Assembly: GCA_945917765.1 (NCBI GenBank)
Contig: CAMEHU010000015.1
Coordinates: 1 to 39,788, forward strand
Reading direction: 5' to 3'
Length of the DNA: 39,788 nucleotides
Source of the DNA: an uncultured Lachnospiraceae bacterium
Lineage (GTDB): Bacteria; Bacillota; Clostridia; TANB77; CAG-508
Shown piece by piece: positions 1-39,788 of the stretch. Positions within the stretch are counted from its first letter, which is position 1. Each line of letters starts with the position of its first letter. Under the pieces are notes generated by a model. The model was not told the origin of the DNA, ran no database searches, and worked only from the letters and a program-made list of their open reading frames with translations. Position numbers and translations under genes: made by a program.

Positions 1-54
1 GTACAGTGGTGTGAGAGGACACTGAATAAAATAATTATTCAGTTCCTACTCGAT
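1..54 (+). other. 3' end of a probable group II intron (partial, cut by window edge)
   Basis: The first bases look like the 3' strand of domain V (GTACAGTGG, then GTGTGAGAGGAC). They are followed by a domain VI-like hairpin, ACTGAATA (21-28) pairing with TATTCAGT (36-43), and by CCTACTCGAT (45-54), which resembles the usual 3' terminus of bacterial group II introns. The catalytic part of domain V and any intron-encoded protein would lie left of the window. The call rests on resemblance to remembered intron ends and is not proven. Confidence 0.55.
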
Positions 55-72
55 TTTTATTGGAGGTATAAA

Positions 73-741
73 ATGAAAACAATACTAATTATTGAGGATG
101 ATAAAGATATTAATGAAATGTTACAACAGCTTTTAAAGCAAAAAGGATTTAATGTGGAAATTGCGTATTCAGGTACTGAAGCTATACTTGTACACAATAA
201 GAATATAGATTTAATTATATTAGATTTGATGTTACCAGGCAAAAATGGTGATGAAATTATAGAAGAATTAAAAAAGAAAAATGATGTTCCAATCATTGTT
301 TTATCTGCTATTTCAGATATAGATAAAAAGTTAGATTTATTCAAGTTTGGTGCTGTTGATTATATGACAAAACCATTCAACAATGAGGAATTAATTGCTA
401 GAATTAATGTCCATTTGAAAAAGAATAGTTCAACAACTTCAAATTATATTGAATCGGATGATATAAAACTTGACTTGAATAATTATCAAGGCATTTGTAA
501 TGGTATTAATATAAATTTAACAAAAACCGAATTTAATTTATTAAGAATACTTATGAAAAATAAGAATCAAGTTGTTACAAAAAGTATTTTATTCGATACA
601 GTATGGGATGATTGGACTTCAGCAGATGAGAATACTCTAAATGTACATATAAGTAATATAAGGAATAAACTTAAAAAAATAAATCCAAATAAAGAATATA
701 TTGAAACAATATGGAGCATTGGCTATAAATTTAAAAATTAA
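73..741 (+). CDS. OmpR/PhoB-family response regulator
   Basis: The 222-aa protein has an N-terminal receiver domain (about residues 1-115) and a C-terminal winged-helix DNA-binding domain (about 125-222). The acidic pocket is visible as EDD at 8-10, the phosphoacceptor Asp51 sits in ILDLMLPG, and the conserved Lys lies in the TKPF motif. The C-terminal part ends in the family-typical IWSIGYKF strand. GGAGG lies a few bases before the ATG. It is the first gene of a four-gene run with an ABC transporter and a histidine kinase, the layout of BceRS/LanRK-type systems that sense peptide antibiotics. The likely target is the operon itself, through the palindrome at 761-775. The cognate kinase is the gene at 2575. 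Confidence 0.93.
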   Translation: MKTILIIEDDKDINEMLQQLLKQKGFNVEIAYSGTEAILVHNKNIDLIILDLMLPGKNGDEIIEELKKKNDVPIIVLSAISDIDKKLDLFKFGAVDYMTKPFNNEELIARINVHLKKNSSTTSNYIESDDIKLDLNNYQGICNGININLTKTEFNLLRILMKNKNQVVTKSILFDTVWDDWTSADENTLNVHISNIRNKLKKINPNKEYIETIWSIGYKFKN

Positions 742-760
742 GAAAAAATTAATAAATAAA

Positions 761-792
761 TTAAGAGTTTCTTAATAATTTTTTTGTATAAT
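761..792 (+). promoter_or_regulatory. Promoter and probable response-regulator operator before the ABC genes
   Basis: A perfect inverted repeat TTAAGA-N3-TCTTAA (761-775) lies just upstream of a consensus -10 TATAAT (787-792), 23 bases before the ABC ATPase start. No good -35 is visible, and the palindrome covers that position. That fits a promoter activated by a bound regulator, most simply the adjacent response regulator (inference). Confidence 0.5.
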
Positions 793-814
793 TCTTTTGA
801 AAGGAGATGAATGC

Positions 815-1729
815 ATGAAAGAAATAGTGCTTAAAACAAATAATTTAACAAAAAAATATAAGAAAAGTATTGCTCTTGATAATGTTAATATGACTATCAA
901 AAAAGGAGAAATATATGGACTTATAGGAAGAAATGGAGCTGGTAAAACAACTTTAATGAAAATAATTACAACATTAATTTCACCAACTTCAGGTAGTTTT
1001 GATTTATTTGGTAAAAGTAGTGAAAAAGAAGAATTGTTTGAAAATAAACAAAGAGTAGGTTCATTAATCGAATATCCTGCTTTTTTTCCAAACTTATCAG
1101 CATATGATAATTTAAAATATTATGCTATCCAAAGGGGAATTGTTGACAAAAAGCAAATTGATAAAGTATTAGAAAAAGTTAATCTTACTAATACAGGTAA
1201 AAAGAAAGTTAAAAATTTTTCTTTGGGAATGAAACAGAGACTAGGTATAGCTTTATCTATTCTTAATAATCCTGACTTCATTATTCTTGACGAACCTATA
1301 AATGGACTAGACCCAATAGGAATTAGTGAATTAAGGGAAGTTTTTAGAAAACTATCAGAAGAAGGAATAACTTTATTAATATCTAGCCATATCTTATCTG
1401 AATTATATATCATTGCGGACAAATTTGGATTTATAGAAAAAGGTAAATTAGTAAAAGAACTTACAAAAGATGAATTAGATAAGGAATGTTCAAAATGTGT
1501 TGTGATTAAGACTGATGATACTAAAAAAGCATGTGTTGTTTTAGAAAAACAATTAAATATAAGTAATTACAAAGTAATTAACAATGAAGAAATCAGAATT
1601 TATGATTGTGATAAAACAGATGAATTATGCAATTCTTTGGCTAAAAATGATATCAAAATTAAAAGCTTTTATGAATCTGGAATATCTCTAGAGGATTATT
1701 ATAAAGAAGCGGTAAAGGAGAGTGTATAA
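815..1729 (+). CDS. ABC transporter ATP-binding protein, BcrA/LanF type
   Basis: This 304-aa protein has Walker A GRNGAGKTT, the signature LGMKQR, Walker B IILDEP followed by NGLDP, and the switch His in SSHIL. The C-terminal ~80 residues are the variable tail usual in ABC-2 drug and lantibiotic-protection ATPases such as BcrA, LanF and CprA. An in-frame TTG at 797 is possible, but AAAGGAG (800-806) lies 8 bases before the ATG at 815, so 815 is chosen. The stop overlaps the permease start by one base (TAATG), implying coupled translation. It energises the permease, probably to expel or detach membrane-active peptides. A GAAGCGG heptamer sits at 1706-1712. Confidence 0.9.
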   Translation: MKEIVLKTNNLTKKYKKSIALDNVNMTIKKGEIYGLIGRNGAGKTTLMKIITTLISPTSGSFDLFGKSSEKEELFENKQRVGSLIEYPAFFPNLSAYDNLKYYAIQRGIVDKKQIDKVLEKVNLTNTGKKKVKNFSLGMKQRLGIALSILNNPDFIILDEPINGLDPIGISELREVFRKLSEEGITLLISSHILSELYIIADKFGFIEKGKLVKELTKDELDKECSKCVVIKTDDTKKACVVLEKQLNISNYKVINNEEIRIYDCDKTDELCNSLAKNDIKIKSFYESGISLEDYYKEAVKESV

Positions 1730-2562
1730 TGATTAATATTATTAAATCTGACTTATTCAGATTATTTAAAGGAAAAGGAATTTATATAATCATAACTTTA
1801 ATTATAGGTTTTTCTATTATTAATGCTTATTCAATTAGTCCAATTCATATAGGTTTAAATATGACAGAAAACAAATTTTCGTATGGCTTAGATGAAGAAT
1901 GGAGTGAAAAACTATATGATTCAAGGAGCTTAGCAGAAACAAGAGAAATCCTTTTAAATCATGGCGATTTTAAAGCAGATATTGTATCACTTGCTCAAAA
2001 TAATGTTATTTATTATTTTATGATAGCTATAGTTGTGATTATTTTATCTACTGATTTTTCTTGTAATACAATAAAAAACTCTATATCTACAAATATATCT
2101 AGAAAGAAATATTATTTTTCAAAATTACTATTATCATTAGGTATTGGAACTATACTACTATTTTCATATTCGTATATATCTTATTTTATGTATTTATTAA
2201 TAGATGGAGATAAGGTAGTTACTAGTTTTTTAAATATTACATTGCTTGTTGCTAGACAATTACCATTGCTATATGGTATAATTAGCTTACTTGTTACTAT
2301 TAGTTTATTAACAAGAAAAACAGCAGTATTTAATACCATAACAATACCATTATTAATGATAATGCAAGTTATATTTATAGGTTGTATTAATTTATTTGAT
2401 TTGCCAACAAAATTATGTGACTTTGAATTTGAAGCAGCATTAGGCAAGTTATGTATTAATTATTCAAATACATATATGTTGCAGTTAACAGTTATTTGGA
2501 CATGTATCATGGCGATTTCGTGTTTAATTGGATATAAATTTTTCGAAAAAAAAGATATATAA
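1729..2562 (+). CDS. ABC-2 type permease subunit, BcrB/LanE-G like
   Basis: The 277-aa integral membrane protein has about six hydrophobic segments: near residues 15-35, 88-107, 130-153, 165-195, 200-222 and 245-268. It starts MINIIKSDLFRLFKGKG, a cytoplasmic N-terminus like that of ABC-2 permeases working with BcrA/LanF ATPases. The extracytoplasmic loop between helices 1 and 2 is long and charged. The gene is translationally coupled to the ATPase and 12 bases from the kinase start. Export or resistance to a peptide antibiotic is inferred from the module layout; the substrate cannot be read from sequence. Confidence 0.82.
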   Translation: MINIIKSDLFRLFKGKGIYIIITLIIGFSIINAYSISPIHIGLNMTENKFSYGLDEEWSEKLYDSRSLAETREILLNHGDFKADIVSLAQNNVIYYFMIAIVVIILSTDFSCNTIKNSISTNISRKKYYFSKLLLSLGIGTILLFSYSYISYFMYLLIDGDKVVTSFLNITLLVARQLPLLYGIISLLVTISLLTRKTAVFNTITIPLLMIMQVIFIGCINLFDLPTKLCDFEFEAALGKLCINYSNTYMLQLTVIWTCIMAISCLIGYKFFEKKDI

Positions 2563-2574
2563 GGAGTGATAGCA

Positions 2575-3465
2575 ATGAAAGATATGATTATAATTTTATT
2601 AGTAATGTGTTTATTCATTGCTATTTTTTATATATTATTTTTGAAGAAAAGTATAAGAAATTTTGATAAGAAAATAAATGATAAATTTAAATCTAAAAGC
2701 AAAATTTTAATCACTTCTCAAACATCTGATAGTGATTTAAATAGATTGGTTAATTCGATAAATGGTATTTTAAATGAGTATGATGATATGCAAATAGAAT
2801 ATACAAATAAAAATCACAATTTACAGAAAATGATGACAAATATATCTCATGATTTAAGAACACCTCTTACATCAGCATTAGGATATATAGATCTTGTTCT
2901 AAATTCAAATTTAGATGAAAATACAAAAATCAAAAACTTGAAAATAATTGAAGGAAGGTTAAAAAGGTTATCTGAACTTGTAGATTCTTTTTTTGATTTT
3001 TCGAAAATTATTTCAAATGAAAATAAAATAGAGTACACAAATATAAATATAATTAATATTCTAGAAAAATCAATATCTAATCATTATGAGGATTTTAACA
3101 AGAATAAAAGAACCATTAATCTTGTTTATGATAATAGAAAAGTTATAATATCTTCTAATGAAAAAATATTACGTAGAATTTTTGATAATTTAATAGGTAA
3201 TGCATTTCAGCATAGTACTAGTGATTTAGATATAGAAGTTAAAAGTGTAGATGGAATAAAAATCACATTTACTAATGGGTTACTAAATGATGATCTGGAT
3301 ATTTCAAGAATGTTTGATGAATTTTATACTTTGGATATATCAAGAACAAAAGGTAATACTGGATTGGGATTAGCTATTGTTAAAGAGTTTGTTAATCAAT
3401 TGAATTGTGAAATAATATCTAAGAAGATTGAAAATAAATTGTGTTTGACGATTGAGTTTAATTAG
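2575..3465 (+). CDS. Sensor histidine kinase, small one-helix type
   Basis: This 296-aa protein has one N-terminal membrane helix (about residues 4-24), a linker, a HisKA domain with phosphoacceptor motif [10 protein letters not shown], and an HATPase domain with N-box [11 protein letters not shown] and G-box [12 protein letters not shown]. There is no sizeable extracellular sensor, as in intramembrane-sensing kinases that rely on a partner transporter. An in-frame GTG at 2566 lies inside the ribosome binding site, so the ATG at 2575 (AAGGAG 8 bases upstream) is preferred. It presumably phosphorylates the regulator at 73 on a signal relayed by the ABC permease. Confidence 0.9.
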
Positions 3466-3493
3466 AAACAAATATCAAAAAGGGAGTGAAAAT

Positions 3494-3868
3494 ATGTTTA
3501 AATTACATTCAGATTATAAGTCAACAGGAGACCAACCACAAGCAATTGAATACTTATCAAATGGAATAAAAGAAGGCAAGAAATTCCAGACGCTTCTAGG
3601 AGTTACAGGTTCAGGAAAGACATTCACAATGGCAAATATAATACAAAAAGTACAGAAACCAACACTAGTACTAGCCCATAACAAAACTTTAGTTTGGTTT
3701 AGAAAAGAAGCAATAGAATATTTAGACACTCTGGAAGTCGGAGATGATAGTATCTCTGTTACTGCAATGTTTATCGGAAAAGATGATTCTGGTAGATATA
3801 ATTTTGCAGAAAAGACATATAGCTTGTTGTTTTATAAATTTTATAATTTTAGTGAATTTGAGAAGTAG
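3494..3868 (+). pseudogene. Chimeric ORF: uvrB 5' end fused to an unrelated tail
   Basis: Residues 1-66 of this 124-aa ORF match the N-terminus of the intact UvrB at 25208-23259, including Walker A GVTGSGKT and ending at AHNKTL. I count 3 amino-acid differences and about 24 base differences in 198, with similarity reaching back through the ribosome binding site. At residue 67 similarity stops and a 58-residue tail of unknown origin follows ([11 protein letters not shown]... to EFEK). It lacks every helicase motif after I and cannot act as UvrB. A short fusion protein could still be made, since AAGGGAG precedes the ATG. It probably arose by recombination with a diverged uvrB and marks the left border of the accessory region. 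Confidence 0.75.
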
Positions 3869-5059
3869 GGGAGAAAAATAATAATTTTTAGTATAATGAT
3901 TAATTTTTTATAAATTAAAAATAAAAATTAAATTTATAAAAATAATTTTTAAAAAGTAAAAATAAGTTTGGAAAAGAAAATCTAATATAGAAAATATAAT
4001 TAGAAAAAATAAAATAATAAATATAAGATTAGATAAAAAATAATAATTTGGTAAGTACACATTAAGACCTAATAAAAGCAGAAGAGAGGTAGAGTTTTAG
4101 AGAGAAATATGGGTATGATGTGTATAAAAAAGAAATATATAACATTGCACAAAATCAAAGTTTTGTGCAAATAGGAGTAGGATAAAAATATAAAGCTTAT
4201 ATTTAAGCTCCTATCTCGTAATTATTGATATATCTAGCTTTTAGCTATATTATACTTATATTTATAACAACAAACTATATGTCTTTTGTATTAAAACCTC
4301 TTAAAATCCATTTTAATGCATTATTATTTTGTACTTATATAATTCTATTTCTAACTTTATATTATTCTTTTATTATGAGCCTATTTTTTAATTATAATTT
4401 TTAGTATCTTATATTTTTGTCTTATAATCTTATATAAAATCTTTCAAAATCTCGAAAATCCTCATATTTCAATAATTAGCTCAATTATATAGACAACAAA
4501 CTATATGTCTAATTTTTAAAAACGCCTTAAAATCGATTCTCGTGCGTCGTTATTTTAGCGAATTTTTGTAGATTTTTATAATCCTGTCTAAACACCAGTA
4601 GTACCAACATTTTTACTAATAATTAGTATCTTATAATATGTTTAAGTTTAAATTACAAAATTATTCAAACGAATAACTTGTTATCTAAATTATAAAAATG
4701 TCTTAAAAACGATTTTGACGCGTCTGCATATAATTTAAAATCATAAACTAATATATTGTAATTTTATTATCAAAATCTTATATATAATTACAAAACTATA
4801 AATAATAATTTTAAAAACAATTTAAAAAAATTATTTTATACAAATGTTCGTAAATTATAATTCTAAATTAAAACTTTGCACAAAATTAAAAATTCAAATT
4901 TATAAATTAAAATTTTAAAATTCTAAATTTATTTTTAAATCTAATTTTATTTTTTCTTTTTTCATAATATTTTTATATTTTCATTCAATACAATTTTATT
5001 AATCTTAAATTCTCATATTTTCTATTTTAATAATTATATAATTTTATTATTACAAAACC
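3869..5059. other. AT-rich non-coding stretch with repeats
   Basis: No credible gene is seen in these ~1.2 kb. The stretch holds a hairpin at 4145-4170 (TTGCACAAAA pairing with TTTTGTGCAA), repeat copy A (4157-4499), and three CTTAAAA-type modules starting near 4300, 4526 and 4702. A TTTGCACAAAA word near 4876 is inverted relative to the start of copy A. The remainder is A/T runs. Confidence 0.7.
4157..4499 (+). repeat. Structured repeat, copy A (343 nt)
   Basis: It aligns along its length with copy B at 5836-6164. The first ~40 and last ~60 bases are nearly identical and the middle is more variable. A stem GAGTAGGA (4175-4182) pairs with TCCTATCTC (4209-4217) around one bulged C. A second hairpin pairs TAGCT (4235-4239) with AGCTA (4243-4247). 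Both recur in copy B with base changes that mostly keep pairing, so a folded RNA or DNA is likely. Function and family are unknown to me. Confidence 0.7.
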
Positions 5060-5536
5060 TTAAAACTGCCCTATCTCCCCTACTCTGCCGTTTTCTAATT
5101 CTGCATCTAATCTATTTGCTATGTCTATTAATTGTACGGTTTTCTCTAGATATTCAAGACGTTTTTGATTTATTGCATAACCTTTTAACATATAATTTTT
5201 TAATACATTGTTTGCCCATTTTCTAAATAGAATTCCATTTTTTGATTTAACTCTATAACCAACACTTAGTATCATATCTAGATTATAATATTCTATATTT
5301 CTAGTAACAGTTCTTTCTCCTTCTTTTTGAACTGTCGCAAATTTTGCGACAGTTGGAATATCTTTTAATTCTTCTTCTAAAGCATTATTAATATGTTTAC
5401 CAATTGTTTTTATATCTCTATCAAATAGTTTTGCCATTTGTTCACGATTTAGCCACACAGTTTCATCCTTCATATTAACTTCCAATTTTACATTTTGATT
5501 TTCAAAAATAATAATTTCATTTTTCTTTTCATTCAT
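5060..5536 (-). CDS. RhuM-like protein, short form
   Basis: The 158-aa protein resembles the N-terminal domain of RhuM-family proteins found on pathogenicity and phage-like islands, with the stretches VWLNREQMAKLFDRD, NIEYYNLDMILSVGYRV and FRKWANNVLKNYMLKGYAIN. Family members usually run to about 330 residues; this one stops soon after the conserved RLEYLEKTVQLIDIANRLD segment. The last ~12 residues are encoded by a GAGTAGGGGAGA stretch that resembles the start of the nearby repeats, so the 3' end may have been replaced by recombination. GGAGTGG precedes the ATG. The biochemical role of RhuM is not established. It lies between repeat copies A and B. Confidence 0.7.
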   Translation of the reverse strand: MNEKKNEIIIFENQNVKLEVNMKDETVWLNREQMAKLFDRDIKTIGKHINNALEEELKDIPTVAKFATVQKEGERTVTRNIEYYNLDMILSVGYRVKSKNGILFRKWANNVLKNYMLKGYAINQKRLEYLEKTVQLIDIANRLDAELENGRVGEIGQF

Positions 5537-5569
5537 ATTAAATCCACTCCTTCATACATTATTGTTATA

Positions 5570-5683
5570 TTAAATAGATTTTGATATGCTATATTCATTT
5601 TTATATTTTTCAATACTTGTAATTCCTTTCATAAAACAAGTATTTACTTTTTTTGCGTGGGTATAAATTTCATTTATTGTCAT
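5570..5683 (-). CDS. 37-aa small ORF upstream of the RhuM-like gene
   Basis: The ORF encodes a short peptide starting MTINEIYTHAKKVN and ends 33 bases before the RhuM-like start. No convincing Shine-Dalgarno is seen, so expression is uncertain. Its first 14 residues resemble those of a 14-aa ORF at 10016-9972 (MTIEEIYEAVKKRN), suggesting both descend from one family or are remnants of a longer gene. No function can be assigned. Confidence 0.35.
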   Translation of the reverse strand: MTINEIYTHAKKVNTCFMKGITSIEKYKNEYSISKSI

Positions 5684-5835
5684 AATAATTTGTAATTTTG
5701 AATCTATAGTAATATTTTACCATAATTTGATATTTATTGATATAGTAATTTAAACTTTTTGTATATTAAAGAAGCGGAATATATTTTATTATTGGTTATA
5801 TTAATAATTATTAATATAAAAAGGTGACTATTATG

Positions 5836-6164
5836 AAAGTTTTGTGCAAACAGGAGTAGGAGAAAAATATAAAGCCTAATTTAAGATCCTACCTCGTAAT
5901 TATTCTTATATCTGGCTTTTGACCATATTTCGTTTATATTTATAACAACAACTTATGTGTTTATTTAATAAAACCTCTTAAAATCGATTTTAACGCGTTA
6001 TTATTTTATACTTATATAATTTCATTTATCATTTTATATTTAACCTATATTTTATTTATAATTTTTAACTATCTTATATTTTTTTCTTATAATCTTATAT
6101 AAAATTTTTCAAAATCTCGAAAATCCTCATATTTCAATAATTAGCTCAATTATATAGACAACAA
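5836..6164 (+). repeat. Structured repeat, copy B (329 nt)
   Basis: This is the second copy of the element at 4157-4499, in the same orientation. The stem GAGTAGGA (5854-5861) pairs with TCCTACCTC (5887-5895), and the hairpin TGG (5913-5915) pairs with CCA (5923-5925). It includes the palindrome TTAAAATCGATTTTAA (about 5978-5993). Just upstream, AAAAGGTG and an ATG (5833) open an 8-codon frame that runs into the repeat (MKVLCKQE, stop), perhaps the stump of an interrupted gene. Confidence 0.7.
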
Positions 6165-6194
6165 GCTTATTTACGATAATCATAAATATTGTAA

Positions 6195-6225
6195 AATGAG
6201 ATAGCTATTTAATAACTATCTCATT
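6195..6225. terminator. Hairpin after repeat copy B
   Basis: AATGAGATAG (6195-6204) pairs perfectly with CTATCTCATT (6216-6225) around an 11-base loop. There is no long T-run on either side, so it is only a possible terminator. A second hairpin, AAAATCTTC (6259-6267) with GAAGATTTT (6279-6287), lies 14 bases beyond the stop of the desulforedoxin-like gene. Confidence 0.45.
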
Positions 6226-6301
6226 CATATATTGTAATTATGTCCTGCTCATAATATCAAAATCTTCGGAACAAGTCGGAAGATTTTTCAGTATAATATT
6301 T

Positions 6302-6451
6302 TTATTTATTTTCTAAATATTTTTTTGCATCTTCTTCTGATATTTCTTTCATTGTTTCATTACAACATTTAATACCACAATTATCACAAGTACAATCAAT
6401 TAATACTTTAACCAATGCGCCACATTTTTCACATCTTGCAAATTTATCCAT
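6302..6451 (-). CDS. Desulforedoxin-like small Cys-rich protein (49 aa)
   Basis: The short ORF encodes a 49-aa protein with CEKCG near the N-terminus and a CC pair at residues 29-30, the pattern of the desulforedoxin / desulfoferrodoxin N-terminal iron site (CxxCG, then VKVL, then CC with a following Met). Extra Cys residues at 20, 22 and 25 are not part of the classic four-Cys site and may widen metal binding. AGGGAGG lies 8 bases before the start. It is encoded just after a CsoR-type repressor on the same strand, so it may be a metal- or thiol-responsive product of one transcript. Electron-transfer or metal-buffer roles are inferred from the motif only. Confidence 0.68.
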   Translation of the reverse strand: MDKFARCEKCGALVKVLIDCTCDNCGIKCCNETMKEISEEDAKKYLENK

Positions 6452-6485
6452 AATTAAACCTCCCTTCTTATGAAAATTAGATTTA

Positions 6486-6785
6486 TCATTTATTAAATCT
6501 TTTAAACAAACTGATTAATTCATCTATTGTATCTAGTTCTCCATTTTCTAAATCTCTTGTTACACAATTATATAAATGATTTTCTAATATATGATTTGAT
6601 AAGCTTTGTATAGAACTTTCAACTGCTTTTAATTGTATTAAAACATCATTACAATAAACATCATTTTCTATCATTTTCTTTATTCCACTTATTTGCCCAC
6701 TAATTCTGTTTAATCTATTCGTTATTAATTTCTTTTCATCTATTCCTCTTTTAGTCTTTTTATTACAGCATTTATTTTCTTTCAT
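6486..6785 (-). CDS. CsoR/FrmR-family metal-sensing repressor
   Basis: The 99-aa all-helical protein carries the family core LNRISGQISGIKKMIE and the copper-type ligand set Cys45, His70 and Cys74 with the exact C-X24-H-X3-C spacing of Cu(I)-binding CsoR. An N-terminal extension with CC (residues 6-7) is extra. CsoR proteins hold copper-efflux genes off until Cu(I) binds. No copZ or copA is nearby; the only same-strand follower is the desulforedoxin-like gene at 6451. The upstream stretch (about 6790-6845) has a C-run, ATACCCCC on the gene strand, like half of a CsoR operator. Sulfur-species sensing (CstR type) is an alternative, but the His ligand argues for copper. Confidence 0.88.
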   Translation of the reverse strand: MKENKCCNKKTKRGIDEKKLITNRLNRISGQISGIKKMIENDVYCNDVLIQLKAVESSIQSLSNHILENHLYNCVTRDLENGELDTIDELISLFKRFNK

Positions 6786-6939
6786 TTCACGCCTCCTAAA
6801 ATATTATATACTTTTATAGGTATTTTGTAAATAAGGGGGTATGTAATAAAAATTGTTAGTTTTTCAATGATTTCATTGAATAAAAAAAACTAAAATATAC
6901 TTAATTTCTTTATAAATTCATTTTTCTTGCTTTCCATCT

Positions 6940-7425
6940 TTATAATAGTGATACAACTAAGCCAACAATTAAGCAGACAATTAGTCAAATAAGTTCTCCT
7001 ATAATTGAGCCTTTTATATGAAACCAATAATTATGATATTCTTTTTTCATATCATCCGTACCTGCAATTATAAATCGGTTACTATGGCAAAACCATATAC
7101 AATCTAATACAATAGCATCATACCAATTTATTATACTCCAAATTATAAATGAATACTTAAATCCATCAATAAAAGTATCATATCCATTTATATATCTCAT
7201 AACAAGACTTATTATAGCAATTATTATAAGCGAAGCTAATAATTTTATTGATATTTTCTTCTTTTCTGTTGGAATTTTTCCTTCATATTGTTTTAATGAT
7301 TTTACTCTTTCTTGTATTTTAGGTGGATAATTGTATATTTCTTTTATTGGATTTCTTGACATTTTATATACCATTAAAGTAAATAATAATCCCAATACTA
7401 ATGTTTCAATTATTATTGTATTCAT
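6940..7425 (-). pseudogene. Membrane protein gene with in-frame TGA before its last helix
   Basis: The frame opens at 7425 and encodes 146 residues with hydrophobic stretches near 3-20, 61-79 and 88-112, then stops at TGA (6985-6987) directly after HIKGSIIGELI. In the same frame the next 14 codons read LIVCLIVGLVVSLL before a TAA at 6940-6942, a plausible missing end of a transmembrane helix. One base change, for example GGA to TGA, would explain this. The product family is not recognised. A shortened protein may still be made; its start has a good GGAGATG site. Confidence 0.55.
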
Positions 7426-7530
7426 ATTTCATCTCCTCGATAACCTAATATTTTTATTTATTCTACTTGTTCGCAAGATTGCAAAATTCCGATTTTACGC
7501 CACTTCTTACCAAATATTATTCTCCTTGAA

Positions 7531-9248
7531 TTATCTAGTTCTATCTAAATCATCAGATCTTTCAGTTTTATTTTCTATATTATTCAATTGCTGTATAAAT
7601 GAATTAATTATAAAATCAGGACTGGTTGTATCTAATTTGAATTTATTCTTATCTTTTTTCTCAGCTTTTTTAATTCTCATTCCTTCTGCTTTATTTTGTT
7701 CCAATGTTTTTCTTTCATTTAATTCATTTCTAATATTTTTTATTATTCCGCTTAACTTTCTATTTTTGTTATCATCATTTTGTTTTTCTGTATTATCAAT
7801 TTCTATTATATCTTTTTCTTTATCATATACAATTACATTTTCAATTTTTTCATATCCACTTATAAAGCTGAAAATATCTTTATCACTACTATTATTGTTA
7901 TCTACTCTGACTTGTATAATATAGTTTTTTAAATAATCAATTGCCTCCTGTTTATTATTGAACTGAATATTTTCATTTGTAATATTTTGCTTTTTTGTTT
8001 CAAGATTTTTTAATCTAATTTTATTTAATATGACATTTCCGAAGTTTTAATATAGGACTTTGGCTTTCATTTGGAATTAAGCTTTCTTCTTGTTTTTTTA
8101 TTCTATCTAGTTTATTCTGTTTTATTAATACATTTACTTTTTCCTTAATTCCTTCTTCATAAATTCTTTCGAACTCATCATCTGAAGCTTCTATAATTTT
8201 GGCTTTATTATTGCTTATAAAGCTTGAAATCTCCAAAAATTCTTGTGGACTCATTTCCCCAGACTCTATTTTTTTTCGTATTTCAACAGTTTTATGTATT
8301 AAATTAGAGTATAATGCATTTCCTTTATTTACAAATTGTAGTTTATCAATTTTCTGCCAAAAGTTTTGACGTAAATCATCACCAAAAATAATTCCATCTA
8401 TTTTTTCTAACATTCCATTTTGCAGTTGTAAATTATGTGATATTTCAGGGATATCTTTATCTATAAAATTTCTAAAACCTTCATCTTTAGAATATTCCTT
8501 TACTATATTTAGATTGATATTTTTATTTTCTATTAACCCTTTTTTTGCATAGTGAACAATTGTTTCTTTTGGAATCTTGTCTAATTTTTTTCCATTTGAA
8601 TAATCAACATATATTCCTCCAAAGTGTACGCCTATGTCTTTTATTGAGATGCCTTCCATTTTTTTACCTGTTTCAAAATCAATTGTTGGAATTTTGTGTA
8701 AGATATAATTACAGTATGTTAATTCATAATCAATTGGAGTTCTTATAATTGCAGGAATAGTAAATTTTTCGTTTAATTCTTTTATTTTATCCGCTTCTCC
8801 ATTACATTTTTTCAATTCACTTAAATATAATAATTTTAAGAAAACAAATCTATGTCGTCCATCATCAACTTCATATTTACCATCTCCGTTTTTCTCGTAC
8901 TTTAAAAGGGTCTCTGTTCTTACCATTAGCTAATTCTGGAAATAATTTTTCTCTAAAATTATCGATTGTTAAATCAAATAATGAAATAGACCTTGAATGG
9001 TATGAATCCCCTTTTGAATCAAACAATGAATCCATTGCTTGAGCCAAGTTATAATTTATATCATATCCTACAATATCATTCAAATTTACTAATATTTGTC
9101 TTTCGTCTTTGTCGTTATATGAATTTAATCTATATATATATAATATATCACTTTTAGGAAAGAAGTAATTACTGTTCACTTGGATTTCCATTACTTCGTC
9201 TTCGCTTAAATTTAATTTTTCTAAAACTTTTGTATTAAATAAATTCAT
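7531..9248 (-). pseudogene. ParB-like (HRF-motif) protein gene broken by two frameshifts
   Basis: Three overlapping frames join into one coding region. Frame 1 runs from ATG 9248 to about 8905, frame 2 from there to about 8047, and frame 3 to a TAA at 7531-7533. Each switch needs removal of one base at a four-base homopolymer (8904-8907 and 8045-8048), and 1718 minus 2 is exactly 572 codons. Joined, the protein reads through DGKYEVDDGRHRFVFLKLL, a ParB/Spo0J-like nuclease-fold signature, then a charged helical region and a Lys/Asn-rich tail. It follows the Imm11-like gene. Its function is unknown. Decay or assembly indels could both explain the breaks. Confidence 0.65.
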
Positions 9249-9320
9249 TTTTACTCCTTATCTAGTATATAATCCTAGATTTTTATTTTTACAAATTAAC
9301 AACAATCCCAGTTATAATAT

Positions 9321-9923
9321 CTATTCATCCAATTCTCTGAAATAAACACATGTTAACTTTGTATTATGTTCTTTCTGCCATTTTTCTATATAATCTTTTA
9401 ATCTTTCTGATACAATAATTTCAGGACCTATTGCTCCTTTATCATCCTCTCTTGATATCTTGAAAATATCATAGTTTTTTGCTTTAGCTTCACTTATTAC
9501 AAGTTTTGTATAGGTAATAAAGACCGCTTCTAGGTCTCTTTCTGATTTTTCAAAATCAATGCAATCTATTCTTGATGGAAGTGCTAGCCAACATTCATGA
9601 CTTTCTCCACTTTGGTTTAATTCGATTGGGAAATTTTGTAAAATAATTTTTTTATATAAAACATTGTTTACACCAAAGTTATCAAGAATTTTTTTAAATC
9701 TATCTGAAATAAGTGGAATCCTATTACCGTAATCATACATAAAATCTGTATATTCATCATTTTCATGTTTTAAAATCCATATAGCCATTGTTGTGTTAGG
9801 ATCTATCTGATCAAGATTACTGTTTTGGCAGTGCAATTCAAATTTTGGGTTTAAGAAATTTGAATTAATTTTGGGATAACCACCATAAAATGGTGAATCA
9901 CATTCTAAAATATAATACTTCAT
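9321..9923 (-). CDS. Imm11-like (DUF1629) immunity-type protein
   Basis: The 200-aa soluble protein has the look of the Imm11 family: MKYYILE start, a mid-region RFKKILDNFGV, then FPIEL, CIDFEKSE, IFKISR and IIVSERLKDYIEKW. Such proteins are predicted immunity partners of polymorphic toxins and often occur as orphans or in arrays. AAAGGAG precedes the ATG. It is 72 bases upstream of the broken ParB-like gene on the same strand. No toxin with a clear effector domain is seen beside it. The family assignment rests on motif memory, not a search. Confidence 0.55.
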   Translation of the reverse strand: MKYYILECDSPFYGGYPKINSNFLNPKFELHCQNSNLDQIDPNTTMAIWILKHENDEYTDFMYDYGNRIPLISDRFKKILDNFGVNNVLYKKIILQNFPIELNQSGESHECWLALPSRIDCIDFEKSERDLEAVFITYTKLVISEAKAKNYDIFKISREDDKGAIGPEIIVSERLKDYIEKWQKEHNTKLTCVYFRELDE

Positions 9924-10179
9924 TTTTTATTCTCCTTTTATTTTTCTTTTTCTATCATATATGATGCTATACTAGTTTCTTTTTTTTACCGCTTCGTAAA
10001 TTTCTTCTATAGTCATAATACAACCTTCTTTGCAATTTGCATTGATATTTATTATTATACTTAATACTAAATAATTTATCAACTATTTTATTTTATTATT
10101 TTAATCTTTTAAATTGACAATTTTTAAATCAATGATACAATAATTCTAATATTAACTAAAAAAGAAAGGATTGATATAT

Positions 10180-11157
10180 ATGACTATCAATACAGAAGGT
10201 AATCCAACATTTTTAAACTCATTTTTAGATTATACTGCTACTATTTTAAATAAATCACCTAATACTATAAAAGAATATAACTATGACTTAAATAACTTCT
10301 TAAAATTCATTCTCGTGCATTTTAAGATGACAGATAAGAAAGATTTGAAAGAAGTAGATATACATGATATGAGTATTAATACTGTTGCTAAAATTAAACT
10401 TGAAGATATTCATGCTTATTTATTTTATTTAAAAAACAATTTTCAAAGTAAAGCCGCTACTCGTGCTAGAAAAACTGCTAGTATACGTGTGTTCTTTAAC
10501 TATCTTTCTAATAAAGCAGGTCTTATAGAAAAAAATCCTGCTCAAAATTTAGAAACTCCTAAACAAGATAAAAGAGTTCCTAAATATTTATCATTAGATG
10601 ATAGTAAAAAGCTATTAGAAGCGGCTACTAATATAGATGATAGAAATAAAGAAAGAGATTTTGCAATTATAACTTTATTCTTAAATTGTGGTATGCGTCT
10701 TTCTGAATTAGTTGGCATTAATATGAAAGATATTAATTTTAATGATTGTAAGATGACTGTTATAGGTAAAGGTAACAAGGAACGTACTATTTACTTAAAT
10801 AAGGCCTGTATAAATGCTATTAATAGTTATTTATCTGTTAGACCTCATGATGCGGTTAAAAGTGATTCTCGTGATGCTTTATTTCTAAGTGAACGTAAAG
10901 AACGTATTAGCAATAGAACAGTTCAATATATTGTTAAACAAGAGCTTCAAAGAGCAGGTCTTGATACTAATAAATATTCTGTACATAAACTTAGACATAC
11001 TGCTGCTACTTTAATGTATCAATATGGTAATGTAGATATAAGAGCATTGCAAGAATTATTAGGACATGAAAGTATTTCTACTACTGAAATATATACTCAT
11101 GTTGCAAATGAACAGGTTAGAAATGCTGTTGAAAGCAATCCGCTATCTAACTTTTAG
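10180..11157 (+). CDS. Tyrosine recombinase, XerC/XerD-like
   Basis: This 325-aa protein has an N-terminal SAM-like core-binding domain (about 8-112) and a catalytic domain with the full set: Arg173 in CGMRLSE, Lys197 in GKGNKER, His269/Arg272 in HKLRH, His296 in LGHESI and nucleophile Tyr305 in EIYTH. The ATG at 10180 is chosen over a TTG at 10171 because AAAGAAAGGA lies 9 bases before it. Length and motifs fit chromosomal Xer recombinases, which resolve dimers at dif; island integration is the alternative. Codons 40-47 coincide with an 18/20 match to the repeat module at 4526. It converges on the LysM gene. Confidence 0.88.
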   Translation: MTINTEGNPTFLNSFLDYTATILNKSPNTIKEYNYDLNNFLKFILVHFKMTDKKDLKEVDIHDMSINTVAKIKLEDIHAYLFYLKNNFQSKAATRARKTASIRVFFNYLSNKAGLIEKNPAQNLETPKQDKRVPKYLSLDDSKKLLEAATNIDDRNKERDFAIITLFLNCGMRLSELVGINMKDINFNDCKMTVIGKGNKERTIYLNKACINAINSYLSVRPHDAVKSDSRDALFLSERKERISNRTVQYIVKQELQRAGLDTNKYSVHKLRHTAATLMYQYGNVDIRALQELLGHESISTTEIYTHVANEQVRNAVESNPLSNF

Positions 11158-11244
11158 ATTAAGTATATAATTTAGTTTGTAAAATACTCTAAATACTCTA
11201 ATTTTATATGTATTATTATAGCAAATGTTATTACGTGAAATCAA

Positions 11245-11283
11245 AAGTCTTAAAAGCGATTTTAACAATCACTCTTAAGACTT
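11245..11283. terminator. Bidirectional terminator between recombinase and LysM gene
   Basis: AAGTCTTAA (11245-11253) pairs with TTAAGACTT (11275-11283), with a 21-base loop. The convergent genes end at 11157 and 11287. The left arm and loop contain CTTAAAAGCGATTTTAAC, similar to the modules at 4526, 4702 and 5977. Confidence 0.6.
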
Positions 11284-11286
11284 ACT

Positions 11287-11586
11287 TTATTTTATCGGTA
11301 TTTTTAATTCCTGACCAACTTTTAGTTCACTTATTTTCAAATTATTTATTTCTTTTATATCACATATTATATCTCGTACATCTTTATTTTTATAGTAAGA
11401 ATTTTTATGTTGTTCTTCAGAGGCAATTTTCTATAATGTATCTCCTCTAGTTACATATATAGTTTTATAATCAATATCATTACACGAATATATCGATTTT
11501 ACTATTCCAAACCCACATAAGAATAAAAGTGACACTAATACTGCTAAGCTTATTACGAATTTTTTTATATTAACTATTTTTTTCAT
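11287..11586 (-). pseudogene. YneA-like LysM protein with TAG at the conserved Trp
   Basis: The frame encodes an N-terminal membrane helix (about residues 10-28), then a LysM domain. YVTRGDTL is followed at codon 52 by TAG (11431-11433) where LysM domains have Trp (GDTLW), then KIASEE and a complete remainder to ELKIPIK and TAA. One change, TGG to TAG, explains it. In Bacillus, YneA is a small SOS-induced LysM protein that blocks cell division; the LexA box at 11667 and the layout fit that role. The truncated 51-aa product keeps the helix but no LysM. GGAGG lies before the ATG. Confidence 0.72.
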
Positions 11587-11666
11587 ATTTACATCCTCCT
11601 TAACACTGTAAATTACTTTATATGCAATTACACGAACAACTTTTTGCGTATATTCCTATTATAAAA

Positions 11667-11678
11667 GAACTTATGTTC
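11667..11678 (-). promoter_or_regulatory. LexA (SOS) box
   Basis: GAACTTATGTTC is an exact GAAC-N4-GTTC, the core of the Firmicute LexA/DinR operator. It lies about 80 bases upstream of the LysM gene start, where a promoter would sit. A half-site CGAAC is seen near 11633. Confidence 0.72.
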
Positions 11679-11713
11679 GTTGTCAAGAGGGTTTTAAAAT
11701 TATTTTTTTAGAT

Positions 11714-12292
11714 TCACAAAATAATTGGCTGAAGCTGTTCTCCTTCTATGGCTTTCTCTAATGTGTCAATTATCATTTTAGAATCAAATACTAATGAATT
11801 AGGTTTGGTTATAGGATTATCTTGTTTAAACGGAACAAAGTAATAATTTCTTCTATTTAAAATTTTTCCTATATTTTCTGCGCTTCCTGCTAAAGCATCA
11901 TTAGTTGAGATAGCAATTACCACAGGAAGTTGGTTTCTTAAATGTGATTTTACAGCCATTACTACAGGGGTATCTGTAATTCCATTTGCAAGCTTTGCTA
12001 TAGTATTTCCTGAACATGGGGCAACAAGCATTATGTCTGTTAATTTTTTTGGTCCAATTGGTTCCGCTTCTTGTATTGTATGAATTATTTCTTTATTAGT
12101 AATTTGCTTGATTTTATTTATATGTTCAGAAGCGGTTCCAAATTTGGTATCTAAATTATAGCTATTGTATGACATTATCGGAATAACTTCTGCTCCTAAT
12201 TTAACTAAATTTTCCATTTGTTCAATTGCTTTATTAAATGTACAAAATGACCCAGTAAGAGCAAATCCTATTTTAATGTTCTTCAAACTCAA
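11714..12292 (-). CDS. dpaB: Dipicolinate synthase subunit B
   Basis: The 192-aa flavoprotein-fold protein has ALTGSFCTF at the N-terminus, a central MLVAPCSGNTIAKLANGITD and a C-terminal AISTNDALAGSAENIG, as in SpoVFB/DpaB. With DpaA it makes dipicolinic acid in the mother cell, which is then loaded into the spore core. The start is TTG at 12292, supported by AAAGGAGG 9 bases upstream; no better ATG exists. Normally dpaA precedes dpaB in one operon. Here the upstream neighbour is an acetate kinase and dpaA is absent from the window. The gene marks the host as spore-forming. Confidence 0.9.
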   Translation of the reverse strand: MSLKNIKIGFALTGSFCTFNKAIEQMENLVKLGAEVIPIMSYNSYNLDTKFGTASEHINKIKQITNKEIIHTIQEAEPIGPKKLTDIMLVAPCSGNTIAKLANGITDTPVVMAVKSHLRNQLPVVIAISTNDALAGSAENIGKILNRRNYYFVPFKQDNPITKPNSLVFDSKMIIDTLEKAIEGEQLQPIIL

Positions 12293-12523
12293 TTAATATT
12301 ACCTCCTTTACAAATTTGATATAATGAAAAGAATTAATTATTTGACTATATAATATATATAGTTATTTTTTCAATATATATTATAATTGTATGTGTTTAT
12401 GTAAACAGTGGTTCATCAATTGATTTGTTTTATAGATAAATATAAATAGTAATAGAAAATAAAAGGATTTATTTTAAATATAAAAATAAAATTCATTCCA
12501 TTATATAAAATGCATTATGATAT

Positions 12524-12572
12524 GTCCCAAATTGTGCAAAATGCACAACTGGGACGCGTCCCCAATTGTGCA
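12524..12572. repeat. GGGGAC palindrome R1
   Basis: The hairpin GTCCCA ... TTGTGCA-AAA-TGCACAA ... TGGGAC (12524-12555) overlaps GGGACGCGTCCCC followed by AATTGTGCA (ending 12572). Its right part is a 21-base inverted match to R2 at 13786-13806. It sits just beyond the stop of the acetate kinase gene ending at 12582 and may also act as its terminator. Confidence 0.8.
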
Positions 12573-12581
12573 TTTAATTAC

Positions 12582-13772
12582 TTATTTAATTAAATTCAAA
12601 GTTTCTCTAGCAATAACTAATTCTTCATTAGTAGGAATAACCCATACTTTGATTTTTGAATCAGGAGCAGATATTTCTATTTCTTCTCCTTTTATTTTAT
12701 TCTTTTCTTCATCTAATTTAACACCTAAGAATTCTAGGTTCTTACATATACCGTGTCTTCTATTAAATTGATTTTCACCAACACCAGCTGTGAATACTAT
12801 GTTATCAGCTCCACCCATAGAAACCATATATTTAGCAATAAATTGAGCTATATTTAAATCATAAGCTTTTAATGCTAATTGTGCTCTTTCATCTCCATTG
12901 CTAGCAGCAGCTTCTATATCTCTAACATCAGGAGCTTGACCTGAAATACCAGCTAATCCAGATTCTTTATTTAAAATTCTATCCATTTCTTCTGGTTTAA
13001 TATTTTCTTTTTTCATTAAGAAAGTTACTATTGATGGATCTAAATCACCACTTCTAGCACACATCATAATTCCACCTAGAGGTGTTAATCCCATACTTGT
13101 ATCAACTGATTTACCGCCTTGAACAGCACATAAACTTGCTCCTTGTCCTAAGTGACAAACAATAGTTTTTACTTCTTCTACAGGCTTATTTTCAAGCTCT
13201 GCAACTCTTTTTGATACATAATAATGAGATGTACCATGGAAACCATATTTACGAATTTTATATTCTCTATAATAATGATATGGTATAGGATATAAATATC
13301 TTTCCTCAGGTATTGTTTTATGGAATCCGTTGTCAAATACTGCAACACATGGTGTATTTGGCATTAAAGTTTTGCAAGCTTCCATTCCCATTGCAGCAGC
13401 CATATTGTGAACTGGTGCTAAATCTGCAATTTCTTTAATTCCGCTAATTACACTATCATCTATAATAATAGGATCTGCATATCTTTCAGCTCCTTGAACA
13501 ACTCTGTGTCCTACAGCATTTATTTCATCTAAACTATTTACTACTTTATAATCAGCTTCTGTTAATTGCTTAATAATAAACTCTAAAGCTTCTTTATGAG
13601 TAGGAGCATAGTTTTCAATAACATATTTTTCTCCATTTACTTTATGTGTAATAAAAGCTTTAGAATCTCCAATTCTTTCATAATTTCCTTTTGCAATTAC
13701 TTCTTCATTTTCCATATCGATTAATTGATATTTTAATGAAGAACTACCACTATTTAATACTAATATTTTCAT
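12582..13772 (-). CDS. ackA: Acetate kinase (paralogue 1)
   Basis: The enzyme interconverts acetyl phosphate plus ADP and acetate plus ATP in the cytosol. The 396-aa sequence has the phosphate-binding NSGSSSLKYQL near the start, the HRVVQGAE segment, FDNGFHKTIP, RKYGFHGTSH and the late GVGENQFNRR region. An in-frame ATG at 13844 lies inside repeat R2; the ATG at 13772 with GGAGG at 13781-13785 is the true start by family alignment. It is the last gene of a pta-ackA-ackA order on one strand and is closely similar to the paralogue at 15308. Its gene is bracketed by inverted repeats R1 and R2. Confidence 0.95.
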   Translation of the reverse strand: MKILVLNSGSSSLKYQLIDMENEEVIAKGNYERIGDSKAFITHKVNGEKYVIENYAPTHKEALEFIIKQLTEADYKVVNSLDEINAVGHRVVQGAERYADPIIIDDSVISGIKEIADLAPVHNMAAAMGMEACKTLMPNTPCVAVFDNGFHKTIPEERYLYPIPYHYYREYKIRKYGFHGTSHYYVSKRVAELENKPVEEVKTIVCHLGQGASLCAVQGGKSVDTSMGLTPLGGIMMCARSGDLDPSIVTFLMKKENIKPEEMDRILNKESGLAGISGQAPDVRDIEAAASNGDERAQLALKAYDLNIAQFIAKYMVSMGGADNIVFTAGVGENQFNRRHGICKNLEFLGVKLDEEKNKIKGEEIEISAPDSKIKVWVIPTNEELVIARETLNLIK

Positions 13773-13785
13773 AATTTTAACCTCC

Positions 13786-13834
13786 TGCACAATTGGGGAC
13801 GCGTCCTCGTTGTGCATTTTGCACAACGAGGGAC
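13786..13834. repeat. GGGGAC palindrome R2
   Basis: TGCACAATTGGGGACGCG followed by TCC is the inverted counterpart of R1. It runs into a perfect hairpin CCTCGTTGTGC-ATTTT-GCACAACGAGG. The element lies just upstream of the ackA ribosome binding site, so in mRNA it would be a 5' leader hairpin. Confidence 0.8.
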
Positions 13835-13935
13835 ACATCTTCAATCATCTTAAATTTTTCTATATATTTATAACATATTACTAATGTAAATTTCAAGATT
13901 ATTAGTCAATGTTTTCTCATTATTTTAGTAGAGTA

Positions 13936-14087
13936 GTCGAAATTTTAAATTAGGTAAGAGCAGAAAATATATTAACAATGGAGTACAAAGTGCGCAGCTT
14001 GGGAGACACAAGCGTCAGCAACGTCGACCAGCAAGCGTACGCAGTGTTAATTATATTTTGAGCGATTACATAATTTAAAATTTCGAC
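13936..14087. repeat. 152-bp long inverted repeat with G+C-rich branched core
   Basis: The outer arms GTCGAAATTTTAAATTA (13936-13952) and TAATTTAAAATTTCGAC (14071-14087) are perfectly complementary. Inside, GTAAGAGC faces GCGATTAC, giving tandem G-A contacts. A second stem pairs AAAATATATTAACA with TGTTAATTATATTTT with one bulge. The core (about 13984-14043) is much richer in G+C and holds a GCTTG/CAAGC hairpin. It lies between the two ackA genes and would be in their shared transcript. It could be a MITE-like element or a structured RNA; no known family is recognised. Confidence 0.75.
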
Positions 14088-14114
14088 GCTCCCTGCAAAA
14101 AAACAAACTAAGCA

Positions 14115-15308
14115 CTAACACATCTTACCTTTTACATCCCTAGCAATCAACAATTCCTCATTAGTAGGTACAACAAACATCTCTACAGACGAATCAGAAG
14201 CGGAAATTTTGCCTTCACAATTAACATATGTATCATTTGCTTCTTCATCTAATTTTACTCCTAAAAAAGCCAAATAATCGCAAATCTTTTTTCTTTCTTT
14301 TGCATCTTTTTCACCAATGCCTGCGGTAAATGTGATAATATCAGCTCCTTGCATAGAAACCATATATTTAGCAATAAATTGAGCTACATTATATGCAAAA
14401 GAATCTAATGCCATTAAAGCATTTTTGTTTCCTTCCATAGCTTCAGCTTCAATATCTCTAAAATCTACAGATACTTCTGAAATTCCATATACTCCTGATT
14501 TTTTATTTAATATCTCATCCATTTCATCTGGAGTATGGTTTCTAGATTTAGCAATATATGTAACTACAGAAGGGTCAATATCTCCGCTTCTTGTTCCCAT
14601 AGGAATTCCACCAAGTGGAGTAAATCCCATACTTGTGTCAACTGATTTTCCATTCTTTATTGCACAAATACTTGCACCTTGACCTAAATGACAATTTATA
14701 ATTTTCAAATCTTCAATAGGTTTATTAACCAACTCTGCAACTCTATTGGCAACAAATTGATGTGATATTCCATGGAAACCATATCTACGAATTTTATATT
14801 TTTCATAATATTTATATGGTATAGGATATATATAACTTTCTTCTGGAATTGTTTTATGAAATCCTGTATCAAAACAAGCTACATTTAATTTTCCAGGCAT
14901 TACATTCATGCAAGCCTCAATTCCTGAAATAGCTGCTGGATTATGCAAAGGTGCTAAGTCTATAATTGATTTTAAACCATCTAAAACTTCAGGTGTAATA
15001 ACAACAGGATCTGTGTATTTTTCCCCTCCATGAACAACTCTATGACCAATAGCGTCTATTTCATCAACAGATTTTATAACTCCATATTGATTACTTAATA
15101 ATCTTGTCAAAACAAATTTAATTGCCTTCTCATGATTAGACACAGGACGTTCAAATTTATGTTTGTTATCTCCAACCTTATGTGTCAGAAAAGAATTATT
15201 TTGTCCAATTCTTTCAAAATTTCCCTTTGCTAAAACTTCTTCAGTTTCCATTTCAATCAATTGGTATTTAAGTGATGAGCTTCCACTGTTTAATACTAAT
15301 ATTTTCAT
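14115..15308 (-). CDS. ackA: Acetate kinase (paralogue 2)
   Basis: This second acetate kinase, 397 aa, has the same landmarks: NSGSSSLKYQL, HRVVHGGE, FDTGFHKTIP, RRYGFHGISH, GIGEKDAKER. The frame extends upstream to 15422 through palindromes R3 and R4, but the ATG at 15308 with GAAAGGA 8 bases before it matches the family N-terminus. It follows pta by 141 bases, so pta and this gene form the canonical acetate operon; the copy at 13772 looks like a later tandem duplicate or an acquired paralogue. The two differ at many positions, so the duplication is not recent. Confidence 0.95.
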   Translation of the reverse strand: MKILVLNSGSSSLKYQLIEMETEEVLAKGNFERIGQNNSFLTHKVGDNKHKFERPVSNHEKAIKFVLTRLLSNQYGVIKSVDEIDAIGHRVVHGGEKYTDPVVITPEVLDGLKSIIDLAPLHNPAAISGIEACMNVMPGKLNVACFDTGFHKTIPEESYIYPIPYKYYEKYKIRRYGFHGISHQFVANRVAELVNKPIEDLKIINCHLGQGASICAIKNGKSVDTSMGFTPLGGIPMGTRSGDIDPSVVTYIAKSRNHTPDEMDEILNKKSGVYGISEVSVDFRDIEAEAMEGNKNALMALDSFAYNVAQFIAKYMVSMQGADIITFTAGIGEKDAKERKKICDYLAFLGVKLDEEANDTYVNCEGKISASDSSVEMFVVPTNEELLIARDVKGKMC

Positions 15309-15330
15309 ATTATCAATCCTTTCTACTTTT

Positions 15331-15365
15331 ATGAAACATTTGGGGACGGTCTTGTTTTGTTTCAT
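15331..15365. repeat. GGGGAC palindrome R3
   Basis: The 35-base unit has ends ATGAAACA and TGTTTCAT complementary to each other and core TTTGGGGACGGTCTTG. It is a 33/35 inverted match to R4, 48 bases away, so the pair can form one large hairpin in the pta-ackA intergenic mRNA. Confidence 0.8.
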
Positions 15366-15413
15366 AAAGTTACTGTATTTTTTAGTGTCATATATATTAT
15401 ATATATATAATAG

Positions 15414-15448
15414 ATGAAACAAATTAAGACCGTCCCCAAATGTTTCAT
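15414..15448. repeat. GGGGAC palindrome R4
   Basis: Inverted partner of R3, ending one base before the pta stop codon (15450-15452 on the minus strand). It may serve as a pta terminator or mRNA processing hairpin. The spacer to R3 is an alternating TA run. Confidence 0.8.
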
Positions 15449-15449
15449 A

Positions 15450-16451
15450 TTATTGTTGTGCTTGAGCTTGAACAGCAGTAATTGCTATCACGCCTGCAAT
15501 ATCTTCTGCAGAACATCCTCTTGATAAATCATTAACTGGTTTTGCAATTCCTTGACATAATGGTCCATATGCTTCAGCTTTGGCTAGTCTTTGTACTAAT
15601 TTATATCCAATATTTCCAGCATCTAAATCAGGGAATATTAATGTATTTGCTTTTCCTTGTACAGGGCTTCCTGGAGCTTTAGAAGCGGCTATTTCTGGAA
15701 TTATTGCAGCATCTAATTGTAATTCTCCATCACATATTAAATCAGGAGCTTTTTCTTTTAATATTGCTGTTGCTTCAACTACTTTATCTGTTAAAGGTGA
15801 ATGTGCACTTCCATATGTAGAATATGAAAGCATTGCTACTTTTGGTTCTGCTCCTACTAATTGTTTAAAACTATTTGCTGATGATATAGCAATTTCTGAT
15901 AATGCATCTGCATCAGGATATTCGTTTAATCCACTATCTGAAAATACAAATATTCCATTTTCACCATATTCACAATTTGGCACTACCATTACAAAAAATG
16001 CTGATACTAATTTTGTTCCAGGTGCTGTTTTTAATATTTGTAATGCTGGTCTTAATGTATCTGATGTAGAGTGACATGCTCCTGATACTAATCCATCACT
16101 GTCACCATTTTTTACCATCATCATTCCAAAATATGTTTCATCTTTAATCAATTCTTTAGCTTTTTCTATTGTCATTCCTTTTTCTTTTCTAAGCTCATAG
16201 AACTTTTGAACATATGTTTCATACTTTTCACTTTCTTTTGGATTTATTATAGTTGCTTTACTTATATCTAGATTATTTTCACTTGCCATTTCCGCAATTT
16301 TATTTTTGTCACCTAATATTATTAGGTTAGCGTATTCTTCATGTAACACTATAGAAGCGGCTTTTAGTGTTCTAATATCACTTCCTTCTGGTAAAACTAT
16401 TGTTTTAATATTTTTCTTTGCTTTTTCTTTAATCGTCTCTATAAATGACAT
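15450..16451 (-). CDS. pta: Phosphate acetyltransferase
   Basis: The 333-aa single-domain Pta converts acetyl-CoA and phosphate to acetyl phosphate and CoA. It has IVLPEGSDIRTL at the N-terminus, GLVSGACHSTSDTLRPALQI in the middle, FSDSGLN, MLSYSTYGSA and the C-terminal DLDAGNIGYKLVQRL and SRGC segments typical of the family. Length matches short Firmicute Pta enzymes that lack the extra N-terminal domains of enterobacterial Pta. AGGAGG precedes the ATG. It is the first gene of the acetate run. The protein ends in a short Ala/Gln tail (AVQAQAQQ). Two GAAGCGG heptamers lie inside (15682, 16354). Confidence 0.97.
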   Translation of the reverse strand: MSFIETIKEKAKKNIKTIVLPEGSDIRTLKAASIVLHEEYANLIILGDKNKIAEMASENNLDISKATIINPKESEKYETYVQKFYELRKEKGMTIEKAKELIKDETYFGMMMVKNGDSDGLVSGACHSTSDTLRPALQILKTAPGTKLVSAFFVMVVPNCEYGENGIFVFSDSGLNEYPDADALSEIAISSANSFKQLVGAEPKVAMLSYSTYGSAHSPLTDKVVEATAILKEKAPDLICDGELQLDAAIIPEIAASKAPGSPVQGKANTLIFPDLDAGNIGYKLVQRLAKAEAYGPLCQGIAKPVNDLSRGCSAEDIAGVIAITAVQAQAQQ

Positions 16452-16680
16452 ATAAATTCCTCCTTATAAATCATAGTGATATTTTCATTATATTAGGAAT
16501 TTTTAAAAAGTACAAGGTTATTTTGAAAAGATTTATAATTTTTTAAAATTTCATATAATTATTAGTACAAACTTATTAAATTTTGCATTTCTTATTGTAG
16601 TTACAGCAGGTATGTGCTATAATAACAACATCATACGTTTAAAAACACATATTACAATAATTTTAAGAGGAGGAATTTCT

Positions 16681-16932
16681 ATGCCCTTTCGGACAGTAAC
16701 TGCTAGTTTGCTTGATTCATGTGCTAACAAAAAAACTTGTAAAAGCTGTAAATATAGAATTGGATGTTTTATAAGATACAGTTTTTATGTGCATAATACT
16801 GAAGCAAGTTTTGATGAATTTCTTAAAATGCATGTTGAATCTGATTCTAAGCTAAGCGCTGAAGTGTGCGATAATTTAAGAGAAAAGTATAAGGATGAAA
16901 GAAAAAGATATCCTGAATACTCCCCAGTGTAA
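16681..16932 (+). CDS. 83-aa Cys-containing hypothetical protein
   Basis: This small soluble protein starts MPFRTVTASLLDSC and has a Cys cluster C-X4-C-X2-C-X5-C within residues 14-30 that could bind metal, then a charged helical C-terminus ending KRYPEYSPV. An upstream in-frame ATG (16612) lacks a ribosome binding site, while AAGAGGAGG precedes 16681. It is a single-gene unit closed by a strong terminator at 16942. The family is not recognised. It runs divergently from pta. Confidence 0.75.
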   Translation: MPFRTVTASLLDSCANKKTCKSCKYRIGCFIRYSFYVHNTEASFDEFLKMHVESDSKLSAEVCDNLREKYKDERKRYPEYSPV

Positions 16933-16941
16933 TTTGACGTG

Positions 16942-16970
16942 AAAAAGAGCAGTACAATACTGCTCTTTTT
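16942..16970 (+). terminator. Intrinsic terminator of the 83-aa gene
   Basis: AAAAAGAGCAGTA pairs perfectly with TACTGCTCTTTTT around a three-base loop and ends in a T-run, 10 bases past the stop codon. Confidence 0.9.
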
Positions 16971-17024
16971 AAATTGGGGACGGAGAAAATTTTAAATTTT
17001 TAAAATTTTCTCCGTCCCCAATTT
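16971..17024. repeat. GGGGAC palindrome R5 (26-bp perfect arms)
   Basis: The arms AAATTGGGGACGGAG... (16971-16996) and its exact complement (16999-17024) are separated by two bases. It lies between the terminator at 16942 and the stop of the pentapeptide gene on the other strand, so it may terminate that gene. It shares the TTGGGGACGG core with R3/R4 but has a different flanking word. Confidence 0.85.
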
Positions 17025-17028
17025 AAAA

Positions 17029-17718
17029 TTATTTAACAATTATCCCCAACAGCTTTGATAATTCCATAGCCTGAAATTCATCAACTATTATTCCTCTTAA
17101 ATCTTGAGGTGGTACAACTATTCCTGTAATATCACATGTAGTAAAATCTATTCCATTTAAGTCTGTTTTATATAATTGTATTCCTATTAAATTTGAATAT
17201 TGAAATTCTACTTTTTTTAATAATGCTTCTTGTATACTAGCATTTGATAATTTGCTATTCATAAATTTTGTAGTTTGTAAGTTTGTTAGTGCAAAATTTG
17301 CATATGATGCATTACAGTTATCAAAGTACGTATTTTGCATAAATGTATGTGTGAAGTTACATCCAACTATTTTACAATTTTTAAAGGTTGTTCTTATAAA
17401 GTTACAGTCACTAAAATCTGTATTTGAAAAATCGCATCCTTCAAATGTTACATCAACAAAAGTCACTTTATTAAATCGAGCATTTAAACATATTGAATCA
17501 GCAAATTCACATGTATTAAATTCTAAACTATGTGTGTCAATATGTGCTTCATAACATCCTTTAAATCGCAATCCTTGTATATCTGCCTCGTTTATTTTTG
17601 CTTGATTTATTACTTTTTCTAAACAATTACATTCAGGCAAGTCATATTTAGTTATTTCGTATATTCTATTATTCCCTGAATTAATACTACTCATTCGATA
17701 ATCTACAAAATCGTCCAT
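17029..17718 (-). CDS. Pentapeptide-repeat protein
   Basis: The 229-aa protein has about 20 tandem A(D/N)LxF-type units between residues ~50 and ~195, for example FEGCDFSNTDFSDCNFIRTTF and NASYANFALTNLQTT (written in part). These predict a right-handed quadrilateral beta-helix. Several Cys replace the usual Asn/Asp. Short N- and C-terminal caps flank the helix. Such proteins include DNA-mimicking gyrase protectors such as Qnr and MfpA, but most are of unknown role. No toxin or gyrase-linked neighbour is present, so no specific function is claimed. Confidence 0.88.
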   Translation of the reverse strand: MDDFVDYRMSSINSGNNRIYEITKYDLPECNCLEKVINQAKINEADIQGLRFKGCYEAHIDTHSLEFNTCEFADSICLNARFNKVTFVDVTFEGCDFSNTDFSDCNFIRTTFKNCKIVGCNFTHTFMQNTYFDNCNASYANFALTNLQTTKFMNSKLSNASIQEALLKKVEFQYSNLIGIQLYKTDLNGIDFTTCDITGIVVPPQDLRGIIVDEFQAMELSKLLGIIVK

Positions 17719-17796
17719 ATTTTACTTCCTCGTCTTTCACTCTTTATTTTTTCTATTGTATATTACTTTATTTACGACATCTTTTTCTACAATTTT

Positions 17797-17828
17797 GAAA
17801 CAAATTAAGGCTGTCTCCAAATATTTCA
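17797..17828. repeat. Degenerate GGGGAC palindrome R6
   Basis: A 32-base stretch starting GAAACAAATTAAGG matches R4 at all but 4 positions, with the core decayed to GTCTCCAAAT. It lies about 80 bases upstream of the pentapeptide gene start. Confidence 0.7.
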
Positions 17829-17949
17829 AATTGCTTATTATAATTAAAATATAATTTTCCATTTTAGTCAATATTTTTTTTATTTTTAATGTATATTTTT
17901 TTCTTTTTTTCACATAATAATTTTGAGAAAACGATTGGAGGTGTTTCTT

Positions 17950-18051
17950 ATGTCAGAAAAAAATAATAATAAAAATAATCAAAATAACAATAAAAATAAC
18001 AACAATAACAACAACAGAAATAACCAAAACAACAATAAAAACTGTGACTAG
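17950..18051 (+). CDS. 33-aa asparagine-rich micro-protein
   Basis: The ORF starts MSEKNNNKNNQNNN and ends NKNCD. About two thirds of its residues are Asn and the rest are mainly Lys and Gln. GGAGGTG lies 7 bases before the ATG, an excellent ribosome binding site, which argues that it is translated. The composition is that of a hydrophilic, disordered peptide, and the single Cys near the end could be modified or cross-linked. Some small spore proteins are equally hydrophilic, but no motif proves that link. It stands alone, convergent with uvrA. Confidence 0.6.
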   Translation: MSEKNNNKNNQNNNKNNNNNNNRNNQNNNKNCD

Positions 18052-18121
18052 TAATTTGCTTTATAGTGTTTAATTAGTAATATATTAAGTAAACTGTTTT
18101 GATAAAACTAATAAAATTGAA

Positions 18122-18173
18122 AAATAAACAAAGAAGCGGAATTCTATTTTTATTTTCGCTTCTTTGTTTATTT
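18122..18173. terminator. Bidirectional terminator, uvrA / micro-protein
   Basis: A 17-base arm AAATAAACAAAGAAGCG (18122-18138) pairs with CGCTTCTTTGTTTATTT (18157-18173), with T-runs on both strands. The left arm includes a GAAGCGG heptamer (18133-18139). The uvrA stop is at 18182. Confidence 0.88.
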
Positions 18174-18181
18174 TTTGCTTA

Positions 18182-21118
18182 TTATAGTATTTTCTTTAAA
18201 AATTTTCCTGTATAACTATCATCGTTTTTTGCAACCTGTTCTGGAGTTCCAGTAGCTATTACTGTTCCTCCTCCTTCCCCACCTTCAGGACCAAGATCAA
18301 TTATATTATCACAAGTTTTTATTAAATCTAAATTATGTTCTATAACAACTATCGTATTTCCTGTATCAACTAATCTTTGCAATATATCAACTAATCTATG
18401 AACATCAGCAATATGAAGACCAGTTGTTGGTTCATCTAAAATATATAATGTTTTTCCTGTTGCTTTTTTAGAAAGTTCCGTTGCTAATTTTACTCTTTGA
18501 GCTTCACCACCTGAAAGTGTAGTTGATGGTTGACCTAATTTAATATATCCTAAACCTACATCATATAAAGTTTGAATTTTTTGTTTGATTTTAGGAATAT
18601 TAGCAAAAAATTCAAGTGCATCTTCAACAGTCATATCTAATACATCTGCAATTGTCTTGCCTTTATATTTAACTTCTAATGTTTCATGATTATATCTTTT
18701 ACCTTTACATACTTCACAAGGAACATATATATCAGGTAAAAAGTGCATTTCGATTTTAATCAGTCCATCTCCATTACAACTTTCACATCTTCCGCCAGGA
18801 ACATTAAAGCTAAATCTACCTTTTTGGTATCCTCTCATTTTAGCTTCATTTGTTCCAGCAAAAATATCCCTTATTATATCGAAAACTCCTGTATATGTTG
18901 CTGGGTTTGAACGAGGTGTTCTACCTATTGGTGATTGATCTATATTAATAATTTTATCAATATTATCTAAACCTTTTATTTCTTTGCATTTTCCAGGTTT
19001 TACATGTGAATCATTTAATTCCTTTGTTACAGCTTTATATAAAACTTCATTAACTAAAGTACTTTTACCAGAACCAGAAACACCTGTAACACAGTTAAAT
19101 ACTCCCAAAGGTATTTTTACATTTATATTTTTCAAATTATTTTCTTGTGCTCCTATAATTTCAATGTATTTTCCTTTTTGCTGTTTTCTTCTTTTTTTAG
19201 GAATTTCAATTTTCTTTGTACCACTTAAATATTGTCCTGTAATAGAGTCTTTTACTTTTTTTATTTCTTCAGCAGTACCTTGTGCCATTACATTACCACC
19301 ATGAACACCTGCACCTGGACCTATGTCAATTATTTGGTCTGCAGCATACATTGTATCTTCATCATGCTCAACAACTAAAAGTGTATTTCCTAAATCTCTT
19401 AGTTTCTTTAAAGTAGCTATAAGTTTTTCATTATCTCTTTGATGTAATCCAATACTTGGTTCATCTAAAATGTATAAAACACCTGTTAATCCAGAACCAA
19501 TTTGTGTTGCTAATCTTATTCTTTGGGCTTCACCACCTGACAGTGTTCCTGCACTTCTTGATAATGTTAAATATTCCAAACCGACATCCATCAAAAACTG
19601 TAATCTTTTATTCATTTCTTTTAAAATAGTTTCAGCAATCATTGCATCTTTTTTTGATAATTTTAAATTATTTAAATAATCCTTTATTTTGTTAATTGGC
19701 ATATCTGTTAATTGATTTATATTTTTATTTCCGACTGTAACAGCAAGTACTTCAGGTTTTAATCTCGCACCTTTACATTCATCACAATCACATTCACTCA
19801 TATACATTTCGTAAAAATCTCTCATTCCTTGAGATTTCGTTTCATTATGTCTTCTTTCAAGTGTTGGTATTACACCTTCAAATGGTGATGTGAATTTTCT
19901 AACACCAACAGAAGAAGCATATTCAAAATCAATTTTTTCATCACCAGTTCCATATAAAATCTTATCTAAAAATGTGCGAGGAAGCTTTTTAATTGGTTGT
20001 TTAATATCAACACCATAATGTTTGGCAATACTTTCAAAATACATTTTTGCCATTGTATCGCCCTTTTTCATTGTACTTGCACCAAAAGCTTTTACTCCAT
20101 CATATAAAGTTTTATTTTTATCTGGGATAATTAAATCTTCATCCATTCTCATTAAATAGCCTATACCAGTACATTTTGGACATGCTCCAAATGGATTGTT
20201 AAATGAAAATAATCCTGGTGTTAATTCAGGAAAACTAAATCCACAATCAGGACAAGCATAATTTTGACTGAAAAGAATCTCGTAATCCTTTTTATTTGAA
20301 CTTTCATCAGAAACATCTTTTGATTTTTGGGATGTTTTGTTTGATAAATTATCATATTGAAGTATATTTAATTTCTCTATCAAGCTCTTATCATTACCTA
20401 TATCAGATGTTGTTATTAACACTAAATTATTTGCATTTTTTAATGCTACTTCTATTGATTCTGTTAGTCTTGCTCTTATGTCAGGTTTAATTACTAATCT
20501 ATCGACTATTATTTCAATATTATGTTTTTTCTTTTTATCAATTGAAATTTCATCAGATAAATCCATTACTTCACCATCTACTCTAACACGAACAAATCCT
20601 TGCTTTTGAAAATCTTGCAATAATTTAGTATATTCTCCTTTTCTAGCTCTTACAACAGGAGCTAATACTTGAATTTTAGCTCCTTCTGGCAAGCTCATAA
20701 TAGAATCTACTATTTGGTCAATTGATTGTTTTTCAATTTTCTTTCCACAATTTGGACAATGAGGAACACCTGTTCTTGCATATAGTAAACGAATATAATC
20801 ATATATCTCTGTTACAGTTCCAACTGTTGAACGAGGATTTCTTGAAGTTGTTTTTTGATCAATTGAAATTGCTGGTGATAATCCTTCTATTGATTCAACA
20901 TCTGGCTTTTCCATTAACCCTAAAAATTGTCTTGCATATGACGACAAGCTTTCAACATATCTTCTTTGTCCTTCTGCATATAACGTATCAAATGCAAGTG
21001 AAGATTTTCCTGAACCTGATAAACCCGTTACTACAACTAATTTATCTCTTGGAATTTCTAAATTTATATTTTTTAAATTATGTTCTTTTGCTCCTTTGAT
21101 AACTATTTTATCATTCAT
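18182..21118 (-). CDS. uvrA: UvrABC excision nuclease subunit A
   Basis: The protein is the damage-sensing ATPase dimer of nucleotide excision repair; it scans DNA with UvrB and then leaves. The 978-aa sequence has two ABC modules: Walker [10 protein letters not shown] (about 31-39) and GVSGSGKST (about 660), and signatures LSGGEAQRI and LSGGEAQRV. Zn-binding pairs CPNCG, CPDCG/CPKC and [17 protein letters not shown] are present. It is about 35 residues longer than usual; the excess is a polar segment near residues 245-290 ([19 protein letters not shown]). Its start has a GGAGA site. uvrB lies upstream on the same strand, separated by the dockerin gene. Confidence 0.97.
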
Positions 21119-21505
21119 TAATTTTCTCCTTTATAGGTTTACATAACCTGGTTTCTTTTATTATTAATTGTATTTTTTGCTTTCTCTTGGAATTATAACA
21201 TATTATTCTATTCTTGAATAGTGCTTTCTTTACATAATTTCAAAATAATCTCCGGCACGTCAACTTGTTATGTATATCTTTGCTTCACTTCTTATATATA
21301 TAATTTTTTGTTTTATTTATTGTGATTACTCAAGTTTACATATTATCGGAATAATTTCTGCGCCGTCAACTCATTATGTTTAGTATGTACTTTGCACATC
21401 CCCTACTCCCTTGAAATTAAATAATTCATACTATTTTTATTTGTTGTATTAAATAAAAAAACGGCCACTATTAAGTGACCGTTTTCCGAAAAGCTGTAAT
21501 TAAAA
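21119..21505. other. Intergenic region with short direct repeats and a hairpin
   Basis: The stretch contains two similar ~40-base segments (21245-21283 and 21351-21394), each running ATAAT...CGTCAACT...TTATGT...CTTTGC. The second is followed by CCCCTACTCCC. A hairpin near 21460-21484 (AACGG-CCACT with AGTG-ACCGTT) probably terminates the dockerin gene. No gene is seen. Confidence 0.6.
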
Positions 21506-23086
21506 TCATGTAATTATTTTCTCAAAATAATTATCATATACATATCCGGATGAGAATCTGTCAGTATTGTAGTACAATATCTGAAGCCATTTTCCCTCCT
21601 GACCTATGATTTGTATTATATCTCCATTTTTAAGATTGTGGATAATGTTGCTTTCGTCAAATTCTCTATAGGCCCTTACATTTAAGTTATCTCCTACAAA
21701 TTTAAACGAATTTTGATTATCACCCGCAATAAAAAACGACTCATTTTCCTTGGAAATATTAATAAGACCTGTTTCATTTTCATTATTCAACATAATCTCA
21801 TACCATCCATCGCCTTTGTAATCCTTGATCCAAAAATAATGATCATATCTTAATTTATTTATGATATTATCTTCTGATAAAGACTGCGATGATCGAATAT
21901 TCCAGGAAATACCCGTGAATACTACTCTCTGCCAATTAGGGTATATTGGCTTGTCAATACTTATTTCCGCTGTTGTTTGAACTGTAGTAATTTCTTCGTC
22001 TACTTTTGCTGTTGTGTTTGTGTGAATTCCTACATACGGTTCATTCGACATCTTTGTAAATGCGTATTCGTTGTGAGAATTTATATATATATCATATACT
22101 TCTCCAGTTTCATATACAAAGATTGTGTACCATTCTTCAGGATATGCCTCCAACACTCTGAATATCTGATTTCTATACAGATAAGCACTTGGCTCATTTT
22201 TTGTGAACCTACTTTTATACAAACTCCATGACTTCTCAGTCAATTTTACTATATCATTTTCTATAAAAGTGGTTTTAGTTTCCGTATTGCTAGGCTTCGA
22301 CAACAAAACAGCTGTAGTAGTAGTGAGTGTTGTTGGTTTTGGTGTAGTAGTTCTAGTAGTTGTTGTTGTGTTTTTTGTAGTAGTCGCTGTTGTAGTGGTC
22401 GTCGTTGTAGTAGTTGTTGTTGTTGTTGCAACAGTATTTTTGGTTGTGATAATAAAATTAACTGTTGCATCAGACAATCTGCCTATCTTTTCAAAGTTAG
22501 ACTCCTCATTATATCTTATTCTGATATATACTGGAGTTTCACTGCTATCAACAATGACCTTGTACCATTCTTCATTTTCCTTCCCTACAACATAGAATAT
22601 GTCCTGATTAAGCAGTTTGCTTTTTTCTAGATACATATTATCTATTGTGAGCTCCGGAGAAGTATGTACGTTCCACGACTGTCCTATAAACCTTAACACA
22701 TCCTGAGAATTGTAAACAGGCCTATTATTCTTCCCGTTTATCCAAATAATCTCATACTCAACAGTGCCACCTACAGAACTAACTGCGTATGAAGTGAGTA
22801 TTCTGCTTGCATCTACACCATCAATTTTACCGTCATTATTCACATCAGCTATATACCGATTCGAATAAACCTCCAGTTCATTAATAGCGCTATCACCTTC
22901 GATTGAAAGTTTTGCATAAGATGTAAGTATTTCACTAGCATCTACACCATCAACCTTTCCATCTTTGTTTACATCGCCCACATAACGAATGTTTGACTCT
23001 GTAAAAGCTTTTCCCTTTGTTAAATTGCTTGAAATACCGCAAAAAACAAAGAGTGATGCTAAAACAACAGATAAGATTTTTTTCAT
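21506..23086 (-). CDS. Secreted protein with N-terminal dockerin and four SH3-like repeats
   Basis: The 526-aa protein has a signal peptide (about 1-28), a type I dockerin-like domain (about 36-104) with two calcium loops DVNKDGKVDGVDASEIL and DVNNDGKIDGVDASRIL, and a Thr-rich linker (about 210-275). Four repeats of about 65 residues share a (F/V/L)xGxSWN...EEWY...I pattern and are probably SH3b-like. The first precedes the linker and the last ends at the C-terminus. Dockerins dock on cohesins, so it may join a cellulosome-like or surface assembly; SH3b repeats may bind wall glycans. No enzyme domain is visible. A good AGGAGG site precedes the ATG. Codon choice looks less AT-biased than that of neighbours. 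Confidence 0.82.
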   Translation of the reverse strand: MKKILSVVLASLFVFCGISSNLTKGKAFTESNIRYVGDVNKDGKVDGVDASEILTSYAKLSIEGDSAINELEVYSNRYIADVNNDGKIDGVDASRILTSYAVSSVGGTVEYEIIWINGKNNRPVYNSQDVLRFIGQSWNVHTSPELTIDNMYLEKSKLLNQDIFYVVGKENEEWYKVIVDSSETPVYIRIRYNEESNFEKIGRLSDATVNFIITTKNTVATTTTTTTTTTTTTATTTKNTTTTTRTTTPKPTTLTTTTAVLLSKPSNTETKTTFIENDIVKLTEKSWSLYKSRFTKNEPSAYLYRNQIFRVLEAYPEEWYTIFVYETGEVYDIYINSHNEYAFTKMSNEPYVGIHTNTTAKVDEEITTVQTTAEISIDKPIYPNWQRVVFTGISWNIRSSQSLSEDNIINKLRYDHYFWIKDYKGDGWYEIMLNNENETGLINISKENESFFIAGDNQNSFKFVGDNLNVRAYREFDESNIIHNLKNGDIIQIIGQEGKWLQILYYNTDRFSSGYVYDNYFEKIIT

Positions 23087-23258
23087 TTGTTCAACCTCCT
23101 AAAATTATCTTCTTACAGCTTTTCAAATATAATTTTGGAATAGAACTATTATATCACTCTGCTTTGCTTATGTCAACATAAACAATCTATTTTCTTGCAT
23201 TTTAATTCTATTAATTCGAATTATACTTGCTATCATTATTAGCTAGTTAAAAATATAT

Positions 23259-25208
23259 TTATTTTGTTAATTCTTTAATCTTATCTCTTAATTCAGCAGC
23301 CTTTTCAAATTCCATTTCAGCAGCATACTTTAACATTTCATCAGTTAATTTATTTACTAATTCTTCTATAGTTACATTTTCATCTAATTGATATTCTTCT
23401 TGCGCTTCTTCAACAATACTTGCTTTTATTGTATCCCTAACTGATTTCTTTATTGTTTGAGGTGTAATGCCATGTTTTTCATTATATTCCATTTGAATTT
23501 TACGTCTTCTATTAGTTTCTGTAATCGCTTTATCCATACTATCTGTTAACTCATCAGCATACATTATAACCCTACCATCAGTGTTTCTTGCTGCACGTCC
23601 TATTGTTTGAATCAAACTTCTTTCAGAACGTAAAAAACCTTCCTTATCCGCATCTAATATTGCAACTAATGATACTTCTGGTATATCTAGTCCTTCTCTT
23701 AACAGGTTAATTCCTACTAATACGTCAAATTCTCCTAAGCGCAAATCACGGATAATTTCCATTCTTTCTAAAGCCTTAATATCTGAATGCATATATTTAA
23801 CCTTAATATCTATGCTTGATAAGTATGAGGTTAAATCCTCAGCCATTTTTTTGGTTAAAGTAGTAACTAATACCCTCTCACCTTTTTCAACTGTTAAATG
23901 GATTTGTGAGATTAAATCATCTATTTGATTTGTAACAGGTTTTACTTCAATTTTTGGATCTAGTAATCCTGTTGGACGAATAATCTGTTCTACTACATTA
24001 TCTTTTGCATGCTCTTTCTCATAATCTGCAGGTGTAGCACTAACAAACACAACTTGATTAATTCTTTCTTCAAATTCTTCAAATTTAAGTGGTCTATTAT
24101 CAAATGCAGATGGAAGTCTAAATCCATAATTTACTAAAGATTCTTTTCTTGCCCTGTCTCCGTTATACATAGCTCTTACCTGTGGAATTGTTGCATGTGA
24201 TTCATCTATTAATAACAAGAAATCATCTGGTAGATAGTCAAATAATGTAAATGGTGGAGAACCTGCTGGTCTTCCACTTATATGTCTTGAATAATTTTCT
24301 ATCCCTTGACAAAATCCTGTTTCAATCATCATTTCTAAGTCAAAGTTAGTTCTCTCCTCTATTCTTTGAGCTTCTATCAATTTGCCTTGGCTTTTAAAAT
24401 ATTCTACTCTTTCTTTAAGTTCCGCTTCTATTGTTTTAACTGCTCTATCCATTTTATCTTTTGTTGTCGCATAGTGTGAATTTGGGAATATCATAACATG
24501 ATTTCTTATTCCTATTGTTTTACCTGTTAATGGATTGATTTCAGATATTTTTTCTATCTCATCTCCCCAAAACTCTACTCTTATAGCACTCTCTCCCCTA
24601 TCTGATGGATATATCTCTACTATATCACCTTTAGCTCTAAAAGTTCCTCTTTTGAAATCTAGCTCATTACGAGTATATTGCATGTTTATTAATTTCTTTA
24701 ATATGGCATCTCTGTTTTTTTGCATTCCTGGGCGTAGTGATATTATTAAATTCTCATAATCAATTGGATCTCCTAATCCATATATACATGATACAGATGC
24801 TACTATAATAACATCTTTTGTTTCAAATAATGATGCTGTTGCTGAATGACGTAGCTTGTCTATCTCGTCATTTATTGATGCGTCTTTTTCTATGTATGTA
24901 TCTGATTGTGGGATGTAGCTTTCTGGTTGGTAGTAGTCGTAGTAGCTAACAAAATATTCTACATTGTTCTCTGGAAAGAACTCTTTGAATTCTGAGTATA
25001 GTTGCCCTGCTAGTGTTTTATTATGTGCTAGTACTAATGTTGGTTTTTGTACTTTTTCTATTATATTTGCCATTGTAAAAGTTTTACCTGAACCTGTTAC
25101 ACCTAACAATGTTTGGAATTTCTTGCCTTCCTTTATTCCTTTTGATAAGTATTCAATTGCTTGTGGTTGGTCACCTGTTGGTTTATAGTCTGAATGTAAT
25201 TTAAACAT
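23259..25208 (-). CDS. uvrB: UvrABC excision nuclease subunit B
   Basis: The 649-aa helicase-like protein takes the damaged strand from UvrA and recruits UvrC. Walker A GVTGSGKT (about 36-43), the beta-hairpin region [12 protein letters not shown], the DESH-type motif LLIDESHA, helicase motif [11 protein letters not shown] and a C-terminal UVR domain ([21 protein letters not shown], in part) are all visible. Length is normal. The first 66 residues are duplicated in the chimeric ORF at 3494. It is separated from uvrA by the dockerin gene, unlike the common adjacent order. Confidence 0.97.
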
Positions 25209-25337
25209 GTTTTCACTTCCTTTTTTATATTTTAAGCTTTTTTATTTATAACTTCTATTATCCTAAAAAAGAAGCTGACTTATTTATCAACTTCTCCACA
25301 ATGTTATATATTTTATATCCGCATTGTTTCTAAAATA

Positions 25338-25610
25338 CTAGGCAATTTTAATTCCTCCTTCTCTAGCCCATCTAAAAAATGATGGTGCACCACACTCTAC
25401 TACTGTTTTAAATAGTTCTATCTCTTCATCTATATAGTTTCCTTCTTTATCTATAATTTTATAACTTGGTAGTTCAAATCTAACACTGTCAAAACCATTT
25501 TCTGTTGGTCTTTCAAAATGGATTTGTATTGTTTCTTCTCCATTTTCATTTTTTATAATTCCAGAAAAAACAACTTCTGTTCCATCACTATATTTACAAA
25601 ATGGATACAT
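25338..25610 (-). CDS. 90-aa hypothetical protein
   Basis: The small acidic soluble protein starts MYPFCKYSDGTEVVFSGI and has alternating beta-like stretches, an acidic loop (KEGNYIDEEIE) and an Arg/Trp C-terminus (FFRWAREGGIKIA). AGGAGCG lies 9 bases before the ATG, supporting translation. It is upstream of uvrB and downstream of the transglutaminase-like gene on one strand, with gaps of about 130 and 100 bases. No family is recognised. Confidence 0.6.
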   Translation of the reverse strand: MYPFCKYSDGTEVVFSGIIKNENGEETIQIHFERPTENGFDSVRFELPSYKIIDKEGNYIDEEIELFKTVVECGAPSFFRWAREGGIKIA

Positions 25611-25710
25611 AACTTATCACGCTCCTATCTATTTATTAGTATACCATATCTTTCATAAAGAAACTATATTTTTTTGAAAATTTTCATAAATATACTCTAA
25701 GTACCACCAA

Positions 25711-26961
25711 TTATTTTTCAAATTCACTAGTATTTTCCTTATCAATGTCCTTACCTTTATCTTTATCCTTATCTATATATTTCTCCCAAAATGGTGTACT
25801 ATTATCATTATTGTGAATCTTAAATTTTTCATCAAATTCCTTTATATCCATACATTCCAAACTTTCTCCATCTTTTTTAGGAAATAAATAAATATTATCT
25901 CTTAATTCTTCTTCTCCAGAATGGAAAATCAAAATTGGTTTTTCGCATTTTATATCGTCTTTTTTGTAAACACATCTGTAATCGAATTTACCAATTTCTA
26001 ATCTACTTATACATGGACCTAGAATATCCATGAATTCGCAAGTATGATAACATTCTTTTCTAAAATTTTCTCCATTTTCATCGTATAATCCACTAAAAAA
26101 GGCTTCTAATTTATCTTTTTTGTTTTGCAGATTTCTATTATCATTTACTTTATCTACTAATTTCATTATTGGAACTGGAAATTTTCCATCTTTTCCTGCA
26201 ATGCCAATGCTTGTATATATTTCCCTCAATTCTTGTTCTGATATGCTTAATACGTTTTCTGGTGGTTTTTCAGCTAAATGCTCTGGTGCTGTAAGCTCAT
26301 TATAATCTTTTCCAAAATACATCGGTTTTCCTTTAAACAATCCTAAAAATAAATCCCAGGTAGGATCAGTTATAATATTTCCTTCTTCAGTTTTAACACA
26401 TAAATAAGTATGATTTTTAGCATTTATTGCTTCGCTATCAATACCTAATCTGCTTAAAATTGACATATTTGCAAATGTAATACCATCACACACTCCCAAA
26501 CCATTTGATAGAACTGATGGTGTATTCCTTAAATTTTCCTCATTTTTTGCATCATTATATTGCTTTGCAAAATTCCAATCCGGATAATATGATACAATTT
26601 CCCCCATTTTATAATGAACATATGCTACCTTTTGCTTTGTACTCCATTCAGGATTTACCTCACTTAAAATAGTATCAATTATTTCTTCACTTTTTAAAAA
26701 TTCATTTTTATTTGGAATATTTATTCTTCCTTTATCAATATTTTTTATACATACATTATCATCACATTCTTTTACTAATTTTTTTAATCCTTCATAAAAC
26801 TTTTGGGAATTTTTAATATTAATTTTTATTAATGTAGGTGTATTCTCCATTTTTTTAACTTGCTCTATATATTCTTCAGGAGAATGTGTTAATTTAACAA
26901 ATGTACCGCTTTTTTCTCCTGTAAAATCAAGAACTTTCTCATTAGTAATATTCTCTATCAT
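25711..26961 (-). CDS. Transglutaminase-like protein (Cys-His-Asp triad)
   Basis: The 416-aa protein has a transglutaminase/protease-like core around residues 105-205: NGLGVCDGITFANM supplies Cys158, AKNHTYLCV gives His184, and ITDPTWDL gives Asp199, the order seen in bacterial transglutaminase-like hydrolases. No signal peptide or membrane helix is apparent, so the product may be cytosolic. The C-terminal half is unknown, and the tail is a low-complexity run of Lys/Asp (DKDKDKGKDIDKEN). It starts directly after the stop of the 66-aa gene (TAA then ATG), so the two are co-translated. Peptide cleavage or cross-linking is inferred from the triad only. Confidence 0.68.
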   Translation of the reverse strand: MIENITNEKVLDFTGEKSGTFVKLTHSPEEYIEQVKKMENTPTLIKINIKNSQKFYEGLKKLVKECDDNVCIKNIDKGRINIPNKNEFLKSEEIIDTILSEVNPEWSTKQKVAYVHYKMGEIVSYYPDWNFAKQYNDAKNEENLRNTPSVLSNGLGVCDGITFANMSILSRLGIDSEAINAKNHTYLCVKTEEGNIITDPTWDLFLGLFKGKPMYFGKDYNELTAPEHLAEKPPENVLSISEQELREIYTSIGIAGKDGKFPVPIMKLVDKVNDNRNLQNKKDKLEAFFSGLYDENGENFRKECYHTCEFMDILGPCISRLEIGKFDYRCVYKKDDIKCEKPILIFHSGEEELRDNIYLFPKKDGESLECMDIKEFDEKFKIHNNDNSTPFWEKYIDKDKDKGKDIDKENTSEFEK

Positions 26962-27162
26962 TTATACCATATCCTCCAAACGAACTTTTTTAATTTTATA
27001 TCCATTTCCTGCACAGATTTCTGGATCTGCTTGATAAATCAAATTTGCTCTAAAATCATTATTTTTAACAATATTTCTAGTTTGTGAAACCTCAGGTGCA
27101 GCAATATATTTTATCTTTTCTTTACCAAATAACCTTTTAATTAATCTTATAAAAAAATTCAT
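26962..27162 (-). CDS. 66-aa basic protein coupled to the transglutaminase-like gene
   Basis: The product starts MNFFIRLIKRLFGKEK, an amphipathic basic helix that could touch the membrane, followed by a polar region with one Cys. An in-frame ATG lies at 27177, but GAGGGGTG falls between it and 27162, making 27162 the better start. The stop abuts the next gene's ATG. Tight coupling suggests it works with, or is a substrate or anchor of, the transglutaminase-like protein (inference). Confidence 0.6.
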   Translation of the reverse strand: MNFFIRLIKRLFGKEKIKYIAAPEVSQTRNIVKNNDFRANLIYQADPEICAGNGYKIKKVRLEDMV

Positions 27163-27322
27163 AATTTCACCCCTCATTTGCTATACTTATATTATAAATC
27201 AACTATCAATTTTAAGTCAAATATTTTTAATAAAAACACTAGACTTATATAAAAAATTTTGATATTATATTGTCATACAAAAAGATAAAACTATTTTATA
27301 GTTAAATTAGGAGGTCTAGTAT

Positions 27323-27631
27323 ATGAAAAAAATATTGAAATTATTTATGATATTAGTTATTATGATAGCATTTTCAATGAATTTAACTGTATTTGCAGTT
27401 GAAACTCCTGAACAATCAAACGAAAATGAAGCTGTAGCTTCAGCACAAGTTGATGAAGTTCAGACAACAACTACTGCTAATAATTCAGTAACAAACAAAG
27501 AATCAGTTAATGTAAAAACTGTTCAGAACGAAAATGAATTAGAATTATCTGATATTTTAAATATTTTATTAATTGCAATTGGTGTTGTAATTATTTTATT
27601 AGCAATTGCTATTTTTATAAAATTAAAATAA
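27323..27631 (+). CDS. Small surface protein with signal peptide and C-terminal helix
   Basis: The 102-aa protein has a signal peptide ending near FAVET (residue ~27), a Thr/Asn/Glu-rich exposed stretch (28-70) and a C-terminal membrane helix (about 74-98, ILLIAIGVVIILLAIAIF). It lacks an LPXTG motif. The expected topology is outside N-terminal part anchored by the last helix. AGGAGG lies before the ATG. It is a single gene with its own terminator at 27650. Function is unknown; the gene at 27781 has a similar plan. Confidence 0.72.
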   Translation: MKKILKLFMILVIMIAFSMNLTVFAVETPEQSNENEAVASAQVDEVQTTTTANNSVTNKESVNVKTVQNENELELSDILNILLIAIGVVIILLAIAIFIKLK

Positions 27632-27649
27632 AATTTAATACATATTCTT

Positions 27650-27685
27650 ACAAGAAGTTTTAAAATTATACTTAAAACTTCTTGT
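27650..27685 (+). terminator. Intrinsic terminator
   Basis: ACAAGAAGTTTTAA pairs perfectly with TTAAAACTTCTTGT, followed by a T-run, 18 bases after the stop of the small surface protein. Confidence 0.9.
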
Positions 27686-27780
27686 TTTTTATTTTTTTGA
27701 ATATTTTACATTTTATTAACAATACTATTATTAAATACATTTTATTTGTATTATTTTATAAATCTAATAAGGAGGAAAAA

Positions 27781-28311
27781 ATGAAAAAGAGTATATTTAT
27801 AATTTCTTTTATTATTATATCTTTACTTTTCTCGTATACTTTTGTTTTTGCAAATACAGATAATAGCAATAATAATGATGCAATTGATGCTATAAGAAAT
27901 ACAGTTGATAATGTTGAAGACAAAGCCGGAGATGCTGCAAATAGTACTGCTGGTGCAATTAAAGATGGTGCAAATGCAGTAAAAGACAAAACTGGTGAAA
28001 TGACAAATGACGCTAAAAATGGAATGCAAAATGCTGGAAATGATATAAAAAGTGGTGCAGAAAATATTGGGAATACAATGAATAATACTATGGATAACAA
28101 TACAGATAATAACGCAAATAACACTAGAAACAATACTGGAAATCAAAATAATAATGCATACACTGCAACTAGAACATCAACAGAAAACACAACAAATGAA
28201 ACTGGAAATTGGATGAACAGAGATATATGGACATGGATTATTGTTGGAATTATAACAATTGTAATTGTAGCACTTATATGGTACTATGCAAGTAGAAATA
28301 GTCATGAATAA
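27781..28311 (+). CDS. Secreted/anchored protein with LEA-like helical repeats
   Basis: The 176-aa protein has a signal peptide (about 1-25), a middle section of 11-residue-like amphipathic repeats (VEDKAGDAANS, IKDGANAVKDKTGE, MTNDAKNGMQNAGN, IKSGAENIGN) resembling LEA/apolipoprotein helices, an Asn/Thr-rich stretch and a C-terminal membrane helix (about 147-168) followed by a short basic tail. The open frame extends upstream to 27682, but GGAGG directly before 27781 fixes the start. The role is unknown; the repeats suggest a stress or desiccation-type or membrane-lining protein. Confidence 0.72.
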   Translation: MKKSIFIISFIIISLLFSYTFVFANTDNSNNNDAIDAIRNTVDNVEDKAGDAANSTAGAIKDGANAVKDKTGEMTNDAKNGMQNAGNDIKSGAENIGNTMNNTMDNNTDNNANNTRNNTGNQNNNAYTATRTSTENTTNETGNWMNRDIWTWIIVGIITIVIVALIWYYASRNSHE

Positions 28312-28342
28312 TATTATGATTTAACAATAATGAGATAAAATC

Positions 28343-28381
28343 AAAAGCCAACGTTAGCTTAGCTCGCTCACATTGGCTTTT
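28343..28381. terminator. Bidirectional terminator before smpB end
   Basis: AAAAGCCAA pairs with TTGGCTTTT, with an inner loop of 21 bases. It serves the convergent genes ending at 28311 (+) and 28398 (-). Confidence 0.75.
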
Positions 28382-28397
28382 AATTACCTTATTTCAA

Positions 28398-28847
28398 TTA
28401 CACTTTTGACTTCAATGCCTGCATAATTCTTCTTTCGGCATCTTTCTTTGCTAAATCTTCTCTTTTATCATACAGTTTTTTACCTTTTCCAATTCCTAAT
28501 TCTAATTTCACAATACTTCCTTTAAAATATAAACTTACCGGTACAAGAGTATATCCTTTTGTTTGTATTTTACCAATCAGTTTATTAATCTCTTTTTTAT
28601 TAAGCAAAAGCTTTCTATCTCTTAAAGGATCTTTATTAAATATATTCCCATGTTCATAAGGACTAATATGCATAGAATAAATATATACCTCGCCATTCTT
28701 TATTCCTGCATAGCTTTCCTTAAGATTAACCTTCCCCTGCCTAATAGATTTTATTTCTGTTCCTGTAAGCACAATACCAGCCTCGATTGTTTCCTCAATA
28801 TTATAATTATGTTTTGCCACTGGATTTTTTGCAATTAATTTATTCAT
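28398..28847 (-). CDS. smpB: SsrA-binding protein
   Basis: SmpB escorts tmRNA into stalled ribosomes for trans-translation. The 149-aa sequence has the family core [29 protein letters not shown] (in part), [22 protein letters not shown] and the basic C-terminal tail [12 protein letters not shown]. An in-frame ATG at 28859 would add MGVF; the start at 28847 (MNKLIAKN) gives the usual length, though neither has a strong ribosome binding site. No tmRNA gene is seen beside it, although ssrA often follows smpB. Confidence 0.95.
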
Positions 28848-28947
28848 AAAAACACCCATTTCTTTGTCATTTTAAACCATTATAACACCACCAACAATTA
28901 ATATCAATAAAACAATAAAAAATATTTCTAAAGTTTAAACAGCCTAT

Positions 28948-29865
28948 TTAAACAAAAAAATTATCAAATTCCTTCATAAGATTCCTATACTTAATAAAAA
29001 AAACGCTTTCATCTCTTATCTCGCCCAAATTTTCCATGCCATTTATAATAACAAAACAGTTTTTAACATTAATTTCTTTTCCTTTCATGTCATCATCATC
29101 AACTCGAATATTAGAAAAAGCCATCTTCAAATCACTAATGCCTTCATTCAATTTTTCCCAATCTTGCATGCTTGCATATCTATAACATATTAATAGATTA
29201 TATTTACATTCTAAAATAACTTTTTTACTTTCATTGCCATTCGACTTTGTAAATTCAGGTAAATACTTATATAATTCTACCAAATTCTGAATAGCAGTAT
29301 CCTTATTATTTTCTTTAATTGCAACAGCAACTAAATCCATACTTTTTTCAAATTGATTAAGCAATTCAGTTGATACATCTATCTCCTGCAAATCTATTGA
29401 TATAATAGGCCATGAACTATATAAACTTTCAATCTTACTTCTTAATTCCTCCCAATTTATTTGCTTTTCATCTCCAATTATACTGTTTGCAGACATAGTA
29501 AAAATTTCTTCTTGCTCTGATTTCTCTTGTCCGCTTTGTTCTTGTCCCTCGCTTTGCTTTGAATTACTTCCTTCACTATCTCCACCACTTTCTTCTTTTT
29601 TTGAAGAGGTTTCTCCAGATTTTCCTTGTTCCTCACTTTTTGATGAACTATCCATTTTTATAGTCTTAACCATATATTTATCATAATTAATATTATTTAA
29701 TAAATTTATCATAGAAATCACTTCATGGTCTAAAAAAGAAATTTCACTATTTACCTTTTGACTTATAGAATTCTTATTTTTATTTAAACTATTACAGCCA
29801 CAAAAAGAAATTAATACACAAATATTTAGCGACATAATAAAAACTATCTTTAAAAACTTTTTCAA
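28948..29865 (-). CDS. Predicted lipoprotein with Ser/Glu-rich linker
   Basis: The 305-aa protein has a lipoprotein-type signal sequence ending in FCGC (lipid Cys near residue 24), then a helical segment, a low-complexity Ser/Glu/Gln/Gly stretch (about 72-120) and a helical, TPR-like C-terminal region (about 130-305). It would sit on the outer face of the membrane. AGGTG precedes the ATG weakly. It runs divergently from the 119-aa gene. No known family is recognised. Confidence 0.7.
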   Translation of the reverse strand: MKKFLKIVFIMSLNICVLISFCGCNSLNKNKNSISQKVNSEISFLDHEVISMINLLNNINYDKYMVKTIKMDSSSKSEEQGKSGETSSKKEESGGDSEGSNSKQSEGQEQSGQEKSEQEEIFTMSANSIIGDEKQINWEELRSKIESLYSSWPIISIDLQEIDVSTELLNQFEKSMDLVAVAIKENNKDTAIQNLVELYKYLPEFTKSNGNESKKVILECKYNLLICYRYASMQDWEKLNEGISDLKMAFSNIRVDDDDMKGKEINVKNCFVIINGMENLGEIRDESVFFIKYRNLMKEFDNFFV

Positions 29866-29972
29866 AAAATCACCTCTTTTTTATATTTCCCTAAAAATTA
29901 CCTTTTATTCTAATGTATATATATTTATAAAAATAAAATAATAATAAAAAGAAGATTTTTGGAGGAAAAAAT

Positions 29973-30332
29973 ATGCAAGCAATAGTACGTTTATATAGTG
30001 TTATTCCAGATGAAATAGAAAAATTTTTAATTCATTTTTTCGGAAATGAATTTATTAATATATCTGAATCAAGTAAATTGGTCGAAAATAGTGCTTCAAA
30101 AAGTGAAAAAAACAATTCTGAAAGTGAAAAAGCTTCTTCAACCAAACAATGGTGGCAAAAAGAATACCCTAATCCTATTGAAATTGTAGATATTATAGGT
30201 GCATATATTGAAAATATAGAAGATTATGATTTGACTATGTGGATTAGTATTGATAGTGGTGTTTTTATAAAAGTCACAAAAGAAAATGCTGATGAACTAA
30301 TTAGATATTTTTATGAAAGATTCCCATATTAA
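29973..30332 (+). CDS. 119-aa hypothetical protein
   Basis: The small acidic cytosolic protein starts MQAIVRLYSVIPDEIEKFL. It has a Ser/Glu/Lys-rich middle (34-58) and an ordered C-terminal half with WWQKEYPNPIEIVDIIGAYIEN and TMWISIDSGVFIKV. GGAGG lies before the ATG and a terminator follows. The N-terminal edge and Ser-rich linker recall small domain pairs, but the family is unknown to me. Confidence 0.65.
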   Translation: MQAIVRLYSVIPDEIEKFLIHFFGNEFINISESSKLVENSASKSEKNNSESEKASSTKQWWQKEYPNPIEIVDIIGAYIENIEDYDLTMWISIDSGVFIKVTKENADELIRYFYERFPY

Positions 30333-30335
30333 TAA

Positions 30336-30367
30336 AAAGGATTAAATTTATAAAAATTTAATCCTTT
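30336..30367. terminator. Terminator between the 119-aa gene and the zinc-ribbon gene
   Basis: AAAGGATTAAATTT pairs with AAATTTAATCCTTT around a 4-base loop, between convergent genes ending at 30332 and 30391. Confidence 0.8.
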
Positions 30368-30390
30368 AAAAGTTTAATTGTTACAGCTTT

Positions 30391-30927
30391 TTATTCTTGT
30401 GAAGAATTTGATTCTTCATTGTTAACTGTTTCTTGTTGTACTGTTTGAATATCAATTGGTTGTGCTTCAATTACTTCTTGACTATCTACTGGTGTTTCTG
30501 CTGTTTGTTCTACAGTAGCCTCTGATTGAGATTTTGCAACAACCTCTGGTGTAGAAACAATTTCCTCTTGTACAGCACCACATTTAGGACAGAATTTTGC
30601 AGTAATAGCAATTTCTGCAGCGCAAGTTTTACATAATCTTAAATCCTTTAATGCTAATATTTCCATTCTCATATCTTCAATATCTTTAGCATATGCATCA
30701 ATTTTTGAACATTCTTCAACTAATTCTGATTTTATATCAATGTTTTCTTCTCTAATATGTTTTTCATATACCTTTTTACCAATTTCTGCATAAATTTTTT
30801 CAATTTTGCTTTTTGCATCACTAATTGAAGATTTTAATTTCATTTCCCTTGTTAGTTTATTTGTTTTTTCTGCAGTGTTTCTGTATGTTTCACTTGCCTT
30901 TTTGCTTAAATCATCAAAAAATCCCAT
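30391..30927 (-). CDS. Coiled-coil protein with zinc ribbon
   Basis: The 178-aa protein has an N-terminal helix (MGFFDDLSKKASETYRNTAEK), a coiled coil (about 25-95), a zinc ribbon CKTC...CPKC (about 99-117) and a disordered acidic/Gln-rich tail. Proteins of this plan are common in clostridia next to housekeeping genes; the role is unknown. GGAGG lies before the ATG. It is downstream of gpsA on the same strand, 65 bases apart, and could share its transcript. Confidence 0.75.
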   Translation of the reverse strand: MGFFDDLSKKASETYRNTAEKTNKLTREMKLKSSISDAKSKIEKIYAEIGKKVYEKHIREENIDIKSELVEECSKIDAYAKDIEDMRMEILALKDLRLCKTCAAEIAITAKFCPKCGAVQEEIVSTPEVVAKSQSEATVEQTAETPVDSQEVIEAQPIDIQTVQQETVNNEESNSSQE

Positions 30928-30991
30928 AATATACCTCCATTTTATTATTATAATTATTTTTATGAAAACTATTCAAAATTGTAAGCTTTTA

Positions 30992-31975
30992 TTATTCTGC
31001 CTTTTTTTCTCTATTCATTAACATTTTTACTGCGTCTTGTGGTTTTAAGTTATTATATAAAATGTCATAAACTGCATTAACAATAGGCATTTCAACATTA
31101 TATTTTTTTGCAAGTTCATATGCAACTTCAATATTATCAATACTTTCAATTGTCATACCAACTTCTTTTTTTGTTTCTTCTAGTGTTTTTCCAGCACCTA
31201 TTAATTTACCTGCTTTTCTATTTCTACTATGTTCACTTAAACATGTAACAATTAAATCACCAAGACCACTTAATCCATAGAAAGTATCTTTACTTCCTCC
31301 CATTGCTACACCTAATCTTGTAATTTCACCTAAACCTCTTGTTAATAAAGCTGCAAAGGAATTATCTCCTAATCCCATTTGAGCTGTTATTCCAGCGCAA
31401 AATGCTAAAATATTTTTTAATGCTCCACCTGCTTCAACACCTTTTATATCATTTGAAGTGTAAATTCTCATTTTATCACACATAAATGCATCTTGAATCA
31501 TTTTTTGAACATCATCATGTTCTGAAGCTATAACCATAGCTGTTTCTATCCCTATTGAAACCTCTTCAGCATGACTTGGTCCTGATAAAACACCGATTTT
31601 AGCGTTTGGAATTTCATCTTTTACAACTTCATCTAATGTTTCTAAAGAATCTTTTTCAAATCCTTTTGAACAAATGATAATTGGTTGATTTGTTACAAAT
31701 TGCTTATATTCTTTTACAATATTTCTTGTGAATTTTGATGGTGTTACATGTAATATAAAATCAGCATCTTTAATAGCTTGTTCATAACTTAATGTACAAC
31801 TTATACCTTCTGGTATTGTTACTTTTGGTAAAAACATACATTTCTTTTCATTATTAATTAAATCTGCTTCTTCTTTTGCAAAAGACCATATTCTAACTTC
31901 GTTACCTAATTTTGCTAAATGAATTCCTAAAGCTACTCCCCAGCTTCCACTTCCAATTATTGCTATTTTTTTCAT
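30992..31975 (-). CDS. gpsA: Glycerol-3-phosphate dehydrogenase [NAD(P)+]
   Basis: The enzyme reduces dihydroxyacetone phosphate to glycerol-3-phosphate, the first step of phospholipid synthesis. The 327-aa sequence has the Rossmann motif GSGSWGVALG, the conserved ICSKGFE, GPSHAEEV and catalytic-region KNILAFCAGI and GLGDLIVTC segments. It is the third gene of der-plsY-gpsA, a common Firmicute order that feeds glycerol-3-phosphate directly to PlsY. Confidence 0.97.
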   Translation of the reverse strand: MKKIAIIGSGSWGVALGIHLAKLGNEVRIWSFAKEEADLINNEKKCMFLPKVTIPEGISCTLSYEQAIKDADFILHVTPSKFTRNIVKEYKQFVTNQPIIICSKGFEKDSLETLDEVVKDEIPNAKIGVLSGPSHAEEVSIGIETAMVIASEHDDVQKMIQDAFMCDKMRIYTSNDIKGVEAGGALKNILAFCAGITAQMGLGDNSFAALLTRGLGEITRLGVAMGGSKDTFYGLSGLGDLIVTCLSEHSRNRKAGKLIGAGKTLEETKKEVGMTIESIDNIEVAYELAKKYNVEMPIVNAVYDILYNNLKPQDAVKMLMNREKKAE

Positions 31976-32018
31976 TTTTCTATCCTTTCTTTTGCTCTGT
32001 TATGAACAATTTTTTATT

Positions 32019-32657
32019 TTATTTAAAGCTTAGTCTATTTTCTGTTCCATTATATAATCTTTTTAAATTTGATCTATGATTAAATATTACTAATGCGGCC
32101 ATTGCAATTCCAAAGAAAATATAATTATATCCACTTGCTATATAATCATATTTATCAGGCGTAATAAATATTGTTAAAACTGGGAACAAAATTGCTGCCA
32201 TAATTGAACCTAATGAAACCATTCTTGTAAGTGCCATTACAACAAGTGCAAATACAAGACATATCCCCCCTATTAAAGGTTGAACTAATAGTAAAACACC
32301 TAATGATGTTGCTACACCTTTTCCACCTTTAAATCCGAAAAATACAGGAAATGTATGTCCAACTACTACGAAAAATCCGGCTAATTGTACTAAAATAGCT
32401 GTATTGGCATCACTTGCTATATTTCCTACAACATATTTTGCAATAAATATAGCAATAACACCTTTTAATACATCTAATAATAAAGTGAGTGCTGCTGCAC
32501 CTTTTCCAACACTTCTTAGCATATTGGTTGTTCCAGCATTTCCACTTCCTTTTTCTCTTACATCAAATCCAGCAATTTTTTTACTTAATATAACTGAAAA
32601 ATTTACACTTCCTATTGCATAAGCAATAACTGCCATTAAAATATATGTTGCTATCAT
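32019..32657 (-). CDS. plsY: Acyl-phosphate:glycerol-3-phosphate acyltransferase
   Basis: The 212-aa membrane enzyme acylates glycerol-3-phosphate from acyl phosphate. Its three conserved loops are visible: SGNAGTTNMLRSVGK, GHTFPVFFGFKGGKGVATSLG and FNHRSNLKRL near the C-terminus, with about five hydrophobic helices. GGAGG precedes the ATG. The gene lies between der and gpsA. Confidence 0.97.
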   Translation of the reverse strand: MIATYILMAVIAYAIGSVNFSVILSKKIAGFDVREKGSGNAGTTNMLRSVGKGAAALTLLLDVLKGVIAIFIAKYVVGNIASDANTAILVQLAGFFVVVGHTFPVFFGFKGGKGVATSLGVLLLVQPLIGGICLVFALVVMALTRMVSLGSIMAAILFPVLTIFITPDKYDYIASGYNYIFFGIAMAALVIFNHRSNLKRLYNGTENRLSFK

Positions 32658-32681
32658 ATATATTCCTCCTTTGTTTTATAA

Positions 32682-34007
32682 TTATTTTTCATCCTTCTTT
32701 TCTCTGACAATCATTCTAATTGGTGTTCCTGTTAAAACAAATTCTTTTCTCAATTGATTTATTAAATATCTTTCATATGAGAAATGAAATAATTGTTTAT
32801 CATTTACAAAAACAACAAATGTTGGTGGCTTTGTGCTCGCTTGTGTCATATAGAAAATTTTTAATCTTTTACCTTTATCTGTAGGTGGTTGAACTATTGC
32901 AATTGCTTCATTTAGAACCTGATTTAACACAGATGTAGATACCCTCATCGCATTTTGATCAGCTACAGTGTTTATTAATTCATATAATTTATTAACTCTT
33001 TGACCTGTTTTTGCTGATATAAAAATTATTGGTGCATATGATAAATATGATAATTTGTTGTAAATATCTTTTTTGTAATTATCAACAGTTTTATCATCTT
33101 TTTCATATTCATCCCACTTGTTTACAGCAATTATAACACCTTTTCCTGCTTCATGTGCTTCACCCGCAATTTTAGCATCTTGTTCTGTAACACCTTCATT
33201 TGCATCAATCATTAAAATACATACATCTGCTCTTTCTATTGCAAGCAATGTTCTCATAACGCTATATTTTTCAAGATTTTCAGTAACTTTGCTTTTTCTT
33301 CTAATTCCTGCTGTATCAATAAAAACATATTTACCAAACTCATTTTCAAATTCTGAGTCTATAGCATCACGAGTTGTTCCAGCTATATTGCTTACAATTA
33401 CTCTATTTTCACCTAAAATTTTATTTACTAATGAAGATTTTCCTACATTTGGTTTTCCAATAATTGCAACTTTTATAATTGTACTATCATCTTGTTCATT
33501 ATTATCTTTTGGAAGTTCTTCATAAATCGCATCTAAAACATCTCCAATCCCAATTGCATTTACAGCTGAAACAGGATATGGGTCACCTAAGCCTAAATTA
33601 TAAAATTCATATATATCATCTGATATTTTTCCATAATTATCAGCTTTGTTGCATGCTAAAACAATTGGTTTCTTAGATTTTCTAAGCATTAATGCAATTT
33701 CTTTATCAGCTTCTGTTACACCTTGTTTAAAATCTGTTACAAATAAAATAACATCTGCAATTGACACAGCCATATCAGCTTGTGTACGCATTTGAGAAAT
33801 AATTATATCTTCACTTTCAGGCTCTATTCCCCCTGTATCAATTAAAGTAAAATCTATTCCTCTCCAATTAGTATCTGCATATATTCTATCTCTAGTAACT
33901 CCTGGCGTATCTTCTACAATTGAAATTCTTTTTCCTACTATGTAATTAAAAAAAGTAGATTTTCCTACATTTGGCCTACCTACTATTGCTACTGTTGGTT
34001 TTCTCAT
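32682..34007 (-). CDS. der: Ribosome-assembly GTPase Der (EngA)
   Basis: The 441-aa protein has two tandem GTPase domains and a KH-like C-terminus. G1 motifs GRPNVGKST (about 9-17) and GKPNVGKSS (about 185), G3 DTGG and DTAG, and G4 NKAD and NKWD are all present. It acts in 50S subunit maturation. AGAGGTG precedes the ATG. It heads the der-plsY-gpsA run. Confidence 0.97.
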   Translation of the reverse strand: MRKPTVAIVGRPNVGKSTFFNYIVGKRISIVEDTPGVTRDRIYADTNWRGIDFTLIDTGGIEPESEDIIISQMRTQADMAVSIADVILFVTDFKQGVTEADKEIALMLRKSKKPIVLACNKADNYGKISDDIYEFYNLGLGDPYPVSAVNAIGIGDVLDAIYEELPKDNNEQDDSTIIKVAIIGKPNVGKSSLVNKILGENRVIVSNIAGTTRDAIDSEFENEFGKYVFIDTAGIRRKSKVTENLEKYSVMRTLLAIERADVCILMIDANEGVTEQDAKIAGEAHEAGKGVIIAVNKWDEYEKDDKTVDNYKKDIYNKLSYLSYAPIIFISAKTGQRVNKLYELINTVADQNAMRVSTSVLNQVLNEAIAIVQPPTDKGKRLKIFYMTQASTKPPTFVVFVNDKQLFHFSYERYLINQLRKEFVLTGTPIRMIVREKKDEK

Positions 34008-34073
34008 TTCTTCACCTCTTTTTTCGTTATATATTGTATACTATTTTTTACTTTAAGTCAAACATTTTTTAAA

Positions 34074-34102
34074 TTGACATAATTTTTTTATTATGGTATA
34101 AT
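34074..34102 (+). promoter_or_regulatory. Consensus sigma-A promoter for the PIN-like gene
   Basis: A perfect TTGACA (34074-34079) and TATAAT (34097-34102) are separated by 17 bases, about 44 bases before the PIN-like start at 34146. It predicts strong constitutive transcription. Confidence 0.85.
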
Positions 34103-34145
34103 GTCGATGTCTCTTATGAGAAATCTTAACAAGGAGGTTATAGCA

Positions 34146-35672
34146 ATGCTTATTACTGAATTAAACTTAACTCAGAAACGGGCATTAGCAAAAGATATTC
34201 GTCGTTGCATAGAGCCTGATAAAGCTAAAACAACACGAATTCTCAAAGAATCCGAACTCCGCAAGTTTTTATCAAAGGAAAAATCTATCTCATTTTTAGG
34301 TATTTCAGAAATAATTTCAACTTTAAAAACTAATTATTCTGAAAAAACAATCAAAAGACTGATTTCAAAAGTTCAGCCTTCTATTGTATGGGATACTTGC
34401 CTTTGCAAACTTCCAGTTCAGGACATCGAAGATATGCTTTATAATAGCAAAAAAGACATAATTATTACAACAGCTGTTGTAGACGAAATTATGAAACTGG
34501 CTCAAAATTGGTCTGCCACTAATAATTGTTTAATTGCACATAGGTTCTTGTACAAAATTTTTGAAGATTCAGATTCTGAATTTTGTTCAATCGTTGATGT
34601 TCCAAGAACATCATATGTAGATGACCAGTTACTCAATTTTTGCCAAATCAATAATTATGAGTTATATACTTATGATTATGTTATGGGTCTTAGAGCCCGG
34701 GCAAGAAAAATAAATGTAACTATTTTTACAAATGCAGACTCTGATTCCCTAGTTTCATACACTCCAAATCCTACTGGAAAAAACATTTTATTAAGTGAAG
34801 ATTTACTTGATAACGTAACTTTTACGGAAATTTTATCAGTTGCTGAATCTCTTCAAGCAAATAAATTTATAATACCATATGATTTTATTGAAAAGCTTGA
34901 AGATCCAATTTTAAAATGTCGTTTCAGGGATTTTATCAGATTTTTAGTGAATGATAAAACAAATCGTTATGCAATTTACTCTTCTGCTGATGAAAAATTC
35001 GATTTGGAGCATCTTAGTGCATTTACTGAGAAAAATAATTGTATTATTCTTTCTTCAGATGTACATGCTTGTGCTTCATATAAAATGAATTATATTCCGT
35101 ATAAGCTTGTTTTTTCAACTGCTTTTAAAGATTTAATTGATGCTGCTGAATACGATGATATTACTAATTCTACTGATATACTCAAGATTGATAGTAATAT
35201 TTCTGCATCAGACGCTGATTTAGATTTTAGCAATTCTCTTGAAGTTGCAATAAACTCTGAAAATTCAAGCAAAGATATAGTTGAACCTATTCATATAGAA
35301 AATGAGTCAGACAATTCGAGTACTTCTTTAGCGATTTTATCAAAAGAACTTATTCCGCACTACAGCCCTAACAAGCACAAAATCTCAGTTAAAAATTTAG
35401 CCCCAAATGAACAAATTTGGGTACTAGACAGTTCTGGAAAAGAGATTACGCCAAACTTTAAATCTGGTTACAAAGTATATCCTGGATACACAGTTATTTA
35501 TGCTGTAAACAACCTTAGACAGTATTATAGAATAAATGTATACAAAGTTGTTAATTTTTGTAAAACTAATTACAGCACTGTACTTTTTTCAGAATACTTT
35601 AGTAAAGAAGATGTTAATAATATTACAACAGAATGGAGGAGTTTCGCTAAAAGAGCAATAGTTTTAACTTAA
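34146..35672 (+). CDS. Large protein with two PIN-like domains
   Basis: The first PIN-like domain (about 78-195) of this 508-aa protein keeps the acidic set: Asp83 in SIVWDTC, Glu114 in VVDEIMKL, Asp159/160 in SYVDDQLL and Asp177 in YTYDY. These are the metal ligands of PIN ribonucleases. A second similar domain (about 210-335) has degenerate ligands but keeps LSSD and ELxD-like acids. An N-terminal helical region (1-75) precedes them, then a Ser/Asp-rich linker and a C-terminal beta-rich domain (about 415-508). The frame extends to 34101, but AAGGAGG before 34146 sets the start. There is no antitoxin-like partner, so it may be a housekeeping nuclease rather than a VapC toxin. Confidence 0.62.
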   Translation: MLITELNLTQKRALAKDIRRCIEPDKAKTTRILKESELRKFLSKEKSISFLGISEIISTLKTNYSEKTIKRLISKVQPSIVWDTCLCKLPVQDIEDMLYNSKKDIIITTAVVDEIMKLAQNWSATNNCLIAHRFLYKIFEDSDSEFCSIVDVPRTSYVDDQLLNFCQINNYELYTYDYVMGLRARARKINVTIFTNADSDSLVSYTPNPTGKNILLSEDLLDNVTFTEILSVAESLQANKFIIPYDFIEKLEDPILKCRFRDFIRFLVNDKTNRYAIYSSADEKFDLEHLSAFTEKNNCIILSSDVHACASYKMNYIPYKLVFSTAFKDLIDAAEYDDITNSTDILKIDSNISASDADLDFSNSLEVAINSENSSKDIVEPIHIENESDNSSTSLAILSKELIPHYSPNKHKISVKNLAPNEQIWVLDSSGKEITPNFKSGYKVYPGYTVIYAVNNLRQYYRINVYKVVNFCKTNYSTVLFSEYFSKEDVNNITTEWRSFAKRAIVLT

Positions 35673-35701
35673 ATTTAATAGTCAAGATTTAAAAACCTTC
35701 A

Positions 35702-35732
35702 AAAGCACATTGTATTAATTACAATGTGCTTT
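35702..35732 (+). terminator. Intrinsic terminator of the PIN-like gene
   Basis: AAAGCACATTGTA pairs perfectly with TACAATGTGCTTT around a 5-base loop, 29 bases past the stop. Confidence 0.88.
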
Positions 35733-35793
35733 CTATTTATAATTAAATAAATAATAAAAATCAAATTTATTAATTAACAGAGTGTTTTATAAT

Positions 35794-35830
35794 AAAAAAA
35801 TAACACAATTGATAAATTGTGTTATTTTTT
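35794..35830 (-). terminator. Intrinsic terminator of rpmF
   Basis: AATAACACAATT pairs with AATTGTGTTATT around GATA, followed on the minus strand by an A/T-rich run; it ends one base before the rpmF stop codon. Confidence 0.85.
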
Positions 35831-35831
35831 A

Positions 35832-36017
35832 TTATTCAGCTTCATTTACAGAAACTACTTGTTCTCCATTATAATATCCGCAACTTGGGCAAGCTCTGTG
35901 TTGCATCATCATTTCATGACAATGTGGACATTCTACTAAGTTTTTAGCTTTTAATTGCCATGTTGATCTTTTTAAATGTGTTCTTGCTTTTGACCATCTT
36001 CTTTTTGGTTGTGCCAT
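35832..36017 (-). CDS. rpmF: Ribosomal protein bL32
   Basis: The 61-aa large-subunit protein starts MAQPKRRWSKARTHLKRS. It holds the zinc-binding set CPHC...CPSC (the Cys-plus form). AGGGAGG precedes the ATG. The usual neighbours yceD and plsX are not present; the AbiE genes lie upstream instead. Confidence 0.97.
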   Translation of the reverse strand: MAQPKRRWSKARTHLKRSTWQLKAKNLVECPHCHEMMMQHRACPSCGYYNGEQVVSVNEAE

Positions 36018-36145
36018 GTTAATTCCCTCCTTATGTCTTTAGAATTTGTATATTTCTATTATTATTAATTTATACCTTTTTAATGTCACTTTAAGATTAT
36101 ACTAGGGTTTGTTAAATTTGTCAATAGGTGGATTGGATTTTTTTA

Positions 36146-37012
36146 TTAAACTTTAACTTTATCAGAATATCTATCATATATTTTTCCAACTTTTTCTATA
36201 CTTTCCATCAACTCATCATATTCAATTTCTCTAGCATAAAAATATGTTTTTTTATATACCTTCCAACGTTTTTTCATATCATCATCATTTTTTAATAATT
36301 CCAAAGTGTTTTTCCAATCTTTTATTAAATGTAATGATTCTCTATGTTCTGCTGTTAAATTAATTGCAACTGTTAAAAGTTTTTTATTTATGTTTTCATC
36401 TTGAGTATTTATTAGCATATATACATCATAAAAATCCCTTATTCTTGTTCCTGTAATACCTCTTTTTATAACCGCTTCAAATTTTTCTGATAATATTGTT
36501 TCTATATTATATGACCATACTGGAATTTTCCTGTCTTCTAACATCAAGTTGTAATCATATTCAATTTCCTTATATGTAATCGCATCTCCTGTAGTAATAT
36601 CAATTTTAAATATTACTGGCATTGCATTTTTGAATTTTGCTTCAAAAGTTGCTCTATAGCCATTATAATCATCGTCTTCTCTTATCAATTCAATTTTATT
36701 CATTTTAAATGTAATGTCATCATCTAGTTCAATAGCACATATTTCATTTAGAATTTTAGTAGCATTCTCTTCTGTAAGTTCAAATCCTTTTACTGTTGTA
36801 TCCATGTCCATTGTTGATCTACTTGACATTCCTAAAATTGCTGATATTAGCATTCCACCTTTCAAAATAAAATTATCTTTATATTGTGAAATTGCTATTC
36901 TTTCCAATAATCGCTCTAACATATATACTTGTAAAACTGCCTGTGGTGCTACTTTCTTTTCCTTTGATAAGTTGTTTATTTTTGCTTTAAAACTCATTAC
37001 ATTTCCTTGCAT
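36146..37012 (-). CDS. abiEii: AbiEii-type nucleotidyltransferase toxin
   Basis: AbiEii toxins are nucleotidyltransferases of type IV toxin-antitoxin and abortive-infection systems. This 288-aa protein has the family signature ILKGGMLISAI (Lys51-Gly53) and the metal-binding pair in STMDMD (Asp69, Asp71), with TGTRIRDFYDVYML near 200. An upstream in-frame ATG at 37066 lacks a ribosome binding site, whereas CGGAGG precedes 37012. The antitoxin gene is upstream, but separated by 145 bases and a terminator-like hairpin, instead of the usual overlap. It would block growth, probably by modifying tRNA, when the antitoxin fails. Confidence 0.92.
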   Translation of the reverse strand: MQGNVMSFKAKINNLSKEKKVAPQAVLQVYMLERLLERIAISQYKDNFILKGGMLISAILGMSSRSTMDMDTTVKGFELTEENATKILNEICAIELDDDITFKMNKIELIREDDDYNGYRATFEAKFKNAMPVIFKIDITTGDAITYKEIEYDYNLMLEDRKIPVWSYNIETILSEKFEAVIKRGITGTRIRDFYDVYMLINTQDENINKKLLTVAINLTAEHRESLHLIKDWKNTLELLKNDDDMKKRWKVYKKTYFYAREIEYDELMESIEKVGKIYDRYSDKVKV

Positions 37013-37108
37013 GTTTTTTCCTCCGTTTATTGTACTTATTATTATTTCATTTGTTATTAAAAACATTATATATCAATTTATAAAAAATGCAACATAAAAA
37101 CAAAAAAT

Positions 37109-37143
37109 AACTGCTTTGTTATTCATACTCTTACAAAGCAGTT
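37109..37143. terminator. Terminator-like hairpin between antitoxin and toxin genes
   Basis: AACTGCTTTGT (37109-37119) pairs perfectly with ACAAAGCAGTT (37133-37143). The minus strand continues ATTTTTTG after the stem and the plus strand GTTTTTTTA, so both directions could terminate. It may lower toxin transcription relative to antitoxin. Confidence 0.75.
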
Positions 37144-37157
37144 GTTTTTTTATTTAA

Positions 37158-37742
37158 TTATCCTAATACTTCCAAATACATCTTCAAAATTTTTAGAATA
37201 TTAAATTCCTTTGCATACTTATATAATAAATTTAAATTCTTATCATTTCGTTTTATATATTCTTTTAAAGCTGTATTAAATATTTGTGAATCAATTTTAT
37301 TTCTGTCTCTGATAATATCACATATAGTTCTTTCCATATTATATAATCTTATTGTAGTTCCATCTCCTAATTCTTTTGTAGTTACACCTAACTCAAGCTT
37401 ATCTTTACTGATATAATGTGAATTAATCATATCATTTGAGATTCGAACATTACTTGGAAATGTCATATCTAATTCAAATGGAGTTCTATCTGTTAAATCA
37501 TAAAAATATAGCGCAGTATTATGGGAAAATATGCCAGATTTATATTGTTCGCCCATAATATAATATTCATTTATTTCTTTATCAGGTTTAACATACAACC
37601 CTCTAGATACCTTGATTATATATCCATCGTCAACTAATTGTTTTAAATATTGTCTGTGAATATTGCTTTCTTCAAGCATTTTAGTTGTAAGTATGCCATT
37701 ATTCTTTTCAATTAATTCTTTTATCATATCTGTTTTTGCCAT
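37158..37742 (-). CDS. abiEi: AbiEi-type antitoxin / transcriptional repressor
   Basis: The 194-aa protein has an N-terminal winged helix (about 1-55: MIKELIEKNNGILTTKMLE then YLKQLVDDGYIIKVSRGLYV, in parts) and a C-terminal antitoxin domain with SHNTALYFYDLTDR and MERTICDIIRDR, as in AbiEi. The wing binds the operon's own operators, and the C-terminal part counters the toxin. The ATG at 37742 with GGAGGTGAG is preferred over 37775. Upstream lies a consensus promoter with two inverted repeats. Confidence 0.92.
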   Translation of the reverse strand: MAKTDMIKELIEKNNGILTTKMLEESNIHRQYLKQLVDDGYIIKVSRGLYVKPDKEINEYYIMGEQYKSGIFSHNTALYFYDLTDRTPFELDMTFPSNVRISNDMINSHYISKDKLELGVTTKELGDGTTIRLYNMERTICDIIRDRNKIDSQIFNTALKEYIKRNDKNLNLLYKYAKEFNILKILKMYLEVLG

Positions 37743-37767
37743 AATACTCACCTCCTCTTTGACTTTT

Positions 37768-37850
37768 AAATACATTTCGTATTTAAAACGTATTTATTTG
37801 TCAATTGACTTTCTAATACATATTATACACCATATGTATTTATTTGTCAA
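37768..37850 (-). promoter_or_regulatory. abiE promoter with two operator-like inverted repeats
   Basis: On the minus strand TTGACA (37850-37845) and TATAAT (37827-37822) are 17 bases apart. Inverted repeat 1, AATACATA/TATGTATT (37815-37840), covers the -10. Inverted repeat 2, AAATAC/GTATTT (37768-37784), lies downstream. A 15-base word TTGACAAATAAATAC occurs twice (37850-37836 and 37804-37790). Paired inverted repeats are the known mode of AbiEi autorepression. Confidence 0.78.
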
Positions 37851-37959
37851 ATAATGCTTCTATTATTCCATATTAATTATATTAACTAATGATTATAATT
37901 ATTCATCTTTTTGTGTCATTTTTGTAGTAATTGCATATACTACAATTGGAGGTATTTAT

Positions 37960-39788
37960 ATGTGTGGAATAGTAGGTTTTGTTAATTTAACAAAAGATAT
38001 ATCTAACAATGAAAGTATTATAACAACAATGAATGAATCTATAAAAAAACGAGGTCCAGATGAAGATGGCTATTATTATAGTAAACATGCTATCTTTGGA
38101 CATAAACGATTAATAGTCATAGACCCTGAAGGTGGAAAGCAACCGATGACTATAAAATATAACAATTGTACTTACTCTATTGTTTATAATGGTCAATTAT
38201 ATAATACTACTGAATTAAAGAATGAATTAACTCAAAATGGTTTTGAGTTTAAAACACATTCAGATACAGAAGTATTACTTAAAAGTTTTATATTATGGGG
38301 ATATGACGTTGTCAAAAAATTGAATGGAATTTATGGATTTGCAGTTTGGAATGAAAACAAACAAGAATTGTTTGTTGCAAGAGATCACTTTGGAGTTAAA
38401 CCTTTTTATTATACTGTATATGATAATAATTTTATATTTGCATCAGAGATAAAAGCGATTTTAGCCTTCCCTGGTGTTGAAGCAAAATTAGATAAGCAAG
38501 GAATCTGTGAGCTATTTGGACTTGGTCCAGCTCATACTCCGGGAACTGTTGCTTTTAAAAATATATTTGAATTAAAACCTGGTCACTTTGGAGTTTTTAA
38601 TTCAAGTGGATTACATTTAGAAAAATATTGGTCTTTAGTTAGTAAACCACATGAAGATAGCTTGAAAACAACTTGTGAAAAAACTAGATTTTTATTAGAG
38701 GACTCTATTAGAAGACAATTAGTATCTGATGTTCCATTATGTACCTTCTTGTCTGGCGGATTGGACTCTAGTATTATAACTTTATATACTGCTAATTATT
38801 GTAAGGATAAAAAATTAGGCAATTTGACTACCTATTCTGTAGATTACAAAGATAATGATAAAAACTTCGTTAAAACAGATTTTCAACCAAATTCTGACAA
38901 CTATTATATTGATATTATGAAAAACAAATTAGGAACTAATCACAAAGTTATTATGCTGGATACACCAGAACTAGCAACCGCATTAGAGGATGCAATGATT
39001 GCAAGAGATTTGCCTGGTATGGCAGATGTTGACTCTTCCCTACTTTTGTTCTGTCAAAAAGTTAAACCAGAAGCAACTGTTTCATTAACCGGTGAATGTT
39101 CAGATGAAATATTTGGCGGATATCCTTGGTTCTTTAGAGAAGATGCTTTAAATAGTGGAACTTTTCCTTGGTCTATTGCTTTATCAGAAAGGCAACAGTT
39201 ATTAAATCCTATAATTAGCGAAAAAGTTAATTTAAAAGAATATATTGATTTTAGATATTATGAAAGTTTAAAAGATGTTCAAATATTAGATGAAGATTCA
39301 ATGGAAACAGCCGAAAAAAGAAAAATATCTCATTTAACAATGAATTGGTTTATGCAAACTCTATTAGATCGTTCTGACAGAATGGCTATGTATAATGGTT
39401 TCGAACTTCGTGTTCCATTCTGTGATTATCGTTTAGCTGAATATGTATGGAATATTCCATGGGAAATGAAAGCTTTAAATGGGCGTGAAAAAGGATTGTT
39501 AAGATATATTATGAAAGACCTTCTTCCAGAAGAGATTGTTAATCGTAAAAAAAGTCCATATCCTAAGACATGGAATCCTACTTATCTTGCTTGTGTTAAG
39601 CAAATGCTTACAAAGATTATGACTGATAAAAATGCTCCTATAAATAATTTACTAAATAGAGAATATATTTTGGAAATACTTGCAACTGATGGGAAAGCAT
39701 TTACTAGACCTTGGTTTGGTCAACTTATGACTGGCCCTCAGCTTATGGCTTATTTGTGTCAGGTTAATATGTGGCTTGAAAAGTATCA
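37960..39788 (+). CDS. asnB: Asparagine synthase (glutamine-hydrolysing), partial
   Basis: The frame is open to the window edge (609 codons), so the stop is not seen. The N-terminal class II glutaminase starts MCGIVGF with nucleophile Cys2. RLIVIDPEGGKQPM, NGQLYN and SDTEVLL follow. The synthetase part has the ATP-pyrophosphatase loop FLSGGLDSS, GECSDEIFGGYPWF and DRSDRMAMYNGFELRVPF. It makes asparagine from aspartate, glutamine and ATP. TTGGAGG lies 7 bases before the ATG. Length is near the ~610-630 residues usual for this form, so little is missing. Confidence 0.96.
   Translation, partial: MCGIVGFVNLTKDISNNESIITTMNESIKKRGPDEDGYYYSKHAIFGHKRLIVIDPEGGKQPMTIKYNNCTYSIVYNGQLYNTTELKNELTQNGFEFKTHSDTEVLLKSFILWGYDVVKKLNGIYGFAVWNENKQELFVARDHFGVKPFYYTVYDNNFIFASEIKAILAFPGVEAKLDKQGICELFGLGPAHTPGTVAFKNIFELKPGHFGVFNSSGLHLEKYWSLVSKPHEDSLKTTCEKTRFLLEDSIRRQLVSDVPLCTFLSGGLDSSIITLYTANYCKDKKLGNLTTYSVDYKDNDKNFVKTDFQPNSDNYYIDIMKNKLGTNHKVIMLDTPELATALEDAMIARDLPGMADVDSSLLLFCQKVKPEATVSLTGECSDEIFGGYPWFFREDALNSGTFPWSIALSERQQLLNPIISEKVNLKEYIDFRYYESLKDVQILDEDSMETAEKRKISHLTMNWFMQTLLDRSDRMAMYNGFELRVPFCDYRLAEYVWNIPWEMKALNGREKGLLRYIMKDLLPEEIVNRKKSPYPKTWNPTYLACVKQMLTKIMTDKNAPINNLLNREYILEILATDGKAFTRPWFGQLMTGPQLMAYLCQVNMWLEKY

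Follow-up and report, generated by a model that had tools for sequence, protein, structure and literature searches.

The hairpin at positions 13936-14087 is very probably an old copy of a non-autonomous transposable element of the MITE type, one of two readings offered by the initial annotation. This identification draws on the repetition of the element in many copies, on its inverted terminal repeats and the 8-bp duplications of the target, and on presence of the element at the ackA site in some relatives but not in others. Among the copies the sequence of the arms turns over while their pairing stays, and the core is conserved.

A decayed copy between two acetate kinase genes

The window analysed here is the whole stretch of 39,788 nucleotides, in which the hairpin lies between two genes that had been called ackA and that both encode acetate/propionate kinases (TIGR00016). 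A phosphotransacetylase gene is located upstream of the kinase pair, with all three genes on the minus strand. The predicted RNA fold of the hairpin reached -55.1 kcal/mol on the plus strand (z -8.6) and -49.0 kcal/mol on the minus strand, and none of 200 dinucleotide shuffles matched the fold energy on either strand, in agreement with the earlier claim of a fold far beyond chance. The perfect 17-bp outer arms described by the initial annotation were found, as was a second stem of 14 bp, with one bulged base. In our fold the stretch between the two stems, said to be a single GA/GA loop, contained two short helices of 4 bp and 2 bp along with small internal loops, and the supposedly branched core was predicted as one interrupted stem. 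The sharp contrast in composition was reproduced, with 57.6% G+C in the core compared with 21-23% in the arms and 27.3% in the window. The limits first given do enclose the hairpin, but comparison with intact copies extends the whole element to approximately 13901-14119 (Table 1).

The family carries no gene, no open reading frame of 80 amino acids was present inside the window copy, and a covariance model of the family matched the window in a single place (13945-14078). The first ackA gene now takes its stop codon from the right end of the copy. Decay of the window copy is seen in its degenerate ends, its lack of a target duplication and one-sided changes in its arms relative to L017, the copy that occupies this site in genome G006.

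Table 1. Features of the element copy in the window.
Feature	Position	Strand	Basis
Whole relic element, degenerate end to degenerate end	13901..14119	+ (core strand; both ackA genes minus)	Intact copies, bounded by GTTACWRTTYA and its reverse complement; probable limits
Degenerate left terminal repeat (ATTAGTCAATG)	13901..13911	+	Sequence compared with GTTACWRTTYA; putative
GTAGAGTAG motif, hairpin foot, common to many copies	13928..13936	+	Copy alignment and flanks
Left palindromic arm	13936..13978	+	Folds; covariance model match 13945-14078
G+C-rich core including apical segment, 57.6% G+C	13979..14044	+	Alignment, core analysis, composition
Right palindromic arm	14045..14087	+	Folds; covariance model match
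TGCAAAA motif, common to many copies	14094..14100	+	Copy alignment and flanks
Degenerate right terminal repeat (GTTAGTGCTTA on the minus strand)	14109..14119	-	Sequence; putative
TAG stop codon of first ackA, within right end of element	14115..14117	-	ORF 14115-15422, minus strand; gene ends otherwise in relatives

Copy number and distribution

The initial annotation had proposed blast searches and a covariance model, and had held that a single copy with no conservation in relatives would make a functional role unlikely; the searches returned many copies in many genomes. Blast with the hairpin stretch gave 16 matches in its own genome (G000), one of 9 genomes with matches among the 57 examined, which describes a multicopy family and not a single locus. 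A covariance model built from the inner part of the element had matches in 13 of the 16 genomes of the host genus; under stricter filters it detected the family in 11 of the 287 genomes sampled within the order, representing three of 45 genera, and the family was sparse in the two genera other than the host genus. Counts from this model, such as 61 in the window's own genome, include reverse-strand self-matches of the palindrome, and 193 matches were reduced to 106 used as distinct copies, from 10 genomes. In the consensus from an alignment of 20 copies there were 51 pairs, and both sides had changed in 28 of these. Across the family, copies adjoin unrelated genes. A regulator of the acetate genes confined to one locus was rejected on the grounds that the family is multicopy by blast and most relatives lack the element at the ackA site.

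A pattern scan of named genomes recovered 31 stretches, all in metagenome-assembled genomes and labelled Clostridia or Lachnospiraceae in 30 cases and merely bacterium in one; sample names included 'Lapin', which we read as rabbit, roe deer rumen and sheep rumen. Viral contigs, plasmids and phages, each searched with one pattern or query, gave no match, and no description of this repeat family was found in the open-licence literature. As an abundant MITE family, the element shapes gene spacers in gut Clostridia.

Anatomy, target duplications and empty sites

In better-preserved copies the outermost parts of the element are GTTACWRTTYA ends arranged as a terminal inverted repeat. Inside these, many copies carry GTAGAGTAG on the left and GGC...TGCAAAA on the right, followed by the arms and, further inward, by a ATATATTAA helix and a core of the form AGTG...GTGCGCAGTTTGG ... 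CCAGYAA...ACGGA, with variants. Core and inner helix are conserved among copies, and the apical segment occurs as several mutually unrelated types; L017 has the arms and core of the window copy with a wholly different apical segment. Four copies with long arms (L023, L030, L122 and L123) have no recognisable GTTAC end, which counts against the MITE reading. The cores of these four copies lie within near-perfect arms of up to approximately 60 bp, mostly unlike the arms of other copies, and the palindromes look as if they had grown into the flanking DNA. Two copies in genome G008 (L067 and L080) adjoin or sit within a further inverted repeat, GGGACACCTCCAAAAAACATC. In genome G014, the core of one copy on contig 17 (L240) contains a group II intron (RF00029, RF01999) in reverse direction, at approximately 422-1021.

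A further check named in the initial annotation was for target-site duplications, which were found in the family and not at the window copy, where the flanks TCAAGATT and ACATCTTA differ; this mismatch also counts against a MITE. Pairing of end motifs 40-320 bp apart in all fetched loci gave 65 distinct end pairs, with exact duplications of 8 bp in 26 cases, 7 bp in three, 4 bp in two and 3 bp in two, and of more than 8 bp in none (for example TTTTAAGA, CATAATTG and CCCTAATA). The other 32 pairs had no duplication of at least 3 bp, a further point against the MITE reading. When one mismatch was allowed there were 38 distinct cases, whereas a displaced control position gave none in 132 candidate pairs, a figure in which overlapping loci are counted more than once. 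End pairs were 64-287 bp apart, and the same ends and duplications were present at two loci of another genus (L110 and L093). One element in G014 kept ends, arms and duplication with the core absent, and another frame with the same ends and a duplication was filled by a different hairpin.

Of the 15 genomes for which the spacer at ackA was printed, the window's own genome and G006 contained the element and 12 did not; in G014 the site had an apparent end fragment, as judged by eye. In G005 the site is empty and the downstream sequence is otherwise similar. A different, very long hairpin occupies the spacer behind ackA in G011 (L217), one of the 12 genomes without the element, and may be a distant relative of it.

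Turnover of paired arms

Over approximately 40 bp, 37 of 89 distinct arm pairs were perfect. Outside the unpaired hairpin foot, mismatches read on the core strand comprised 16 of the G-U type and 18 of the A-C type, against 3,458 Watson-Crick pairs; the two being equally rare, neither strand shows the wobble tolerance expected of RNA, and the lack of a G-U excess points to template switching on DNA instead of slow RNA compensation. Among 64 pairs of copies with near-identical cores (at least 95% identity), which share relatives and are not independent, 1118 arm pairs were unchanged, five had changed on one side and 92 on both. L130 and L133, for example, have identical cores and differ in one compensated arm pair. 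Orthologous loci in G013 and G009 gave 21, 0 and 3 arm pairs changed on no, one and two sides in one comparison and 21, 1 and 2 in the other, and these two-sided changes indicate that arms also change in place.

From this mutation pattern we consider it probable that DNA polymerase repeatedly switches templates at a near-palindrome and copies one arm off the other, so that new arm sequences would arise on both sides together. The long palindrome would thereby be kept nearly perfect until a copy decays, as the window copy has started to do. The window copy and its ortholog L017 differ by five one-sided arm changes and one two-sided change, which counts against such a mechanism. Gene conversion between copies could add to the two-sided changes. 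It is very improbable that these changes are made during transposition itself, with one arm templating the other in a self-priming hairpin intermediate and an enzyme outside the tested transposase families joining the element with its 8-bp duplication. If true, such transposition-coupled arm copying would be a hairpin-templated route of spread; we know of no MITE for which one has been described.

With so many copies that are nearly the same, the family offers a natural experiment on how the perfection of long palindromes is maintained, and it makes template switching in bacterial palindromes directly measurable. As two-sided arm changes exceed one-sided ones by approximately 18 to 1, covariation in this family could be misread as proof of a functional RNA.

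Mobilisation and alternative explanations

Movement of the element in trans would depend on a transposase specific for the GTTAC ends that makes cuts staggered by 8 bp, with insertion favouring A+T-rich spacers, often directly behind a stop codon. Transposases of the IS256 and ISL3 families were each found in none of seven genomes, and those of IS1595 in none of eight, all of which counts against the MITE reading; DDE_Tnp_1 had a match in one of 10 genomes (G001). Searches by end patterns for an autonomous partner returned no long element, in draft genomes that break at repeats, and the fetched loci contained no end pairs more than 320 bp apart with a duplication. We also weighed a palindrome of the REP type that a RAYT (Y1) transposase, reading GTAG at the foot of the hairpin, would mobilise as a DNA single strand. 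Many copies do carry GTAGAGTAG at this position and Y1 transposase genes were present in 11 of 17 genomes searched, but the most uniform subfamily (G014, L142-L153) lacks the GTAG foot, the hairpin is far longer than a REP, and 8-bp target duplications are not expected of RAYT mobilisation. Moreover, Y1 genes do not track the family: G002 is rich in copies without a Y1 match, and G001 has three Y1 matches and no copies by blast, weaker ones being found by the covariance model. We therefore rejected this origin, which is extremely unlikely. Alternatively, the core might move on its own and insert into the tips of palindromes that were already there, which would explain why arms are unrelated between copies. 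The core does sit within arms of many unrelated sequences, and both the core-less G014 palindrome and the frame holding a different hairpin fit such insertion; yet the former is the only one of its type among 58 end matches in G014, where deletion explains it equally well, and where copies are nearly identical, their arms are distinguished by single compensated pairs and not by replacement of the whole palindrome. Independent movement of the core is thus very improbable.

The other reading of the initial annotation, a cis-acting RNA of the acetate operon, was not borne out, because copies lie beside unrelated genes, most relatives have no element between the kinase genes and the arms show no preference for G-U. 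A broader proposal is that the hairpin, when transcribed downstream of a stop codon, contributes to the stability, processing or attenuation of mRNA between genes of the same direction and is selected as a structured RNA, mobility being its origin alone. The core is antisense to two co-directional flanking genes in 62 copies and sense in 13 (p 8e-9), a pooled count that is not fully independent since G009 and G013 share some orthologous copies; the ratio in the window's own genome, a single genome, is 21:1. Median distances are 39 nt to gene 3' ends and 126 nt to gene starts, and the conservation of core and inner helix also fits an RNA. Orientation and distance were taken from mechanically called ORFs, and two of the 106 copies, which lacked flanking ORFs on both sides, were dropped. 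Copies between divergent (20) or convergent (9) genes were opposed to the regional gene direction in 18 cases and in agreement with it in 11. However, replication direction or the purging of one orientation could produce such a bias, the arms show no excess of G-U over A-C (16 and 18), and no Rfam family matched on either strand. Among the wobbles in the core, the most frequent is at pair 38, with G-T in 32 of 91 distinct copies; on the strand that is usually transcribed it turns into A-C, which makes the core strand the better candidate for an RNA helix, if either is one. A known Rfam RNA was rejected, the window having no match at gathering score and ten further loci giving only the group II intron in L240; an intrinsic terminator was likewise rejected, as no terminator-like site was found in the region. 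Selection as a structured RNA is on balance unlikely to account for the element, and the antisense bias of the core would allow a secondary RNA role.

Comparison with described repeats and mutation mechanisms

The MITE that we propose is, by analogy, closest in style to RUP, ERIC, QMITE2 and bcr1. Passages in PMC2229807 and PMC10969869 describe RUP, ERIC/IRU, Correia/NEMIS and the Coxiella QMITE2 as MITEs of approximately 100-300 bp with terminal repeats, target duplications (7-9 bp in QMITE2) and no transposase gene of their own, which are intergenic, form a stable stem-loop and are thought to be mobilised in trans. Our element is like them in size, ends, duplications and intergenic stem-loop, a likeness that does not extend to any sequence relation shown. 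Unlike these elements as described there, it has a conserved core flanked by arms whose sequence varies from lineage to lineage with nearly perfect pairing retained, and its partner enzyme was not found. The bcr1 repeat of the Bacillus cereus group, from a different host group, is portrayed in part of PMC3446304 as MITE-like and intergenic, often in untranslated regions or operon spacers, and is likened here by description, not by sequence.

Template-switch mutation in RNA hairpins, as outlined in sections of PMC8794818, copies one arm from the other in a single event and leaves double changes that keep pairs. The same pattern of change is seen in the arms of our element; the cases presented there concern RNA genes, whereas here the arms are the DNA of a mobile repeat with no sign of selection for RNA wobble. 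What is unusual in our family is the extent of the arms (40-60 bp) and the measured ratio of two-sided to one-sided changes.

According to the account of REPs in PMC3733652, these are palindromes of 20-40 bp with GTAG at the foot and subfamilies with complementary stem changes, many of them downstream of genes, so that compensated stem variants are not without precedent. Compensated stems and a frequent position downstream of genes are common to our element and the GTAG-tagged REPs with RAYTs, as is the GTAG foot in many copies of the element, the L142 type lacking it; the element differs from these in its GTTAC-type ends, its 8-bp duplications and its lack of a link to Y1 transposases. Another palindromic repeat (GGGGACGCGTCC, with GTGCA arms) brackets the second ackA gene in the window (12551-12560 and 13796-13805), with one copy abutting the ribosome-binding site of that gene, and as it also occurs on both sides in a Y1 transposase locus of the same genome (L055) it looks like a RAYT-linked REP.
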